From the NCBI RefSeq assembly GCF_000181515.1, contig NZ_ABCG01000003.1, positions 186,001 to 250,000 on the forward strand: a stretch of DNA of 64,000 nucleotides. The letters are read 5' to 3'. The stretch is from Erythrobacter sp. SD-21 (GTDB lineage: Bacteria; Pseudomonadota; Alphaproteobacteria; Sphingomonadales; Sphingomonadaceae). The notes beneath the pieces are model-generated. The model was not told where the DNA came from, did no database searches, and saw only the letters and a program-made list of their open reading frames with translations. The translations under genes and the position numbers were made by a program. Each line of letters starts with the position of its first letter. The stretch's first letter is position 1. This document shows positions 1 through 64,000 of the stretch, piece after piece.

Positions 1-2
1 TG

Positions 3-587
3 CTCGGCCTCTACAGCGACGAGCCCTTTGCCTTTAGCTGTGCCGATAGTGCCGCCATGATCGGGCAGGCCCTCGACGAGGAAGGCCCTGCTTGGGCGGG
101 CTATGACGAGGACATAGAGGTTTTTCTTGAATGCGAGGGACTCTCGGCGATCAACACGGCGCTGGTACATCACAAGGAACGCCATTTCTTCCGCGACGAC
201 GCGCCCGAGCATGCGCCCGCGCGCTATGTCGAATACGTCCTGGCCTGCTGGTGGCGCGCGCTCCTCTTCCACCGTGCGGTCGAGAAGATCTGCGCGCAGA
301 AGCCGTTGCCGCACAACGTGCCCGTGCTCGCCGGGATGGTCGACATGAAACCCGAAGCAGTGGCCGTCCACGGTTTCGTCGAAGGCGCACGCCCCGCCGT
401 GCGTGACGAAAACGAAGGTCCGCAGATGGCTGAGATGCTGCCTTCCTCGATGATCACTCGCCGCGAGGTGGCAGAGGTGAAGGAGCCGCCGACCGGTGTC
501 GACCTGCGCCGCCGCGTCGCGGAATCGGCCGAGGTTGAGCAACCGGCCAAGAAGAGCCTGATGGCGCGCATTTTCGGCCGCGGTTGA
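3..587 (+). CDS. Hypothetical protein, 5' end outside window
   Basis: The reading frame is open from the first bases of the window, so the start lies upstream; the first ATG in the window (57) is probably internal. The visible part is about 194 residues. It is soluble, has no clear motif that I recognise, and ends in a basic tail (KKSLMARIFGRG) after a Glu/Pro-rich stretch. Codon use matches the neighbours. The function is unknown. The next gene begins 76 bases downstream on the same strand. Confidence 0.6.
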   Translation, partial: LGLYSDEPFAFSCADSAAMIGQALDEEGPAWAGYDEDIEVFLECEGLSAINTALVHHKERHFFRDDAPEHAPARYVEYVLACWWRALLFHRAVEKICAQKPLPHNVPVLAGMVDMKPEAVAVHGFVEGARPAVRDENEGPQMAEMLPSSMITRREVAEVKEPPTGVDLRRRVAESAEVEQPAKKSLMARIFGRG

Positions 588-663
588 CCGCTCGTTTCAT
601 GGCGCCTCTTGCGCGGAGGCGGCGCTTCGGTAGGCTCTTTCGTCCAAGAGGGAGGAGCCTGTC

Positions 664-1584
664 ATGCCAAGCTTGCGCGCACGCCTAGTGGAATTTGCGC
701 TTCCGCTGCTGGGCATAAAGCGCTTCTTTTCGCAACCCGACCGGCTTGACGAGCGCATTGCGAAGCTGCGCTTCCGGAAGTCACCCCGCCCACGAGGCAA
801 ATGGCATCGGCTGTTCGCAATCGAGGAAACGCGCTTCCAAGGCTTTCCGGTCCTGACCCTGAGCCCGGCTGGCGGGGCGAGGGAAGGCGCGCCGCACCTG
901 TTTTATCTTCACGGCGGCGGCTATGTGATGGGTATCGCTGCTATCCACTGGGAAGCGATCGCCTATCTGTGCGAACGGCTGGGTGCTTCGGCCACCGTAC
1001 CGATCTATCCGCTCGCCCCCGAACACAAGGCGGGCCAGACGCTTCCGGCCATGCGCGCGCTCTACGACGCGATTGCGGCCACCCAGGGCGCCCGGACTGT
1101 CACCATGATGGGGGATAGCGCCGGGGCGGGCATGGCGCTGGCGCTGGTACAGGACCTGCTGGCGAGCGGCGCGCCCATGCCATCCCGCCTCGTCCTCTAT
1201 TCGCCCTGGCTTGATGCCACGGCTTCGGGAGAGGAGCAGGCGGCAATCGAGCCCCAGGACTGTATGCTCGCGATTGCCGGGCTCGAAGCCTGCGCCCTGC
1301 GCTACGCTGGCGGGCTGCCGCTCGAAGACCCGCGCCTCAGCCCCCTGTTCGGACCTATCGCCGACCTGCCACCCACCGCGATTTTTGCCGGAACTCATGA
1401 TATACTGCTGGTCGATGCGCGACGGTTCGCGGAAAAGCTGGCCGGATCGGGAACGGACCACCTCTACCGGGAATATGACGGTATGTTCCCCGACTGGATG
1501 CTCTTCCCGATCCCGGAAGGCCGACAGGCGCTGGACGAGACAATTGGGTTCATTTCCGGTGCGAGGGTTGGAGAGGGTTCGTGA
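664..1584 (+). CDS. Alpha/beta hydrolase, HSL/esterase family, catalytic His replaced by Pro
   Basis: The protein has 306 residues. It shows the oxyanion-hole motif HGGGYVMG (residues 83-90), the nucleophile elbow GDSAG (Ser152) and the acid region GTHD (Asp246), all typical of hormone-sensitive-lipase-type esterases. At the place where family members carry the catalytic histidine (usually GM-F-H-D/V-W) the sequence reads GMFPDW, so Pro276 stands where His is expected. The codon is CCC and one base change would restore CAC. The family hydrolyses short acyl esters, and this copy may be inactive or altered. The stop overlaps the GTG start of the following lipoprotein gene. Confidence 0.85.
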   Translation: MPSLRARLVEFALPLLGIKRFFSQPDRLDERIAKLRFRKSPRPRGKWHRLFAIEETRFQGFPVLTLSPAGGAREGAPHLFYLHGGGYVMGIAAIHWEAIAYLCERLGASATVPIYPLAPEHKAGQTLPAMRALYDAIAATQGARTVTMMGDSAGAGMALALVQDLLASGAPMPSRLVLYSPWLDATASGEEQAAIEPQDCMLAIAGLEACALRYAGGLPLEDPRLSPLFGPIADLPPTAIFAGTHDILLVDARRFAEKLAGSGTDHLYREYDGMFPDWMLFPIPEGRQALDETIGFISGARVGEGS

Positions 1585-2009
1585 GATCGCAATATTCAGC
1601 AGCGCTGTTCGGACTTGCCCTGGCGGCATGCCAGTCGGGCGAGAGCGCGCCGGCCAGCGGCCCCACCGAGGCGTTCTCCGGCATTGCCCTGGACGAGACG
1701 GTTTACCTCACCGGGACGGAGCCCTTCTGGAACGCCGAGGTCAGCGCTTCCAAGGCGATCTATTCCACACCCGAAAACCAGGACGGGGTTTCCTTCAAGG
1801 TCGATCGCTTCGCGGGGAACAATGGCCTCGCCTTTACCGGTTCCATCGATGGCGCAGCGTTCGATCTCACTGTCACTCCGGGGGAATGTTCGGACGGCAT
1901 GAGCGACCGAACCTATCCTTATACCGCGACACTCAGGATCGGTGAGGATCAGCGCAACGGATGCGCCTGGACCGATCTCCAGAACTTCTCCGGACCCGCC
2001 CACCCGTGA
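1581..2009 (+). CDS. Lipoprotein, COG3650-like
   Basis: The protein has 142 residues and begins at a GTG that overlaps the TGA of the upstream hydrolase (GTGA), so the two are translationally coupled. The N-terminus is a short signal peptide with lipobox LALAAC (Cys17), which predicts a lipid-anchored envelope protein. The GTEPFW segment and the following beta-rich region resemble COG3650/HslJ-neighbour lipoproteins. A late GECSDGMSD segment and a second Cys near the C-terminus could form a disulfide. No enzymatic role is known for the family. Confidence 0.75.
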   Translation: MRSQYSAALFGLALAACQSGESAPASGPTEAFSGIALDETVYLTGTEPFWNAEVSASKAIYSTPENQDGVSFKVDRFAGNNGLAFTGSIDGAAFDLTVTPGECSDGMSDRTYPYTATLRIGEDQRNGCAWTDLQNFSGPAHP

Positions 2010-2021
2010 CGAGGCGCGCCG

Positions 2022-2474
2022 ATGGGTAAAGTTCCCCTTTGGCCGCGCCTGCTCGGTCTTGCCGGGCTCCTGCCGCAATTTGTGCTTCTCGGTCTGGCGT
2101 ATCTCGGTACCGGTCCGCTGGCCGAGACGGCGGGAGTGCTCGCCGCGTTCTATGCCGCGCTGATATTCACGTTTCTCGGCGGGACATGGTGGGGCATCGC
2201 AGCCGGTGCCCCGGCAGCCGAAAGGCGCGACGGTCTCGGCTGGCTCTGGGTCGCCGCGGTCGTGCCGAGCCTCCTCGCCCTCGCAGGCCTTGGCACATGG
2301 GCGATCGAACTGATACCGCTGGAGCCGCTGCTGGTCATGCTGGGGGCCGGACTGCTGATGGCGCTGGTTGTCGATATGCGCATCGGATCGCTTGGTCCGC
2401 GCTGGTGGCTCGGCCTGCGCGCGCCGCTGTCGCTCGGCCTGGGTCTTGCGACCCTCGCTATAGCCTTCGCCTAG
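2022..2474 (+). CDS. DUF3429 integral membrane protein
   Basis: The protein has 150 residues and is almost wholly hydrophobic, with about five predicted transmembrane helices separated by short loops. The spacing of the helices and the FLGGTWWG segment fit the DUF3429 family. It starts 12 bases after the lipoprotein gene and is probably cotranscribed with it and the hydrolase. It ends four bases into the convergent Mpo1-like gene. The function of DUF3429 is unknown. Confidence 0.8.
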   Translation: MGKVPLWPRLLGLAGLLPQFVLLGLAYLGTGPLAETAGVLAAFYAALIFTFLGGTWWGIAAGAPAAERRDGLGWLWVAAVVPSLLALAGLGTWAIELIPLEPLLVMLGAGLLMALVVDMRIGSLGPRWWLGLRAPLSLGLGLATLAIAFA

Positions 2475-2803
2475 GTTTCGACCCCGGCCTTGCGTAGCTG
2501 GGGGCCAAGCCTTCCGGTGAGCCAGAGCCACCACATCCTGAAATCGGCTGCCAGGCTCCACAGCGGATAGGTGAAGGTCGCAGGGCGGTTCTTCTCCACC
2601 CCGAAATGCGCGACCCAGGCAAAAAAGTATCCGGCCACCGGCAAGGCGGCGAAAAGCACAAGACGACCCGTGAAGAGTGCGGCTATGGCGAGCACGACGA
2701 CAAGCGAGGTGCCGAAGTAGTGCAGGGCCCGCGTGCGCGGCTTGGAATGCTCGCGCAGGTAGAACGGCCAAAACTCGGCAAAGGTCGCGTATTTCTTGTT
2801 CAT
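2471..2803 (-). CDS. DUF962/Mpo1-like membrane protein
   Basis: The protein has 110 residues. The family pattern is clear: an N-terminal FWPFYLREHS segment, HYFGTSL leading into two hydrophobic helices, then WVAHFGVEKNRPATF and a final LWSLAADFRMW segment. In yeast the family member Mpo1 is an iron-dependent dioxygenase that alpha-oxidises 2-hydroxy fatty acids, and the conserved histidines seen here are of the kind used for metal binding. A role in lipid metabolism is inferred from the family only. Confidence 0.8.
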   Translation of the reverse strand: MNKKYATFAEFWPFYLREHSKPRTRALHYFGTSLVVVLAIAALFTGRLVLFAALPVAGYFFAWVAHFGVEKNRPATFTYPLWSLAADFRMWWLWLTGRLGPQLRKAGVET

Positions 2804-2844
2804 CGCTCTATCTCAGCGCCGTGGAAGGGACGCGTCAAGCCAAC

Positions 2845-4284
2845 TCAGAAAAGGCCGGGATTTTCGTGCTGTGCCGCGCTGGGGAACAGCGGCTGGAGCA
2901 ATTCGCGGCGGCCGGCTTCTGCCTGGACCCTGCCATCCTTCGCCGCGGCGCTGATGGGCGTGCACGTTCGGCCGGCGATGAAATCGAGAGCGACAGAAAC
3001 TGACTGCTCGTTGGGATCGCCAAGCTGGTTGGAAATATCGTCGCCAGCGATGCAGGTGTTGGGCATCACGCTGGCAAGACCACCGAAATAGTCGCCCTGT
3101 CCATTGGCGTTGACGGTCTTGAACGTCACCGCGCGCAGGCGGTCGTCGCATGCCGAACGATCAAAGGCGTTCTGCCCGACTGGTTTGCCGTAAGTGTCGG
3201 TGCCGACCAGCGCGATATTGTCGCCGAGGTAGGGAATCATCGAATTCGAGACCAGTTCGCTTGCGGAGGCCGTACCGCCCCGGCCGATAATCGCCAGCCT
3301 CATCGGGGCGATCTGCTGGGCCTGCTCCTGGAACAACTCGATACTGTCGTTGGCGGATTTCGACGGGCGGTAATTGGTTTCCGAGAACACTTGGCCTTCG
3401 AGGCCTTCGCCCATCAGATCTCCGAGCAGATCGGCCACCGAGACCAACCCGCCACCGTTGTAGCGCATGTCGAGGATGATGTTGCTGATACCCTGGGTGC
3501 GGAACTGCTGGAAGGCATCGATAAGCTGTGGCCCTGCGTCCTGGACGATGAAGGTGCGCAGGTTGATATAACCGACCTGGCCGCCAGCGCCGTCGCTCAG
3601 GACGCGCACGCCGTAGCGATCGGAGATGGGGTCGAGAGAAAATTCTTCCTTGGTGACGCTGGCATTCTGCTGCACTCCGGACACGCTCCGGATCACGAAG
3701 CTGCGCGTGACCCCGGGATCGCCCGGCCCGAGCGCGTCCACGACCGCTCCGGGTCCGCCGCTCGCCATCAGCGCCGACACCGATTGTCCGCCGATCTGGA
3801 GAATCTCGGTTCCACGGTCGAAGCCCACTAGAAAGGACGGACCATTCTCGAACGCCTCGACCACGAAGACGCGGTTGTTCAGGGTGTCGTAGGTCAGGCG
3901 AATCCCGAAGCCCGCGTTGGAGCCGCTGTTGATTAGCTCGTTCTCTTCTTCGATCGAGGTGATGTAGGTAAAGGTCTTTGACGGCAAGCCATCTGGGTTG
4001 AACAGGGCCTGCCCGGGCGCGGTCACCGCGTTCAGATAGCCCTGCAGCGTGGTGTAGTCGGCCTTGTTGACGCTCGTATTGAGAAGGTCGGGGTAGAGGT
4101 ACCATTCCTGCAAAACCGAAAGCGCCCAGTCCTGCCGCGCGGAAAGCGAGCAGGTAGCGACATTACCGATGCCTCCCCCGTCGCCGCCGCCGCCGATTGG
4201 CCCGCTATTGTTCGAATCCCCGCCACCGCAGGCGGCAAGTGACACTGCAAGAAGTCCGAAAAGTGCGGTGCGACCCAATTTCAT
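2845..4284 (-). CDS. S41 family C-terminal-processing-type peptidase, lipoprotein
   Basis: I place the start at the ATG at 4284 because a GGGGAG Shine-Dalgarno lies eight bases upstream and the product then begins with a signal peptide and lipobox (VSLAAC). The resulting protein has 479 residues. After a Gly/Ser linker come a helical region, a PDZ-like segment (GTEILQIGGQSV) and an S41 protease core. The core has YNGGGLVSV, the serine motif GGTASASELVS and a downstream lysine in TYGKPVGQ. These residues match the Ser/Lys dyad of tail-specific proteases. It is predicted to act in the periplasm, anchored to a membrane. Confidence 0.9.
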   Translation of the reverse strand: MKLGRTALFGLLAVSLAACGGGDSNNSGPIGGGGDGGGIGNVATCSLSARQDWALSVLQEWYLYPDLLNTSVNKADYTTLQGYLNAVTAPGQALFNPDGLPSKTFTYITSIEEENELINSGSNAGFGIRLTYDTLNNRVFVVEAFENGPSFLVGFDRGTEILQIGGQSVSALMASGGPGAVVDALGPGDPGVTRSFVIRSVSGVQQNASVTKEEFSLDPISDRYGVRVLSDGAGGQVGYINLRTFIVQDAGPQLIDAFQQFRTQGISNIILDMRYNGGGLVSVADLLGDLMGEGLEGQVFSETNYRPSKSANDSIELFQEQAQQIAPMRLAIIGRGGTASASELVSNSMIPYLGDNIALVGTDTYGKPVGQNAFDRSACDDRLRAVTFKTVNANGQGDYFGGLASVMPNTCIAGDDISNQLGDPNEQSVSVALDFIAGRTCTPISAAAKDGRVQAEAGRRELLQPLFPSAAQHENPGLF

Positions 4285-4554
4285 TGTTACTACTCCCCGG
4301 GTTTCGGCTGCCAGAATTTCCCGCAGCGGATGCAGATTATGGATGGCCAATTAACCGCCTCTGAGCAAGCGCGATGTCCTTTGATGTCCCCTCCGGGGTG
4401 CGAAATGACCGATTACAGTGGAAAACCACGATGAAACGGGCTCAAAACGGTGCAAATGCGTCGCCCGCTTATGGCCATCGCCCCGTCGCTGTGCCTACGC
4501 TTACCGTTCGACACGCGCTTTTGCGCATGGATCAAGGTATTCGGAGTAGGTAAT

Positions 4555-5136
4555 TTGAGCAGTGGGACGCCCGAATGGGTCCGGCAGGCAATCGGCGTCG
4601 AGGCCAAGGCATCGCTGACCATCGGCGAAGTGGCTGAGGAAAAGCTGCTCGGCAAATCGGGTTTCACGCTGACCAGCGCGGCGTTCCGCAACGGCGGCGA
4701 ACTCGACCCAAGCTTCACCGCGATCGAAGACGATGCGGTCGCCCCGCCGCTCGAATGGACCGCACCCCCTCCCGGTAGCCAGGAACTCGTGCTGGTCGTG
4801 GAAGACGCCGATGACGGCAAGGTCCACTGGCTCGTCTGGGGCCTGAAGGCCCAGAAGGGCGCGCTGTTCGAAGGCGAGGCACCGCCGCGCACGGGCAAGA
4901 ACGCTCACGGCAATTCGGAATGGCTGCTGCCCGACCCGCCGCTGGGCGTCCAGCACACCTATGTTTTCCAGCTCTACGCGGTCGACCTGCCGCTGACACT
5001 GATGCCCGGTGCGGGCTACGAAGAATTGCGCAAGAACATCAAGGGACACGTCACGGCTGCCGCCGTTCTCACCGCCCGTTTCGAAGGGCATGAGATCGAG
5101 GAGCTGGACGCGGAAGACTTCGATATCGAAGACTAA
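4555..5136 (+). CDS. YbhB/YbcL-type phosphatidylethanolamine-binding (PEBP/RKIP) protein
   Basis: The core shows the PEBP signature: PPLEWTAPPPGSQELVLVV, then DADDG...VHWLVWGL, and HGNSEWLLPDPP..GVQHTYVFQLYAVD. I chose the TTG at 4555 because a GGAGTAGG ribosome-binding site sits just upstream and homology begins there (GTPEWVRQAIGV). A longer frame opens at 4450, but its first 35 residues look unrelated. The product is about 193 residues, slightly longer than E. coli YbhB, with an acidic C-terminal tail. The family binds small ligands, and the bacterial role is unclear. Confidence 0.8.
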   Translation: MSSGTPEWVRQAIGVEAKASLTIGEVAEEKLLGKSGFTLTSAAFRNGGELDPSFTAIEDDAVAPPLEWTAPPPGSQELVLVVEDADDGKVHWLVWGLKAQKGALFEGEAPPRTGKNAHGNSEWLLPDPPLGVQHTYVFQLYAVDLPLTLMPGAGYEELRKNIKGHVTAAAVLTARFEGHEIEELDAEDFDIED

Positions 5137-5168
5137 TGATAAGCATAGCCAACTGAAAGGAACCTGAA

Positions 5169-5420
5169 ATGGCTGGCAAGAACAACGCACTGCAGAAGCC
5201 GGTGAACCTGTCGCCGGAACTCGAGAACGTGGTCGGCAAGGGTCCCATGACCCGCGCCCAGGTCACCTCGAAGGTGTGGGACCACATCAAGGCGAATGAC
5301 CTTCAGGATTCGAAGGATCGTCGCATGATCAACCCCGACGACAAGCTCGGCGCTGTCATCGGCAAGGAACAGATCTCGATGTTCAAGATGACCGGTGCTG
5401 TTTCCAAGCACATGTCGTAA
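5169..5420 (+). CDS. SWIB/MDM2 domain protein
   Basis: The protein has 83 residues and is essentially one SWIB domain (KPVNLSPELENVVGKGPMTR ... VWDHIKANDLQD ... IGKEQISMF). A good ribosome-binding site (AAAGGAA) precedes the ATG. In eukaryotes the domain occurs in SWI/SNF subunits. Stand-alone copies are also known in Chlamydiae and in several alphaproteobacteria, where they are thought to act on chromatin or DNA topology. It follows the PEBP gene by 32 bases and may be cotranscribed. Confidence 0.9.
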   Translation: MAGKNNALQKPVNLSPELENVVGKGPMTRAQVTSKVWDHIKANDLQDSKDRRMINPDDKLGAVIGKEQISMFKMTGAVSKHMS

Positions 5421-5424
5421 GTGA

Positions 5425-5826
5425 TCAGGTACGGCGGCGCCATGGCCAGTCCGTGACGCCGCCGACCCACAGGGCCAGCCACACAAGCACCGGCTGCGTG
5501 ATCATGCGCGGCACGTGATAGGCAAGTCCGAACCCGCCGTCCGCGCGCGCCATGTCCATGATGAAATGGTTGATGTTGGCCGGAAAGACGCAGACCGCGT
5601 AGAGCGCGAGCCCGATCGCGCCCGCTTTCCGCAATCCTTCAGAAAATGGTTGGATCAGCGCCGCTGCGCCAAGCAATTCCGCCATGCCGGTCCAAAAGAC
5701 GATTGCTTCGGGCGCAGGCAGGGCCTCGGGCATGATCGCGAGGAATGGCTCCGGCCGCGCGATATGGGCATAGCCCGCATAGGCATAGAACAGCGCAAGC
5801 AGGATGCGGAGCGCAGCGCGGATCAT
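5425..5826 (-). CDS. DoxX-like membrane protein
   Basis: The protein has 133 residues with four predicted transmembrane helices. The opening ALRILLALFYAYAGYAHI and the TGMAELLGAAALI helix are typical of DoxX/DoxD-related membrane proteins; a later conserved segment reads FPANINHF. The start overlaps the stop of the DUF3253 gene upstream by four bases. The exact function is unknown; relatives are linked to quinone or thiosulfate redox and to oxidative stress. Confidence 0.8.
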   Translation of the reverse strand: MIRAALRILLALFYAYAGYAHIARPEPFLAIMPEALPAPEAIVFWTGMAELLGAAALIQPFSEGLRKAGAIGLALYAVCVFPANINHFIMDMARADGGFGLAYHVPRMITQPVLVWLALWVGGVTDWPWRRRT

Positions 5827-6065
5827 TCTTTCGCCCTCGCTATGCGATAGGGGCCGTCACGTCGTTCCAACGCTGCGCCTTTCCAGCTGAGCCTGATGCG
5901 TCCTTCTTCCACCAAACGATCCACTGCGCAGTGCACATCGTCCATGCGCAGGCGCCAGTCGTCATCCTCGCCCGCGATTTCGCGTGCGGCTTCGCTTGGA
6001 CAAATCGTTGCATCGGGCGCGCGCTTCGAAAGCAGTCGCAACACCGCATCTTCTTGCCGGGTCAT
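5823..6065 (-). CDS. DUF3253 small winged-helix-like protein
   Basis: The protein has 80 residues. The sequence matches DUF3253: CPSEAAREIAGEDDDWR, VHCAVDRLVEEGRIRLSWKG, then GPYRI. Its predicted fold, three helices and a beta wing, suggests nucleic-acid or protein binding, but no function is established. It overlaps the DoxX-like gene downstream and the cupin gene upstream by four bases each, so the three form a coupled unit. Confidence 0.85.
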   Translation of the reverse strand: MTRQEDAVLRLLSKRAPDATICPSEAAREIAGEDDDWRLRMDDVHCAVDRLVEEGRIRLSWKGAALERRDGPYRIARAKE

Positions 6066-6496
6066 CCGGGCGACCAGCCCGGCGGAGCAAGCTCGAAACC
6101 GGAAAATTCGAAACCCGGCGAAACGATGCAGGAAACCAACGTATAGCCATGTTCGCCCCGGACGGGGGCAGCGGCCTGCCAGTAACCGGCGGGAATAACA
6201 TGCTGGACAGCTTCGCCGCCCAGAACGTCGCCGCCCATGCGGATTGTCTCGGCCGCGGCATCATCGCTGGCGGCGACGGAAAGCCGGAGCGGATCGCCCG
6301 AATGCCACAGCCAGATTTCCGCGGCATCGACGCGGTGCCAGTGCGACGACTGGTCCTCTTCGAGAAGGAAATGGATCGCCGTCGCGCTTGCTCTTTTCCC
6401 GTCGCCTGCGGGAGGGCGCCATGTCTCGCGATACCAGCCACCCTCAGGATGGGGCGCGAGGCCAAGCGTGTCGATGAGCGCGCGGGCAGACGTCAC
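6062..6496 (-). CDS. Cupin family protein (DUF985)
   Basis: The protein has 144 residues. The DUF985 cupin pattern is visible: LGLAPHPEGGWYRETWR, the strand pair around HFLLEEDQSSHWHRVDAAEIWLWH, and the C-terminal VSPGFEFSGFEL. The two His residues in SHWHR and the Glu in AEIW would sit at the metal/ligand site. Members are often annotated as sugar-epimerase-like. The start overlaps the stop of the DUF427 gene upstream. Confidence 0.88.
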   Translation of the reverse strand: MTSARALIDTLGLAPHPEGGWYRETWRPPAGDGKRASATAIHFLLEEDQSSHWHRVDAAEIWLWHSGDPLRLSVAASDDAAAETIRMGGDVLGGEAVQHVIPAGYWQAAAPVRGEHGYTLVSCIVSPGFEFSGFELAPPGWSPG

Positions 6497-6783
6497 TCCT
6501 CGGTCACCTCGACGCCATTCCAGAAGGCGATACGGTTTTTGATTTCGGCAGCGGCTTCCTTGGGCTCCGGGTAATACCAGGCCGCGTCCTTATTGATGGC
6601 GCCGCCAGCGTTGATCGAGTGGTACTGCGCGGTGCCCTTCCACGGACAAACGCTTGTCCGCTCGCTCGGCACCAGCGCCGACCGTGCGACATCGGGCGCG
6701 GGGAAATAGTGATTGCCCTCGACCACCACCGTATCGTCGCTGCGGGCGATCTCTTCGCCGTTCCATCTGGCCACGACCGTCAT
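6493..6783 (-). CDS. DUF427 family protein
   Basis: I place the start at the ATG at 6783 because an AAAGGAG ribosome-binding site precedes it; the more upstream ATG at 6810 lacks one. The protein has 96 residues and the usual DUF427 pattern: IARSDDTVVVEGNHYFP, then RTSVCPWKGTAQYHSI and AAWYYPEPK. The fold is a small beta barrel with unknown function. It is the first gene of the unit DUF427-cupin-DUF3253-DoxX, in which every junction overlaps. Confidence 0.85.
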   Translation of the reverse strand: MTVVARWNGEEIARSDDTVVVEGNHYFPAPDVARSALVPSERTSVCPWKGTAQYHSINAGGAINKDAAWYYPEPKEAAAEIKNRIAFWNGVEVTEE

Positions 6784-6869
6784 TGGCACTCCTTTCCATA
6801 ATCGTCCCATTCGTTAGAAGAGCCGCTGAGACCGCCACCGGTTCCGAAACAGATAAACGGAGTTCGCCC

Positions 6870-8144
6870 ATGCCCAAGTTCCGCACCCTCGTTAGCCTTG
6901 CCGCGCTGGCAGTGGCCGCAAATCCGCTGGCTGCGCAGACCCCGGAGGATGTGGCCGCGGCAGCGCTCGAGGCGACACCGGTGTGGGACGGGCACAACGA
7001 CGTCCCGATCCAGCTGCGCGCCCGCTTCGCGAACATGATCAACGCGTTCGATTTTGCCGATACGCTGGATACCGCGGAAGGAGAGCGTGCGGCAATGCAC
7101 AGCGACCTGACGCGGCTATCGCGCGGCAAGGTCGGGGCGCAGTTCTGGTCCGTCTACGTCAGTGCCAGCCTGCCCGAACCCGAAGCGGTGCAGGCCACGA
7201 TCGAGCAGATCGATGTCACCAAGCGGCTGATCGCGCGCAATCAGGGCCGGCTGCAGCTCGCGCTGACCGCAGACGATGTCGAGCAGGCGATCGCGAAAGG
7301 GAGGATCGCTTCCCTGATGGGAATGGAAGGCGGCCATTCTATCGGTAACAGCCTTGCCGTGCTGCGCCAGATGTACGATCTCGGCGCGCGCTACATGACG
7401 CTGACGCATGGCCGCACGCTCGATTGGGCCGACAGCGCCACCGACGCTCCCCGCCATGATGGCCTTAACGCCTTCGGCATGGATGTGGTTCGCGAGATGA
7501 ATCGTATCGGGATGCTGGTCGATTTGAGCCACGTCAGCGAAGCCGCAATGCACGATGCGCTCGACGCGGCGCGCGCTCCGGTGATCTTTAGCCACTCGGG
7601 CGCGCGCGCGATCAACGGCCACTTGCGCAACGTACCCGACAGCGTGCTGCGGCGGCTCCCGCTCAACGGGGGAGTGGTGATGGTGGTGGCGCTGCCATGG
7701 TTCCTCAACGAGGACCTGCGCCAGCACGCGGCCGACGAGGCGGCCGAGAAGGCGCGCCTCGAGGCGCTGTTCCCCGGCGCTCCGGATGAGGTCGAGGCGC
7801 GCATGGCGAAATGGGATGCGGAGAATCGCGAGCCGGTCTCCACCATCTCCGACATGGCCGACCACATCGACCACATCCGCAATGTTGCCGGGATCGACGC
7901 GATCGGTATCGGCGGCGACTATGACGGGATGCCGCACGGGCCGGTAGGTATGGAGGATGTCAGCGGTTATCCCGCGCTCTTCGCCGAATTGGCGCGGCGC
8001 GGCTATTCGCAGGAAGATCTTGAGAAAATTTCGATGCGCAACATGATGCGGGTCATGCGCGAGGCCGAGGTTTTCGCCGCGAGCCAGGAGGGCGTGGCGC
8101 CGGTAGAATATCCTGTGGGCGCACCGCGCGACGAAGAGGGGTGA
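6870..8144 (+). CDS. Membrane dipeptidase (peptidase M19), secreted
   Basis: The ATG at 6870 starts a 424-residue protein with a clean signal peptide ending LAAQ; the frame remains open upstream, but without signs of coding. M19 motifs are present: DGHNDVP (zinc-binding His and Asp), GMEGGHSI (bridging Glu), GARYMTLTH, DLSHVSE, IFSHSGAR and GIGGDYDG. The family cleaves dipeptides, including those with D-residues, with a two-metal centre. It is predicted to be periplasmic. Confidence 0.93.
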   Translation: MPKFRTLVSLAALAVAANPLAAQTPEDVAAAALEATPVWDGHNDVPIQLRARFANMINAFDFADTLDTAEGERAAMHSDLTRLSRGKVGAQFWSVYVSASLPEPEAVQATIEQIDVTKRLIARNQGRLQLALTADDVEQAIAKGRIASLMGMEGGHSIGNSLAVLRQMYDLGARYMTLTHGRTLDWADSATDAPRHDGLNAFGMDVVREMNRIGMLVDLSHVSEAAMHDALDAARAPVIFSHSGARAINGHLRNVPDSVLRRLPLNGGVVMVVALPWFLNEDLRQHAADEAAEKARLEALFPGAPDEVEARMAKWDAENREPVSTISDMADHIDHIRNVAGIDAIGIGGDYDGMPHGPVGMEDVSGYPALFAELARRGYSQEDLEKISMRNMMRVMREAEVFAASQEGVAPVEYPVGAPRDEEG

Positions 8145-8180
8145 GAGCGCCGGCGGCGTATTCGCTGCCTCAAACCGTGA

Positions 8181-8624
8181 TCAGACTTTTTCGCGTGTAA
8201 GCGGGCAGCGCTCGCCATCAAAGAAGGCTTCGATAGCGTCGGCAAAGACCTGCGCGTCCTCATCTCCGCAGGCGGCCTCGAACAGGGTCATTGAGCTGCG
8301 AAACTTCATCGCGTCGACCTGGCCAAGAATGTCCTCGGCACTCATCGTGCCGGCCCATTCGAGCATGGCCTCGGTCGCTTCGAACAGGCGCGGTCCCAAT
8401 TCCTCATGCGTGCAATAAGCGTGGGCTTCTTCCTGTCCGTCGAGTGCGAACTTGCGCGCCGTGGCGGAAGTCCCAAGTCCTTTGAGCTGGGGGAAAACGA
8501 ACCATATCCAGTGACTGGACTTCTCGCCAGCGGCGATCTCTTCGAGTGCTCGCTCGTAAGCCCTGCCACGATCTTGCGCCTTGAGAAAATGGGCAAAGGA
8601 GTCGCCGTTCCCGTTCGCGCCCAT
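8181..8624 (-). CDS. DUF1810 family protein
   Basis: The start is placed at the ATG at 8624, which overlaps the stop of the DUF3008 gene; a much longer frame exists upstream but is only a shadow of neighbouring genes. The protein has 147 residues with the DUF1810 features: FLKAQDRGRAYERALEEI, KSSHWIWFVFPQLKGLG and the DAMKFRSSMTLF helix. The fold resembles the YbiA/NADAR neighbours in being all-helical. The function is unknown. Confidence 0.88.
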   Translation of the reverse strand: MGANGNGDSFAHFLKAQDRGRAYERALEEIAAGEKSSHWIWFVFPQLKGLGTSATARKFALDGQEEAHAYCTHEELGPRLFEATEAMLEWAGTMSAEDILGQVDAMKFRSSMTLFEAACGDEDAQVFADAIEAFFDGERCPLTREKV

Positions 8625-8815
8625 CAGCTGTCGTCCGCAGTCTCGGGCAGGTCGGAGCGATCGGTCGACGCCATTTCGTCGAGCTCGTCCTCGCTCATGG
8701 ATTCGTACATCTGGAGGGACGCGCCCTGGAGATCGGCCTTGTCGGTTTCGCCGCGCTTGGCCGACAGGGCCGCTCCGGCAGCCCTCTGCTGCGCCTTGCT
8801 CGATGCTTTCGGCAT
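8624..8815 (-). CDS. DUF3008 small protein
   Basis: The protein has 63 residues. The opening KASSKAQQRAAGAALSAKRG and the MYESMSEDELDEMAST segment are diagnostic of DUF3008. The protein is highly charged and probably partly disordered. Genes of this kind often lie near stress-response genes. It is coupled to the DUF2945 gene upstream (shared base at 8815) and to DUF1810 downstream. Confidence 0.88.
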   Translation of the reverse strand: MPKASSKAQQRAAGAALSAKRGETDKADLQGASLQMYESMSEDELDEMASTDRSDLPETADDS

Positions 8816-9048
8816 CAGTCCTTGTCCCAGGCCGACAGTTCGCTCCCGCGCTTGAGAACCTCGTCCCCGTCTTCCTGCTGGATGAGGTAGGCGGGATTGT
8901 CCTCGTCACCGTCCTTGGTGACTTCGCTGCCCTGCAGCGTGCGGGTCACTTCGCGTTCGAACCGCTCCTTGATCTGGCCATGGCCTTCGCCATTACCCCA
9001 GTTCCATTTGACGTACTGGTCCGACTGGTAGCTGTTCGAATTGCTCAT
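8815..9048 (-). CDS. DUF2945 / HVA1 TUDOR-like protein
   Basis: The protein has 77 residues. The VKWNWGNGEGHGQIKERF segment followed by DEDNPAYLIQQEDGDEVLKRGSEL (split by short loops) is the DUF2945 pattern, predicted to form a small beta barrel of the Tudor type. The function is unknown. It is the first of three coupled small genes. Confidence 0.87.
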   Translation of the reverse strand: MSNSNSYQSDQYVKWNWGNGEGHGQIKERFEREVTRTLQGSEVTKDGDEDNPAYLIQQEDGDEVLKRGSELSAWDKD

Positions 9049-9072
9049 GCGACCTCTCCAAAAGTTCTGCGC

Positions 9073-9408
9073 TTAGTTTTCGATGACCTCGATGCCGTTT
9101 TCGGTCGTCGTCTGATCGCCTTCCCCGGCTGTGTCGCCGAGTTCGGTCTGCGTGCTGCCGACGTCGGCATCGGTGCCGATAATGCTGTCGGTGCCGTCGC
9201 CATCATCTTCGGTGGAGCGGATCTCGCCACTCACCGTGGCTTCTTCCTCGATATCGCCTTGCGTCAATGCGCCGGTGATCCAGGTGACGGATAGGAGAAG
9301 TATCACCAGAAGCGTACCCCCGAGCAGGACCCAGCGCACGACGCCCTCTTTCGAGCCGCCGCTGGCTTCCGTATCGGTTACGTGAATTTCGTCGCCTTCC
9401 TTGTGCAC
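9073..9408 (-). CDS. Hypothetical single-pass membrane protein
   Basis: The protein has 111 residues. Residues 23-45 form one hydrophobic helix (VVRWVLLGGTLLVILLLSV). It is preceded by a short polar N-terminus and followed by a very acidic, Asp/Glu/Thr-rich tail with low complexity. I do not recognise a family. It lies 24 bases upstream of the DUF2945 gene on the same strand and may be part of that unit. Confidence 0.65.
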   Translation of the reverse strand: MHKEGDEIHVTDTEASGGSKEGVVRWVLLGGTLLVILLLSVTWITGALTQGDIEEEATVSGEIRSTEDDGDGTDSIIGTDADVGSTQTELGDTAGEGDQTTTENGIEVIEN

Positions 9409-9500
9409 GCATCATACTCCCTGTTATCGCGATCCCGCGGGTTTCAGGCAGTTCTACGGTCAGGCTTGGCGAATGTTCCCCTCGCGCGGGGCGGGCGCAA

Positions 9501-10325
9501 TCAATCGCGGAGGAGGTCGTTGATCCCGGTCTTCTCGCGCGTTTGGGCGTCCACCGTCTTCACGATCACCGCGCAGGCAAGGCCGGGGCCGCCATCCTTG
9601 CCGGGCAGCGTGCCAGGCACGACGACCGAATAGGGCGGCAAGTGGCCGCGGATCACTTCGCCGGTTTCGCGATAGACGATCTTGGTCGACTGGGTGATGA
9701 AGACGCCCATCGAGACGACGCAGCCTTCGCCGACGATGACGCCTTCGACGAGTTCCGAACGCGCGCCGATGAAGCAATTGTCGCCAATGATAGTCGGATT
9801 GGCTTGCATGGGTTCGAGCACGCCGCCGATGCCTGCGCCTGCGGAAATATGGCAATTTTCGCCGATCTGGGCGCAGGAGCCAATGCTGGCCCAAGTGTCG
9901 ACCATGGTGCCCTTGCCGACATAGGCGCCAATGTTGACGAAGCTGGGCATCAGCACACAGCCGGGCGCGATATAGGCGCCTTCGCGGGCGACAGCGCCCG
10001 GAACGACGCGAAACCCGGCTTCGCGGAAGCGGGCATCGTCCCATCCAGCGAACTTGCTTGGCACTTTGTCGAAGGCGGGATGGCCGGCGCTGCCGCCTTC
10101 CATCACGCGGTTGTCGTTGAGGCGGAAAGAGAGCAACACGGCCTTTTTGAGCCACTGGTTGACGGTCCAGGCACCCTTGCCATCGGGCTCGGCGACCCGG
10201 CCCGTGCCGCTGTCGAGCATCTCGAGTGCAGCGTCGACCGCCTCGCGCACGTCGCTCGATTGCGGCGTGACATTGGCGCGGTCTTCCCACGCGGCTTCGA
10301 TGCGGGTTTCGAGGTCGGCACTCAT
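9501..10325 (-). CDS. dapD: 2,3,4,5-tetrahydropyridine-2,6-dicarboxylate N-succinyltransferase
   Basis: The protein has 274 residues, the normal DapD length. It has the N-terminal helical domain and then left-handed beta-helix hexapeptide repeats ([54 protein letters not shown]). DapD transfers a succinyl group from succinyl-CoA in the succinylase branch of lysine and meso-diaminopimelate synthesis, and acts as a cytoplasmic trimer. A GGAG ribosome-binding site seven bases before the ATG supports the start. Confidence 0.97.
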
Positions 10326-10373
10326 GCAAAATCTCCGTTGGTGTGCGGAGAGCGCGTTAGCAGCGTGGGCGCG

Positions 10374-11459
10374 CTAGTCCATCCCTGCGGCGAGCGCGAA
10401 TTCATAAGCGCGGTCCACCAGCGGGCCGACGCGTTCGCTCATCGCCTTTGCGTGGGCGCTGGACGCGGTGCCGTCGATCACGCGTTTCTTGATACCCTGC
10501 ATGATCCCTGCAAGCCGGAAAAGGTTGTAGGCGAAATACCAGTCCATCGGCGGCACCGGATAGCCGGTGCGCGCGACATAGCGTTCTACCGCTTCGTCCT
10601 GCGAGGGAATGCCCAGCTCCCCCAGATCAAGGCCCAATAGACCTGCTCTGCCATCATGGGGATTATGCCAGTTGAGCATGAGATAACTGAAGTCGGCAAT
10701 GGGATCGCCCAGAGTCGACAGCTCCCAGTCGAGTACGGCGAGGACCTTGTTCGCGTCCTTCTCGAAGATGAGGTTGTCGAGCCGGTAGTCGCCATGGACC
10801 ACGCTGCTTTCGTGCTGCGGGGGAATGGTCTGCGGCAGCCATTCGATCAGCCGCTCCATCTTCTCCATGTGCTCGGTTTCGGACAGCTTGTACTGCTTCG
10901 ACCAGCGGGCGATCTGACGCGCGCAATAATCGGTTGGCTTGCCATAATCGCCGAGACCGATTTCGTCCGGCTTGCGCAGGTGCAGCTCGGCCATGGTGTC
11001 GATCATGGCGTTATAGATTTCGCGGCGCTCTTGCGGAGTGTTGTTGGGCAGGGCACCGTTCCACAGGCTCCGCCCGTCGGCGAGGCCCATGACGAAGAAC
11101 TTGCTGCCGATCACCTCGGGGTCTTCACAGAGACCATAGGTCTTGGGCACGGGGAAACCGGTCGGCCCCAGCGCGGACATGGCAGCATATTCGCGGTCCA
11201 CCGCATGGGCGCTCGGCAGCAGCTTGCCGAAGGGCTGGCGCCGCAGAACGTAGGAGCGCCCCGGCGTGTCGATGCGATAGGTCGGGTTCGACTGGCCGCC
11301 CTTGAACTTCGAATAGGAAATCGGGCCTTCGAAACCTTCGACATTGGCCTCGAACCACGCGGTCAGCGCGCCCAAGTCCATCTGGTCGCGCTCGGGCACT
11401 TCGATGGTGCCGACCATTTCCTTGTCGAAATCGATCTCGGGCATGCCAGTCTCTGCCAT
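10374..11459 (-). CDS. APH-type phosphotransferase (ACAD10/11- or LvaA-like kinase)
   Basis: The protein has 361 residues. It shows the aminoglycoside-phosphotransferase fold: a glycine-rich segment FKGGQSNPTY, the kinase lysine in YVLRRQPFG, the catalytic loop VVHGDYRLDNLIF and the metal-binding AVLDWELSTLGDP. This subgroup is the one fused to acyl-CoA dehydrogenases in ACAD10/11 and, in Pseudomonas, acts as the 4-hydroxyacyl-CoA kinase LvaA. Its ATG overlaps the stop of the alcohol dehydrogenase gene, and an acyl-CoA dehydrogenase lies one gene further up, which supports the same pathway here. The substrate is inferred. Confidence 0.88.
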   Translation of the reverse strand: MAETGMPEIDFDKEMVGTIEVPERDQMDLGALTAWFEANVEGFEGPISYSKFKGGQSNPTYRIDTPGRSYVLRRQPFGKLLPSAHAVDREYAAMSALGPTGFPVPKTYGLCEDPEVIGSKFFVMGLADGRSLWNGALPNNTPQERREIYNAMIDTMAELHLRKPDEIGLGDYGKPTDYCARQIARWSKQYKLSETEHMEKMERLIEWLPQTIPPQHESSVVHGDYRLDNLIFEKDANKVLAVLDWELSTLGDPIADFSYLMLNWHNPHDGRAGLLGLDLGELGIPSQDEAVERYVARTGYPVPPMDWYFAYNLFRLAGIMQGIKKRVIDGTASSAHAKAMSERVGPLVDRAYEFALAAGMD

Positions 11460-12547
11460 CAGTCGAACACCACCACGCTTCGGGCGGACGTGCCCTGTTT
11501 CATCTTTTCGAAGCCTTCGTTGATCTTCTCGAGCGGAATGCGCTCGGCGATGATCGTGTCGAGATCGAGCAGGCCGCGCAGGTAGAAATCGACGAGCCGC
11601 GGCAGGTCGACGGGGAAATGGTTCATCCCCATGATCGCCCCCTGCAGCTTCTTACCCGAAAGGAGGTCCATCGCGCCGAGGCCCACCTTGCAGTCCAGCG
11701 GCATCATGCCGAGGATGGTCGCGGTGCCGCCGCGGCGGAGGATTTTCACGGCCAGGTCCGCCGAAGCCTGACGGCCGACCGCCTCGATTGCATGGTGCAC
11801 GCCGCCGCCGGAGATCTTCATCACCTGTTCGACGGCGTCATCGGCCATGGCGTCGACCGTGTGGGTGGCGCCGAGCGTTTCGGCGAGCGCGCGCTTTTCG
11901 GGGATCGGATCGATCGCGATGACCTTGCCCGCACCGGTAATCTTGGCCGCGTTGATCGCGGCCAGCCCGACCCCGCCGCAGCCGACCACGGCAACGGCTT
12001 CGCCCGGGACGACCGAGCAGGCGTTGAAGATCGCGCCCGCGCCCGTCGTCACGGCGCAGCCGATCACGGCGGCCCGGTCGAGCGGCATGTCCTTGTCGAT
12101 GGCGACACAGGCGTGCTCGTGGATGAGCATCTGTTCGCAGAAGGACGACAGGTTGAGCATCTGGGCGACCGGTGCGCTGCCGTCCGCGCGCATGATCCGC
12201 GGCGCGGCGGTCTGCGGGCGGCGGGTGTCCGCCCCCATGCACAGGGCCATGCGGCCGGTGACGCAGAATTCGCAGTGACCGCAAAAGGCGGAGAGGCAGG
12301 TGACCACGTGATCGCCCGGTTTCACCGTCTTTACCTCGCTGCCCACCGCCCGGATCACGCCTGCGGCCTCGTGGCCGGGAATGGCGGGCAGGGGATGCGG
12401 GTAGGCGCCGTCGATGAAGTGAAGGTCCGAATGGCACAGACCGCAGGCCTTGGTGTCGATCAGGACTTCGTGAGGGGCCGGATCGGCGAGTTCGACCTCG
12501 CCGATGGTGAGGCCGCCGACCTGCTCAAGTATCGCTGCCTTGGCCAT
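11459..12547 (-). CDS. Zinc-dependent alcohol dehydrogenase (MDR family)
   Basis: The start is the ATG at 12547, overlapping the stop of the upstream acyl-CoA dehydrogenase (TGATG); the longer frame continues into that gene only as a shadow. The protein has 362 residues. It carries the catalytic zinc site (CGLCHSDLHF, GHEAAG), a structural-zinc Cys cluster (CLSAFCGHCEFC ... C) and the NAD-binding VVGCGGVGLAAINAAK. The family is class III/Rv-type ADH with mycothiol- or glutathione-independent activity. Its place between the dehydrogenase and the kinase suggests that it oxidises or reduces a hydroxyacyl intermediate. Confidence 0.92.
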   Translation of the reverse strand: MAKAAILEQVGGLTIGEVELADPAPHEVLIDTKACGLCHSDLHFIDGAYPHPLPAIPGHEAAGVIRAVGSEVKTVKPGDHVVTCLSAFCGHCEFCVTGRMALCMGADTRRPQTAAPRIMRADGSAPVAQMLNLSSFCEQMLIHEHACVAIDKDMPLDRAAVIGCAVTTGAGAIFNACSVVPGEAVAVVGCGGVGLAAINAAKITGAGKVIAIDPIPEKRALAETLGATHTVDAMADDAVEQVMKISGGGVHHAIEAVGRQASADLAVKILRRGGTATILGMMPLDCKVGLGAMDLLSGKKLQGAIMGMNHFPVDLPRLVDFYLRGLLDLDTIIAERIPLEKINEGFEKMKQGTSARSVVVFD

Positions 12548-13899
12548 CAGCGCGTGGCCCCCACGTCGCCGCTGCTCATCCCGGCCGAAGCCGCCGCGCT
12601 GCCAGCGCTGGCCGACTGGGCGTTGCCGCCGCGAAGCGCGTTTGAGGACGGCCCTTCCTTGGGCATGTGCTTGGCAAATTCCATCCGCGCGATCGAGCGG
12701 GCATGGACCTCGTCCGGCCCATCCGCCAGGCGCAGGGTGCGCTGGTGGGCATAGGCGTTGGCTAGCCCGTAATCGTTCGAGACGCCGCCACCGCCATGGG
12801 CCTGGATCGCATCGTCGATGATCTTCAGAGCCATGTTGGGCGCCTGCACCTTGATCATCGCGATTTCCTGCTTGGCGCTCTTGTTGCCGACCTTGTCCAT
12901 CATGTCGGCGGCCTTGAGGCACAGGAGGCGGGTCATGTCGATATCGATCCGGGCGCGCGCCACACGCTCTTCCCAGACCGAGTGCTTGTAGATGGGCTTG
13001 CCGAAGGCTTCGCGTTCCTGCAGGCGGCTGCACATCTTGGAAAGCGCTTCCTCGGCCACGCCGATAGTGCGCATGCAGTGGTGGATACGACCCGGGCCGA
13101 GGCGCCCTTGCGCGATCTCGAAGCCGCGGCCTTCGCCCAGCAGCATGTTGGTGACCGGTACGCGGACATCGGTCAGCTCGACTTCCATGTGACCGTGTGG
13201 CGCGTCGTCATATCCGAAGACGGGGAGGTGGCGCAGGACCTTCACGCCCTTGGCGTCCATCGGCATAAGGATCATCGACTGCTGCGCATGGCGGCCGGCC
13301 GAAAAATCGGTCTTGCCCATGACGATCGCAACCTTGCAGCGCGGATCGCCCACGCCCGAAGACCACCACTTGCGGCCATTGATCACATATTCGTCGCCGT
13401 CACGCTCGATGCGTGTCTCGATGTTGGTCGCGTCCGACGAGGCGGTGAAAGGCTCGGTCATCAGGAAGGCCGAACGGATCTCGCCGTTCATCAGCGGGGT
13501 CAGCCATTCGTCCTTCTGTTCGCGCGTGCCGTAGCGATGGAAGACCTCCATGTTGCCGGTGTCGGGCGCGGAGCAGTTGAAGACTTCGGAGGCAAAGCCG
13601 ATGCGGCCCATTTCCTCGGCGCAAAGCGCGTATTCGAGATTGGTGAGGCCGGGGCCTTCGAAATCATAGCTCTCGTCGACATGGTGGTGGCCGTCGTTGC
13701 GCGGCGGCATGAATAGATTCCAGATGCCCTGGCCCTTGGCTTTGGCCTTCAGGTCCTCGACCACCTGGATGACCTTCCAGCGTTCGCCTTCGGCGTCCTG
13801 CTCTTTGTAGGTGGGGACCGCGGGGCGGACATGGTCCTCGATGAAGTTCTTCACCCGGTCGCGCCAGTAGACTTGCCGTTCGGTGGGTTCGAAATCCAT
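12547..13899 (-). CDS. Acyl-CoA dehydrogenase, ACAD10/11-like
   Basis: I chose the ATG at 13899, which has an AGAGGAC ribosome-binding site; an upstream ATG at 13965 adds 22 unconserved residues. The protein has 450 residues. ACAD features include [12 protein letters not shown], a flavin-contact region [35 protein letters not shown] and ADGPDEVH near the end. The ADGPDEVH form rather than EGT is typical of the ACAD10/11 branch. The last 35 residues are a Gly/Ala/Ser-rich tail. It is the first gene of the coupled dehydrogenase-ADH-kinase operon. Confidence 0.93.
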
Positions 13900-13986
13900 G
13901 GGTATGTCCTCTCTCTTATAATCCGTTTCGGCTTGAAACTGGCATAGGGCGACGCCTCGCGCCAAGCCATTTTTCGCAAGAAATTG

Positions 13987-15480
13987 TCAGGGCACGATGG
14001 TCCCTGCGTCAACATCCCCGCGTGCCGCAGCGTCAATTGCGATTGCGCGGCGCTCAGCCAGGGTCTGCAATCGGGCCTCGTGCTCCTCGCGGCTGATCGG
14101 GAATCGGCCGAGCCAGTAGGCCGCCACGACTGCAAGCAGGATTCCGGCGCAGCCGTAATAGATGATCATGTCGGTCAGGACTCCCTGCTCGACATTGCCT
14201 GCCCGCGCTCCATCAGGCAGCTGCGCCGCGGCCACGATCTGACCGGTGGTGAAAATGCCGAGGCCTGTCGCGCACTTCTGGATCAGCCAGTTGCCGGAAT
14301 AAAAGGCCCCTTCGGCGCGCCGATGCGTGCGCTCCTCGAACGCCTCCACGATCTCCGCAATCATGGACGTCGCCGAAATCATCATGATTACGCCGAACAT
14401 GTTGGCGAACAGCAAGGTAGCGAGAAAGGCGAAGGAGGACGCCGGCGTGCCGACCTCGGGCCACAAGCCGGCAAGCAGCAGCAGGTAGGGGGCAAGCGCG
14501 AGGACGATGCTGCAATAGGCGCCGATCGCCGCGCTTTTCGCCTTGCCGTAGGTTCGGTGCATCTGTCCGACCACCAAGAACATCAGCACGACCGACAGGA
14601 ACAGGGTGAGGGCATAACCGAGCAGGCCCGTCAGCCATTCGGGTCCGCCCTCGATCAGCGGCTGGTCCAGCTGCCACACGAAGACGTTGAGGTAGTTGGA
14701 GATCGAGAAAGTCATCCCCTGGTTGACGTAGGCCGCCAGCGCACCGGCCGCGAAGATCAGGAAGCTTTTCTCCGAGAAGGCGTCGAAGATTTCGTCGAAG
14801 GCGCCGCGCAGCGAGAATGGGGCAGGGCGACGTTCGGGCCAGTGGGCGACAAGGCGGTGCTGGCCCAGCGCCGAACCCACTACCGAAAGCACCATCAGCG
14901 CAGCGCCAAATACGGCGAAGCCCAGATAGCCTTCCTGCTCTAGCAACCCGTCGGGGCCGGACATGAAGACCGTGTAGGCAAGGATCATCATTACGATGCC
15001 GCCCAGCCATCCCGAAAGGAAGCGGTAGCGGAACAGTGTGGTGCGATCGTCGTAATCCTGCGTGATTTCGGGCACGAGGCTGATCGAAGGCACCTCGCAG
15101 GCCGACAGCAGGATGCGCACGCCTACGGCGATAACGATCAGGCCGAAGAAGCCCGGAGCCTCGCCTCCGGGCGGATGCCACAGGAGCACCCACATGACCG
15201 CGAGCGGCACCGGGGCGAGATAGAGCCACGGCAGCCGCCGCCCCCATCGTGTGTAAGTGCGGTCGGATAGATTGCCGATGATGGGATCGATGACCGCATC
15301 GACCAGCAGAGCGATCAGCAGAGCGAGGCTGACGAGCCGCGCGTCCATGCCGAGTACCTGATTGTAGAAGATCAGCAGGAAGAAGCTGAAGCCGAGGTCC
15401 TTCACCCCGAAGGCGACCGACCCGAAACCGTGGACGATCTTCAGCCGCTGGGACAGGGGACCTTTAACGAAAGCCATCAA
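13987..15480 (-). CDS. GPH/MFS-type sugar:cation symporter-like transporter
   Basis: The protein has 497 residues and about 12 predicted transmembrane helices. The first loop has the family signature DPIIGNLSDRTYTRWGRR, and the N-terminal VAFGVKDLGFSFF resembles the glycoside-pentoside-hexuronide symporters. The start overlaps the stop of the SDR gene upstream by four bases, so the transporter is probably coupled to a catabolic enzyme. The substrate cannot be told from sequence; in sphingomonads such carriers are often found beside acyl-CoA catabolic genes. Confidence 0.85.
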   Translation of the reverse strand: MMAFVKGPLSQRLKIVHGFGSVAFGVKDLGFSFFLLIFYNQVLGMDARLVSLALLIALLVDAVIDPIIGNLSDRTYTRWGRRLPWLYLAPVPLAVMWVLLWHPPGGEAPGFFGLIVIAVGVRILLSACEVPSISLVPEITQDYDDRTTLFRYRFLSGWLGGIVMMILAYTVFMSGPDGLLEQEGYLGFAVFGAALMVLSVVGSALGQHRLVAHWPERRPAPFSLRGAFDEIFDAFSEKSFLIFAAGALAAYVNQGMTFSISNYLNVFVWQLDQPLIEGGPEWLTGLLGYALTLFLSVVLMFLVVGQMHRTYGKAKSAAIGAYCSIVLALAPYLLLLAGLWPEVGTPASSFAFLATLLFANMFGVIMMISATSMIAEIVEAFEERTHRRAEGAFYSGNWLIQKCATGLGIFTTGQIVAAAQLPDGARAGNVEQGVLTDMIIYYGCAGILLAVVAAYWLGRFPISREEHEARLQTLAERRAIAIDAAARGDVDAGTIVP

Positions 15481-16328
15481 CCGCCGCTCTGGGCCTGTTT
15501 CTCCATCGCTTCAAGCGCCTCGAACATCGTCGGCGTGTCCGGGTCCCAGCTGTGGCGCGGGCCCAGCGTAATCCCGCCATCGACCAGCATGGATGCGCCA
15601 GTCATGAAGCTGGCCGCGTCGCTGGCGAGGAAGGCCACTGCCTCGGCAATGTCGCGCGGCTGGCCTCCGCGGGCGACGGGTTGCGCGTTGGAGGACATCT
15701 GCGCGATGACGGCCTTGGCGACGTGCACCATGTCCTCGGGCATATCCATCGAGGAGGTGAAGATGTTGGTGTTGATGAAGCCCGGCTGCACCGCGTTTAC
15801 GCGGATGCCGTGCCGTGCAAGATCGGTCGCCGCGCATTTGGTGAGGTGCAACACGCCCGCCTTGGCGACGGCGTAGGTGGTCGGCGAATAGCCCGGTCCC
15901 ACCGCAGCGACGCTGGAGACGTTGACGATGCTGGCGCCCTTGCGGCCCTTCATGTGGGGCACGGCGTAGCGGATGCCGAAGGCGACCGAGCGCAGCAGCA
16001 GGTCCATCGTGCGGTCCCAGTCCTCGGGCTCGACCTCGTCGATGGGCGCGCGCGTGCCGCCGGCCCCGGCGTTGTTGAAGACGGTATCGATCCCGCCGGT
16101 CTCGGCCGCAGCTCCGTCCATCAGCTGGCGGATGTCCTCGGGGCTGCAGACATCGCAATGGCGATAGCGCACCTCGCCCTCAGTCTCTTGTTCGAGCGTC
16201 TTGCCGCCCTCATCGTCGATGTCGGAGGCGTAGACCACCGCCCCTTCGCTGGCGAAAAGCTGCACGGCCTGCGCGCCGATGCCGGATGCCGCACCGGTAA
16301 TGATCACGGTCTTGCCGTCAAAACGCAT
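15477..16328 (-). CDS. Short-chain dehydrogenase/reductase
   Basis: The protein has 283 residues with classical SDR motifs: cofactor site TGAASGIG near the N-terminus, NNAGAGG, the catalytic serine in NVSSVAAV, and YAVAKAGV (Tyr and Lys). A C-terminal GASMLVDGG segment completes the fold. An Asp after the second beta strand (ASDIDDEG) predicts NAD rather than NADP. It is transcribed with the transporter and sits back to back with the acyl-CoA dehydrogenase pair. Confidence 0.93.
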   Translation of the reverse strand: MRFDGKTVIITGAASGIGAQAVQLFASEGAVVYASDIDDEGGKTLEQETEGEVRYRHCDVCSPEDIRQLMDGAAAETGGIDTVFNNAGAGGTRAPIDEVEPEDWDRTMDLLLRSVAFGIRYAVPHMKGRKGASIVNVSSVAAVGPGYSPTTYAVAKAGVLHLTKCAATDLARHGIRVNAVQPGFINTNIFTSSMDMPEDMVHVAKAVIAQMSSNAQPVARGGQPRDIAEAVAFLASDAASFMTGASMLVDGGITLGPRHSWDPDTPTMFEALEAMEKQAQSGG

Positions 16329-16499
16329 CGGTCTCTCTCCCGAAAATGCTGGGCTACAAGCTTAGGCGCGCCGCACCTTTCGTCAACGCAAACCGCCTGA
16401 CGCTACGGCATGGCGCTTCATCATGATCGCCCTTGCGGGAGCCTCGCGAATCACCCTAACGTAAACGTCAACCGAGGAGATCTGAGAGAGGAGTCGGTC

Positions 16500-17681
16500 A
16501 TGTCCGATCTGGAAAGCTTCCGCGCCGAAACGCGCGAATGGCTCGAAGCCAATTGCCCCCCCGAAATGCGCAAGCCTGTCCGTGACGAGGCCGATGTCTA
16601 CTGGGGCGGCCGCAACGCGACTTTCAAGAACGACGCGCAGAAGGCGTGGTTCGAAGTGTGCCGCGACAAGGGCTACACCGTCCCCGAATGGCCCAAGGAA
16701 TATGGCGGTGCCGGCCTTACGCCTGCCGAGGGCAAGGTGCTGCGGCAGGAAATGGCCCGCATCGGCGCGCGCCCGCCGTTGTCCAGCTTCGGCATCTGGA
16801 TGCTTGGCCCGGCGCTGCTGCACTTCGGCACGGAAGGGCAGAAGAAGCGCTTTCTCAGCGAGATCGCGGCTGGCGAAATCCGCTGGTGCCAGGGCTATTC
16901 GGAGCCGGGCAGCGGCTCGGACCTCGTCTCGATGCAAACCTTCGGCGAAGACAAGGGCGATCACTGGGTCGTAAACGGCCAGAAAATCTGGACCTCCTAC
17001 GCCGATGAAGCCGACTGGATCTTCTGCCTCGTGCGCACCGACAAGCAGAACAAGTACCAGGGCATCACCTTCATGCTGTTCGACATGGCGGGCAGCGGTG
17101 TTTCGACCAAGCCGATCAAGCTAATCAGCGGCAACAGCCCGTTCTGCGAAACCTTCTTCGACGATGTCGAGGTGCCCAAGTCCTATGGCGAGGATTGCCC
17201 CGGCTATGTGGGCGAAATCAACCGCGGCTGGGACGTCGCGAAATACCTCCTCGGTCACGAGCGCGAGATGATTTCGGGCGCTGGCGGCGGCGACCGCACG
17301 GCGGCCATCGGTGCGGCGCTCAAGCGCAACGCGGGCGAGATCGACCCCGTGCTGCGCGCCGAGCTTGCCCAGTTCGATGTGGACGCGCTGGCATATTCGG
17401 CCATGGGCGAAAAATTCCTCGACGAACTCAAGGTCGGCAAGGCGCATCCCGCCCAGCCGAACATGATGAAATACGCCGGGACCGAGCTCAACAAGCGCCG
17501 CCACGAACTGATGATGGCAGCCGGCGGCAGCCGCGCTCTGGAATGGGAGAGCGAGGAAACCGGCGGCGGCAAGGGCGCGCGCAACTGGCTGCGCACCAAG
17601 GCCAATTCGATCGAGGGCGGCACGAGCGAAGTCATGCTCAACGTCATCTCGAAACGTATCCTCGACCTGCCGGGAGCCTGA
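16500..17681 (+). CDS. Acyl-CoA dehydrogenase, catalytic subunit of an adjacent pair
   Basis: The ATG at 16500 has a GAGAGGAG ribosome-binding site. The protein has 393 residues with ACAD features: GYSEPGSGSDL, GQKIWTSYADEAD and, near the C-terminus, IEGGTSEVMLN. The Glu in this EGG/EGT motif aligns with the catalytic base of medium-chain ACADs. The next gene, three bases downstream, is a second ACAD without that motif. Such pairs form alpha2-beta2 enzymes in steroid side-chain degradation. The natural substrate is not known. Confidence 0.93.
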   Translation: MSDLESFRAETREWLEANCPPEMRKPVRDEADVYWGGRNATFKNDAQKAWFEVCRDKGYTVPEWPKEYGGAGLTPAEGKVLRQEMARIGARPPLSSFGIWMLGPALLHFGTEGQKKRFLSEIAAGEIRWCQGYSEPGSGSDLVSMQTFGEDKGDHWVVNGQKIWTSYADEADWIFCLVRTDKQNKYQGITFMLFDMAGSGVSTKPIKLISGNSPFCETFFDDVEVPKSYGEDCPGYVGEINRGWDVAKYLLGHEREMISGAGGGDRTAAIGAALKRNAGEIDPVLRAELAQFDVDALAYSAMGEKFLDELKVGKAHPAQPNMMKYAGTELNKRRHELMMAAGGSRALEWESEETGGGKGARNWLRTKANSIEGGTSEVMLNVISKRILDLPGA

Positions 17682-17684
17682 TCG

Positions 17685-18824
17685 ATGCCTCTTTATTACG
17701 ACGACGACCAGGCGATGCTCGCCGAAACGGCCCAGCAATTCATGGCCGAGGAAGGCGCCATTGCGAAACAGCTGCGCCACTGGCGTGACCGCGATTGCAA
17801 GGACGGCTTCGGCCATGGCCTATGGAAGCAGTTTGCCGAAATGGGCTTCACCGGCATGCTGGTGGACGAAGACGACGGCGGGCTCGGCATGGGCCATGTC
17901 GAGGCCGGAATCGTGCTCGAGAATATCGGGCGCAACCTGACCCCGTCGCCCTTCCTGTCCTCCTCCGTCCTAGCAGCCACCGCCTTGAAGCACGGCAGCG
18001 ACGATGTGCGCGGCCGCTGGCTGCCGGGCCTGATCGAAGGCGAAAAGGTCTATTCCGTCGCCATCGACGAAGGCGCGAAGCACCGTCCGGAGACTATCGC
18101 CTGCAAGGCGGAGAAATCGGGCAACGGCTTCAGGCTCTCGGGCAAGAAGGACTTCGTGGTCTACGGCGCATCATCCGAGATGATCGTCGTGGCTGCGCGT
18201 ACTTCGGGGAGCGACAGCGATAGCGACGGTATCACGCTCTTCGCCGTTCCGCGGGACGCCGATGGCATGGCCCATGACAGCGTGCGCCTCGTCGACAGCT
18301 CGATGGCGAGCCATGTGACCTTCGACGGGGTCGAACTGGATGGCGACGCCGTGATTGGCGAAGTCGACGGCGGGCGCGAAGTCCTGAACGCCATGCTCAT
18401 GGCGGGCCGGGTGGGCGCCTCTTCCGAGGGCGTGGGCGTCGCGCAGGGGGCGATGGACATGACGGTCGATTACCTCAAGCAGCGCAAGCAGTTCGGCAAG
18501 CTGATCGGCGAATTCCAAGCGCTCCAGCACCGCGCCGCGCATCTTTATTCCGAAGTCGAGATTGCCCGCGCGGTCACCATCAAGGCAGCGCAGCTGCTCG
18601 ACGGCGGCAGCGAGAAGGCCGACCTCATGGCCTCGGTCGCCAAGGCCAAGGTCGCCAAGGCGGCGGGGCTTGCGGTCAAGGAAGGCGTGCAAATGCACGG
18701 CGGCATCGGCATGACCGACGAATACGATATCGGCCTCTACATGAAACGCGACCGGGCGCTGCAGGAATTCCTCGGCGACCAGTATTACCACGCCGGGCGC
18801 GTCGCCGAGATGAGCGGTTACTAA
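17685..18824 (+). CDS. Acyl-CoA dehydrogenase, probable non-catalytic partner
   Basis: The protein has 379 residues and the ACAD fold: KDFVVYGASSEMIVV in the middle domain, then LKQRKQFGKLIGEFQALQHR and HGGIGMTDEYDIG in the C-terminal domain. The region near the end reads LQEFLGDQYYHAGRV and has no EGT motif, so the usual catalytic Glu is missing. With the upstream gene only three bases away, it is most likely the partner subunit of a heteromeric enzyme. Confidence 0.92.
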   Translation: MPLYYDDDQAMLAETAQQFMAEEGAIAKQLRHWRDRDCKDGFGHGLWKQFAEMGFTGMLVDEDDGGLGMGHVEAGIVLENIGRNLTPSPFLSSSVLAATALKHGSDDVRGRWLPGLIEGEKVYSVAIDEGAKHRPETIACKAEKSGNGFRLSGKKDFVVYGASSEMIVVAARTSGSDSDSDGITLFAVPRDADGMAHDSVRLVDSSMASHVTFDGVELDGDAVIGEVDGGREVLNAMLMAGRVGASSEGVGVAQGAMDMTVDYLKQRKQFGKLIGEFQALQHRAAHLYSEVEIARAVTIKAAQLLDGGSEKADLMASVAKAKVAKAAGLAVKEGVQMHGGIGMTDEYDIGLYMKRDRALQEFLGDQYYHAGRVAEMSGY

Positions 18825-18838
18825 ACGGGAGAGATGAT

Positions 18839-19645
18839 ATGAACCTCGAAGACATGTTCAGCCTTGAAGGGCGCATCGCACTCGTCACCGGGGGCAGCCG
18901 CGGCATCGGCCGCATGATCGTGGAAGGCTTTCTCGCCGCAGGCTGCGAGCGGGTCTACATCACCGCGCGCAAGGGCGGCGAATTGCACGAAACGGCCGAG
19001 GAACTGGGCGAGCGGGTCGTGCCGATCCAGGGCGATATCTCGACCATGGAAGGCATCGACGAGTTGGTGACCGAGCTCACGGGCAAGGAAGACCGGCTCG
19101 ATATCCTCGTCAACAACGCAGGCGCGGCCTGGGGAGCGGACTATCTCGACTTCCCCGAAGAAGGCTGGGACAAGGTCATGGACCTCAACGTCAAGACGCC
19201 CTTCTTCCTGACCCAGAAGCTCCACGCCCTGCTGACCGCCGAGGCGAGCCAGGACAAGCCCGGCAAGGTGATCAACATCGCCAGCATCGACGGCCTCAGG
19301 ATCAACCCGTGGGAAACCTACAGCTACCAGGCGTCCAAGGCCGCGCTGATCCACCTGACGCGCCGCATGGCGGCCCGGCTGGTGAAGGACCACGTGTACG
19401 TAACCGGCATCGCGCCGGGCGCATTCCCCTCGAACATGAACAAGGTCGCGCGCGACCATGCCGAGGCGAGCGCCGCGGGCATTCCCAACAAGCGCGTGGG
19501 CGACAAGTTCGACATGGGCGGAAGCTGTGTCTACCTCGCCAGCCGCGCGGGCGACTACACGGTGGGCGAGACGATCGCGGTCGATGGCGGCATCGTAAAC
19601 GCGCATTTGCCGACGCATTTCGCGGATCCGGCGGGTGGTCGTTAG
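18839..19645 (+). CDS. Short-chain dehydrogenase/reductase
   Basis: The protein has 268 residues. It shows TGGSRGIG at the N-terminus, NNAGAAWG, INIASIDGL (catalytic Ser region), and YSYQASKAALIHLTRR (Tyr and Lys). A C-terminal GETIAVDGG segment completes the SDR fold. The Arg following the second strand (TARKGGEL) is compatible with NADP. It follows the ACAD pair by 14 bases and is likely in the same operon. Confidence 0.93.
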   Translation: MNLEDMFSLEGRIALVTGGSRGIGRMIVEGFLAAGCERVYITARKGGELHETAEELGERVVPIQGDISTMEGIDELVTELTGKEDRLDILVNNAGAAWGADYLDFPEEGWDKVMDLNVKTPFFLTQKLHALLTAEASQDKPGKVINIASIDGLRINPWETYSYQASKAALIHLTRRMAARLVKDHVYVTGIAPGAFPSNMNKVARDHAEASAAGIPNKRVGDKFDMGGSCVYLASRAGDYTVGETIAVDGGIVNAHLPTHFADPAGGR

Positions 19646-19654
19646 GTCGTAACG

Positions 19655-21283
19655 CTAACGCTCGGTGACCTGCTCGCTGGCCCGAGGCATCCCCGCCTCT
19701 GCCAGCGCGCGGGCGCAACCCTTCATGTTGGCAGGGTCGCGGTAGAAATCGGGCGTGCAAAAGCGCTCGACGGTGTATTGGGGGTCGATGCGCAGGACCT
19801 CGTCGACAATTTTGCGCGCGCCATCCATGTCTCCTTTCAAAGCAAACGATGAGGCGAGCCCTGTATAGCCGAAGAGGAATTGAGGTTCCCGCTCGATAAG
19901 CTTGCGGAAGATCTCGATCGATTTGTCGAAACGAAGCGCATTGCGATAGGATGTTCCGGCCACACCCAATCTTACGGCGCTGGGGATCGGAGCGAGGCGG
20001 AGTGCTTTCTCGAGACTTACGATTGACTGGTCGAATCGGCCGAGAAACATCTCCACCCATCCACGCGCGAACAGCGCTTCGTCGGAACTCGGCGCACTGC
20101 GCACGGCGCGTTGCGCGAAGTCATGTGCGACATCCAGATTGCCCGTCAGCACGTGGAAATAGACATTACCTATGAGCGCCGCCGCATTGTCGGGTTCGAT
20201 GGCAAGTGCCTTGGCCGCATTTTCCTGCATCGCGGGCAGCGCATCCTCGGGCGCTTCCCATTGAACCAGTAGCGATGCGGCCCAACTGGTTGTCAGCCAC
20301 GCATAGCCGAGCACCGAATCCGGTTCCATCTCGACAAATTCGCTGAACAGCCGCCGCGCGTGGAGCATGGATTCTGGTTCAAAGCGGTGAACTTCGAATA
20401 CGCCGCGATAGAAGATATGCCCTGCCTCCGCCGACCTGAAGCGACTTCGATCCAGACGCGCTTGTTCGCCGTGCACCAACTCGACGTCTAGCGCGGTCAC
20501 GATTTCCCGAGTCAATTCGTCCTGAACGGCAAAAACGTCTTCCAGCGTTCGGTTGAAGGTCTCCGACCAGATAATCATTCCGCTATCCGTGTCCACCAGT
20601 GCTGCGGAAATGCGCGCGCGATCACCTGCTCGCCTGATGCTGCCGGTCAGCACCGCAGTGGCGCCCAGGCGCCTGCCGATGGCATCCGGTGGTGTCGGGC
20701 TATCCTTGAATTCAAAGGCGGTGCTTCGCGAGATAACTTGCAATTGTCGGATATGCGACAGTTCGGAAGTCACATCCTCGATCAGCCCATCGGCGAAATA
20801 GTCGTCGGTTGCTTCTCCAGCGGGTTGCCGGAAGGGAAGGATCAAGAGCGTTTTTTCTGTCGCCCCGGTTTTCGCCGCGCGGTGGGGAACCGGAATTGCG
20901 ACCTTGAGGCATTCGGCCACGCCCGCCAGGAGCTGTCCAATTTCACCCTCGCGGTTGGGCCACCCTGCAAGGTCGGGCGTGTGTGAGGAACGAAATCCCA
21001 GCGGCGGCAGAACGTTGTCGATCCGGAAGGGTACCAGTACGTTACGCTCTAGCCCCACCGCGGCTTCATCGCGGCACCAGTGCGATGCGACTGAATGCTC
21101 AGACCAAGCGACGAGCACGCACTCGGCCTTGGATAGTTCTTCTGCAATGCGATCGGCAAAGGCCGGGCCAGCAACCAGTTCACGATCCCACCAGACGGAG
21201 CGGTCGCGTGCGCGCAACTCATCGACAAGGGGCGCGAGGCGCGCCTTGTCCTTTGACGAGTAGGACAGGAAGATATCGGCCAT
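19655..21283 (-). CDS. TIR domain + TolB-like (FlgO-type) domain + TPR protein
   Basis: I use the ATG at 21283, which has a GGAG ribosome-binding site; 22 upstream codons lack support. The protein has 542 residues. Residues 1-130 form a TIR domain (MADIFLSYSSKD..., SHWCRDEAA) whose WCxxE Glu73 is at the position of the NADase catalytic Glu. Residues 143-268 resemble the TolB-like/FlgO module that precedes TPRs in rhizobial adenylyl-cyclase-type proteins (LLILPF, YFADGLIEDV, AVLTGSIR). The rest consists of TPR-like helices. It has no signal peptide. Signalling or defence is possible; no partner gene is adjacent. Confidence 0.85.
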   Translation of the reverse strand: MADIFLSYSSKDKARLAPLVDELRARDRSVWWDRELVAGPAFADRIAEELSKAECVLVAWSEHSVASHWCRDEAAVGLERNVLVPFRIDNVLPPLGFRSSHTPDLAGWPNREGEIGQLLAGVAECLKVAIPVPHRAAKTGATEKTLLILPFRQPAGEATDDYFADGLIEDVTSELSHIRQLQVISRSTAFEFKDSPTPPDAIGRRLGATAVLTGSIRRAGDRARISAALVDTDSGMIIWSETFNRTLEDVFAVQDELTREIVTALDVELVHGEQARLDRSRFRSAEAGHIFYRGVFEVHRFEPESMLHARRLFSEFVEMEPDSVLGYAWLTTSWAASLLVQWEAPEDALPAMQENAAKALAIEPDNAAALIGNVYFHVLTGNLDVAHDFAQRAVRSAPSSDEALFARGWVEMFLGRFDQSIVSLEKALRLAPIPSAVRLGVAGTSYRNALRFDKSIEIFRKLIEREPQFLFGYTGLASSFALKGDMDGARKIVDEVLRIDPQYTVERFCTPDFYRDPANMKGCARALAEAGMPRASEQVTER

Positions 21284-21365
21284 TCTCGAGCTCCGGATGG
21301 CGACCGGATTTTTGTCGATTATTGAAGCATAACCCCTGATGTCGCGCAAGCGAGTGCGGAGCGGC

Positions 21366-22013
21366 TTAACTCATCAACTCCCGCACGAACGGTATCAGCC
21401 CTGTCTGGCGTTGGCGTTTCATGCGTTCGGCATCGAGGATTTCGCGGACCTTGGCGAAGCAGTCGTTGGCGCTTTCGTTGATGACCACGTAGTCGTAGGC
21501 GTCCCAGTGGCTGATCTCGCTGCGGGCGCGTTCCATGCGGGCCCCGATCACCTCTTCGGCATCGGTCCCGCGGCTGCGCAGGCGGCGTTCCAGTTCTGCG
21601 ATGCTGGGCGGCAGGATGAAAACGCGCACCACGTCCTGCTGGTCCTTCTGGTAGAGCTGCTGCGTGCCTTGCCAGTCGATGTCGAAGAGGAAGTCCTGCC
21701 CTTCCTTCAGCGCGTTGCGGATACGGCCCTTGGGCGTGCCGTAGCGATGGCCAAAGACATGCGCCCATTCATAGAAATCGTCTTCCTCGACCATGCGGTC
21801 GAATTCGGCGTCGTCGACGAAATAATAATGGACCCCGTCGACCTCGCCTGGGCGTGGGGGGCGGGTGGTGACGCTGACCGACAGCCTGATCTCGTCATCG
21901 GCACCCAGCAGCATGCGGCTGATTGTCGTCTTGCCCGCGCCGCTGGGCGAGGAAAGGATGAACATCAGCCCGCGGCGGGCCAGCTTGTCGTTATCGGGTG
22001 CGGAATCGGCCAT
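21366..22013 (-). CDS. gmk: Guanylate kinase
   Basis: The ATG at 22013 gives a 215-residue product, normal for the family; the longer upstream frame has no coding character. It carries the P-loop SSPSGAGKTT, the GMP-binding region SVTTRPPRPGEVDGVHYYF and the lid segment. The enzyme phosphorylates GMP to GDP with ATP and is essential for nucleotide metabolism. It lies 52 bases downstream of the hypothetical gene at 22066-22503. Confidence 0.97.
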   Translation of the reverse strand: MADSAPDNDKLARRGLMFILSSPSGAGKTTISRMLLGADDEIRLSVSVTTRPPRPGEVDGVHYYFVDDAEFDRMVEEDDFYEWAHVFGHRYGTPKGRIRNALKEGQDFLFDIDWQGTQQLYQKDQQDVVRVFILPPSIAELERRLRSRGTDAEEVIGARMERARSEISHWDAYDYVVINESANDCFAKVREILDAERMKRQRQTGLIPFVRELMS

Positions 22014-22065
22014 GCGCGCTAGTGGCGCATCGGGGCGGGCGGAATCAACCCCGCCTGACTCGGTT

Positions 22066-22503
22066 TCAGACGGCGGTCTCGCCCTTGGATTGCTTGCGCA
22101 GCGCCTTTTCGCCGCTGCGGCGCGAGCGGCGGCGCGAGGTACTGCGGTCAAAGATCGTCTTGGCGAGCAAACCTGCCCCAACCAGCATTGCGCCCGGCAC
22201 GGACTTTGTCGCGACCTTCGTCACGCCATAAGCGGCGAGCGTCTGGACCAGAGAACGGTTCTCCACCACTTCCTTGGCGAACTTGCTGCCGTACTGCCGG
22301 CCGAGCAATGCCTTTTCCAGCGTCTGGCGGGTCAGGCGACCGGCACTGCGCAGCAGGATATCGTGAATGATAAGATTGGTGGACGGGTTCGGGCTGGGGC
22401 CGGGAATCGCGTTTTCCCCGCGTGCATCCTTCTTCGCACCCGCGATCTCGTCGCTCACCACATCGGTGAGGTGGTTCGGTGCCTTTTCGCTCGAAAGTCC
22501 CAT
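22066..22503 (-). CDS. Conserved hypothetical protein
   Basis: The protein has 145 residues. A Pro-rich N-terminal region (NAIPGPSPNPSTNL) leads to a helical domain with IHDILLRSAGRL and a hydrophobic stretch VPGAMLVGAGLLAKTIF, and the C-terminus is strongly basic (RSTSRRRSRRSGEK). The codon use is like its neighbours and the gene sits between gmk and sspB. I do not recognise a family. Confidence 0.7.
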   Translation of the reverse strand: MGLSSEKAPNHLTDVVSDEIAGAKKDARGENAIPGPSPNPSTNLIIHDILLRSAGRLTRQTLEKALLGRQYGSKFAKEVVENRSLVQTLAAYGVTKVATKSVPGAMLVGAGLLAKTIFDRSTSRRRSRRSGEKALRKQSKGETAV

Positions 22504-22542
22504 GCTCGCCCCTGCGTCTGGCGGGGCGGAGAGGCCCCGTGT

Positions 22543-23043
22543 CTAATTCTTGCGGCCGAAATCGACCGTGACGACGTTAGATCCGTCTTCTGCTCCTTCA
22601 ACGGGCGGGCTCTCTGCCTGTTCCTCGTCATTTCCGGCTTCATCCGTCGGAGCAGGGGCCATGTCGGCGACAGTGGCCTGGAACTGCAGCCCGAAATCGA
22701 CCGCCGGATCGACGAACTGGGTGATCGCGGCATAGGGAATGTCGAGCTCGGCCGGGATCTGGTTGAAGGACAGGCCGACCGAGAAACCGTCTTCGCGCAC
22801 GTTCAGGTCCCAGAACTTGTTCTGGAGCACGATGGTCATTTCGTCGGGGAAGCGCTCGCTGAGGTGTGCGGGAATGGATACCCCAGGCGCATGCGTCTTG
22901 AAGGTGATATAGAAGTGATGCGTGCCGGGCAGCTCGCTGCCGCCCTGCTCGATTTCGCCGAGCACCCGGCCAACCACGGCGCGCAGGGCTTCCTGCACGA
23001 TGGTGTCGTAGGGGATCAGGCTGTCGGGCGTATCGTCACTCAT
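22543..23043 (-). CDS. sspB: SspB-type ClpXP adaptor
   Basis: The ATG at 23043 is preferred over one 12 codons upstream because homology starts at DSLIPYDTIVQEALRAVVG. The protein has 166 residues. The core GTHHFYITFKTHAPGVSIP and MTIVLQNKFWDL match the SspB/DUF1321 family. The acidic, low-complexity linker and short C-terminal VVTVDFGRKN are the usual tail that docks on ClpX. SspB delivers ssrA-tagged peptides to ClpXP. It is divergent from hisB. Confidence 0.9.
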   Translation of the reverse strand: MSDDTPDSLIPYDTIVQEALRAVVGRVLGEIEQGGSELPGTHHFYITFKTHAPGVSIPAHLSERFPDEMTIVLQNKFWDLNVREDGFSVGLSFNQIPAELDIPYAAITQFVDPAVDFGLQFQATVADMAPAPTDEAGNDEEQAESPPVEGAEDGSNVVTVDFGRKN

Positions 23044-23157
23044 GCCCGCATAATTGGAACTCGGCGCGGCGCGGGTCAAGCGGTTTAAGCCGGTCTTTAC
23101 CCTGCCGATAGGCGCTATTTCTTGCGCCCTCGTACAGCGCCCCTATAGGCAGGCACC

Positions 23158-23751
23158 ATGCGTAGAGGCCGTATCGAAAGAAACACCGCGGAAACCAAGA
23201 TCCTGGTCGAGGTCAATCTCGACGGGAGCGGAAGCTATGACGTCCAAACCGGCATCGGTTTCGTCGACCACATGGTCGAACAGTTTTCCAAGCATTCGCT
23301 GATTGACGTGACGATGAAGGTTGACGGCGATCTCCATGTCGATCAGCACCACACGACCGAAGACAGCGCCTTGGCGCTGGGCCAGGCGATTTCGCAGGCG
23401 CTCGGCGACAAGGGCGGCATCGCGCGCTACGGCAGCGCCTACTCGCCGATGGACGAGACGCTGTCGCGCGTCGCGCTCGATATTTCGGGGCGGCCCTATT
23501 TCATCTGGAAAGCCGGTTTCACGCAGGAAAAGCTGGGTGAATGGGACACCGAGCTGATCGAGCACTGGTTCCATTCGGTGGGCCAGACCTGCGGGCTGAC
23601 GCTGCACATGGAACTGCTCTACGGAACCAACAACCATCACATTTGCGAAAGCCTCTACAAGGGCTTCGCCCGCGCCATGCGCGCAGCGGTGGAGATCGAT
23701 CCGCGCAAGGGCGGCGCGATCCCCAGCACGAAGGGGCAGCTGGGTGGCTGA
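23158..23751 (+). CDS. hisB: Imidazoleglycerol-phosphate dehydratase
   Basis: The protein has 197 residues, normal for a monofunctional HisB. It shows both metal-binding motifs: [19 protein letters not shown] (as [13 protein letters not shown]), and later [13 protein letters not shown]. It dehydrates imidazole glycerol phosphate in histidine synthesis. It is the first gene of the his operon, and its end overlaps the start of hisH by eight bases. Confidence 0.97.
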
Positions 23752-24370
23752 GGTTGTCGCTCTCGTCGATTATGGCGCGGGCAATCTTCACTCCGTCGAA
23801 AACGCGCTGAAGCGGGTCGGGGCGAAGGTGAAGGTCACCGCCGATCCCAACGTGCTGCGCGCGGCCGATCGGATCGTTTTGCCCGGTGTCGGCAGCTTCG
23901 GAGCCTGCGCGGCGGGCCTGCGCGCCGAGAAGGGCGTTATCGAGGCGATGCGCGAGCGCGTGTTCATGGGCGGCGCGCCGTTCCTTGGCATCTGCGTCGG
24001 AATGCAATTGCTCGCCACGCGCGGTCTGGAGCATGGCGAGACGCCCGGGCTCGACTGGATCGAGGGCGAGGTGCGGCTGATCGAGCCGACCGATACATCG
24101 GTGAAAGTCCCGCACATGGGCTGGAACGACGTCGCGCTGACCCCGCACGCACGCGACCATGAATTGCTCGATACGGGGGAAGCCTATTTCCTCCATTCCT
24201 ATCACTTCGATGCGAAGAGCGGGAAAGACGTGCTCGCCATGACCGACCATGGCGGCGGGCTGGTGGCCGCGATCGGCCGCGACAATATCCTCGGGGTGCA
24301 GTTCCACCCCGAAAAGAGCCAGAGCTACGGCCTCGGCATTCTCGAACGTTTCCTGGAGTGGCGGCCATGA
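23744..24370 (+). CDS. hisH: Imidazole glycerol phosphate synthase, glutaminase subunit
   Basis: The protein has 208 residues. It carries the class I glutaminase signature [10 protein letters not shown] (nucleophile Cys) and the C-terminal [10 protein letters not shown] (His, Glu). HisH hydrolyses glutamine and channels ammonia to HisF. Its start is a GTG inside the last codons of hisB, and its stop overlaps the hisA start. Confidence 0.97.
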
Positions 24371-25092
24371 TCGTCTTTCCCGCCATCGACCTGAAAGCCG
24401 GCCGGGTCGTGCGCCTCGCCGAGGGCGATATGGACCGCGCCACCGTCTATGGCGACAACCCCACAGAGCAGGCGACCCTCTTCGCCCAAGACGGGGCAGG
24501 GCATCTGCACGTGGTCGATCTCGACGGAAGCTTCGCCGGATCGGCGCAGAACCGCGAGGCGGTGGAGCAAATCGTCGCGGCCTTCCCGGGGCATGTGCAG
24601 CTTGGCGGGGGCATCCGCACACGCGTGGATGTCGAGGGCTGGTTCGACGCGGGGGTCTCGCGCGTGGTGATGGGCTCGGCGGCCTTGAAGGACCCCGAAT
24701 TCGTGAAGGACATGGCGCGAGAATTCGAAGGCGGCGTGGTCGTCGCGGTGGACGCGAAGGACGGCATGGTCGCGACCGAGGGCTGGGCGGAAGTGTCCGA
24801 CGTCCCCGTGGTCGACCTCGCTCGCCGGTTCGAGGATGCGGGCGTCGCCGCGTTGCTCTTCACCGACATCGGGCGCGACGGGCTCTTGAAGGGTGTGAAC
24901 CTCGACGCGACGGTGGACCTTGCCCGGCAGGTCGACATTCCCGTGATCGCCAGCGGCGGTGTGAAGGGGATTGACGACATCCACGTCCTCTCGCTCTATG
25001 CGAAAGACGGCATCGAAGGCGTGATTACGGGCCGCGCGCTCTATGACGGGCGGCTGGATTTGGCAGCGGCTCTGGCCATGGCGGCGCGGTGA
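24367..25092 (+). CDS. hisA: Phosphoribosylformimino-AICAR-phosphate isomerase
   Basis: The ATG at 24367 overlaps the TGA of hisH (ATGA). The protein has 241 residues and the typical half-barrel repeats: FPAIDLKAGRVVRLAEGD at the start, VDLDGSF, LGGGIRT, then DIGRDG and ASGGVKGIDD. It catalyses the Amadori rearrangement in histidine synthesis. A small membrane-protein gene, not hisF, comes next. Confidence 0.97.
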   Translation: MIVFPAIDLKAGRVVRLAEGDMDRATVYGDNPTEQATLFAQDGAGHLHVVDLDGSFAGSAQNREAVEQIVAAFPGHVQLGGGIRTRVDVEGWFDAGVSRVVMGSAALKDPEFVKDMAREFEGGVVVAVDAKDGMVATEGWAEVSDVPVVDLARRFEDAGVAALLFTDIGRDGLLKGVNLDATVDLARQVDIPVIASGGVKGIDDIHVLSLYAKDGIEGVITGRALYDGRLDLAAALAMAAR

Positions 25093-25322
25093 TGGTCATC
25101 TTCACCCTTCTTGCCTTTGCAATTGTCATTTCCATGGTGGTCGGACAATTCCGGATTGCCAAAGAAGCACTTCAGGAACGCAAAGCCGGAATTGGAAGGT
25201 TCACCTACTCGATTGATGAGGCGCCACTCTCGTTTTGGGGGGTGCTGATCTTGGAATGGGTCGGATTGATTATTGTGTTCGCATACCTGCTGGCGCTTAT
25301 CGTCGGAGTGCTTTTCCCATGA
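25092..25322 (+). CDS. Small membrane protein inserted in the his operon
   Basis: The protein has 76 residues. It starts at an ATG that overlaps the TGA of hisA (TGATG) and its own stop overlaps the hisF start (ATGA). Two hydrophobic helices are visible, residues about 2-18 and 50-74, separated by a polar stretch with [10 protein letters not shown]. The codon composition is lower in GC than the his genes around it. I do not recognise a family; the tight overlaps show that it is translated with the operon. Confidence 0.75.
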
Positions 25323-26092
25323 CCGTCCGTATCCGTGTCATTCCCTGCCTAGACGTGCGCGACGGGCGCGTGGTGAAGGGCGTGAACTTCGTCGACCTCA
25401 AGGATGCCGGCGATCCGGTCGAGCAGGCGCAGGCCTATGACCGCGCTGGCGCCGACGAGCTGTGCTTCCTCGACATCTCTGCCAGCCACGAAGGGCGCGG
25501 GACGCTGCTCGACATGGTGCGACGCACGGCAGCAGTGTGCTTCATGCCGCTCACCGTCGGCGGCGGGGTGCGCAGCGTCGAGGATGCGCGCGCGCTGCTG
25601 CTGGCAGGCGCAGACAAGGTGGCGGTCAATTCCGCTGCCGTCTCGCGGCCGGAACTGGTGCGCGAGATTGCCGAGAAATTCGGCAGCCAATGTGTCGTCG
25701 CGAGCGTGGATGCGCGCGCGCGGACCGAGGGCGAGGGGTTTCGTGGCTGGGAGATCTACACCCATGGCGGCCGCAAGCCGACCGGGATCGACGCGGTCGA
25801 ACACGCGCAGCGCCTTGCCGAACTCGGCGCGGGCGAGCTGCTCGTCACCTCGATGGATGGCGACGGGACGAAGCAGGGCTACGACCTCGAACTGACCCGC
25901 GCGATTGCCGACAGCGTCTCGGTGCCCGTCATCGCCAGCGGCGGCGTCGGCACGCTCGACCATCTCGTCGAAGGGGTGACGCAGGGCCATGCCAGCGCCG
26001 TGCTGGCCGCCTCGATCTTCCATTTCGGCCAGCATTCGATCGGCGAGGCGCACCGCGCGCTGCGCGCCGCAGGCTTGCCCGCGCGCGGCTGA
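25319..26092 (+). CDS. hisF: Imidazole glycerol phosphate synthase, cyclase subunit
   Basis: The ATG at 25319 overlaps the stop of the small membrane-protein gene. The protein has 257 residues with the HisF pattern: [19 protein letters not shown], the catalytic Asp in DVRDG and in [13 protein letters not shown], and [11 protein letters not shown] near the end. It closes the imidazole ring with HisH. The neighbouring hisE lies 19 bases downstream. Confidence 0.97.
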
Positions 26093-26111
26093 AGGCCCAA
26101 GGAGAAGCCCG

Positions 26112-26426
26112 ATGGACACGCTGACCCGCCTCGAAAAGACGATCGACCAGCGCCGCAAGGCCGACCCCGGTCAGAGCTATGTCGCGCATCTCAACCATCG
26201 CGGCCTGCCGGTAATGGTGCGCAAGTTCGGCGAGGAAGCGGTCGAAACCTGCGTTGCCGCTCTGTCCGGCTCTCGCGAGGAGCTGATTGCCGAAGCCGCC
26301 GACAGCATCTTCCACCTCATGGTATTGCTCGCGGCCAAGGGCGTGAGCCTCGACGAAGTCATGTATGAACTTGACCGGCGCGAAGGCGTGTCGGGCCACC
26401 AGGAAAAGGCCAGCAGGAGCGAGTAA
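26112..26426 (+). CDS. hisE: Phosphoribosyl-ATP pyrophosphatase
   Basis: The protein has 104 residues and is a stand-alone HisE (not fused to HisI). The all-helical MazG-like pattern is present: KFGEEAVETCVAAL and EAADSIFHLMVLLAAKG. It hydrolyses phosphoribosyl-ATP to phosphoribosyl-AMP. An AAGGAG ribosome-binding site lies nearby, and its stop overlaps the HIT gene (TAATG). Confidence 0.95.
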   Translation: MDTLTRLEKTIDQRRKADPGQSYVAHLNHRGLPVMVRKFGEEAVETCVAALSGSREELIAEAADSIFHLMVLLAAKGVSLDEVMYELDRREGVSGHQEKASRSE

Positions 26427-26800
26427 TGCCGATCGACCCCACGCAGCCTTACGATGACGACAATATCTTCGCGAAGATCCTGCGCGGCGAGATCCCCTCG
26501 AACAAGGTTTACGAAGACGAGTGGGCCTACGCTTTCGAGGATATCAACCCTCAGGCCGAAGTGCACACGCTGGTGATCCCCAAGGGGCGCTACGTCAGTT
26601 GGGACGATTTCAGCGCCAAGGCTTCCGTTGAGGAGATCGCGGGCTTCGTGCGCGCCGTGGGCGCGATCGCGCGCGGCAAGGGGCTTGTCGAGCCCGGCTA
26701 CCGGATGATGGCCAATGTGGGCATGCATGGCGGACAGGAAATTCCGCATCTGCACGTCCATCTTTTCGGCGGGCAGCCGCTCGGCCCGATGATCGCATGA
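26426..26800 (+). CDS. HIT-family nucleotide hydrolase
   Basis: The protein has 124 residues and the histidine-triad motif HLHVHLFGG near the C-terminus, preceded by DDNIFAKILRGEIPSNKVYE. Members hydrolyse AMP-NH2-type or adenylated compounds (HinT-like). It overlaps hisE by one base, and this linkage to hisE is common in alphaproteobacteria. It is cytoplasmic. Confidence 0.95.
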   Translation: MPIDPTQPYDDDNIFAKILRGEIPSNKVYEDEWAYAFEDINPQAEVHTLVIPKGRYVSWDDFSAKASVEEIAGFVRAVGAIARGKGLVEPGYRMMANVGMHGGQEIPHLHVHLFGGQPLGPMIA

Positions 26801-26900
26801 TAATTTCGTCGCGCTAGCCTCTCGTTTCACCGCCGTTCATATAGAAGAACCGATTGGCGGCTTTGCAGCGAATCCCCGCTGCGCTAGAGCGCCTCGCTGA

Positions 26901-27353
26901 ATGACCCGGCCCAATTCCCCCGATGGCGTACTTGACGGCGACACGCATCTCTACGCGGTGCGCGCCTATTACGAAGACACCGATCTTTCGGGAATCGTCT
27001 ATCATGCCAATTACTTGCGCTGGTTCGAGCGCGCGCGGTCGGACCTGTTGCGCCGGCTCGATATCGACCAGCGCGCGGCAATCGAGGCGGGCGAGGGGGC
27101 CTACGCCTTGTCCGAGGTCAATTTGAAGTACCTGCGCCCCGCAAAACTCGACGACGACATCCTGATCGAGACGCGCTGCACCGAACTGAAGTCCGCCTCC
27201 TGCCGGATGCACCAGAAGGCTTTCCGGGGCGAAGAATTGCTTGCCGAGGCACATTTGCGCGTCGGTTTCGTTTCACCCAACGGCCGGCCCATCCGCCAGC
27301 CGGAAGAATGGCGCGCGGCCTTCGCGCGCTTCGTCAATCCGAGCGGAGAGTGA
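26901..27353 (+). CDS. ybgC: Tol-Pal associated acyl-CoA thioesterase
   Basis: The protein has 150 residues with the hot-dog fold. The signature YYEDTDLSGIVYHANYLRWFERAR contains the catalytic Asp. YbgC homologues hydrolyse short acyl-CoAs and are the first gene of tol-pal clusters. It ends at TGATG where tolQ starts. Confidence 0.93.
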   Translation: MTRPNSPDGVLDGDTHLYAVRAYYEDTDLSGIVYHANYLRWFERARSDLLRRLDIDQRAAIEAGEGAYALSEVNLKYLRPAKLDDDILIETRCTELKSASCRMHQKAFRGEELLAEAHLRVGFVSPNGRPIRQPEEWRAAFARFVNPSGE

Positions 27354-28051
27354 TGAACCACCTGTCCCTTATTGCTGTTGGCGCCCCGACGCGCCTCGAT
27401 CCGGTCCAGCTTTTCCTCGACGCCGATATCGTCGTCCAGGCGGTCATGGCGGGTCTTATTCTTGCCAGTATCTGGGTATGGGCGATCATCGTGTCTTTCA
27501 GCCTGCGCATGAACAAGCTGAAGAGTGTCCAGCGCAATTACGAAACCGAGTTCTGGCAGGCCGATCAGTTCGACCGCTTCATGGCGGAACGGGGCAATCG
27601 CGACATCCCTTCTGCCCGTGTGGCGCAGGCCGGCGTGGCCGAATGGCGCCGCTCGACCAAGGGCGAAGTGCGGGATCGTGAGGCCCTGCGCGGACGGATC
27701 GCCACCGCGATGGACAGCCAGATTGCGCAAGAGGCCGACGATGTGGCCGAGCGCCTGAACTTCCTTGCCACGGTCGGCGCGGTCGCGCCCTTCGTCGGCC
27801 TTTTCGGCACGGTCTGGGGCATCATGAACAGCTTCTTCCAGATCGGCGCGCAGGAAAGCTCCTCGCTTGCGGTTGTCGCGCCGGGCATCTCCGAGGCGCT
27901 GTTCGCCACCGCCATCGGCCTGTTCGCCGCCATCCCGGCGGTGATCGCCTACAACCGCTTCAGCCATACGGTCGAACGCTTCGAGAGCCGTCTGCACCGC
28001 TTCGCCGACAAGCTGCACGCCAGCTTCAGCCGCCAGCTGGAGCAGCGCTGA
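27353..28051 (+). CDS. tolQ: Tol-Pal system proton channel subunit TolQ
   Basis: The start at 27353 overlaps the ybgC stop. The protein has 232 residues with three transmembrane helices and the MotA/TolQ/ExbB core, seen in LNFLATVGAVAPFVGLFGTVWGI. TolQ with TolR uses proton motive force to move TolA, so that the outer membrane constricts at division. The next gene is tolR. Confidence 0.96.
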   Translation: MNHLSLIAVGAPTRLDPVQLFLDADIVVQAVMAGLILASIWVWAIIVSFSLRMNKLKSVQRNYETEFWQADQFDRFMAERGNRDIPSARVAQAGVAEWRRSTKGEVRDREALRGRIATAMDSQIAQEADDVAERLNFLATVGAVAPFVGLFGTVWGIMNSFFQIGAQESSSLAVVAPGISEALFATAIGLFAAIPAVIAYNRFSHTVERFESRLHRFADKLHASFSRQLEQR

Positions 28052-28052
28052 G

Positions 28053-28532
28053 ATGGGCATGGCGCTCGCCTCTGGCAAAGGCACGCGCCGCCGTCGCGGG
28101 CGCGGCGGCCGGCGGCCCATGGCCGAAATCAACGTCACGCCTTTCGTCGACGTTATGCTGGTGCTGCTGATCATTTTCATGGTCACCGCGCCGCTGCTGA
28201 CCGCAGGCGTGCCGATCCAGTTGCCCGACAGCCGCGCCAACGCGCTGCCGCAGGAACAGCAGCAGGTGTCGATCAGCATCGACAGCGAAGGTTTCGTCTA
28301 TATCGACGATACGCAGGTCGCTGTTGGCGGACTGCCGCAGGCGCTCGAAGGCATCCCCCGCACCGGCGAAGGTCCGGACATCACCCTGCGCGCCGACCGC
28401 AGCCTCGACTACGGGCGCGTGATGGCGGTGATGGGCGAACTCAACCGCGCCGGCCTCAACCGCATTTCGCTAGTGACGAACGGAGGCCAGTCGAGCCCAC
28501 CGGTCAACACCGGTTCAGCATCCGAGGAATAG
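28053..28532 (+). CDS. tolR: Tol-Pal system protein TolR
   Basis: The protein has 159 residues. The N-terminus is basic (GTRRRRGRGG), followed by MAEINVTPFVDVMLVLLIIF, in which the single transmembrane Asp carries protons. The rest is periplasmic. It starts two bases after tolQ. Confidence 0.95.
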   Translation: MGMALASGKGTRRRRGRGGRRPMAEINVTPFVDVMLVLLIIFMVTAPLLTAGVPIQLPDSRANALPQEQQQVSISIDSEGFVYIDDTQVAVGGLPQALEGIPRTGEGPDITLRADRSLDYGRVMAVMGELNRAGLNRISLVTNGGQSSPPVNTGSASEE

Positions 28533-28541
28533 CCGGAGACA

Positions 28542-29336
28542 ATGGAGAGGACAGGCATCAGGGCAGAGGAGCGCACGGGACTGATCGTCGCCGTGGCACT
28601 GCACCTTGCGCTTCTTGCCGCCCTCGTCATCCAGGCCCTGTTCGAAGCGCCGGCCGTGCCCCCGGTCGAGCGTATGACGGTCAGCCTTGCCGAAGACGTC
28701 GGCCTTGAGGCGACCGCGCCCGATCCGGTCCCCGAAAGCCGCGCCGCCATCGCGCCGAACCTTTCGGATGCGCCTGCCCCCGCACCCGAAATCCTCGAAG
28801 CGCCGAGCGAACCGGTGGTCCAACGCCCGACACCGCGGGTGCAGTCGCCCGTTCCCTCGCCTGCGCGGACCAGCACGCCGCGCCGCGAAACGCCGCGCGA
28901 GACGACCCGCCCCAAGCCGAGCGAGCGCGGTGGCGGTTCGCGCATCGGCAGCGATTTCCTTGCTGGCGGCGGCGACAGCACGACAACCAACGAGACGCGC
29001 GCGCCGGCATCCAAGATCGGGGCGAGCACCAAGGCCTCGCTGTTCCAGGCGGTCGGCCGCCAACTTCGCCCGCACTGGCGCCCGGTGGACGGTGCGGATC
29101 GCGAGCTGCTCGTCTCGCAGGTTCGCTTCCGTCTGAATCCCGACGGCAGCCTTGCCGGCGCCCCCCAATTGCGCGGGCAGCGCGGCATCACCGATGCCAA
29201 TCGCGCCCAGGCATCCCGCCACGCGGAAAACGCAATCCGCGCGGTCCAACTCGCAGCCCCTTTCGACCTGCCCGAAGAATATTACGAGGCGTGGAAGGTG
29301 GTCACGGTAGATTTCGACTGGAAGCTATCCCAATGA
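28542..29336 (+). CDS. tolA: Cell envelope protein TolA (short form)
   Basis: The protein has 264 residues. One N-terminal transmembrane helix (GLIVAVALHLALLAALVIQAL) anchors it in the inner membrane. A long Pro/Ala/Arg-rich segment follows, and a C-terminal globular domain (LRPHWRPVDGADRELLVSQV) is TonB/TolA-like. It is much shorter than E. coli TolA because it lacks the long helical domain II. The identification relies on its place between tolR and tolB. Confidence 0.88.
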   Translation: MERTGIRAEERTGLIVAVALHLALLAALVIQALFEAPAVPPVERMTVSLAEDVGLEATAPDPVPESRAAIAPNLSDAPAPAPEILEAPSEPVVQRPTPRVQSPVPSPARTSTPRRETPRETTRPKPSERGGGSRIGSDFLAGGGDSTTTNETRAPASKIGASTKASLFQAVGRQLRPHWRPVDGADRELLVSQVRFRLNPDGSLAGAPQLRGQRGITDANRAQASRHAENAIRAVQLAAPFDLPEEYYEAWKVVTVDFDWKLSQ

Positions 29337-30715
29337 AGAAATTGATTTTTACGACCCTCGCCCTCATCGCCAGCCCGCTGGCGGCGCAGAACCAGGATCT
29401 CGGCGAGCCGATCGCGGAAGGCCAGGACGTCGAGACCATCGAAGAGGAAGAAGGCCTGTCGGGCTCCGTCAGCTTCGAGGGCAATCTCGACGATCTCGGC
29501 ATCGCCATTCCCGCCTTCGCGACCGACCGCAATGTCGCTACCCCGGCGAACGCCAGCGGCACCGAGGCGCTGGGTCTCGAAATGGCGCGGGTGATCACCG
29601 CGAACCTGCGCAACAACGGGTTGTTCAAGCCGGCCGGTCCGGATTCGCTGCCCCGTCCCGAATTCGCCAATATCACCTCGCCCGTCTGGGGCACCTGGAG
29701 CGTGCGCGGGGCGGAAATGCTGGTCCACGGCTATGTTCGCGCGCGCAGCGACGACCGGCTGACGGTCGGCTGCTATCTCTACGACATGGCGCTGCAGCAG
29801 CGGCTCGTGGCGGAAGGCTGGGTGGTTTCGCCCGCCGACTGGCGCCGCGCAGCGCACAAGTGCTCGGACCTCATCTACTCGCGCCTCACCGGCGAAAGCC
29901 CGTTCTTCGACAGCCGCATCGCCTACATTGCCGAAACCGGCCCCAAGGATAACCGCGTCAAGCGCCTCGCCATCATGGACAGCGACGGCGCGAACCATCG
30001 CTTCATCACCACGGGCCGCTCGACTGCGCTCACCCCGCGCTATTCGCCCGATTACAAGCGGCTGGTTTATCTCAGCTATGTCGACGGCAATCCGCGCATT
30101 TACGTCTACGACATCGGCACCGGCAGTCAGACGCTGGTCACGCAGAGCGATAACCCGACCTTCGCCCCGCGCTGGAGCCCCGATGGCCGCTGGATACTCT
30201 ATTCGATGGCGGTGGGCGGCAATACCGACATCTACCGCGTCTCGGCGCAAGGTGGCCGTAGCGAGCGATTGACCGACACGCCCGGCATCGACATCGGCGG
30301 CTCTTATTCGCCCGATGGCCGCCGGATCGTGTTCGAAAGCGACCGTTCGGGCGCGCAGCAGTGCTACGTGATGGATGCCGACGGTTCCAACCAGCGCCGC
30401 ATCAGCTTCGGCGGGTCGCGCTGCGCGACGCCCGAATGGAGTCCGCGCGGCGACCAGATCGCCTTTACCAACGCCAGCAGCTTCAACATTTCGGTCATGA
30501 GCCCATCGGGCGGGAATGTCCGCACGCTGACGCGCGGTTGGCAGGACGAGGCGCCTACCTGGGCGCCGAACGGGCGCATCATCCAGTTCTTCCGCACCGA
30601 GCGGAACAGCGGCAAGACCTCGCTTTGGCAGGTGGACCTCACCGGCGAGAACGAACGCAGCCTGCCCACGCCGGTCGATGCCTCCGATCCGGCTTGGGGA
30701 CCGATCCTGCCGTAA
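29333..30715 (+). CDS. tolB: Tol-Pal system periplasmic protein TolB
   Basis: The start at 29333 overlaps the tolA stop (ATGA). The protein has 460 residues. A signal peptide (ALIASPLAAQ) is followed by the N-terminal TolB domain and a six-bladed beta-propeller with repeated RWSPDG/YSPDGRRIVF-type motifs. TolB binds Pal and TolA in the periplasm. Confidence 0.96.
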   Translation: MKKLIFTTLALIASPLAAQNQDLGEPIAEGQDVETIEEEEGLSGSVSFEGNLDDLGIAIPAFATDRNVATPANASGTEALGLEMARVITANLRNNGLFKPAGPDSLPRPEFANITSPVWGTWSVRGAEMLVHGYVRARSDDRLTVGCYLYDMALQQRLVAEGWVVSPADWRRAAHKCSDLIYSRLTGESPFFDSRIAYIAETGPKDNRVKRLAIMDSDGANHRFITTGRSTALTPRYSPDYKRLVYLSYVDGNPRIYVYDIGTGSQTLVTQSDNPTFAPRWSPDGRWILYSMAVGGNTDIYRVSAQGGRSERLTDTPGIDIGGSYSPDGRRIVFESDRSGAQQCYVMDADGSNQRRISFGGSRCATPEWSPRGDQIAFTNASSFNISVMSPSGGNVRTLTRGWQDEAPTWAPNGRIIQFFRTERNSGKTSLWQVDLTGENERSLPTPVDASDPAWGPILP

Positions 30716-30794
30716 GATCATTCCTTTATCCATGGGGACGGATAAAAACCGGGGGCCAAAAGAGTTCCACCGCTGTTTAAAAGGGGACAGCACT

Positions 30795-31310
30795 ATGAAT
30801 AACCGTATTGCCACCACTGTGATGCTTACTTCAGCGCTCGCGCTGGCGGCCTGCCAGAAGAAGGCACCTGAAGAAATCCCGCCGCCGCCAATCGAAACAC
30901 CGACCCCGGCACCGGCACCGACGACACCCGCCGGCCCCTCGGTCGGCAGCATGGAGCACTTCATGCAGGCCGTGGGCCAAGCGAACACGGTCGTCTATTT
31001 CGACACCGATCGTTACAACATCGATGCCGAGGATAGCGCCAAGCTACAGACGCAGGCGCAATACTTCAGCCAGTATCCGAATGTGAACTTCACCATCGAA
31101 GGCCATGCCGACGAGCGCGGTACGCGCGAATACAACCTCGCGCTGGGTGAGCGCCGTGCCAATGCGGCGAAGAACTACCTCGTGTCGCTGGGCATTCCGG
31201 CCAGCCGCATCCGGACCATCAGCTACGGGAAGGAACGTCCGGTGGCTCTCGGCTCGAACGAGGCGGCCTGGGCGCAGAACCGCCGCGCGGCGACCGTGAC
31301 GATCAACTGA
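30795..31310 (+). CDS. pal: Peptidoglycan-associated lipoprotein Pal
   Basis: The protein has 171 residues. It has a signal peptide with lipobox ALAAC, a Pro-rich linker (EIPPPPIETPTPAPAP), and an OmpA-type domain with EGHADERGTREYNLALGERR, the diaminopimelate-binding loop. Pal anchors the outer membrane to peptidoglycan. It is the last gene of the tol-pal unit and is followed by a strong terminator. Confidence 0.97.
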   Translation: MNNRIATTVMLTSALALAACQKKAPEEIPPPPIETPTPAPAPTTPAGPSVGSMEHFMQAVGQANTVVYFDTDRYNIDAEDSAKLQTQAQYFSQYPNVNFTIEGHADERGTREYNLALGERRANAAKNYLVSLGIPASRIRTISYGKERPVALGSNEAAWAQNRRAATVTIN

Positions 31311-31333
31311 TTGCTCACCGCAATCCGACCAAG

Positions 31334-31363
31334 AAAAAGCCCCGGTTTGCGCCGGGGCTTTTT
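31334..31363 (+). terminator. Rho-independent terminator after pal
   Basis: The sequence forms a stem GCCCCGG / CCGGGGC with a six-base loop, extended by A:T pairs, and ends in five T. It lies 24 bases after the pal stop and ends the ybgC-tol-pal transcript. Confidence 0.9.
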
Positions 31364-31385
31364 CATGTCGCCTGTCGCCGCAAGA

Positions 31386-31532
31386 TCAGCGCGCCGCGTC
31401 GAACCCGGCGAAGGGCACCTGCGCCGCGTGGTGCGCGCCGGAAGCCTCGATATTGCCGAAGGTTGCCGCCAGCGCGAGGGCAGCCATGCTCAGCACGGCG
31501 AGAGTGGCGGAGAGGGTCAATTGCTTGCTCAT
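31386..31532 (-). CDS. Small membrane or exported peptide
   Basis: The protein has 48 residues. The N-terminus looks like a signal peptide or a single transmembrane helix (LTLSATLAVLSMAALALAA), followed by a short polar tail with HHAAQ. I use the ATG at 31532; a longer frame begins at 31574. No family is recognised. It lies just past the pal terminator on the other strand. Confidence 0.5.
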   Translation of the reverse strand: MSKQLTLSATLAVLSMAALALAATFGNIEASGAHHAAQVPFAGFDAAR

Positions 31533-31681
31533 GGCTAGGCCTCTAGTCCCGAAATTCCTAAGGTTTCGTTGCATTGCAGCATTTCACATTGCAACTGGTT
31601 CCCACAGCCTTGCGAACTGCGCCAGCATCCCTAGATTGACCGCCATGCCCGCTCGACAAACGACATACCTGGCGCACGCCC

Positions 31682-32215
31682 GTGCCTAAGGCGCGCCGCT
31701 CCAACGATTGGGGGTTTCCGCGCTGGCGTGGCTATGACGAGAGCCGCGAGGCGGCGACCGTGCGCCTGTGCGATCGCCACGGCTGCGAGGAAAAGGGCGA
31801 TTGCCCCGCGCCCAAATCGCCCAACAGCCCCGAGCGCTGGTATTTTTGTCAGAAGCACGCCGCGGAGTACAATTCCAAGTGGGACTATTTCGAAGGTCTC
31901 GACAAGGCGGAGAAGGCGGCACGCGCCAAGTCGGAGCAGGCCGAGAACGCCGGCTATGCCGAGGCACAGCATTATGGCTGGGGCGGGTCGGGCGACGGAT
32001 CGCGCAGCGCCGACGAGATGCGCGCGCTGGAGGTGCTCGAACTGGATGCCGATGCCGATTTCGCCGCGGTGAAGAAGGCCTGGCGGGTCAAGGCCAAGGC
32101 GGTGCACCCGGATGTGAAGCCCGGCGACAAGGAGGCCGCCGACCTCTTCCAGAAATACCAGCTCGCCTACGAGGTGCTGAAAGCGGCCGATGAAAGGCGC
32201 GAGTGGAAGGGCTGA
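31682..32215 (+). CDS. J-domain protein with an N-terminal Cys-containing region
   Basis: The protein has 177 residues and starts at a GTG. The C-terminal third is a J domain: ALEVLELDADADF, then KAKAVHPDVKPGDKEAAD with the HPD tripeptide that stimulates DnaK. The N-terminal part has Cys and His pairs (CDRHGCEEKGDCP, CQKHA) that may bind zinc. No DnaJ G/F or zinc-finger region follows. It probably recruits Hsp70 to a particular client. Confidence 0.85.
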   Translation: MPKARRSNDWGFPRWRGYDESREAATVRLCDRHGCEEKGDCPAPKSPNSPERWYFCQKHAAEYNSKWDYFEGLDKAEKAARAKSEQAENAGYAEAQHYGWGGSGDGSRSADEMRALEVLELDADADFAAVKKAWRVKAKAVHPDVKPGDKEAADLFQKYQLAYEVLKAADERREWKG

Positions 32216-32303
32216 GCGCAATCCGTCCGCATGTATGAAACCGACATTAACCCTTTCTTCGTCGATCCCCTGCTAAACAGCAACCCGCGACCAAGGGCTA
32301 GAC

Positions 32304-32579
32304 ATGCAGACCAGAACCACCAACCGTCAGGGCAGCGATATCGTGCTCAATTGCCGCGCGCCGGTCCAGCCTGCGCAGGCTATCCTCTGCGATATTTCCG
32401 AAACCGGCTGCCGCATCGAGCTGTTCGATGGCCATGTGGACAAGGGCGCCACGATCTTCTTCGAGATCGACGAGCGAAACGAAATCGCCGGACAGATTGT
32501 GTGGGTGCGGGGCAACGAGGCGGGCGTGAAATTCATGCACAAGCTTGGCGGCGCGGTCCGTCGCGCGCTCGAACTCTAG
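32304..32579 (+). CDS. PilZ domain protein
   Basis: The protein has 91 residues. It has the beta-barrel pattern of PilZ: an N-terminal short RTTNRQGSD region, then CDISETGCRIELFDGHVDKG, then EIAGQIVWVRGNEAGVKF. The RxxxR motif of c-di-GMP binders is not clear at the N-terminus, so nucleotide binding is uncertain. It is a stand-alone domain as often seen in alphaproteobacteria. Confidence 0.8.
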   Translation: MQTRTTNRQGSDIVLNCRAPVQPAQAILCDISETGCRIELFDGHVDKGATIFFEIDERNEIAGQIVWVRGNEAGVKFMHKLGGAVRRALEL

Positions 32580-32584
32580 GACAA

Positions 32585-33367
32585 TCAGGTCGCGATCTTC
32601 GGATCGGGATTGTCGTTCCACCAAGGCACATCGCTGAACGGGCGCACATCCACTTCGTGGGTCCAGCAATTGCGCGGCTGGTGCGCGAGGTGCCAATAGG
32701 TTTCCGCCAGGGCCGCCGGATCGATGACCCCGTCCTCGCCCTTCATCGCCTTGTAGTCATCGAACCGGTCACCGAGCAGCTTGCCCAGCGTATCGGGCGC
32801 GTCGACCGAGCCGTCGACCACGACATGCGCCACGTGGACGCCCTGCGGCGCGAATTCCGCGTTGAGCGTCTGGCACAGCATCCGCCGCCCGCCCATCGCT
32901 GCTGCGTGGCCGTGCTGTCCCGCGTTTCCCCGCACCGCCGCGGTGGCGGACGTGACGAGGATGGTACCAGACCCCCGCGCCACCATGTGCGGGGTCAGGG
33001 CATGGGCCAGCCGGAAGAGGCCGAAACAGCCCAGCCGCCAGCCCAGCTCGAAGGTGCGGTGCGGCGTATTTGCCAGTCCGCGGGTCCCGATCTGCGCGCC
33101 GAGGTTGTAGAGCACCATTTCGATCGGGCCGATATCGCGTTCGGTCCGCTCGACCAGATCCTCGATCGTACCGTCGGCAGCCGCGTCGAGCAGCGTTCCC
33201 GATGCCGTGCCCCCGGCCTCTTCGATCGCGCCAACAAGGCGATGCAAACCCTGTTCGTCCGAGCGGCGGGCGAGCACGGCGTGATAGCCGCCTTGCGCAA
33301 AGCGCGCCGCAGTCTGCCCTCCTATGCCGGCACCCGCGCCGATTACCAGGAACACCTTCTGCGTCAT
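32585..33367 (-). CDS. SDR-family oxidoreductase
   Basis: The protein has 260 residues. The cofactor site reads VIGAGAGIGGQTAARF, a variant of TGxxxGIG, and is followed by SDR elements such as VLYNLGAQIG. The usual YxxxK is not clear (the region reads GQHGHAAAMGGR), so it may be a divergent, possibly non-classical SDR. It overlaps no neighbour; the ATP-grasp gene lies 10 bases upstream on the same strand. Confidence 0.8.
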   Translation of the reverse strand: MTQKVFLVIGAGAGIGGQTAARFAQGGYHAVLARRSDEQGLHRLVGAIEEAGGTASGTLLDAAADGTIEDLVERTERDIGPIEMVLYNLGAQIGTRGLANTPHRTFELGWRLGCFGLFRLAHALTPHMVARGSGTILVTSATAAVRGNAGQHGHAAAMGGRRMLCQTLNAEFAPQGVHVAHVVVDGSVDAPDTLGKLLGDRFDDYKAMKGEDGVIDPAALAETYWHLAHQPRNCWTHEVDVRPFSDVPWWNDNPDPKIAT

Positions 33368-33377
33368 ACGCGCCTCC

Positions 33378-34262
33378 TCAAATGCGCGACAGGATAGCCT
33401 TTGCGAGGCGTTTGCCCAGCCTTGGACCCTGTTCGGGATAGAGGTAAGGCTCGATCGCCTCGGCCTCCATCACCGCCAGTTCGCCCGAAGGCAGGCGCGC
33501 CATGTCAATGCGGCAATAGAGCAAATCGTCGAAGGGCAGGGCCGCCACCACGGCCTCTGCCTGCGCGAGGTCTTGGGGCGAGGGCGTATAGTCGAACTCG
33601 CTGCCGCCATAGAGCGACTGGATCCGGTATTCGCCTTCGGCCGCGCGTTTGAGAACGCCGTGGCTGAAAGCGCCATCGATGAAGACGAAGGTGTATTCGC
33701 CTTCCTCCATCACGCTCGGTAGGAAAGGCTGGATCATGCAGGGTTGCCCCATGCGCCAGCCGGTTTCGGGCAACGCGTCACGGGCAAAGCTGTGCTGGCC
33801 GAGCCCGCCGGCACCGACCTGCCGTTTGACTACGACGCGGTCCCTTTCGAAGGCATCGAGCGCGATGGCCACATCGCTACGGGTCGCGTCGTCGAACCAC
33901 AGTGTCGGGATCGTCGGGAGACCGTGGTCGGCCAGCGACTTGAGATAGCGCTTGTCCCCATTCCAGCGGACGACTTCGGGCGGATTGCAGACCGAAATGC
34001 CTGCTTCGCTCAAGGCTTCCAGCTTTGCGAGGAATTCGGGCAGGTGGTCCTGGTAGTCCCATGCGGTCCCCAGCAAGACCAGCCCAAGCCCGTCGAAGGC
34101 TTCAAACGGCGCGCGCCAGTCGATCTCGACCAGCTCCAGCCCCGCCGCTTCGAAGGCCGGACGCAGCGCGCCGACCTCGATGTCGTGCTCGAACGCGTCT
34201 CCCCGGCGCGGTCCTTCGCCGGGGAGCGTGTCCTTGCAAGCCAGAAAGCCTATGCGGTTCAG
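33378..34262 (-). CDS. ATP-grasp family enzyme with a non-ATG start
   Basis: The first ATG (34076) would remove a clearly conserved N-terminus. Reading upstream in frame gives NRIGFLACKDTLPGEG and continues without stop to a CTG at 34262. That CTG overlaps the TGA of the preceding gene and has GGAGG just upstream, so I use it (294 residues). The body shows ATP-grasp features: VVVKRQVGAGGLGQHSF, CMIQPFLPSVMEEGEYTFVF, and CRIDMARLPSGELAVMEAEAIEP near the end. Homologues resemble RimK/glutathione-synthase-type ligases. The substrate is unknown; the gene follows a Cys/Met enzyme in one unit. Confidence 0.75.
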   Translation of the reverse strand: MNRIGFLACKDTLPGEGPRRGDAFEHDIEVGALRPAFEAAGLELVEIDWRAPFEAFDGLGLVLLGTAWDYQDHLPEFLAKLEALSEAGISVCNPPEVVRWNGDKRYLKSLADHGLPTIPTLWFDDATRSDVAIALDAFERDRVVVKRQVGAGGLGQHSFARDALPETGWRMGQPCMIQPFLPSVMEEGEYTFVFIDGAFSHGVLKRAAEGEYRIQSLYGGSEFDYTPSPQDLAQAEAVVAALPFDDLLYCRIDMARLPSGELAVMEAEAIEPYLYPEQGPRLGKRLAKAILSRI

Positions 34263-35572
34263 ACCGCCTCCAGCGCCTGCTCGAAGTCGGCGATGAGGTC
34301 GTCCGCGTCTTCAATGCCGATCGAGATGCGCACGAGATTGTCCGAAATGCCCAGTTCCGCGCGGCGACCTTCGGCGACCGAGAGGTGGGTCATCGAGGCG
34401 GGGTGGCTGGCAAGCGTCTCGGTCCCGCCGAGGCTGACGGCCAGCTTGGCGATCTTCAGCGCGTCGAGGAAGCGGAAGCACTCCGCCTCGCCGCCCTTCA
34501 GCAGCAGCGAGAAGGTGGAGCCGGCGCCGAGGCAGTGACGGTCGTAGATGTCCTGCTGGCGTGCGTCCTTGATCATGCCGAGATAGCCGAGGCCTTCGAC
34601 CTTCGGGTGCTTGGCAAGGAAGTCGCAGACCTTGGTCGCGTTCTCGCCCGCGCGCTGCATGCGCAGTTCGACGGTTTCGAGGCTGCGGCAGAGCATCCAC
34701 GCCGTGTTCGGATCGCAGATACCGCCCATGGTGTTGCGCAGCATGCGGATGGCGTCGATGAAGCGCTTCTTGCCCGAGACGCTGCCCGCCACGAGGTCCG
34801 AGTGGCCGCCGACATACTTGGTCAGCGAGTAGACCACGAGGTCCGCGCCATGGTCGAGCGGGCGCTGCCACAGGGGGCCGAGGAAGGTGTTGTCGATCGC
34901 GATCGAGCACTTGTCGGGATCGAAGTGGGCGTCGCGCGCGGCCTTGACCGCTTCGATATCGACCAGCGCGTTGGTCGGGTTGCCCGGGCTTTCGAGGTAG
35001 ATCATCGGCACTTCGCCGCCCTTCTCCTCGGCCAGGGCCTTGGCCTTCACCATGACCTCGTCCAGCTGTTCGCGCGTTGCGCCGGCGGGGAAGTCGATAA
35101 AGCTCACACCGTATTTCGCCATGGTCTTGGCGATGAAGCCTTCCGAAGCGGCGTAGAGCGGACCGGAATGGACGATCACGTCACCCGCCTTGCAGGCCGC
35201 CAGCAGCAGCACGGCAATCGCGGTCATGCCGCTGGAGAAGGAGAGCGCTTCTTCCGCGCCGTCCCACACGGCGAGGCGATCTTCGAGGATCTCCTGGTTT
35301 GGCGCGTTGAAGCGCGAATAGACGAGGCCGTCCGCGCCGCCCGGACGCTTGCCGGTGATGCCTTCGAAGTGGCGCTTGCCGTCGGCGGCGCTGGGGAAAG
35401 CGAAGGTCGAGGTGAGGAAGATCGGGGCCTTGAGGCTGCCTTCCGAAAGGGTGGGGTCGAAGCCGTGACCCATCATCAGCGTGCTGGGTTTCAGCGGACG
35501 GCCGTTGATCTTGGTCACTTCGCGCTTGGGGGCCATGCGCGGGCTGGTGGGGTCGACGTCGGTATCGCTCAT
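34259..35572 (-). CDS. Cys/Met metabolism PLP-dependent enzyme
   Basis: The ATG at 35572 gives a 437-residue protein. It carries the family pattern: YSRFNAPNQEILEDRLA, GMTAIAVLL, IDNTFLGPLWQRPL, and the PLP lysine in YSLTKYVGGHSD. The family includes cystathionine gamma-synthase, methionine gamma-lyase and O-succinylhomoserine sulfhydrylase; sequence alone does not separate them here. The leader folds into a candidate pseudoknot that covers the ribosome-binding site. The end overlaps the ATP-grasp gene. Confidence 0.9.
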   Translation of the reverse strand: MSDTDVDPTSPRMAPKREVTKINGRPLKPSTLMMGHGFDPTLSEGSLKAPIFLTSTFAFPSAADGKRHFEGITGKRPGGADGLVYSRFNAPNQEILEDRLAVWDGAEEALSFSSGMTAIAVLLLAACKAGDVIVHSGPLYAASEGFIAKTMAKYGVSFIDFPAGATREQLDEVMVKAKALAEEKGGEVPMIYLESPGNPTNALVDIEAVKAARDAHFDPDKCSIAIDNTFLGPLWQRPLDHGADLVVYSLTKYVGGHSDLVAGSVSGKKRFIDAIRMLRNTMGGICDPNTAWMLCRSLETVELRMQRAGENATKVCDFLAKHPKVEGLGYLGMIKDARQQDIYDRHCLGAGSTFSLLLKGGEAECFRFLDALKIAKLAVSLGGTETLASHPASMTHLSVAEGRRAELGISDNLVRISIGIEDADDLIADFEQALEAV

Positions 35573-35583
35573 GAGGAGAGCAT

Positions 35584-35665
35584 CCTTCCTGCAAGTCCGC
35601 TCCCAGGAAGGCGGGAGCCAGTTGTTCCGCGCCCGGGGCACCCGTTCCTAACCTCCGCAGGAACG
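35584..35665 (-). promoter_or_regulatory. Candidate leader RNA: hairpin plus H-type pseudoknot over the Shine-Dalgarno
   Basis: On the minus strand a 7-bp hairpin (CGTTCCT / AGGAACG, 35665-35643) is followed by GCTCCC (35618-35613) pairing with GGGAGC (35604-35599). The loop CCTTCCT (35611-35605) is perfectly complementary to AGGAAGG (35590-35584), which is the likely Shine-Dalgarno of the Cys/Met enzyme gene. This gives a compact pseudoknot with one-base and eight-base loops. The geometry is that of translational riboswitches such as SAM-II, but the conserved bases of that class are not recognised. Confidence 0.5.
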
Positions 35666-35886
35666 CCTCTCCACCGGCTCGCTGTTTGCAAGCGCTCCAT
35701 ATGTTGGACGCGAGTTGGTTTCAACTGCGACGATCCCCACAGGATGGAGCGCATGGAGCACGGTCCTGGAGAAAGAAACCCATCGGTTCGATGCGGACGC
35801 GGATCGGGGCGAAGAGCGAGGAGGGCGGGCGTGTCCATGGCGCCCTCAGTAGCGCGGAAGGGCAGAGGTAGGAAAATGCAGCGCGT
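35666..35886. other. Intergenic region between the SLC13 gene and the Cys/Met leader
   Basis: This part holds the likely promoter region of the Cys/Met gene and the downstream end of nothing else recognisable. I see no clear gene, repeat or terminator. Together with the leader, the gap between the two genes is 314 bases. Confidence 0.4.
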
Positions 35887-37317
35887 CTAGACCAGCGCGC
35901 CCATGCCCCAGACCACCAAGACGATCAGGAAGATGCCCACAAGGTCGAGTAGCAGCCCGGCCTTCACCATGCGCTCGATCCGGATGCGGCCTGTCGCCCA
36001 GGCGATGGCGTTGGGGCCAGTGCCGGCGGGCAGCATGAAGCCCCAGCTGGCAGCGAGCGCGGCGGGCATGGCCAGCAGCACGGGATCGACGCCCAGCGCC
36101 ACAACCAACGCGGCGACCACCGGGATGATGGCGCTGGCGGTCGCGACATTGCTCGCGAACTCGGTGATGAGCACCACCATCGCCACCACGGCCAGCGCAA
36201 CGAGGAACAGCGGCCATGCCTCCAGCGGCAGCAGCGCGTTGCCGAGCCACTCGGCCAGCCCGCTCGCGCCCATTCCCGCCGCCAGCGCCAGCCCGCCGCC
36301 GAACATCATGATCACGCCCCAGGGCGCGCGGTCGGCTTCCTTCCACACCAGCAGCGGGCGACCCGTGCCGTCGGGTAGCAGGAACAGCGTAAGGCTGGCG
36401 AGGATCGCGATGGTCCCGTCCGTCCACGATCCTTCGGGGAGATAGGGCGCCACCAGCAGGCGCGTCATCCAGGCGAGGAAAGTGACGCCGACGACGAGTA
36501 TGAGGCGGCGCTCGGGCGTGCCCATCGGCCTCTCGTCGACAATCGCAGCGCGCGCGGCCTCGACATCGAAGGGGTGCGCCGCGACGCGCTGGACCCGTGC
36601 GATGAGGAAGGCGGCGAGCGGCACGCCGACAATCACGATGGGCAGGCCGTAAAGCGTCCATTCGGCAAAACTGATCTTTGTCCCGATCATCGTGTCGAGC
36701 AGGCCGACCGCAATCGCGTTGGTGGGCGAACCGACCAGCGTGCCGAGCCCGCCGATGCTGGCGGCAAAGGCAATGCCCATGGGCAGGGCTCCGGCGAGGC
36801 CCTCTGTCCGGCCTACCGCCGCGCTGCTTGAGACCGGGGTCATTTCTCCGCCCGCCAGCACCGCCAGCGCCATCGGCATCATGATGAGCGCGGTCGAAGT
36901 GTTGGAGATCAGCATCGACAGGATCGCGGCGGCAATCATGAAGGCGAGCAGCAGCCCCGTCTGCCCGCCGCGCCCGTGTAGCGCGTTGAGGATCGCCAGC
37001 GCGAGCCGCTTGTGCAGGCCGGTGCGCTCGATGGCGAGCGCGATGAAAGCCCCGCCGAGAAGCAGGAAAAGGATCGGCGAATAATAGGCGCTCGCCGTGG
37101 CCCTCGCGTCCATCACCCCCGCGAAGGGCAGCACGAGGAAGGGCATGAGCGCGGTCGCCGTCAGCGGCAGGGCCTCGGTCATCCACCAGGCGGCCATCAG
37201 CACGACCAGCCCGGCAACGATCAGCGCCTCGCGGTTCATTCCTGCAGGCGTGGGCGCGATGATGGAAAGCGCAAGCGCGATTGCGCCCGTCACCAGTCCG
37301 ATGCGTTTTGCGACCAT
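35887..37317 (-). CDS. SLC13/DASS family anion:sodium symporter
   Basis: The protein has 476 residues and about 11-12 transmembrane helices. SLC13/DASS features include SNTSTALIMMPMALAVL (the first SNT motif), GGLGTLVGSPTNAIAVG and ITEFASNVATASAIIPV (a second repeat). Members carry dicarboxylates, sulfate or phosphate with sodium. The gene ends 12 bases before a stretch of non-coding DNA and is not obviously in an operon. Confidence 0.92.
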   Translation of the reverse strand: MVAKRIGLVTGAIALALSIIAPTPAGMNREALIVAGLVVLMAAWWMTEALPLTATALMPFLVLPFAGVMDARATASAYYSPILFLLLGGAFIALAIERTGLHKRLALAILNALHGRGGQTGLLLAFMIAAAILSMLISNTSTALIMMPMALAVLAGGEMTPVSSSAAVGRTEGLAGALPMGIAFAASIGGLGTLVGSPTNAIAVGLLDTMIGTKISFAEWTLYGLPIVIVGVPLAAFLIARVQRVAAHPFDVEAARAAIVDERPMGTPERRLILVVGVTFLAWMTRLLVAPYLPEGSWTDGTIAILASLTLFLLPDGTGRPLLVWKEADRAPWGVIMMFGGGLALAAGMGASGLAEWLGNALLPLEAWPLFLVALAVVAMVVLITEFASNVATASAIIPVVAALVVALGVDPVLLAMPAALAASWGFMLPAGTGPNAIAWATGRIRIERMVKAGLLLDLVGIFLIVLVVWGMGALV

Positions 37318-37416
37318 CGCCGCTTTCCTCCCGTTACCGAGGAAGGGCTAACAGCCTGCGCCTGCCCGGCCAACCTTGGCGACGCGCCGGGCCGGGGAAA
37401 GCGCTCGGTCTACCGG

Positions 37417-38589
37417 TTAATCCTCGGCAGCGGCAGCGGCAGCGTCCGCTTCGATTTCCTTGGCGCGTTCGGACGAGGTCGGCGGCAATACGATCACACG
37501 ACCCCGCAGCAAACCTTCCCGACGCAGCTTTTCATATTTCTCATACCGTTCATTCAGCAGACGCGCGACTGACGGCGATAACCGTGTTCGCTGCGCAAGT
37601 CCGTCCTGTTCGATATAGCTGTAGGAAGGTTCGCGTTCCCCTGCAGCCAGGTCTGCAACCGTTTCCTCGTATTGATTGAACTTTATTGCCGCCTTGCGTG
37701 CGACGAGATCCCTGACTTCCTCATCGGCATTGCGGTTCAGATGGGAACGGAAGTCGTCACCCATATCGGGGAAAAAGAAGGGCGCCGCCTCCTCATAGAT
37801 TGCGGATACAAGAAGAGTGTCGCCGAATGCCTCTACTCCGCGTAGGGAATTCACGAATTCTTTCGCGGATTGTCCAAGCACTTCGCTAACGTTCTGCCCG
37901 GTATAGGCGCGGCGCTGGATGGAGGGACCACCAACCTCGCCGCGGAAGAAACCGTAGATGACATCGGGATCATCCCAGTTGGGAAAGACTATTTTGGTGC
38001 GGATGTCCTTCGGGCTCATCGCTACTCCGCCCACCGTTATGAACGGCGTTTCGTCGAGCGGCGTCTTGCCAGCGCCAAGCTTCATCCGGGAAGGCGACTG
38101 GATAGGATAATTGACGGCGATCTGTTCTATCACTGCGACATTGTGCAGGTTGATCCAGAACGCGAGTTGTTCGCTCTTGGGCAACGAGGCAATGTTCAGA
38201 TCGCTGCCAAGCCGCTCGAGATCCTGACGATATTCGGTCAGCGGTGCGATCGCCTCTTCGTCCAGATAAGAAAAGACAACGCGGTTTCCTTCAAGGCGTA
38301 CGCGCGATTCATGGCCATAGACGCGGCGTGTACCCAAACCGGGTGCTGGTTTGGTCATTCCCTGACGGGTCGAAGGGCCCATGCGCAAGACCATGTACTG
38401 AAGAGCGTCGTCAAGGAACGTGTAGTCGATCTTCGTGGTGTCGTTCGACGGGGCGGGGACGAACTTCTTGAAGTCGGAAGCACTGACGACAGAGGTTGCC
38501 GGGGCTTGGGCGCCATCCTGCGCCTGCAGGGGCGCGGTCGAAGACAGCAGGCCGACCGCTGCTGTGTAAACCAATGTGCGAGTTAGCAT
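37417..38589 (-). CDS. DUF547 secreted protein
   Basis: The ATG at 38589 begins a signal peptide (ending PLQAQ). The protein has 390 residues. The DUF547 region has LAFWINLHNVAVIEQIAVNYPI, DIRTKIVFPNWDDPDVIYGFFRGEVG and a conserved core with Asn and Trp. A coiled or charged C-terminus ends in an Ala/Asp/Glu-rich tail. The family function is unknown; papain-like folding has been proposed. The predicted location is periplasmic. Confidence 0.85.
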   Translation of the reverse strand: MLTRTLVYTAAVGLLSSTAPLQAQDGAQAPATSVVSASDFKKFVPAPSNDTTKIDYTFLDDALQYMVLRMGPSTRQGMTKPAPGLGTRRVYGHESRVRLEGNRVVFSYLDEEAIAPLTEYRQDLERLGSDLNIASLPKSEQLAFWINLHNVAVIEQIAVNYPIQSPSRMKLGAGKTPLDETPFITVGGVAMSPKDIRTKIVFPNWDDPDVIYGFFRGEVGGPSIQRRAYTGQNVSEVLGQSAKEFVNSLRGVEAFGDTLLVSAIYEEAAPFFFPDMGDDFRSHLNRNADEEVRDLVARKAAIKFNQYEETVADLAAGEREPSYSYIEQDGLAQRTRLSPSVARLLNERYEKYEKLRREGLLRGRVIVLPPTSSERAKEIEADAAAAAAED

Positions 38590-38763
38590 CCTGAAAAAAA
38601 ACCCCTGACCGCTCTGGCGCTGCCAAACAAACAGGCCTGCGTTTGAAGATTTGCAAATGTTACAGCGGCTTCGATAGAGGGGCAATGTGTCCCGACGATG
38701 AACTTCGGTCGTTCGTCGACCGGCACGACGCGAAAATGTCGTTCGTCGGGATGGACAGGCAAG

Positions 38764-38792
38764 AAAAAAGGCGGCTTGGAGGCCGCCTTTTT
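38764..38792 (-). terminator. Rho-independent terminator after infC
   Basis: The stem AAAAAGGCGGC / GCCGCCTTTTT has a six-base loop and is followed, on the minus strand, by a run of T. It lies 18 bases after the infC stop. This means that infC is not cotranscribed with rpmI-rplT in this genome. Confidence 0.88.
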
Positions 38793-38810
38793 CGTCGGTT
38801 GGTAGGCCGG

Positions 38811-39353
38811 TTATTTCGGCGCGAGCACCATCACCATCTGGCGGCCTTCGAGGCGCGGGAAGCTTTCGACCTTGGCGATCTCTTCCACATCATCGCGCAC
38901 GCGGTTGAGCAGGTCCATGCCCAATTGCTGGTGCGCCATTTCGCGGCCGCGAAAGCGCAGCGTGCACTTCACCTTGTCGCCGTTTTCGATGAACTTGTTC
39001 ACGTTACGCATTTTCACGTCGTAATCGTGATCGTCGATGTTCGGGCGCATCTTGACCTCTTTGATGTCCTGGGTCTTCTGCGTCTTGCGCGCGAGGTTCG
39101 CCTTCTTCTGCGCCTCGTAGCGATATTTGCCGACATCGAGGAACTTGCACACCGGTGGGTCCGCATTGGGGGACACTTCGACGAGGTTGAGGCCCAGTTC
39201 GTTGGCCTGCTCGGTCGCTTCGCGGGTGTACATCACCCCCAGGTTCTCGCCTTCGTGATCGATCACGCGGACCTTGGGGACATTGATCATGTTATCGTAG
39301 CGCGGGCCGCTTTTCACGGGCATTTGCATGCTGCGCCGGGGTGGACGGGCTAT
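38811..39353 (-). CDS. infC: Translation initiation factor IF-3, with apparent ATA start
   Basis: The core is clear: [29 protein letters not shown] and [16 protein letters not shown]. The first ATG (39329) has no good ribosome-binding site. Reading upstream gives [10 protein letters not shown] from an ATA at 39353, with AAGGAG eight bases before it. The resulting length is 180 residues, equal to E. coli IF-3. E. coli infC also uses a non-standard start (ATT), by which IF-3 represses its own synthesis. The same control is likely here. Confidence 0.88.
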
Positions 39354-39464
39354 GGGGTATTCTCCTTTTTGTACCTCTTGGGAATGCGCCCATGTAGGCG
39401 CTGTTTCGCAGATTCGGAAGGGGGAAGGGGTTAACGCGCGCGGTTTTTCGCGGCTGCGTTGCCT

Positions 39465-40169
39465 TCAGGCTGCTTTCGACCACAGGTTGAAACGCGCCAG
39501 CTTGCCCTTGGCGGGGACGACCGCGTCGATCCGGTCGGCCGGTTGCAACGCCTTGAGGATGGCCGGATCGGCGGCGTTCATGCCGCCGGTATAGGCCCCG
39601 AAAGCGGGCAGGATCATGCGGCCCGAAGGCTTGCCGTCCGCGCCTTCGTTCGCGCTGACCACGGCGCAGGGGCGGCGGATATGACGGCGATGGACGGTCA
39701 GCTGGATACGCGGGTGGTAATGGCCGGAAAGCTCGGGCCGGGTCTCGCCCTTTTTCGCGCGGTGGCGCAGGATAGTGCCGCCGATCTCGATTTCCTCGAC
39801 CAGAGTGCCGCCGCAGCGCGCTTCCATATCGGGATCGTGGTTGCCGGTGATCCACACCCAGTCGACCGCCTTGGTCAGCGCCTCCAGCATGCCGCAGGCG
39901 TGGGGTTCCAGCCGGGTCGAGCCCTGCGAATCGTGGAAATTGTCGCCCAGCGTGATCACGCGGCACGCGCCGGTCTCGCGGATGGCCAGCGCCACGCGCT
40001 CCAGCGTTTCGCGGCTATCGTAAGGCGGTATCATCTGCCCGTGCCCTGCGAAGAAGCTGCCCTTTTCCAGGTGCAGGTCGGCGACCAGCAGCGCGCGCTC
40101 GCGCGGCCAGTATAGCGCACGGCCTTCGGTCAGGACGAACTCCTGGTTGGCGAACGAAAGGGGAACCAT
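39465..40169 (-). CDS. pdeM: Ligase-associated DNA damage response endonuclease PdeM
   Basis: The protein has 234 residues and is a calcineurin-like phosphoesterase. The metal-binding motifs are visible: VADLHLEKG, ITLGDNFHDSQG, WVWITGNHDPDM and LSGHYHPRIQ. This sub-family is found next to a Lhr-type helicase and a ligase in other bacteria; those partners are not in this window. It starts 125 bases from hemF on the other strand. Confidence 0.9.
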   Translation of the reverse strand: MVPLSFANQEFVLTEGRALYWPRERALLVADLHLEKGSFFAGHGQMIPPYDSRETLERVALAIRETGACRVITLGDNFHDSQGSTRLEPHACGMLEALTKAVDWVWITGNHDPDMEARCGGTLVEEIEIGGTILRHRAKKGETRPELSGHYHPRIQLTVHRRHIRRPCAVVSANEGADGKPSGRMILPAFGAYTGGMNAADPAILKALQPADRIDAVVPAKGKLARFNLWSKAA

Positions 40170-40220
40170 GGCTCGCTATTGCCGCCTTGCCGCCGCGATG
40201 GCAAGGCTGCATGCGACGAA

Positions 40221-40234
40221 TTGACCTCAATCAA
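40221..40234. promoter_or_regulatory. FNR/FixK-type box upstream of hemF
   Basis: The sequence TTGACCTCAATCAA matches the FNR consensus TTGAT-N4-ATCAA with one difference in the left half. It lies 60 bases before the hemF ATG and in the divergent region with pdeM, so it can regulate hemF, pdeM or both under low oxygen. Confidence 0.65.
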
Positions 40235-40293
40235 TGCGCCGCCTGCCGGGATCGGCTTTCGGGCGCCGACTAAGCGAGACACGACGAGGGACC

Positions 40294-41151
40294 ATGACCG
40301 ACTGGACCGAGCAGACCCAAACCGCCCGCACATGGTTCGAGACCCTGCGGGATCGCATCTGCGCCGAATTCGAAAGCATTGAGCGCGAGGCGGGCAGCGA
40401 GGCCGCCTTCCAGTACGACAGCTGGAGCCGCGAGGAAGAGGGCAACGCGGATCCCGGCGGCGGCACGCGGGGCCTGATGAAGGGCAAGGTATTCGAGAAG
40501 GTCGGCGTGAACGTCTCAACCGTACGCGGCAATTTCGCGCCCGAATTCGCCGCCTCGATCAACGGTGCTTCGCCCGAAAATCCCGGCTTCACTGCCACCG
40601 GTATCAGTCTGGTCGCGCATATGGCGAACCCGCATGTCCCGGCGGTCCACATGAACACGCGGTTCCTGACCACACAGGCCGCGTGGTTTGGCGGCGGGGC
40701 GGATCTCAACCCACCGCTGCCGTATGAGGAAGACACCGAGGAATTCCACGCCCGCTTCCGCGCCGCCTGCGCCGCGCATAACCCGACCTATTACGACCGC
40801 TTCAAGAAGTGGGCGGACGACTATTTCTACATCCCCCATCGCGGCGTCCATCGCGGGGTCGGTGGCATCTTCTACGACCATCTCGAGTGCGACGACGAGG
40901 CCGGTTTCGAGCGCAATCTCGCCTTCACGAAGGATGTGGGCGAGGCCTTCCTCGACATCTACCCCAAGCTGGTGCGCCGCCGGATGGAAAGCGAATTCAC
41001 CGAAGCGGACAAGGCCCAGCAGCTCGAATGGCGCGGCCGCTACGCCGAATTCAACCTCGTCTACGACCGGGGCACGCTGTTCGGCCTCAAGACCGGCGGC
41101 AATATCGATGCGATCCTGATGAGCCTGCCGCCCGAAGCGACGTGGAGCTGA
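40294..41151 (+). CDS. hemF: Oxygen-dependent coproporphyrinogen III oxidase
   Basis: The ATG at 40294 gives 285 residues, a usual length. The family pattern includes NFAPEFAAS, FLTTQAAWFGGGADLNPP and DDYFYIPHRGVHRGVGGIFYD, then FNLVYDRGTLFGLKTGGN. The enzyme oxidises coproporphyrinogen III in heme synthesis with oxygen. The FNR-type box upstream suggests oxygen control. Confidence 0.97.
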   Translation: MTDWTEQTQTARTWFETLRDRICAEFESIEREAGSEAAFQYDSWSREEEGNADPGGGTRGLMKGKVFEKVGVNVSTVRGNFAPEFAASINGASPENPGFTATGISLVAHMANPHVPAVHMNTRFLTTQAAWFGGGADLNPPLPYEEDTEEFHARFRAACAAHNPTYYDRFKKWADDYFYIPHRGVHRGVGGIFYDHLECDDEAGFERNLAFTKDVGEAFLDIYPKLVRRRMESEFTEADKAQQLEWRGRYAEFNLVYDRGTLFGLKTGGNIDAILMSLPPEATWS

Positions 41152-41164
41152 GCGCTTAGCTGCT

Positions 41165-41281
41165 TCAGGCGATCCAGAGCCTGAGCAGCCACGCCACTAC
41201 GCCCAGCACGGCGACGCTCGCCGCCCAGATGCCCGCCATCCACGCGAGCCGCTGCCACAGCGGGCTTTGCGGCTCTTCCAT
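41165..41281 (-). CDS. DUF2474/CydX-like small membrane protein
   Basis: On the minus strand an ATG overlaps the cydB stop (TGATG) and encodes 38 residues: [17 protein letters not shown] at the start and a single hydrophobic helix with several Trp ([16 protein letters not shown]). Such proteins (CydX, DUF2474) are small subunits of bd-type oxidases, encoded after cydB. It is below the length limit used by many gene finders. Confidence 0.85.
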
Positions 41282-42279
41282 CAGTGATAGCCCTCGTCAC
41301 CGACCTTCCCGCGGAAGACCCAGTACGCCCAGGCGGTGTAGGCCAAGATCAGCGGCATGGTGATGGCGACGCCCACCAGCATGAAGACCTGGCTGCGCTC
41401 GGGTGCGGCGGCGTCCCAGATGGTGAGACCGGGCGGCACGACGTAGGGCCACATGGTCACGCCTAGGCCCGCCATGCCGAAGAAGAACAGCGCGATCGAC
41501 AGCCAGAAAGGCTTGGAATTGCGCTCGCGCGTAGTGGCGCGGACCAGCGAGATGGCGATGACCGCCGTGAGGATGGGGACCGGGGCGGCGAAGTAGATTT
41601 CCGGCGCCGTCAGCCAGCGTTCGGCGTATTCGGCGTTGAGGAAGACGTTGTAGAGACTGACCGCCCCCATCAACACCAGCGTAGCCGCTGCCGAGCGAAC
41701 AGCCAGCCTGCGCGCGTGCGCCTGCCCTTCGCCATCGAGCTTCCATACGAGCCATGTACTGCCGAGCAGCGCATATCCCGCCACCACGCCCACACCGCAC
41801 AGCAACGTGTAAGGGGTGAGCCAGTCGAACCAGCTGCCGGCATAAGCGCGGTCCACCACCTCGATGCCCTGCAGCAAGGCGCCCAGCGTCATCCCCTGCG
41901 CCATCGCCGCGACGAACGAGCCGCCGGTGAAGGCCGCGTCCCAGAACCGGCGATGCGCGGGATCGCGCCAGCGGTATTCGAACGCCACGCCGCGAAAGAC
42001 GAGGCCCAGCAACATGGCGATGATGAGTGGGTAGGTGGCAGGTAAGATGACCGCGTAAGCCAGCGGGAAGGCCGCGAACAAGCCGCCGCCGCCCAGCACC
42101 AGCCAGGTTTCGTTTCCGTCCCAGACCGGCGCGATCGAGTTCATCGCACGGTCGCGCTCGCGCCCCGGATCGAAGCTGGGAAAGAGGATGCCGATGCCGA
42201 GGTCGAAGCCGTCCATCACCACATAGGCGAAGATCGCGAAGGCGATGATAAAGGCCCAGATCGTGGTGAGGTCCATCAC
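41281..42279 (-). CDS. cydB: Cytochrome bd-type ubiquinol oxidase subunit II
   Basis: The protein has 332 residues with about eight or nine transmembrane helices. CydB features include [19 protein letters not shown] at the start, [26 protein letters not shown] and [17 protein letters not shown]. Its ATG overlaps cydA by four bases. With CydA it reduces oxygen with quinol, without pumping protons. Confidence 0.96.
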
Positions 42280-43718
42280 GCGTCCTCCTCCCCTTCAGGC
42301 AGGGTTTTCTCATGGCCCGGATTCTGCGTCGGCCCCGGAGTGATGCCGGCGGTACGGATGGGGCCGGTATCGCCGCGCTTCACGCCCCGTTCGCCCATAT
42401 GCGGGGTGTGGCTCATCAGGCGCAGGATATACCAGACGCCGATGCCGAAGACGGTGAAATAGACGAGGATGAAGGCCAGCAGCGAGGCGGCGACCGCCGG
42501 TGCGTCGAGCGGGCTGGCCGCGTCGGCGGTGCGCAGCAGGCCGTAGACCACATAGGGCTGGCGGCCGACCTCGGTTGTGATCCATCCGGCCAGCACAGCG
42601 ATGAAGCCCGATGGCGCCATTGCCAGCGCTGCGCGATGGAGCCAGCGCCAATCGTAAAGCTGGCCGCGCACGCGTGCGAGCAGGCTCCACATCCCGACGC
42701 CGAGCATGGCGAAGCCGATCCCCACCATCACGCGGAAGGACCAGAAAACCATGCCGACGGGCGGCTCCTCGTCATCGGGAATGGTATCCAGCCCGGCGAG
42801 CGGTGCGTTCGGATCGTGCTTGAGGATGAGGGAGGAAGCCTTGGGGATCTCGATGGCGTAGCGAACCGTCTTGGCCTCGCTGTCTGGGATGCCGAATAGG
42901 ATCAGCGGCGCGCCGTCCGGATAACTCTGGTAATGGCCTTCCATCGCCATGACCTTCTGCGGTTGGTGTTCCAGCGTGTTCAGCCCGTGCAAGTCGCCCG
43001 CCAAAATCTGCAGCGGCGTGACGATCGCGGCCATCCACATGGCCATCGAGAACATCTTGCGCGCGTGGAGATTGGCACGGTCCTTGAGCAGGTGCCACGC
43101 GCCCACGCCGCCGACCACGAAGGCAGTGGTGAGATAGGCGGCCATCACCGTGTGGACGAGGCGGTAGGGAAAGCTGGGGTTGAAGACGATGTCCCACCAA
43201 CTCGGGCCCGGCAGGAACTGGCCGTTCGCGCCCATTTCGAACCCGGTGGGCGTGTGCATCCAGCTGTTGACCGAGAGAATCCAGAAGGCGGAAACGAAGG
43301 TGCCAATGGCGACCATGCAGGTGGCTGCATAGTGCAGTTTCTTGCCCACGCGGTTCATGCCGAACAGCATCACGCCGAGGAAGCCGGCCTCGAGGAAGAA
43401 GGCGGTCAGCACCTCGTACGCCATCAGCGGCCCGATCACCGGCCCCGCCACATCGGAGAAGACCGACCAGTTGGTGCCGAACTGGTAGCTCATCACTATG
43501 CCGGAGACGACGCCCATGGCAAAAGCGATCGCGAAGATCTTCAGCCAGTATTTGAACAGGTCGAGATAGAGCGGCTTGCCGGTCTTCAGCCACAGCCCCT
43601 CCAGCACCGCGAGATAACTCGCCAGGCCGATCGAGAAGGCGGGGAAAAAGAAGTGGAAGCTCACCGTGAAGGCGAACTGGAGCCGGGCGAGAAACAGTGC
43701 GTCGAAAGCCTCGAACAT
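42276..43718 (-). CDS. cydA: Cytochrome bd-type ubiquinol oxidase subunit I
   Basis: The protein has 480 residues. It shows RLQFAFTVSFHFFFPAFSIG at the start (haem-ligand His), GNWSVFSDVAGPVIGPLMAYE, and an extended Q loop. The C-terminal tail contains TAGITPGPTQNPG. The subunit holds the haems. The operon order is cydA-cydB-DUF2474. Confidence 0.96.
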   Translation of the reverse strand: MFEAFDALFLARLQFAFTVSFHFFFPAFSIGLASYLAVLEGLWLKTGKPLYLDLFKYWLKIFAIAFAMGVVSGIVMSYQFGTNWSVFSDVAGPVIGPLMAYEVLTAFFLEAGFLGVMLFGMNRVGKKLHYAATCMVAIGTFVSAFWILSVNSWMHTPTGFEMGANGQFLPGPSWWDIVFNPSFPYRLVHTVMAAYLTTAFVVGGVGAWHLLKDRANLHARKMFSMAMWMAAIVTPLQILAGDLHGLNTLEHQPQKVMAMEGHYQSYPDGAPLILFGIPDSEAKTVRYAIEIPKASSLILKHDPNAPLAGLDTIPDDEEPPVGMVFWSFRVMVGIGFAMLGVGMWSLLARVRGQLYDWRWLHRAALAMAPSGFIAVLAGWITTEVGRQPYVVYGLLRTADAASPLDAPAVAASLLAFILVYFTVFGIGVWYILRLMSHTPHMGERGVKRGDTGPIRTAGITPGPTQNPGHEKTLPEGEEDA

Positions 43719-43790
43719 GCAGGCTTCCTAATACAGATTTCCCGCCCCGCCTAATCGACAGCGAGCATCACGTGTTGCGCCACGCGCAAG

Positions 43791-44687
43791 TTACTCGGGC
43801 GCGTAGACCCGGACCCAGTCGACCAGCATCTCGACCTCGCCCCGCTTCACGGCTTCGACCGTTTCGGCGGGTATGCCGTTGTAGGGCGCTTCGATCCGGT
43901 TCGTCTTGAACGGATAGGCACCGCCCATGGCGAAGTTGAGGATCAGGTATTTGTCGTTGTCGAAACGCCATTCGCCATAGTTTTCGACCATTGGCCTGGT
44001 AACGCGATAATGGAGATGGTCGTCGATCAGGAAGTCGATCTGGTCGGCGGTCCATTCCACGGCGTAAGTGTGCCAGTCGGTCACATCGACGCCATCGGGG
44101 AAGAAGAACTTGTTCACCAGCGGCGTCTCGCCAGAATAGCCAGGCCCGTGCAGCGCCACGCCGATCCAGTCCTTCTCGCCGACATATTCCATGATGTCGA
44201 TTTCACCCGTGCCCGGCCACTGGTCATTGCCCAGAAGCCAGAAAGCGGGCCAGACGCCGACATTGTCGGGCATCTTGATGCGCGCTTCGGCGCGGCCGTG
44301 TTCGAAGTCGAACTTGCCCTGGCTTTCGATCCGCCCCGAGATGAAGGGCGCGTTACGTTCTTTCTTGGGGTCCGCGCCGGGCTTGAACACCGGACGCAGG
44401 ATCAGCGCGCCGCCCTCCGCGCCGGCAGCGTCATCGGTGAAGGCGATCACTTCAGGAGTGTCGACATAGGCCTGTTGTTCGTTGTTGACCCAGAAATCGG
44501 TCCCGATGACGATCCACTTGTCCCGGTCGAGCGTGCCGTCGTCGAACTCGTCGGCGAAGATCAATTGACGTTCGGGCGCAATCGCCTCGGCTAAAGCGGA
44601 GCCGGCGTCGGACGGGTGCGCGCAGGCGGTCGTCGCGACGCCAATAGCAATCGCGAACGGTAGGGCGAAAGTCGAATAGCGGTTCAT
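43791..44687 (-). CDS. GH16 family glycoside hydrolase, lipoprotein
   Basis: The ATG at 44687 has GGGGAGG as a ribosome-binding site. The product has 298 residues with lipobox VATTAC, so it is anchored to a membrane. The GH16 core carries the catalytic EIDIMEYVG motif with two Glu, flanked by WPAFWLLGNDQWPGTG and HTYAVEWTADQIDF. Such enzymes cut beta-1,3/1,4-glucans, e.g. laminarin. A LacI-type palindrome lies upstream. Confidence 0.92.
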   Translation of the reverse strand: MNRYSTFALPFAIAIGVATTACAHPSDAGSALAEAIAPERQLIFADEFDDGTLDRDKWIVIGTDFWVNNEQQAYVDTPEVIAFTDDAAGAEGGALILRPVFKPGADPKKERNAPFISGRIESQGKFDFEHGRAEARIKMPDNVGVWPAFWLLGNDQWPGTGEIDIMEYVGEKDWIGVALHGPGYSGETPLVNKFFFPDGVDVTDWHTYAVEWTADQIDFLIDDHLHYRVTRPMVENYGEWRFDNDKYLILNFAMGGAYPFKTNRIEAPYNGIPAETVEAVKRGEVEMLVDWVRVYAPE

Positions 44688-44706
44688 CTGGGCCTCCCCA
44701 AGCTCG

Positions 44707-44722
44707 TTGTGAACGTTCACAA
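44707..44722. promoter_or_regulatory. LacI-family operator-like palindrome
   Basis: TTGTGAACGTTCACAA is a perfect 16-bp palindrome, 19 bases upstream of the GH16 start. Its GAACGTTC centre is like the operators of LacI-family repressors in proteobacteria. It sits in the divergent region with the M1 peptidase gene. Confidence 0.65.
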
Positions 44723-44884
44723 GTTTGCGTACTATACGCGTTGCCGCTGCTTTTGCTAGCGCGTGGATACGTTTTCAAGGGTTCGACAACGCCGGGGGTG
44801 GAAAGCCGAGCAGGGATCGTCGATAGGGCGGGGCGATTGATAAAAAAGCCGGCCCCGTCCCGCAAACCCATCCGGAGAGTATCC

Positions 44885-46789
44885 ATGCGTCGCATCACTG
44901 CCAGCCTTGCTATCCTGCTCGCCACTGCCGCCTGCACTACCGCGACCAGCGAACCGGTCGTCTCGACCGCTATTCCCGAACCGATGGTGTCGCCGATCCT
45001 GTCGGGGCCCGAAGCGCTGGACACGCTGACCTATGCCGAACCGCAGAAGGCCCGCGTGACCCATGTCGCGCTCGACCTCGGTCTCGACTTCGCCGCACAA
45101 AGGGTAGGGGGTTCGGCCACACTTTCGCTGCTGGTGCAGCCGGGCGAAGAGACGCTGGTGCTCGACAGCAACGGGCTGCAGATAGCAAGCATCACTGATG
45201 CCTCGGGCCGCGCGCTGCCTTATGAAATCGGCGAGAATGTCGAGAAGGGCGGCAAGGGCGCCCCGCTGACGGTCGCGCTGAACGGCGCGCGCACCATTCG
45301 CATCGATTACACCGCGCCCGCCGACGCTGCCGCGCTGCAGTGGCTCACGCCCGAACAGACCTCCGGCAAGGTCCATCCCTTCCTCTTCAGCCAGGGCCAG
45401 GCGATCCTCAACCGCACCTGGATCCCGACGCAGGACAGCCCCGGCATCCGCCAGACCTGGGAAGCGCGCATCACCGCGCCCAAGCCGCTCGACGTGGTGA
45501 TGAGCGGTGTGAGGCAGGGCGAACCCGAAGACCTGGGCGATGGCCGCCGCGCCTTCCGGTTTATGATGGACAAGCCGGTCCCACCCTATCTGATCGCGCT
45601 CGCTGCGGGCGATATCGACTTCAAGGCGATCGGCCCGCGCACCGGCGTTTGGGCGGAACCCTCCGTCCTGCCGCGCGCCTATGCCGAAGTGGCCGATACA
45701 GAGGAGATGGTTGAAGCCGCCGAGGAGCTTTACGGTGAATACCGCTGGGGGCGCTACGACATGATCGTCCTGCCGCCCGCCTTCCCCTATGGCGGCATGG
45801 AAAACCCGGTGATGACCTTCCTCACGCCGACCTTCATCGCCGGCGACCGGTCCAACAATGGCCTCGTCGCGCATGAACTGGCGCATAGCTGGTCGGGCAA
45901 CCTCGTCACCAACGCCGTGTGGGGCGACAGCTGGCTTAACGAAGGCGTGACGACCTATTTCGAGAACCGCATCGTCGAGGCCGTTTACGGCAAGAAGCGC
46001 GCCGAGCAGGAAGCCGCGCTGATGTATGCCAACATCGTCGAAACGCTGGGCGAGGTCGGCGAGGATGCGCCGGGCACCGCGCTCAGCACCGAAGGCGAAT
46101 ACGAGCTCGGCAGCGCGATCGCCTATGACAAGGGCGCCTTCTTCCTGCGCACGGTCGAGAGGATCGTGGGACGCGAAAGGTTTGACGCATGGCTGCAGCA
46201 GTGGTTCGACAACCACGCCTTCCAGCCCGCTACCAGCGAGCTGTTCCTCGAGGACATGATGGAGAATCTCGTCGCGTCCGAAGCCGAGGCCGAACGCCTC
46301 GCCTTGCGCGAATGGATCTTCGAGCCGGGCCTGCCCGCCAATGTCGCCAAGCCCGATCCTGCGGCCTTTGCCGAAGTCGATGCCGCGGTCGACCGTTATG
46401 CGGACCGCGGCATGATGCCGTCGGCCTGGAGCAGCTGGACCGCTGCCGAGCAGATCCGTTTCCTCGACAACCTCCCCGCCGAACTCAGCCACGACCAGCT
46501 GGCCGCGCTCGATTCCGCGCTTGGCCTTTCGGCGACGGGGAACAATGAGATCCTGTTCCTCTGGCTCGAGATGGCGCTGGAGAACCGCTACGATCCCGCC
46601 GTTCCGCAGGCCGAGCAATTCCTCGCCACCGTGGGCCGCGCCAAGTTCGTCCGCCCGTTGTTCGGCGTGTTGTGGAACGAGGGCGACTGGGGCCGGCCCA
46701 TTGCGACGCGCATCTACGCGAAGACGCGCGACAGCTACCATTCGGTCACCCGCGCCGGCGTCGACCGGGTGATGAGCGCAAGCGATTAG
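44885..46789 (+). CDS. M1 family metallopeptidase, lipoprotein
   Basis: The ATG at 44885 has a GGAGAG ribosome-binding site, and the product starts with a signal peptide and lipobox (LATAAC). The protein has 634 residues. M1 motifs include GGMENP, HELAHSWSGN (zinc His and Glu) and NEGVTTYFENRI. The C-terminal helical domain resembles leukotriene A4 hydrolase-type aminopeptidases. It probably works in the periplasm on peptides. Confidence 0.94.
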   Translation: MRRITASLAILLATAACTTATSEPVVSTAIPEPMVSPILSGPEALDTLTYAEPQKARVTHVALDLGLDFAAQRVGGSATLSLLVQPGEETLVLDSNGLQIASITDASGRALPYEIGENVEKGGKGAPLTVALNGARTIRIDYTAPADAAALQWLTPEQTSGKVHPFLFSQGQAILNRTWIPTQDSPGIRQTWEARITAPKPLDVVMSGVRQGEPEDLGDGRRAFRFMMDKPVPPYLIALAAGDIDFKAIGPRTGVWAEPSVLPRAYAEVADTEEMVEAAEELYGEYRWGRYDMIVLPPAFPYGGMENPVMTFLTPTFIAGDRSNNGLVAHELAHSWSGNLVTNAVWGDSWLNEGVTTYFENRIVEAVYGKKRAEQEAALMYANIVETLGEVGEDAPGTALSTEGEYELGSAIAYDKGAFFLRTVERIVGRERFDAWLQQWFDNHAFQPATSELFLEDMMENLVASEAEAERLALREWIFEPGLPANVAKPDPAAFAEVDAAVDRYADRGMMPSAWSSWTAAEQIRFLDNLPAELSHDQLAALDSALGLSATGNNEILFLWLEMALENRYDPAVPQAEQFLATVGRAKFVRPLFGVLWNEGDWGRPIATRIYAKTRDSYHSVTRAGVDRVMSASD

Positions 46790-46847
46790 TCACAACGCTC
46801 TTTTTGCGTTGCAATAGAACCGGCTTTTCCGCCATCGTGCTCCTGCG

Positions 46848-48941
46848 ATGCTGCGCCAGTACGAACTCGTAGAGCGGGTCCTCGAATACGACCCCGACGC
46901 CGACGAGGCGATGCTCAACCGCGCCTATGTCTATACCGTGCAGAAGCACGGCACCCAAACGCGAGCGAGCGGCGATCCCTATTTCAGCCATCCGGTCGAA
47001 GTGGCCGGGCTGATGACCGATCTCAAGCTCGACCAGGAAACCATCGCCACCGCGCTGCTCCACGACACGGTCGAGGACACGCTGGCCACCATCGACGATA
47101 TCGAGGCCAATTTCGGCCCCGAGGTCGCGCGGCTGGTGGACGGGGTGACCAAGCTCTCCAAGATCGAGCAGATGCCCGAAAACGAGCGTGCGGCGGAGAA
47201 CCTGCGCAAGTTCCTGCTCGCCATGAGCGAGGATATCCGCGTGCTGCTGGTGAAGCTGGGTGACCGGCTGCACAACATGCGCACGCTGCACTTCATCAAG
47301 AAGCCGGAAAAACGCCAGCGCATCGCGCGCGAGACGATGGATATCTACGCCCCGCTGGCCGAGCGCGTGGGCATGTACGAATATATGCGCGAGATGCAGC
47401 TGCTCGCCTTCGAGCAGATCGAGCCCGAAGCCTATACGACGATCACCAAGCGCCTGCAGCAGATCCGCGACGAGGACGGTGGGCAGGTCGACGCGATCGC
47501 GCTCGACATGAAGCACGCGCTCGCCAACGCCGGGCTGCAGGTCGAGGTCTCGGGGCGCGAGAAGCATCCCTATTCGATCTGGCGCAAGATGGCCGAACGC
47601 CATGTCAGTTTCGAGCAGGTGACCGACATCATGGCCTTCCGCGTCATCTGCGACAATGTGGCCGATTGCTACCGCGCTATGGGTGTCCTGCACACGACCT
47701 GGCAGTTCCTGCCGGGCAAGTTCAAGGACTACATCTCCACGCCCAAGACCAACGGTTATCGCAGCCTCCACACCTCGCTGATCTACGGCAAGTCGATGCG
47801 CGTCGAAGTGCAGATCCGCACGCGCGAGATGCACCGGACCAACGAGTTCGGGCTGGCCGCGCACTGGGCCTACAAGCAGGCGGAGCGACCCGACGGACAG
47901 GTCGGCTGGCTGCGCGACCTCATCGAAATCGTGGATGCCAGCCATGATGCCGAGGAACTGCTCGAACATACCCGCATGGCGATTTACCAGGATCGCATCT
48001 TCGCCTTCACTCCAAAGGGCGCGCTGTTCCAGCTGCCCAAGGGCGCGACCGCGGTCGATTTCGCCTTCGCGGTGCATACAGAGCTGGGCACGCAGACGGT
48101 GGGTGCGAAGATCAACGGGCGGCACATGCCGCTGCGCACGCAGCTCAACAACGGCGACGTGGTCGAGATCCTGAAGGGCAAGGATGCCGAGCCGCAGATG
48201 AGCTGGCTCGGCTTCGTCATCACCGGCAAGGCGCGTGCCGCCATCCGCCGTGCCGTGCGGCAGAAAGAGCGCGCCGAAGTCGCCGAGATCGGCGCCAAGC
48301 TCTATGACGAGATCGTCACCCGCGTGCCCGCCAAGATCGGCAAGAAGGCGCTGCGCGACGCGCTCAAACGGATTGAGATGGAGGAGCCGGACGACCTCTT
48401 CTACGCTATCGGCGCGGCCAAGATTACCGATCGCGCGGTGATGGAGGCGCTCCTGCCCGGATCGACCGAAGGCATGGCGGAAGAGGACGACGAATGGCTG
48501 CGCAGTGGCAAGTCGCTCTCGATCCGCGGGCTGACGCCGGGGGTGGGTTATGATCTTGCCACCTGCTGCCACCCCGTCCCGGGTGACCGGATCGTGGGCC
48601 TGCGCCAGCAGGACAAGGTGGTCGAGGTCCACGCGATCGACTGCCACCAGCTGGCGACGGGGATCGACAGCGACTGGCTGGACCTCAGCTGGGGCAAGCG
48701 CTCGCGGGGTGCCGTCGGGCGGCTGCGCGTGACGCTGTACGACCGGCCGGGCACGCTTGCCGAAATGGCGGGAATTTTTGCGCAGAGCGTCGTCAACGTT
48801 AAAAGCCTCGAGCAAACCCAGCTCGACCATCCCTTCACGACCTACGAGGTCGATCTCGAAGTACAGGACCTGGCGCATCTCACCCGCATTCTCAGCGCCC
48901 TGCGCGCCAGCGATGCCGTGGCACAGGCGGAGCGCGCGTGA
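46848..48941 (+). CDS. rsh: Bifunctional (p)ppGpp synthetase/hydrolase (RelA/SpoT homologue)
   Basis: The protein has 697 residues and the usual domain order. HD hydrolase: FSHPVEVAGLM and LLHDTVEDTLAT. Synthetase: STPKTNGYRSLHTSLIY and EVQIRTREMHRTNEFG. Then TGS (AFTPKGALFQLPKGATAVDF), a helical part, and a C-terminal ACT domain. Both active sites look intact, as usual for the single alphaproteobacterial Rsh. The stop overlaps the GTG of the next gene. Confidence 0.96.
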   Translation: MLRQYELVERVLEYDPDADEAMLNRAYVYTVQKHGTQTRASGDPYFSHPVEVAGLMTDLKLDQETIATALLHDTVEDTLATIDDIEANFGPEVARLVDGVTKLSKIEQMPENERAAENLRKFLLAMSEDIRVLLVKLGDRLHNMRTLHFIKKPEKRQRIARETMDIYAPLAERVGMYEYMREMQLLAFEQIEPEAYTTITKRLQQIRDEDGGQVDAIALDMKHALANAGLQVEVSGREKHPYSIWRKMAERHVSFEQVTDIMAFRVICDNVADCYRAMGVLHTTWQFLPGKFKDYISTPKTNGYRSLHTSLIYGKSMRVEVQIRTREMHRTNEFGLAAHWAYKQAERPDGQVGWLRDLIEIVDASHDAEELLEHTRMAIYQDRIFAFTPKGALFQLPKGATAVDFAFAVHTELGTQTVGAKINGRHMPLRTQLNNGDVVEILKGKDAEPQMSWLGFVITGKARAAIRRAVRQKERAEVAEIGAKLYDEIVTRVPAKIGKKALRDALKRIEMEEPDDLFYAIGAAKITDRAVMEALLPGSTEGMAEEDDEWLRSGKSLSIRGLTPGVGYDLATCCHPVPGDRIVGLRQQDKVVEVHAIDCHQLATGIDSDWLDLSWGKRSRGAVGRLRVTLYDRPGTLAEMAGIFAQSVVNVKSLEQTQLDHPFTTYEVDLEVQDLAHLTRILSALRASDAVAQAERA

Positions 48942-49303
48942 CCCTCATCACCGGCATCGACCATGTCCAACTGGCCATGCCGCATGGCGGGGAGCCGCAT
49001 GCGCGCGAGTTCTGGACCGGGCCGATGGGCCTCGACGAGGTCGAGAAGCCATCGCACCTCGCGCTCAACGGCGGCTGCTGGTTCGAAGGGGAGGGGATCA
49101 CGATCCATTGCGGGGTTGAGGACGCCTTCCTACCCGCGCGCCGCGCCCACCCCGCGCTGCTGGTCAAGAACCTCGGCGCGCTGGTCGCGAAGCTGGAAGC
49201 CTGCGGAGTGGGATTCAAGCAAGGCAAGGCGCTCGAAGGCTATCGCCGGGGCGACATCAAGGACCCCTTCGGCAACCGCATCGAACTGATGGAAAAGCTC
49301 TAG
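48938..49303 (+). CDS. VOC/glyoxalase-like protein
   Basis: The protein has 121 residues and starts at a GTG overlapping the rsh stop. The pattern GIDHVQLAMPHGGE at the start and DPFGNRIELME at the end is typical of the vicinal oxygen chelate fold. The metal ligands would be His9 and Glu at the end. Activity and substrate are unknown; the coupling to rsh is conserved in relatives as far as I remember. Confidence 0.85.
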   Translation: MTLITGIDHVQLAMPHGGEPHAREFWTGPMGLDEVEKPSHLALNGGCWFEGEGITIHCGVEDAFLPARRAHPALLVKNLGALVAKLEACGVGFKQGKALEGYRRGDIKDPFGNRIELMEKL

Positions 49304-49372
49304 TCGCGCCGACTGCGGAGGAGCTCCGCGCGGCGGTCACCCAAGCGAGACGCTCGTAGTGCTGGCCGCGCC

Positions 49373-49690
49373 TCAAAGGACCTTCAGCTCGAGGTCTACC
49401 GGGTCGTCGAGCGAAAGGCCCTCGGCGCGCATGACCTTCTTCGAGACCAGCAGCACCCATTCTCTCTTCTGACGCTGCGGGAAGACGGACGTCTTCCAGC
49501 GCGTTGCGCCGATGCGGGCCATAACCTTGACCGAACCGAAGCCGCGGCGGCTGCCGTATTCGAGCCGGTGCAGCCGCTCGTGCATGGCCAGGCTCTCGGC
49601 AGTCTCGCCGGTGATGGTCACCAGGTGGTAGGTGCCGCGCTCCCCCCGCCAGCGTTTCAGCGGCAGGGTGCAGGCCAGGTTCTCGTTCAC
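49373..49690 (-). CDS. DUF1905 family protein
   Basis: The GTG at 49690 overlaps the stop of the cyclophilin-like gene (GTGA) and gives 105 residues. The region LACTLPLKRWRGERGTYHLVTI and the KVMARIGATRWKTSVFP segment match DUF1905, a small beta-barrel. The function is unknown. Confidence 0.8.
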   Translation of the reverse strand: MNENLACTLPLKRWRGERGTYHLVTITGETAESLAMHERLHRLEYGSRRGFGSVKVMARIGATRWKTSVFPQRQKREWVLLVSKKVMRAEGLSLDDPVDLELKVL

Positions 49691-50748
49691 TCGGCCACGC
49701 GGCGGATCGGCACGGGGATATTGCAGATGTCGACCCCGCCCGCCGCGACATTGAAGAACGGATCGCGACGGTTGGCGCGCGCGTCGGCATAGCGCGCGAA
49801 GGTCTCGCCCGAGGTGTCGAGATATTCGAACACGGGCCGCTCGTCCTCCGGCAGGTCGGCGGCGACGCGCACGGTGAGGATCGGCGTGCGCTTGTTCTCG
49901 TCCTCGTAGAAGCCGAGCGTCCCCTTGCCGCGCGGCAAGCTGGAGAGGTGCTCCATGCCTTCCACGATCCGGCCGACCAGCGCGATGTTGCGGTCGAGAT
50001 GGCGCGGGGCGTGGCCGATGACGGTGTAGAGTTCCGCCCCGGTGCCTGCATCGGGCGAATAATTGCGGCCTACGCCGACCATGCCGTAGCAATGGACGGG
50101 CCAGACCTGAGCGGTCCCCTCGTTCTCGTCCTCGCCATAGTTCGACGCCAGCGGCCAGCCGTCATAGGGCAGCGAAAGCTGGGCGTAGGGATCGGTCAGC
50201 CCGTTGGCGAGGATCATCCCCGCCGTGGCGTCGCCGGTGATGATCGGCTTGTCGGTTTCCAGCGCCCGCGCCCGCTGGCTGTCGGCGAGGAGTCGCGGCA
50301 GTCCGATCGCCTCGGCAGCGACCGCATAGTCGCCCTCGCTGGTTTCGCGCAGGCCAACGGGCAGGCCCTTGGGCTCGCCGTCGCTTTCGGGATTGTCGTA
50401 ATTGGCATCGCCCCACTGGACGACATAATTGTCCTGCACCCGGTTGACCGTGATGTCGTCGAACCAGCCGCTGCGCGCGAAGGTGCGGATATTGGCGGTC
50501 CAGGCTTCGCCGAAGGGGGCGGGCATGAGCTGGATGATTACCTTGCGCGCGCTGCCATCCGCGTCCGGCGCCAGCGTCATCACGACAAGATCTTCGGCGG
50601 GAATGGCGATCCATTCCTCGGCGCGTGCCGTCTCCACAATCTCGCCGGGGCTGGGGAAGTTCTCCGCCTTCTCCTGCGCAAGGGCCGGAGCGAAGGCGGG
50701 GAGGGCGAGTGCGAGCGCGGTCGCGAGCGAAATCAGGGGTTTGGTCAT
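49687..50748 (-). CDS. Secreted cyclophilin-type peptidyl-prolyl isomerase
   Basis: The ATG at 50748 starts a signal peptide (ending PALAQ). The protein has 353 residues. The cyclophilin-like domain is seen in [24 protein letters not shown] and in the later [10 protein letters not shown]-type segment ([15 protein letters not shown]). It has long insertions compared with classical cyclophilins. It is predicted to be periplasmic. Confidence 0.85.
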
Positions 50749-51025
50749 AGGCGGCAGCTTGGCACTGGAAGCGCCGACAGAAAAGCCCCTTCGCGCGCGT
50801 TTTAATGGGCGGGAAGGGGCTCTGTGGCGATGTTCGCAGGGAATGCCATTCCGCGCAGCACCGCGACTTGGGGGATGTACCACGACAATGGCCGTAAGGA
50901 CCAGCCGGTTCCCTCAATTCATCGCATTTCTCATCGCGAGCGCTGTTGCGCGCTCCCCCAAACGCCGCTAGAGGCGCGCCTTCCTGCATGGCCTGTCGCT
51001 GCACACGACAGCGCAATCGGGATGC

Positions 51026-51116
51026 GGAGCAGTGGCCGAGTGGTCGAAGGCGCACGCCTGGAAAGTGTGTATACGGTAACCCCGTATCGAGGGTTCGAAT
51101 CCCTCCTGCTCCGCCA
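51026..51116 (+). tRNA. tRNA-Ser (anticodon GGA)
   Basis: The acceptor stem GGAGCAG pairs with CTGCTCC, and the discriminator G and CCA follow. The anticodon stem CACGC / GTGTG closes a CTGGAAA loop, giving anticodon GGA. A long variable arm (TATACGGTAACCCCGTATC) and the GGTTCGAATCC T-loop confirm a class II tRNA. It reads UCC and UCU. Confidence 0.95.
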
Positions 51117-51354
51117 CCTATAAGTCATTGATAGAGAAGGGCTTTCTTCGTCGCGGAATGTCGCGCAGTTCTGCGCCATTCGGCGCCGGAAGTGGTCAGC
51201 CAGAGACCGCCTCGGACGCCGTACAGCGGCGAAACCCGCCATCATTCTCTGCGCCCTCATTCCGAGGTACCAGTTTCGCACCACTACGGGACTGATGCCC
51301 CAACGAAGTCGAGCGGCAGTCGCCCGCCACTCGTCAATCGCTCTTCTCTCGAAT
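51117..51354. other. Junction between tRNA-Ser and the recombinase cassette
   Basis: No gene with support is present. A short inverted repeat (GCGCAGTTCTGCGC) is seen around 51168. This is the likely left boundary of the accessory DNA, but no copy of the tRNA end was seen further right by eye. Confidence 0.4.
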
Positions 51355-53019
51355 CTACGCGTCGAGCAGAAACTCTTCCTGTTTACTCCACGCCAGCGGC
51401 AGTTCGCTCAGGCCAAGCAGCTTTTTCGCATCGAGATCGACGGGCTGTTTTCCGGTAACGATCGCCTCGACAATCCTAGGCGCCAGAAAATTCAGCCGCA
51501 CAACGCGAGAGGCGTAGGAACTAGTTACCTGCTGCTCGCGCGCGAGCGCCGAGACCGTCAGCTTGCGGTCCAGCATCATCTGCCACCACGTGCGAGCGCG
51601 ATGGAGCAGCTTCAGCAGATGCTCCTGCGGCTCACCCTCGATCGACTTCGACAAGCCGTCCTGGATCAATCGAACAGCGCGACCGCTGCGCCGAAGGCTC
51701 GCCGCGACGGTGAGGGCTGGGTTGGTGGTGACTTGAGAAGTTGGGGCGATCGAGAGTAAGCTGCAAAGGCCCGTCGCAGATAGCTCTATCACCAATTGCG
51801 AGGGCCCGATGGTGATTTTCTCGATGCAAATTCGCGCTGCGGCTCGCTCACGCTTCTGCAGCCTCGTCGCCAAGCTCGCTGCGCGACCACCGAGAACTGC
51901 AACAGTGTCAGGGGCAAGCTCGACGCCAGCCTTGGCCAACAAGCCGAGCGGTTGTTCGACCTCCTGCGCGAGCGCACCGCACACGAGCTTCTCCAGTTCG
52001 AGCGCAGGAATGCGGAGGGTTTGCTGAGCTTTCTGGATGTCGCCCTCGCCGCTTTTTCCGATGTAGTAGCGGTAGCGCTTCGCCGATTTTATTGCATGAC
52101 TCGCGATCAGCGCGTTGCCTTCGCTGTCGAACACCTTTCCAGCCAGCAGACTAGGCGAGCTTGCAGTACTCGCCTGCTGCTCGCCTTGGGTATTGGCTTC
52201 GAGCTGTGCCTGCACTCGGTCCCACGTCTCCCGATCAATGATGGCGGCATGCTGGCCTTCGAAGATCTCGCCCTTGTGGCAAATCTTTCCGATGTAGATC
52301 TGGTTGGAGAGGATCTTGTAGATCTGACCTCGCGTAAACGGCTTGCCGCCCAGCTTGCGACCGGTGCCCGTAACCCGTTCGGGCACGAGGGTACCACCAT
52401 TGGCAAGCTCATTGACGAGCAGCCTCACATTGCCGACTTCGAGATAGCGATCGAAGATGTTGCGGATGAGAGCAGCGTGATCTTCATCGATCGCCAGCGT
52501 TCTGCCGTTAGCCCGATACCCGAGCGGCACCACGCCGCCCATCCACATGCCCTTGGCCTTGGAGGCAGCGATCTTGTCGCGGATGCGCTCGGCGGTGACC
52601 TCGCGCTCGAACTGCGCGAACGAGAGGAGCATGTTGAGGGTCAGCCGTCCCATGCTGGTGGTGGTGTTGAACGATTGCGTGACCGACACGAAGCTGACCT
52701 CTGCCTTGTCCATCGCTTCGACCAGCTTCGCGAAATCAAGTAGCGAGCGCGTCAGCCGGTCGACCTTGTAGACCACCACGATGTCAATCATGCCTGCTTC
52801 GATATCTCCCAGCAGCCGCTGCAGCGCTGGCCGCTCCAGTGTTCCGTCCGAGATGCCGCCATCATCGTAGATTTCGGGAAGCTGCGACCAGCCCTCCGAG
52901 GCCTGGCTCAGGATATAGGCAGCGCAGGCTTCGCGCTGGGCATCGAGCGAGTTGAAGTCCTGCTCCAAGCCTTCTTCGCTCGACTTGCGGGTATAGATCG
53001 CACAGCGAACCTTTTTCAT
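51355..53019 (-). CDS. Large serine recombinase
   Basis: The ATG at 53019 gives a 553-residue protein. The N-terminal resolvase domain has AIYTRKSSEEGLEQDFNSLD (catalytic Ser in the YTRKS motif) and YKVDRLTRSLLDF. The recombinase domain follows (GVVPLGYRANGR, GKPFTRGQIYKILSN). The zinc-ribbon-like region lacks an obvious Cys cluster. It is likely to integrate an element, and the tRNA-Ser end nearby is a candidate target. It is cotranscribed with DUF2924 and DUF3489. Confidence 0.92.
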   Translation of the reverse strand: MKKVRCAIYTRKSSEEGLEQDFNSLDAQREACAAYILSQASEGWSQLPEIYDDGGISDGTLERPALQRLLGDIEAGMIDIVVVYKVDRLTRSLLDFAKLVEAMDKAEVSFVSVTQSFNTTTSMGRLTLNMLLSFAQFEREVTAERIRDKIAASKAKGMWMGGVVPLGYRANGRTLAIDEDHAALIRNIFDRYLEVGNVRLLVNELANGGTLVPERVTGTGRKLGGKPFTRGQIYKILSNQIYIGKICHKGEIFEGQHAAIIDRETWDRVQAQLEANTQGEQQASTASSPSLLAGKVFDSEGNALIASHAIKSAKRYRYYIGKSGEGDIQKAQQTLRIPALELEKLVCGALAQEVEQPLGLLAKAGVELAPDTVAVLGGRAASLATRLQKRERAAARICIEKITIGPSQLVIELSATGLCSLLSIAPTSQVTTNPALTVAASLRRSGRAVRLIQDGLSKSIEGEPQEHLLKLLHRARTWWQMMLDRKLTVSALAREQQVTSSYASRVVRLNFLAPRIVEAIVTGKQPVDLDAKKLLGLSELPLAWSKQEEFLLDA

Positions 53020-53432
53020 GCTGCCCTTACTTTCTTCTTCAAGCCGAAGAAGGCAGGACCCGACCAGCGCGTGCCGGTAATCGCGCGGGCTACCTCGCTC
53101 AAAGAGCGCCACTGTCGCTCGTTCCAGATGATCTCGCCAGTCTCGCCAATCGCGACCACGTGGAGTTTGCCGCCGTACTCGCGCGCAAGCCGCATGCCTG
53201 GCCGGAGGTCCTGCGTGATCGTCTTCCCGCTCGCAACCTGATCGAGCCGCTGCCGGATTGTGCGCGGCAGGCCGCGCCCCGCCTTTGATTGCAGCTCATA
53301 GGCCACCGCCAGCCGCAGCATCTGCGCGCTGGCCTTCGGGATGGGCCGACCGGTGAGCTTGGCCCACCGGTCGCCGAGTGTCGGCTTGTCCATCGCTGCA
53401 AGGGCAGCGAGTTCGTCTATTAGCTCCGCCAT
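53016..53432 (-). CDS. DUF2924 protein
   Basis: The ATG at 53432 is used because it overlaps the DUF3489 stop; the upstream frame is a shadow. The protein has 138 residues. DUF2924 features include AYELQSKAGRGLPRTIRQRL, GMRLAREYGGKLHVV and the C-terminal RWSGPAFFGLKKK. It is always found next to recombinases of this kind and probably binds DNA or helps recombination. It overlaps the recombinase start. Confidence 0.85.
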   Translation of the reverse strand: MAELIDELAALAAMDKPTLGDRWAKLTGRPIPKASAQMLRLAVAYELQSKAGRGLPRTIRQRLDQVASGKTITQDLRPGMRLAREYGGKLHVVAIGETGEIIWNERQWRSLSEVARAITGTRWSGPAFFGLKKKVRAA

Positions 53433-53665
53433 CACGCGCTCTTCGTGCTGCGATAGCAGGAGACCTCGCCGCGCTTGTCGCGCTCGATCGTGTGCCCCTT
53501 CTTCTTCAGCCCGGTCATCGCTGCACGGGCCGTATGCGGCAGCCAGCCGGTGGCCTTCACCATGTCGTCGAGGGTTGCGCCTTGCTTGCGTTTGAGCAGC
53601 GCGATGACCTCGTCGATCTTGGTCTCGCGCTTGGGTGCTGCTGCTGTGTCGGTCTGCTTGGTCAT
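53432..53665 (-). CDS. DUF3489 protein
   Basis: The protein has 77 residues. The winged-helix-like pattern KIDEVIALLKRKQGATLDDM and GWLPHTARAAMTGLKKKGH is diagnostic of DUF3489. It is the first gene of the cassette, with a GGAG ribosome-binding site, and probably acts as a DNA-binding accessory or regulator of the recombinase. Confidence 0.88.
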   Translation of the reverse strand: MTKQTDTAAAPKRETKIDEVIALLKRKQGATLDDMVKATGWLPHTARAAMTGLKKKGHTIERDKRGEVSCYRSTKSA

Positions 53666-53687
53666 GGGTGATTCTCCTGATCTCAGA

Positions 53688-53700
53688 CGGCACTGTGCCG
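53688..53700. repeat. Perfect palindrome upstream of the recombinase cassette
   Basis: CGGCACTGTGCCG is a 13-base palindrome with 6-base arms around a central T. It lies 22 bases upstream of the DUF3489 start. It could be an operator for DUF3489 or a recombination core; neither is shown. Confidence 0.5.
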
Positions 53701-54243
53701 CCTGCCACCACCCAAGGCCCCGGCTCGCGCGCTGCGTCGGGGCGGCCGCCCGCCTTCAGGGGCTGCGATTCACTGAGAGCACCCATGCTTGCTTTGCTCC
53801 AGAAGTCGAATGGTAAGTGGTGGCCTCGCCAATGTCCGCTTCGCGCCCCCATGCCAGACAATCATTGCTGGCTAGACTCACCCCAAAAGCCGCCGCTCAA
53901 TGGTGCTCTAACCCAAGATGAACGAGCGCGCTGCCCTGAGCTACTTTTTGGTAAGGTCGGGGTTTGCGTCATGCAACAGGATCTCGTGACGCGGGAAAGG
54001 AATTTGGATCCTATGATCAGCAAATTTGCGCACAATTTCGATATAAAAAGCCTACAGCGCAAAACACCCATAAAAACTTGGTGAGCCGACACCGCATCAA
54101 GGTTAGCTAAGGTTAGAAGGGTGCCGACTCCCGTACCTCTTATCGGTTGTACGCCCGATTTAGTATAAAGGATTGTCTCCGATCAAAAATGGGACACGTC
54201 GACTTCGGACGTTCGAATATCCCTCTTCGTTGATCGACAGGAG
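53701..54243. other. Non-coding stretch between the recombinase cassette and the sulfotransferase
   Basis: Base composition falls from GC-rich to more AT-rich from about 53,900. There is a short tandem repeat (AAGGTTAG twice, near 54099). No gene was supported. It may hold the other end of the cassette. Confidence 0.4.
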
Positions 54244-55179
54244 CTAGATAGCATATCCAAACTTGCTCAAATCCACCGGCACGAACTCTTGCAGCCGGCG
54301 GTTCGATGCGCGCACGCCGTCGAGCCGTTCGTTGCCGATTAAGTCGTCTAGCTGTGCCTTTTCGTCCGCCTTGCCGAAGATCGAAGGCACCCGGTAAGAG
54401 GCTCGGACGAGAGAATTTCCGAGAAACGACAGAAATGCAGGACCCTCAGGGTTCATCGGTGCCGCGCGGAACAGGTTCGCCAATCGCAGTAATCCGGCTC
54501 CGCTGGCCGGAGGGCTTTTTCCGCGCTTTCCTTCGTAGGATGCAGATGCTGGATCTGCTTTCGCTGATACGCCAGCAAACTGGAACAAGTGTTGGAGGAA
54601 GCAAGTGCGATCTGCTTGTAAAAGCTCTTGAGGCAATACGATAATCCGGTTCAAACCGAAGAGTGATGCATATCTAAAGACAAGCTTATCGTACTCGAGA
54701 AGCGCAGTAGCAAACCAATGATATCCTGGTTCCGGCGTGTGGCGAAGGAATTGCTCGAAGGATTTTCTGCCGCCCCGTTTCAGATACTGTATGTAGACAG
54801 ACCTCATCCACGGTCCTTGGGCGCGGATGGTGAAGACGATTTTTGCTTGGGGCCAGACGGATTGCAGTCTCTCGGCAAGAACTGCGGAGTCTCGTGATCC
54901 GGTGAACATCGTACCAGAAAGAATCTCGGATGAGACGACATCCGTCACGCGAGAATCGAGGGGCGATAGTCTACTGCCGATTAACTCGCGGAATGCTCCG
55001 GGATTGAATTCCAAATCGTGTGGCTTCACGAGCAACTCGTGAACTTCCTGATGGCTGCAAAGGTCGTTAAAGATGGTTTCGTTGCTAAAAACGCACTCTT
55101 GCAAATAGGTCGTACCGGTTTTGTGAAAGCCCGGATGGATCAGAATTTCGCGATCGGCTTTGCGTGAAATTCGAGACAT
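54244..55179 (-). CDS. Sulfotransferase family protein
   Basis: The ATG at 55179 is used; a TTG at 55203 is an alternative. The protein has 311 residues. The 5'-phosphosulfate-binding loop is HPGFHKTGTTYLQ and the 3'-phosphate region is near VFTIRAQGPWMRSVYIQYLK. It resembles sulfotransferases acting on polysaccharides or lipids and has no transmembrane segment. It stands alone at the start of the surface-glycan region. Confidence 0.85.
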   Translation of the reverse strand: MSRISRKADREILIHPGFHKTGTTYLQECVFSNETIFNDLCSHQEVHELLVKPHDLEFNPGAFRELIGSRLSPLDSRVTDVVSSEILSGTMFTGSRDSAVLAERLQSVWPQAKIVFTIRAQGPWMRSVYIQYLKRGGRKSFEQFLRHTPEPGYHWFATALLEYDKLVFRYASLFGLNRIIVLPQELLQADRTCFLQHLFQFAGVSAKADPASASYEGKRGKSPPASGAGLLRLANLFRAAPMNPEGPAFLSFLGNSLVRASYRVPSIFGKADEKAQLDDLIGNERLDGVRASNRRLQEFVPVDLSKFGYAI

Positions 55180-55203
55180 TTTCAGTTCCACGCTTCCAGA
55201 CAA

Positions 55204-55598
55204 CTATTGCAGAGACGACCGCACTATCAGATCGGGCATTGACCGAAAGAGATCGACGATACAACCCGCCTCTATGACGCGGCAACCGGAACTCTAGTTG
55301 GTGCATAGGCTGCAGGGTATCCCTGAGCACGACGATACTCGATCAGCCTACAGATCGCTTGGGCCAAACCACCCCCGAAGGGGAGATGAAAGACTTCACA
55401 CTGATAGATGAGCCACCTCGTATCGAAAGTACGTGACGATTGCCGACGGTGATGATCGAAATGATGCGAAATCGTCGATCAATGACCTTCGAAAATCAGT
55501 CCCGTTCCGGAACGCATTCAAAACAAAGCGCTTTGGATTCGACAGTTCGCTAAAATTTCGTCACCATCGATGAAATTCGAACGAGAGGAATCCCCGGC
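55204..55598. other. Intergenic region upstream of the RTX gene
   Basis: The region is comparatively AT-rich, with no supported gene. An inverted repeat TGATCGA / TCGATCA lies at 55453-55481 with a 15-base spacer, 118 bases before the RTX start. AGAGGA near 55584 is a likely ribosome-binding site. Confidence 0.45.
55453..55481. repeat. Inverted repeat upstream of the RTX gene
   Basis: Seven-base arms TGATCGA and TCGATCA are separated by 15 bases. This may be a regulator site for the RTX gene. The arms are short, so chance is possible. Confidence 0.35.
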
Positions 55599-57227
55599 AT
55601 GAGCACCCATTCGCGTAGCGCCCAAACAGGCAAGCCACTTTACCAGCAGATCGTTGGGACCGACGATCCCGAAACGCTGGAAGGGACACCCGAAGCCGAC
55701 ACGATCGAAGCGCGCGGTGGCGACGATACGGTAAATGCCAACCTCGGTGACGACCTTGTTTATGGTGGCTTTGGCAACGATGAATTGAATGGCGAAGACG
55801 GGAATGACCAGCTGTTCGGTGAAGCAGGATTTGACCTCCTATTTGGCGGTACCGGCTTTGATCGCCTCTACGGCGGCAACGGTTTCGACCGCCTATTCGG
55901 CGAGAATGGGAATGACGTTCTATTTGGTGACGCAGGGAACGATATTCTTCGCGGGGGCAGCGGCCTGGATATTCTCTGGGGCGGGCTAGACAATGATCAG
56001 CTCTATGGCGGTGCCGATAACGACGAACTAAACGGCGAAGCTGGAGCCGATCGACTTTTTGGCGATGGCGGAGACGACACGATCCGTGGGGGTGACGGAC
56101 AGGACTTTCTGAACGGTGCGTTCGGCAATGATATTCTGTTTGCTGGCGCCGGGAGCGATACGGCATTCGGTGGCGCAGGTAATGACAGTGTGTTCGGTGG
56201 GATCGGATGGGATTACCTCACTGGCAACGAGGGCGATGACGTCCTCGAAGGGCAAAACGGTAATGATGTCCTTGATGGCGGGTCCGGCATGGACACGCTG
56301 AGGGGAGGGAGCGGCAACGATACTCTGCGCGGTGGAGTCGATGACGATACTTTGATTGGCGAACTCGGTGCCGACACGCTCGAGGGCGGTGAAGGCAACG
56401 ATGTCCTTTCCGGTTTCGATGGCGACGACCAGCTTTATGGTGAAGGCGGTGACGATTTGATTGCTGCGGGCAGCGGCAATGACGCTATCTTCGGCGGAGA
56501 CGGCAGTGACCAGATCTTTGCCAATGCAGGCGATGACGACGTCGATGGAGGTGTTGGCGCCGATGTCATTTATGGCGCTGAAGGTCTCGACCACATGTTC
56601 GGCGGAGCCGGCGACGATTTGATCTACGGTGGAACCCAGGACGATCTACTCTTCGGTGAAGCCGGGAACGACGAACTGCATGGCGGAGCGGACAACGATC
56701 AGTTGTTTGGTAACTTTGGAGACGATGTTCTGTACGGCGATGCCGGCAACGACGTGATCTTCGGCCTTGGTGACAACGATGTGATCTTCGGAGGAGCGGG
56801 CAGTGACGAGCTCCACGGAGGTAATGGCTCCGATACCTTGAACGGGGGCGCAGGTGCGGATCTGTTCATCATTCAGGACACGCCTAATGGTGATGTTGAT
56901 ACGATACAGGATTTCGCGAGTGCCGAGGATTTGCTGGTGCTTTTCGCCTCCGCCTTCAACTTCAATTACGATGGCTTCCTGAACCCCGATCAGTTTCAAC
57001 TCGGCACCTCGGCCGATGATGCGGACGATCGCATCATCTATGACCAAGCGACGGGAGATCTCTACTTTGATGCTGACGGAAATGGAGCTGCTGAGCAGAT
57101 CCTCTTCGCAACTCTGCAGCCCGGTGCGGTGCTAGCAGCCAATGATATCTATGTCACCGACGGCACTATCCCGGTTCTGTCCAATGCTCCGGAAGTGTTG
57201 GTGTCATCCGATATGATGTTAGTTTGA
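55599..57227 (+). CDS. RTX protein, 45 uninterrupted nonapeptide repeats
   Basis: The protein has 542 residues. After 19 N-terminal residues without a signal peptide, residues 20-424 form 45 consecutive nine-residue units in register, with the consensus G-G-x-G-x-D-x-L-x (e.g. [18 protein letters not shown]). Residues 425-542 are a C-terminal domain ([16 protein letters not shown]) of the type found in type I secretion substrates. Each pair of units should bind calcium in one beta-roll turn. No enzymatic domain is visible. No type I secretion genes lie in the window. Confidence 0.93.
55656..56870 (+). repeat. 27-bp periodic repeat coding for RTX nonapeptides
   Basis: The DNA repeats with a 27-base period, 45 units long, but the base sequence differs between units. 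It is conserved at protein level rather than as identical DNA, so it is not a recent expansion or CRISPR. Confidence 0.9.
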
Positions 57228-57248
57228 CGATTATTCTTCCCTCACGAG

Positions 57249-57275
57249 AAACCCCGGCGCCACGCCGGAGTTTTT
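57249..57275 (+). terminator. Rho-independent terminator after the RTX gene
   Basis: The stem ACCCCGGCG / CGCCGGAGT has one mismatch and a CCA loop, and is followed by TTTTT. It lies 22 bases after the RTX stop. Confidence 0.8.
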
Positions 57276-57614
57276 GATTTCCTGTCGAGTGTTTGGGGCA
57301 GCCGCTAACTCGATAGAAACGGAGAAGGTCCAAAACTTTGATGTTGCTTGGATCAGGCTCCTTGCCAATATCTTGTCGCCGGTGCGGAGCGTGTCTCCAC
57401 TCCATACCTAGCGGAATTTTCTCTGTGGGCTGGGCGACGAAACCTTCAGTTAGACGTTGGAGCTAACGTGCCGTTAGCCCGGTAAAAAGGAGGGACGGGG
57501 ATCTCATGATTTCTGTCGGCATGACTGTACGCGGAGACTACCTACCAAACTGAAGCCGTGGGATAGTAGAGCGGAGCAGAATTTGAGGACAAAGCCAAAG
57601 GAACTTCAACTTCC
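57276..57614. other. Intergenic region after the RTX gene
   Basis: No supported gene is seen. A perfect inverted repeat GCTAACG-TGC-CGTTAGC lies at 57462-57478; a 15-codon frame with AGGAGG follows but is too short to support. Confidence 0.4.
57462..57478. repeat. Inverted repeat in the gap after the RTX gene
   Basis: GCTAACG and CGTTAGC are separated by TGC. No T-run follows on either strand, so it is not a typical terminator. The role is unknown. Confidence 0.45.
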
Positions 57615-57645
57615 AAAAAAAAGGGGGAGGCTGAGCCTCCCCCTT
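57615..57645 (-). terminator. Rho-independent terminator after the PEPxxWA-CTERM gene
   Basis: The stem AAGGGGGAGGC / GCCTCCCCCTT has a TGA loop and on the minus strand ends in eight T. It lies 22 bases after the stop at 57668. Confidence 0.92.
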
Positions 57646-57667
57646 CTTGAATAAGTTTTCCGGTCTC

Positions 57668-58189
57668 TCAGGCGAAGTTGAACTTCGTCTTCACCGCGAC
57701 GTCCTTGCGGCGGCGGTAGCGGATCGCGCCACCGATGGCACCGAAGCCCAGGATCATGAGAAGCCAAACGCCCGGCTCGGGCACGCCCGGAGCGAAGGTG
57801 ACGACACCGCTGTAACCAGCATTGGTGCCAGACGTGCCGTTAACGATCAGTGTCTGCTCACCCGGCTGGGTAAAGAGACGAATGAAGCCACCTTCGACAA
57901 AGCCATTGGCTGAAAGATTAAATTCCTGCCCGTTCAGCGTCACCGACGTAAAGTCGATATCGCCAGCCATCGTCACCGCAATCGTAGTGATCGTGGCGGC
58001 AGTGGTACCGCTGGTGGGCAGAAAGAACGTGAACATCTGGCTAAATGCCCCGGCCGTACGGACCGAGCCGGTGAATTCGCCGGTCAGCGTGCCAGCATCC
58101 TCTTCAAGATCGATAACGGTCGCGGCCTGCGCTGGCGCAGCGACGGCAAAGGTCGCGAGACCTGCCAATGCTAATGCGGTTTTCTTCAT
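57668..58189 (-). CDS. PEPxxWA-CTERM sorting domain protein
   Basis: The ATG at 58189 starts a signal peptide (LAGLATFAVAAPAQA). The protein has 173 residues. The C-terminus is VPEPGVWLLMILGFGAIGGA, a PEP motif, a hydrophobic helix and then basic RYRRRK: the tripartite sorting signal that exosortases recognise. The middle is beta-rich with no known domain. It is a probable cell-surface protein. Confidence 0.93.
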   Translation of the reverse strand: MKKTALALAGLATFAVAAPAQAATVIDLEEDAGTLTGEFTGSVRTAGAFSQMFTFFLPTSGTTAATITTIAVTMAGDIDFTSVTLNGQEFNLSANGFVEGGFIRLFTQPGEQTLIVNGTSGTNAGYSGVVTFAPGVPEPGVWLLMILGFGAIGGAIRYRRRKDVAVKTKFNFA

Positions 58190-58355
58190 GCTTTTCTTCC
58201 TCGCTTTAGTCCCTAAAGGAGCGAAAAACCGGCCCTTAGCTCCCGGCACGCACCCTGATGATTCTCAGCTAACAGATAGTTTGTTAACGCTTTGGTAACC
58301 TTGAGGCAAGGGCTTAGTTCCCATTTTACTGAATCTTTTCAGCGATCTTGGCGCT

Positions 58356-59255
58356 TCAAATTTCGAATCCGCGCTTGTTCAGCAATATTCGATGGTAGTC
58401 GAAAAATCTCCAGAGCCTAATTTGCGCGAGTGTGCCGAAAGCCCTGGCCCGATCGCGTCGCCGCTCGAGATTTCCCGACGTTGCACAACGTATCGCGTGC
58501 GGGACGATGGATAACGGTAGGACCCAAGCTTGAGCAATCCAATTGAAATCGCTCTTCTTCTGGTCCTTCAGGAGGTTATACGTTTCGAGGTCAAGGCGCT
58601 GCCATTTTGCCCTCAGCGCACCCCAATCACGCCTTGCCGGGTGACTGACAACCGCATCGTCAGTGTAGAGGATTTCTATTCCCGCGTCCCTCGCTCGGTT
58701 ACACCATTCCTTGTCCTCCGAAACCTCGGTGCGGAAAGGGCCGATGTGCTTGAAATCCTCTCTTGTGCAAAACAGGTTAGCAGTCACGGTGAAACCGAGT
58801 TCACGGACATAGCGTTCATTATTGAATGCGAAAACTCGCTCGAATGCTTCCGGCCCGCTAAGATCGCGCTCGTCCTCTACAGAAACCTTCATGCAACCGC
58901 CTACAATGCGGCCTTTCGCGACGAGTTTCAGGCCGCCTGCCAGCCATTCGGCCGCGGGTATACAATCGCTATCTGTAAAGGCCAGCAGACTGCCATTCGC
59001 ATGGGCCACAGCTGCATTCCGGGCGGGGCCGGCGCCGCGCTCGGCGACATGAACCACTTTCGCCCGATCTCCGGCAACGCGCCTGACTTCGTCGATGCCT
59101 TGCGGGCTGTCATTATCGCCCACAATGACCTCGACCCGATAGCCCTCGATGTTTCTTTGGCGGGAAATAGCCGAGAGGCATGTGTCAAGGTTCGCAAGGT
59201 CATTAAAGTGAGGAACGATCACGCTGACGCTCGCTGATTCTAGCGCCTCACCCAT
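58356..59255 (-). CDS. Glycosyltransferase family 2
   Basis: The ATG at 59255 gives a 299-residue protein, and its frame overlaps the acyltransferase stop. GT2 features include VSVIVPHFNDLANLDTCL, VGDNDSPQG, the metal-binding FTDSDCIPAAEW (DxD-like), and VSEDKEWCNRARDAG. It transfers a sugar to a surface glycan. It has only a weak C-terminal hydrophobic segment. Confidence 0.92.
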   Translation of the reverse strand: MGEALESASVSVIVPHFNDLANLDTCLSAISRQRNIEGYRVEVIVGDNDSPQGIDEVRRVAGDRAKVVHVAERGAGPARNAAVAHANGSLLAFTDSDCIPAAEWLAGGLKLVAKGRIVGGCMKVSVEDERDLSGPEAFERVFAFNNERYVRELGFTVTANLFCTREDFKHIGPFRTEVSEDKEWCNRARDAGIEILYTDDAVVSHPARRDWGALRAKWQRLDLETYNLLKDQKKSDFNWIAQAWVLPLSIVPHAIRCATSGNLERRRDRARAFGTLAQIRLWRFFDYHRILLNKRGFEI

Positions 59256-59871
59256 TGTCCCGGAGCCCCGCTTTGAGTTTGGCGAGCCGCGCCACGTTCG
59301 GGAGGAACACGGTGTCGGGATTAGCACTTACTAGTGCGCGAAGATCATCCAAGGACATCTTCCACCATTCGGAAGTGTCCAGTTCATCTTGAACCTCTTT
59401 CTCGAAGCGAGAACGGAGAACTTTCGCCGGGTTGCCAGCTACAATCGAGTAGGGGGCAACATCCTTGGTAACGATGGCGCCAGCGCCAATAATTGATCCC
59501 CGTCCGATGAACTTGCAGTTTGGCAGAATGACAGCGTAGTGACCGATCCAGACGTCGTCCTGGATAATCAATGGGTCGTCCCAGGTTATATCTTGGTCGA
59601 CCACTCCGAACTTCTTTTCATACAGGGCCGGATGCGTTGTCATCGCGGAGTATGGATGGTTGATCGGAACGGATCGGACTGTCTTGGCGATGGAACAATA
59701 GCGACCGACCTTTATCGGCCCAGGCATTCGCCACTCGTCGAAGCAACCGTACGAATACAGGCCGACATCGATACGATGCTTCTCGCGGAAATACGCACGC
59801 AGCGGCTGGCTAGTGGCCTGATTTCTCAGCCAGGCCCACCGTTGCACCTTGTCAGTTAGTCTGGAAATCAC
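59248..59871 (-). CDS. CatB-type left-handed beta-helix acyltransferase
   Basis: The protein has 207 residues. Hexapeptide repeats are visible: IKVGRYCSIAKTV, DDVWIGHYAVILPNCKFIGR, GSIIGAGAIVTKDVAPYSIV. The VRSVPINHPYSAMTTHP loop carries the catalytic His. Such enzymes O- or N-acetylate sugars. The stop overlaps the glycosyltransferase start, so both act in the same glycan pathway. Confidence 0.9.
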   Translation of the reverse strand: MISRLTDKVQRWAWLRNQATSQPLRAYFREKHRIDVGLYSYGCFDEWRMPGPIKVGRYCSIAKTVRSVPINHPYSAMTTHPALYEKKFGVVDQDITWDDPLIIQDDVWIGHYAVILPNCKFIGRGSIIGAGAIVTKDVAPYSIVAGNPAKVLRSRFEKEVQDELDTSEWWKMSLDDLRALVSANPDTVFLPNVARLAKLKAGLRDNG

Positions 59872-59892
59872 TTGCTGCTCCGGTCGCGACAG

Positions 59893-61227
59893 TCAACGGG
59901 GCAATCTCACACGATCGACAGGCTCATCCTTGTCATCCCCCCCCCGAGAGACAAGCAGGATGAAAGGGATCGAGGCCTCTTCGGCAAAGTGAGTCCGTCC
60001 TCCCGCCACCTTGAACAGCTCGGCCCGCACGGTCCGATCCAGACGGCCCAACACCGCTTCCGGCAGTACATCGGCATGCTCTGAAGCGGCAATCGCCAAT
60101 GTCCTCAAGTCGGCAAGGTTGTTCTTTTTCTGCTCGGCCTGGATAACTCGCCTTGCGGTGTCTGAAAGACGCAGACCGATCTCCTCCTCTGCTTCATCCC
60201 CTGCGGCCTCGACATCGCGTATATCGACCGTCTGCTTTCCACCTCTGAGCGCGACCAGGGAGGCGTGAAGCGCCAGCAGCTGTGCGATGTAGGGCAAACC
60301 TCGGGACCAGGTGGCAAGAAGGTCCAGTGCTTTATTGGAGAATTTAACCCCGCTTCGCGAAGCACCCAGTTCGACAAGATTTCTCGTCTCCCGGTCGGAG
60401 AGGCGATCAACAGGTATGCCGATCAGATTCCGTCGGATTGAGGGGATGTGTGAAAACAACGCGGTCAAATTGGACGCGACGCCGGCGATGACAAATTGGA
60501 CTGTCGCACCCCGATCGGAGAGGTTCTTGATCAATTCCGCAATCTGTTCACGAACTTCGCTGGAGGCGACACGGTCGAACTCGTCGAGAAGAAAGAGAAA
60601 TTGTGTGCCATGCAGGTTCTCGAATACCGATGTCGCATCGGATACCGACACTTCGCCGGCATGAAAAAGGCTTTCCAAGGTATTGCCCTCTTCTACCACG
60701 TTTTCGGTGGGGTCGAAATCTCGGTGAAATAGCAGCGGTATCCTGCCTGCAATTCCTCTGATGAGCGCGTCGAAGCGAGTATCCTTGCCGCATGATGTAT
60801 AAGACACATAGTAGTCGGCATCGTTGGCAAGTTCTGCGACAATGCGCATCAAGGATGTCTTACCTATGCCTCTGTCCCCATAGAGGACCAGATGGAGGTG
60901 CTGGTCCTCCAGAAGGCTCACAATTTTTTCGAGAAGCGCGCGCCGACCTGCAAAGAGGCGAGAGTTGGAAACCGGATGAGATGGCGTAAAGGATTGGCGA
61001 AGGCGCTTCATCGCAGATGCGAACTGCGCATCTCCCTGCTTTAAGCCCGCTTTAGAGGAGAAGGATGGAAAGGATGGGTCGCGCCCTATTCGCGAGCGCT
61101 GCCTTGTGACCTTGACCGAATGCGGAAGTTCGACATGTGGCGCATGCTCACGCTCGGCGCCGCGTTCGCCTTTGGCATTCTTTCGGCGGAATTTCGACCA
61201 GATGCCTGGCTTGTCGTTGTAGCTCAT
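59893..61227 (-). CDS. Orphan AAA/STAND-type ATPase
   Basis: The protein has 444 residues. An 80-residue basic, low-complexity N-terminus is followed by an ATPase domain with Walker A GDRGIGKTS (117-125) and Walker B FLFLLDEFDRV (210-220). Downstream helices read LVELGASRSGVKFSNKALDL. It resembles ExeA/Orc1-like ATPases, yet no partner gene is adjacent. No transmembrane helix is seen. The place inside a glycan cluster suggests that it helps assembly or regulation. Confidence 0.85.
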   Translation of the reverse strand: MSYNDKPGIWSKFRRKNAKGERGAEREHAPHVELPHSVKVTRQRSRIGRDPSFPSFSSKAGLKQGDAQFASAMKRLRQSFTPSHPVSNSRLFAGRRALLEKIVSLLEDQHLHLVLYGDRGIGKTSLMRIVAELANDADYYVSYTSCGKDTRFDALIRGIAGRIPLLFHRDFDPTENVVEEGNTLESLFHAGEVSVSDATSVFENLHGTQFLFLLDEFDRVASSEVREQIAELIKNLSDRGATVQFVIAGVASNLTALFSHIPSIRRNLIGIPVDRLSDRETRNLVELGASRSGVKFSNKALDLLATWSRGLPYIAQLLALHASLVALRGGKQTVDIRDVEAAGDEAEEEIGLRLSDTARRVIQAEQKKNNLADLRTLAIAASEHADVLPEAVLGRLDRTVRAELFKVAGGRTHFAEEASIPFILLVSRGGDDKDEPVDRVRLPR

Positions 61228-61390
61228 CGAGGCTTCCGAGTTCTTGGCCCTGTCCCAGGCTGTTGTCGCGCATGAGATAACACACTGAATGCGATATTGT
61301 TCACTCTAGCGCCGAGGGAATGGTTCTCCTTAAACAAACAAGCTGCCTAGTGCGAGTGATGGACCGCTTCGTCCTGAATTGAGACAGCGT

Positions 61391-61627
61391 TCAAGTGCGG
61401 AGGGGGCGAAGTACCCTTACGACATATGCTACTACGGCTATGAGGATAGCAACGGCAGCCAAGTCGTAACCTTCATTGCCCACATAATTGGCTAGGGCGC
61501 ACCCTACGGCCGGCGGCAGATAATGCCATATGGTGTCGGGTGGTTCATCCATCGATGAGCGCTGCAAAAACAATGTGATTAGTCCTGCGAAGAGCAGGAT
61601 GGTGACCCAATCAAAAACAGTTTCCAT
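61391..61627 (-). CDS. Probable XrtV sorting-system accessory protein
   Basis: The protein has 78 residues. The opening METVFDWVTILLFAGLI, then RSSMDEPPDTIWHYLPPAVG, and a C-terminal helix give two or three transmembrane segments. The pattern is, as I recall it, that of the accessory protein of the exosortase V system in Sphingomonadales. The exosortase is not in this window. Confidence 0.6.
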   Translation of the reverse strand: METVFDWVTILLFAGLITLFLQRSSMDEPPDTIWHYLPPAVGCALANYVGNEGYDLAAVAILIAVVAYVVRVLRPLRT

Positions 61628-61756
61628 GACCCGCCACCCAAAAAGCTCCTAGTGCGATCGGTTCTAACCGCAATCACGTTCAGGGCAAGGTCTATTCACC
61701 GAAGCAAATAGAAACGAACGCTCTTTGTCGCAGGAGGCAGGCACTCGGGGTCGGGA

Positions 61757-61927
61757 TTACTTCTTTGCGGCGATCGGATCGTCCCAATCGAGGCCAAGCT
61801 CGTCGCGCAGGCGATCATGCAGAAGTCCCACGGATCCGCCTGCTGCAAATGTCTTTGCAGGCTGGGGTGTCTTTCCCGCACCTTCTTCACTTTGCTGGAA
61901 CAGCCGCTTCAACGCATTTTGAACCAT
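61757..61927 (-). CDS. Small hypothetical protein, 56 residues
   Basis: The ATG at 61927 has GGAG seven bases upstream, and the frame runs to TAA at 61757. The product is 56 residues with VQNALKRLFQQSEEG at the start and LRDELGLDWDDPIAAKK at the end. It is soluble. I do not recognise a family; the ribosome-binding site and codon use support translation. Confidence 0.55.
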   Translation of the reverse strand: MVQNALKRLFQQSEEGAGKTPQPAKTFAAGGSVGLLHDRLRDELGLDWDDPIAAKK

Positions 61928-62046
61928 CTGAAACTCCTATCCCGTCCACCATTGGAGCCAAATCGTTAACAGGTGCTTACCATGCGGTCTCTTGCCGCGC
62001 CAGACAGAAAAGTAGGGCGGGTCAGTTTCCCTGTGCTTGCAATCGC

Positions 62047-62493
62047 TTAGTGAACGCTTGGCCCTACGAGCATGCCGAAGTGCCCGGTTCGTATTCCGGA
62101 CTTCACCACGCGCGCTGGATTGCCTGCGACAAGAGATCGATCGGGGACGTCCGACGTCACCACGGAACCCGCCGCGACGATGCAGTGATCACCGATCCGG
62201 ATGCCGGGAAGTATGATGCTCCCCGCGCCGATGAAGCAGTGTGATCCTATATGCGTATCGACGTGGCGCGCCTTCACGAAATCATGCGTAAAAATTTGCG
62301 CCATGGGCGTCACGATCGTTTCGCGCCCGATATGTATTCCTCGCGGATTGGTGAAATCGAGCCGCGCCTTGAGGGAAATGCGCGATCCTTCCCCAATGGT
62401 CATACCCCAGACCTTTCGCAAATAGGCGCGGCGAAACCCCGCCATTCGCCGGTGAACGGCAGTTCTCAATTTCTTTAGAATCTCACCGATCAT
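62047..62493 (-). CDS. WcaF-type left-handed beta-helix acyltransferase
   Basis: The start is placed at the ATG at 62493 (148 residues); an upstream in-frame codon at 62547 is possible. Hexapeptide repeats include IGEGSRISLKARLDF, IHIGRETIVTP, IGSHCFIGAGSIILPG and HCIVAAGSVVTSDVPD. The final SLVAGNPARVVK is typical of colanic-acid-type acetyltransferases. It is the second such enzyme in this region. Confidence 0.88.
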   Translation of the reverse strand: MIGEILKKLRTAVHRRMAGFRRAYLRKVWGMTIGEGSRISLKARLDFTNPRGIHIGRETIVTPMAQIFTHDFVKARHVDTHIGSHCFIGAGSIILPGIRIGDHCIVAAGSVVTSDVPDRSLVAGNPARVVKSGIRTGHFGMLVGPSVH

Positions 62494-62783
62494 ATCCAAG
62501 GGCCCCTGCAAATGATGCCGCAATAATACCCGTGATCGTAGCGTCAACGGCGTCAGATCAGGGGTCTGTCCGCAACGGATAGTGTCTCGCTGTGGGACAA
62601 TTGCGAAAACTCAGGGATTTGGCTTCACTTTCGGCAACAGAACGGTTAACAACTGGGCAACGGCTCGAATCGGTTCGTCGATCTACCACGACAGCAATCG
62701 TAAACGGAGTCGCGAACTGAACCGTATTGACGCTGCTGGAACCGCCTACATTGGCATCCAGAGCTGAAAAGGGAGTAATTGCT

Positions 62784-63377
62784 GTGGGAATTTTTCGGAA
62801 AGCATTGCTGGCTTCTGCCCCGGCAATTGCATCATTGGGTGCCTTGATGGCACCAACGGCCTCATCGGCGGCAACGGTGGTTTATCCTTGCGACCCGGCT
62901 TTGGTAAGCCCGAACGCGACTGCGTGTTCCGGATACTACGAGGGCAATCTTCTTGGCGGCAGCGCTGATAAGCGTGCGGACCAAGCTACGGGTGTCGCTG
63001 CGCTCGGCGCGACATACACTTTCGACGGCGATTGGGATACCGTCGAGGACACCAAGATTGAAGCGCTCGTCAACGGTAACCTTCTCGATTTCGGCACCAT
63101 GCTTTATGGGCAGACGATCATCGCCGCACACTTCGGTAACGTGGCTGGTCCTGCGGGCAATGTAACCGCTTTTTGGCTCTTCGATTTTGGCACGGCGGGT
63201 GCCAGCTCGGTGGCTTTGAACAACACGCAAGGCTTCTCCAACGCGGTTCTTTACACGACGGGGGCAGGGGCGGTTCCGGAGCCTTCGGTATGGATGCTGC
63301 TTATCCTGGCTTTCGGCGCGATCGGATATGCGATGCGCGCGTCGAAAGGGGCGAGGGGGCGCGTTGCCTGCGCCTGA
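62784..63377 (+). CDS. PEPxxWA-CTERM sorting domain protein
   Basis: The GTG at 62784 has AAGGGAG eight bases upstream. The product is 197 residues with a signal peptide ending SSAAT, and the C-terminal sorting signal VPEPSVWMLLILAFGAIGYA followed by basic residues. The middle has GYYEGNLLGGSADKR. It is a second likely exosortase substrate. Confidence 0.9.
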   Translation: MGIFRKALLASAPAIASLGALMAPTASSAATVVYPCDPALVSPNATACSGYYEGNLLGGSADKRADQATGVAALGATYTFDGDWDTVEDTKIEALVNGNLLDFGTMLYGQTIIAAHFGNVAGPAGNVTAFWLFDFGTAGASSVALNNTQGFSNAVLYTTGAGAVPEPSVWMLLILAFGAIGYAMRASKGARGRVACA

Positions 63378-63400
63378 TGCCGATTAGAGTGACGGGGGGA

Positions 63401-63425
63401 AATGGGGGCTTCGGCCCCCATTTTT
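63401..63425 (+). terminator. Rho-independent terminator after the PEPxxWA-CTERM gene
   Basis: ATGGGGGC-TTCG-GCCCCCAT followed by TTTTT: a stable UUCG hairpin. It lies 23 bases after the stop. Confidence 0.92.
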
Positions 63426-63464
63426 ATTTCCTCTCCTTACTGAAGAGGCCGCGCCGGTGTCGTG

Positions 63465-64000
63465 TCAGTAGACCTTTTGCCCAATCACATTGCCTGGTCG
63501 GCTGTATCGACAAACAAGCACCTCTTTCGAACCGCCGCGTGATATCGCGCACCCGACACGTCGGCTTTTGCGCCAGACAATTTGCGTGTAATGGCTCACG
63601 TCTCCGATATCGTCAGTCGTAGTCGTAAACGGGAACCGACCGGGTCGGAAGTATTTCTTTTCGGCGACCCACCGCTGGACCATATGCTCCGGGGTAAAGG
63701 CCTCAGCCGTACCGCGCCAGAGATTTTCGCCCTCAAGCGGAGAGCCGGGCACGTTTTCCGAGTGTTCAAAGCGGCCAGTCCTGGCGAGTTCTTCCGCATA
63801 AATTTGCGCGTTGGCTGCCAAGCTTTCGTCCCAATCCATGTGATCGAGACCAAGTTGTTCGCGCTCGGCATTATGTGCCGCCAAAACACGCGATTCCAGA
63901 CCACCGAGCCTGTCGTTCATGCCTGTAAGCATCACAAGCGAGAAGCCGGCAAGTGCCGCCTTTCCCAACCTCGAAAATGAAGGTGTCGCAAAGTTTCGCT
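63465..64000 (-). CDS. CAP/SCP domain protein, 5' end outside window
   Basis: The frame is open to the end of the window without stop, so the start is probably beyond 64000; a TTG at 63968 is not convincing. The SCP pattern is clear: AAHNAEREQLGLDHMDWDE, YAEELARTGRFEHSE, GENLW and HYTQIVWRKSRRVGCA. The N-terminus is hydrophobic (KAALAGFSLVMLTG) and resembles a signal peptide. Such proteins are secreted; the role is unknown. Confidence 0.88.
   Translation of the reverse strand, partial: RNFATPSFSRLGKAALAGFSLVMLTGMNDRLGGLESRVLAAHNAEREQLGLDHMDWDESLAANAQIYAEELARTGRFEHSENVPGSPLEGENLWRGTAEAFTPEHMVQRWVAEKKYFRPGRFPFTTTTDDIGDVSHYTQIVWRKSRRVGCAISRGGSKEVLVCRYSRPGNVIGQKVY

Follow-up and report, generated by a model that had tools for sequence, protein, structure and literature searches.

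A conserved leader RNA, possibly a translational riboswitch, precedes a cystathionine gamma-synthase family gene in Sphingomonadaceae

In Erythrobacter sp. SD-21, a gene of the PRK07049-type cystathionine gamma-synthase family is preceded by a leader RNA of about 110 nt, encoded on the minus strand of the 64,000-nucleotide stretch of DNA analyzed here (henceforth termed the window), in which a helix P1 encloses a second helix P2 and is followed by a hairpin P3. That this is a real, covarying and gene-bound leader RNA without an Rfam entry is nearly certain, and its assignment as a translational cis-regulatory RNA is well supported. Sequestration of the Shine-Dalgarno (SD) sequence is probably its output, and the chances that it acts as a metabolite riboswitch appear about even. 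The leader would represent an Rfam-unlisted cis-regulatory RNA, possibly a riboswitch class, in the sulfur amino-acid metabolism of a large environmental family, and the alignment, the strand evidence and the link to a single gene allow ligand and mutant tests to be designed directly.

The features of the leader are collected in Table 1. The original prediction, made from the letters of the window, described a stem GCTCCC/GGGAGC with its loop, a one-base and an eight-base connector, and the SD; all are present as described on the minus strand, as is a separate 7-bp hairpin further upstream, CGTTCCT/AGGAACG at 35665-35643 with the 9-nt loop GCGGAGGTT. Not included in that description are the helix P1 around P2, the high degree to which the P2 loop is conserved and, slightly upstream, a promoter-like pair of boxes, which would place the transcription start near 35689, immediately 5' of P1. 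The gene, whose ATG start codon lies at 35572-35570 of the minus strand, was expected to belong to Cys/Met metabolism, and its equivalog match (Table 1) agrees; solved relatives of its product are Cys/Met PLP enzymes, methionine gamma-lyases among them.

Table 1. Features of the leader RNA and its downstream gene, in window coordinates
Feature	Position	Strand	Basis
Putative -35 box TTGAAA	35719..35724	-	TTGA..N16-18..TA spacing pattern
Putative -10 box TATGGA	35696..35701	-	Same promoter-like pair
P1 5' arm GCCGG-T-GG, T bulged	35671..35678	-	Covariation
P2 5' arm CGTTCCT	35659..35665	-	Covariation, alignment
P2 loop GCGGAGGTT, 9 nt	35650..35658	-	SD-like; complementary to P3 loop
P2 3' arm AGGAACG	35643..35649	-	Covariation, alignment
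P1 3' arm, CC then CCGGG	35632..35638	-	A1 alignment
P3 5' arm GCTCCC	35613..35618	-	Covariation, alignment
P3 loop G-CCTTCCT (anti-SD)	35605..35612	-	One-base G at 35612, CCTTCCT 35611-35605
P3 3' arm GGGAGC	35599..35604	-	Covariation, alignment
Connecting loop L3, 8 nt	35591..35598	-	Partner search 3' of P3
Shine-Dalgarno AGGAAGG, possible pseudoknot partner of P3 loop	35584..35590	-	Complementarity
PRK07049-type cystathionine gamma-synthase family gene	34259..35572	-	NF005455/PRK07049 equivalog, 665.5 bits, cut-off 504

For most counts we used a set of 148 distinct leaders, which omits nine REP-like matches (L183-L191), a duplicate of the window (L071) and 13 of the 30 loci L102-L131. Since 59 of the 148 (about 40%) come from one genus, these counts are not independent. 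The P1-P2 5' domain is the best-conserved part of the leader, and its loop is nearly invariant: GCGGAGGTT is found in 142 of the 148. Loci L072-L101 were chosen because they match the P2 core exactly and are thus no evidence for invariance of the loop; a fairer measure is its presence in 58 of 59 distinct leaders anchored on the gene and in 46 of 51 detected by the model. In three leaders of genus g45 the loop is shortened to TGGAGGT with GGAGG retained. The P3 loop reads CCTTCCT in 137 leaders, CCTCCCT in nine and CCTGCCT in two, one of which (L148) is a parsing error, and the distance from the P2 loop to the P3 loop ranges from 33 to 66 nt. The promoter-like pair TTGA..N16-18..TA.... occurs in 113 of the 148 leaders (57 of the 89 outside the genus of the window), compared to a mean of 1.6 and a maximum of 7 in 200 mononucleotide shuffles, and ends 10-40 nt 5' of the end of the GGAGA stretch. 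By inspection, the element of L150 and L170 starts where a preceding reading frame apparently ends.

The helices are established by covariation. In A1, an alignment of 67 of the 89 distinct leaders found, 94.2% of cells pair, against 91.0% in shuffles and 38-62% after sliding, and two-sided changes occur in 11 of 27 pairs, against 6.1 in shuffles. Compensatory changes are present in P1, P2 and P3. The P1 helix pairs in 79.9% of A1 cells; its columns 17-52 and 18-51 vary as GC/CG/UA/AU (18-51 as GC, CG and UA), and its outer pairs covary, though more loosely. Consensus folding alone did not recover the outer part of P1. We further scored 2346 column pairs of 116 leaders against 60 column-independent simulations along a FastTree phylogeny of the gene's protein; L148, whose loop was parsed one unit early, was left out here and in the partner-spacing counts below but kept in the loop-SD count. 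Covariation is evident in both hairpin stems: the six highest of the 2346 scores all fall on predicted P2/P3 pairs. These six show 14, 10, 12, 5, 5 and 6 same-branch double changes, with E-values of 0.00, 0.05, 0.08, 1.88, 2.22 and 3.48; three pairs are thus convincing on their own, and the others gain support from all six ranking at the top. A tree built from the RNA itself put the identical six pairs on top. P1 falls largely outside this tree-based test because its 3' arm shifts in position. The sense strand is visible in the inner six pairs of P2 and of P3: across the 148 leaders, the non-Watson-Crick cells of these pairs comprise 80 G-U against 6 A-C, an excess that is expected if the minus-strand transcript folds.

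The element is associated with one gene. When this gene served as anchor, all 60 genomes of the genus, the window included (L001-L060), showed P2 (core within 4 substitutions) and P3 in front of it. An exact 19-base core is present as a single copy in 58 of 396 genomes of the order, from 16 of 84 genera. R1, a covariance model built from 67 leaders, matches 148 of 397 Sphingomonadaceae genomes at E<=0.01; at 36 bits or more it matches 126 of the 397 in 37 genera, 36 of them besides that of the window, with a single such match per genome. A gapped pattern retrieved at least 119 stretches in named genomes, with Erythrobacter, Qipengyuania, Novosphingobium, Altererythrobacter, Citromicrobium, Tsuneonella, Blastomonas, Parasphingopyxis and Sphingorhabdus among the matches listed. 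In a search of the class, R1 matched 3 of 385 genomes, all Sphingomonadaceae and none outside the family, and the leaders of ten order-level homologues of the gene (L061-L070, 51-54% identical overall) lack the element. The gene lies directly downstream on the same strand at 30 of 30 pattern loci (L072-L101), at 32 of 32 further loci (L102-L131, L331, L332) and at 51 of 51 R1 loci of 36-91 bits (L132-L182), and within 900 nt on the same strand at 118 of 119 named records, the 119th of which ends 131 nt past the motif; all these sets overlap in genomes. The 51 R1 loci are the higher-scoring part of 60 R1 matches fetched; the other nine, at 32 bits or less, do not precede the gene and are REP-like. 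One genome (G435) carries the element with no match to the gene, at 285 bases from a contig end.

The gene itself is more widely distributed. A homologue at E<=0.001 was present in 99 of 99 genomes in a first search, and at E<=1e-100 the gene is found in 159 of 199 family genomes, representing 82 genera. The element occurs in 66 of these 159 genomes (34 genera) and is missing from 93; 48 genera have the gene only. Among all 93 gene-bearing genomes without the element, R1 gave no match of 36 bits or more, the best (30.5) lying in the range of the REP-like false matches. Divergent forms of the element were considered for such genomes and rejected, as a search with filters off of 20 leaders from element-less genomes and the ten order-level homologues yielded at best 9.8 bits. 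In the window, the gene is flanked on its own strand by a DASS-family sodium-coupled anion symporter on the 5' side (35890-37317, minus strand) and by an ATP-grasp-like protein on the 3' side (33378-34076, minus strand) with weak similarity to the D-cycloserine synthetase DcsG (110.9 bits against a cut-off of 360). The symporter protein cluster recurs in 15 of 21 compared neighbourhoods, where by inspection it precedes the gene and shares its strand.

A link to translation is suggested by the P3 loop, which in the window leader is complementary to the SD, as originally noted (CCTTCCT to AGGAAGG). Most leaders share this complementarity: the P3 loop and the 22 nt before the start can pair over at least 6 bp in 128 of the 148 leaders, compared to 24 of the 137 control ORFs (122 and 11, respectively, with Watson-Crick pairs only). 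The control ORFs were picked mechanically, from the first ATG among the opening 40 codons, and some of them are false. The start codons of L080, L096, L149, L162 and L177 are probably misplaced, and these leaders were scored as failures. Shorter runs in the remaining 20 leaders include seven of the ten fetched leaders of genus g53, with 3-4 bp. Among the 60 loci of the window's genus, the SD partner is weak in L034, L041, L043, L044 and L057; L041, L043 and L044, which have CCTCCCT loops, have a run of 3 bp. A partner of at least 6 bp lies within 100 nt 3' of P3 in 132 of 147 leaders, separated by a connector of 6-10 nt in 115 of the 132, in a search that takes the best match per 100 nt and has no chance control. 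In ten leaders the best partner is 39-53 nt away and still comprises 7 bases counting G-U; visual inspection identifies this partner as the SD (AGGGAGG or AGGAGGG). An extra 40-50 nt or so between P3 and the SD is seen in L080, L149, L157, L162, L168, L172, L176, L177, L179 and L180, which retain 7 bases (with G-U) complementary to the P3 loop, with an apparent further hairpin before the SD in L157, L168 and L172.

Of the predicted pseudoknot over the SD, the complementarity stands; against it are the 20 of 148 leaders with fewer than 6 bp and a helix in which 97.4% of A1 cells pair but zero pairs are changed on both sides. In the minimum-energy fold of the window leader, CCTTCCTG pairs with CAGGAAGG as a plain hairpin that replaces P3. 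The SD would be covered either way, by plain hairpin or pseudoknot, without P3 and the pseudoknot having to be present together.

We propose that the leader is a translational riboswitch composed of a P1-P2 domain and a P3-SD pseudoknot, a proposal that as a whole we consider as probable as its negation. The transcript would begin at P1, from the promoter just 5' of it, and P1-P2 would fold into a 5' domain that displays the nearly invariant loop GCGGAGGTT. P3 would follow, and its loop CCTTCCT would pair with the SD as an H-type pseudoknot with a 6-bp stem and connecting loops of 1 nt and about 8 nt, which would turn translation initiation off. The 5' domain would set how often the P3 loop is free for the SD, most likely by sensing a metabolite of the Cys/Met pathway, for which SAM/SAH is only one candidate. 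With such sensing, the leader would belong to a class of riboswitch, acting on translation, that Rfam does not list. Several points count against the proposal: one gene per genome offers little clue to the ligand, the P1/P2 internal loop varies on its 3' side by inspection, unlike most aptamers, and 93 of the 159 gene-bearing genomes (48 of 82 genera) lack the element. Other modes of action were rejected. A leader peptide translated from the SD-like P2 loop would require a suitably spaced start codon, and none is conserved on inspection of the 148-leader alignment. The short ORF ATG CTC TCC TCA TGA right after the window SD has zero spacing from that SD. Transcription attenuation found no backing, as no T run 3' of P3 was apparent by eye in the leaders read.

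The nine weak R1 matches (L183-L191) raise the question of origin. They are inverted palindrome pairs such as CTCCTGCGAAGGCAGGAG...CTCCTGCCTTCGCAGGAG, with typical loops GCGAAGGC and GCCTTCGC, and the pairs recur with starts about 53 nt apart. Such REP-like pairs (CTCCTGCGAAGGCAGGAG and relatives) are abundant in several sphingomonad genera (genomes G610, G439, G494 and G131), with 120 matches to the core in G439 and 96 in G610. As in sphingomonad REP/REPIN pairs, two inverted hairpins of similar stem and loop are spaced by about 50 nt in the leader. Unlike these pairs, the leader is single-copy, gene-bound and equipped with P1, and its loops read GCGGAGGTT and GCCTTCCT. In the window genome, P2 gives one match, an exact one, with up to 3 mismatches allowed, and a reversed control pattern also gives one. 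The similarity in stem, loop and spacing was judged by inspection, and the R1 matches are weak ones; as a hypothesis, the leader may have descended from a REP-like pair. Under an extended version, an ancient REPIN-like pair captured 5' of the gene would have become a new class of translational switch, in which the inherited pairing between the loops competes with the SD for the same seven bases and a 5' domain displaying a decoy SD senses a Cys/Met metabolite or the 30S subunit; we consider this version tentative and on balance doubtful. The likeness to REP pairs presents a testable case of a repeat turned regulator.

A competition between loops may also operate with no metabolite aptamer at all. 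The P2 loop is itself SD-like and complementary to the P3 loop, which suggests a two-state competition in which GGAGG of the P2 loop and the SD contend for the P3 loop, set by RNA folding, by the 30S subunit at the P2 loop as a standby or decoy site, or by temperature. We regard this as fairly unlikely, although several observations accord with it. In all but two of the 148 leaders, the P3 loop retains CTTCC or CCTCC, either of which can pair with GGAGG over five bases if G-U is allowed; one of the two exceptions (L148) is a parsing error. The three g45 leaders keep GGAGG in their shortened loop. Isolated-duplex energies, which disregard loop constraints, are -9.5 kcal/mol for the P3 loop with the SD and -6.7 with the P2 loop; the CCTCCCT variant reverses this order by weakening SD pairing to -5.0 (with AGGAAGG) or -5.9 kcal/mol and strengthening P2-loop pairing to -8.7. 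The 16S tail pairs better with the P2 loop (-10.7 kcal/mol) than with the real SD (-6.5). However, GGAGG is invariant in the set, so that no covariation can be demonstrated, and some of the leaders in it were chosen for matching the P2 core exactly.

An exposed loop that hardly varies, on a stem that covaries, is as compatible with binding by a protein or an sRNA as with an aptamer. A trans factor, either an RNA-binding protein or an anti-SD sRNA, could act on the P2 loop or P3, with the RNA sensing no small molecule, which we judge unlikely. Also in its favor, 6 of 20 element-less leaders (L335, L336, L338, L339, L344 and L354) instead carry a GGTT-N8-AACC inverted repeat that abuts the start codon, such as GGTTACACTCGCAACC and GGTTACCACTGTAACC, as though the role of the RNA had passed to a DNA-binding repressor; L343 has a similar inverted repeat further upstream of the start. 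That the element is a REP-like palindromic repeat acting at the DNA level or as an mRNA stabilizer, with no specific regulation, would account for the nine REP-like R1 matches and the genome with 120 core matches but is very improbable given its single copy per genome at one gene, a G-U bias that favors the sense strand, a placement fixed relative to promoter and SD, and a window genome with zero REP core matches at up to 2 mismatches.

Returning to the proposed riboswitch, our literature search found no paper that describes the leader by title or abstract. Main-text passages of PMC11109978 mention neither 'cystathionine' nor 'sphingo', and those of PMC8632094 have no 'cystathionine' and one 'sphingo' mention, a Sphingomonas odc1 construct. 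Table 1 of PMC4239095 lists SahR regulons in seven of seven Sphingomonadales and none of its RNA motifs there. A scan of the whole window with Rfam 15 returned tRNA only, and cmscan of the leader (window 35500-35900) against Rfam gave nothing up to an E-value of 10. At E<=1, the leaders of 12 divergent loci were likewise unmatched, with two chance-level matches elsewhere in L168 and L176. Membership in an Rfam family is thus rejected. These thresholds apply equally to SAM-II (RF00521) and the SAM/SAH riboswitch (RF01727), neither of which matched the window leader or the 12 loci, in line with the original remark that the conserved bases of SAM-II are not seen and that the leader may be a distinct class. 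RF00521 also had no match in 13 genomes of the genus searched. In an order-level relative (G064), an RF00521 match of 71.7 bits, above the Rfam cut-off, lies at C1:2530094-2530173, shortly before a different Cys/Met enzyme gene at 2530329 that is 37% identical to that of the window.

Among known systems, SAM-II (SAM_alpha) is alphaproteobacterial, small and pseudoknotted, lies 5' of Met-pathway genes and acts by SD occlusion. The leader differs from it in its additional P1-P2 domain. PreQ1-I and other H-type translational riboswitches are compact, the SD forming one strand of their second stem; here the leader is without an Rfam match and its gene is unrelated to queuosine. The SAM/SAH riboswitch forms an H-type pseudoknot that includes the SD; in the leader, by comparison, the first loop of the P3 unit is 1 nt long, and P3 is preceded by a second domain that is better conserved. 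Small H-type knots of the SAM/SAH kind are not known to have a separate 5' domain such as P1-P2. Of the originally proposed layout of this kind, the loop-SD complementarity is supported; the P1-P2 domain with its nearly invariant loop sets the leader apart. As is general for translational riboswitches, the leader is a conserved structured RNA in front of a biosynthetic gene.
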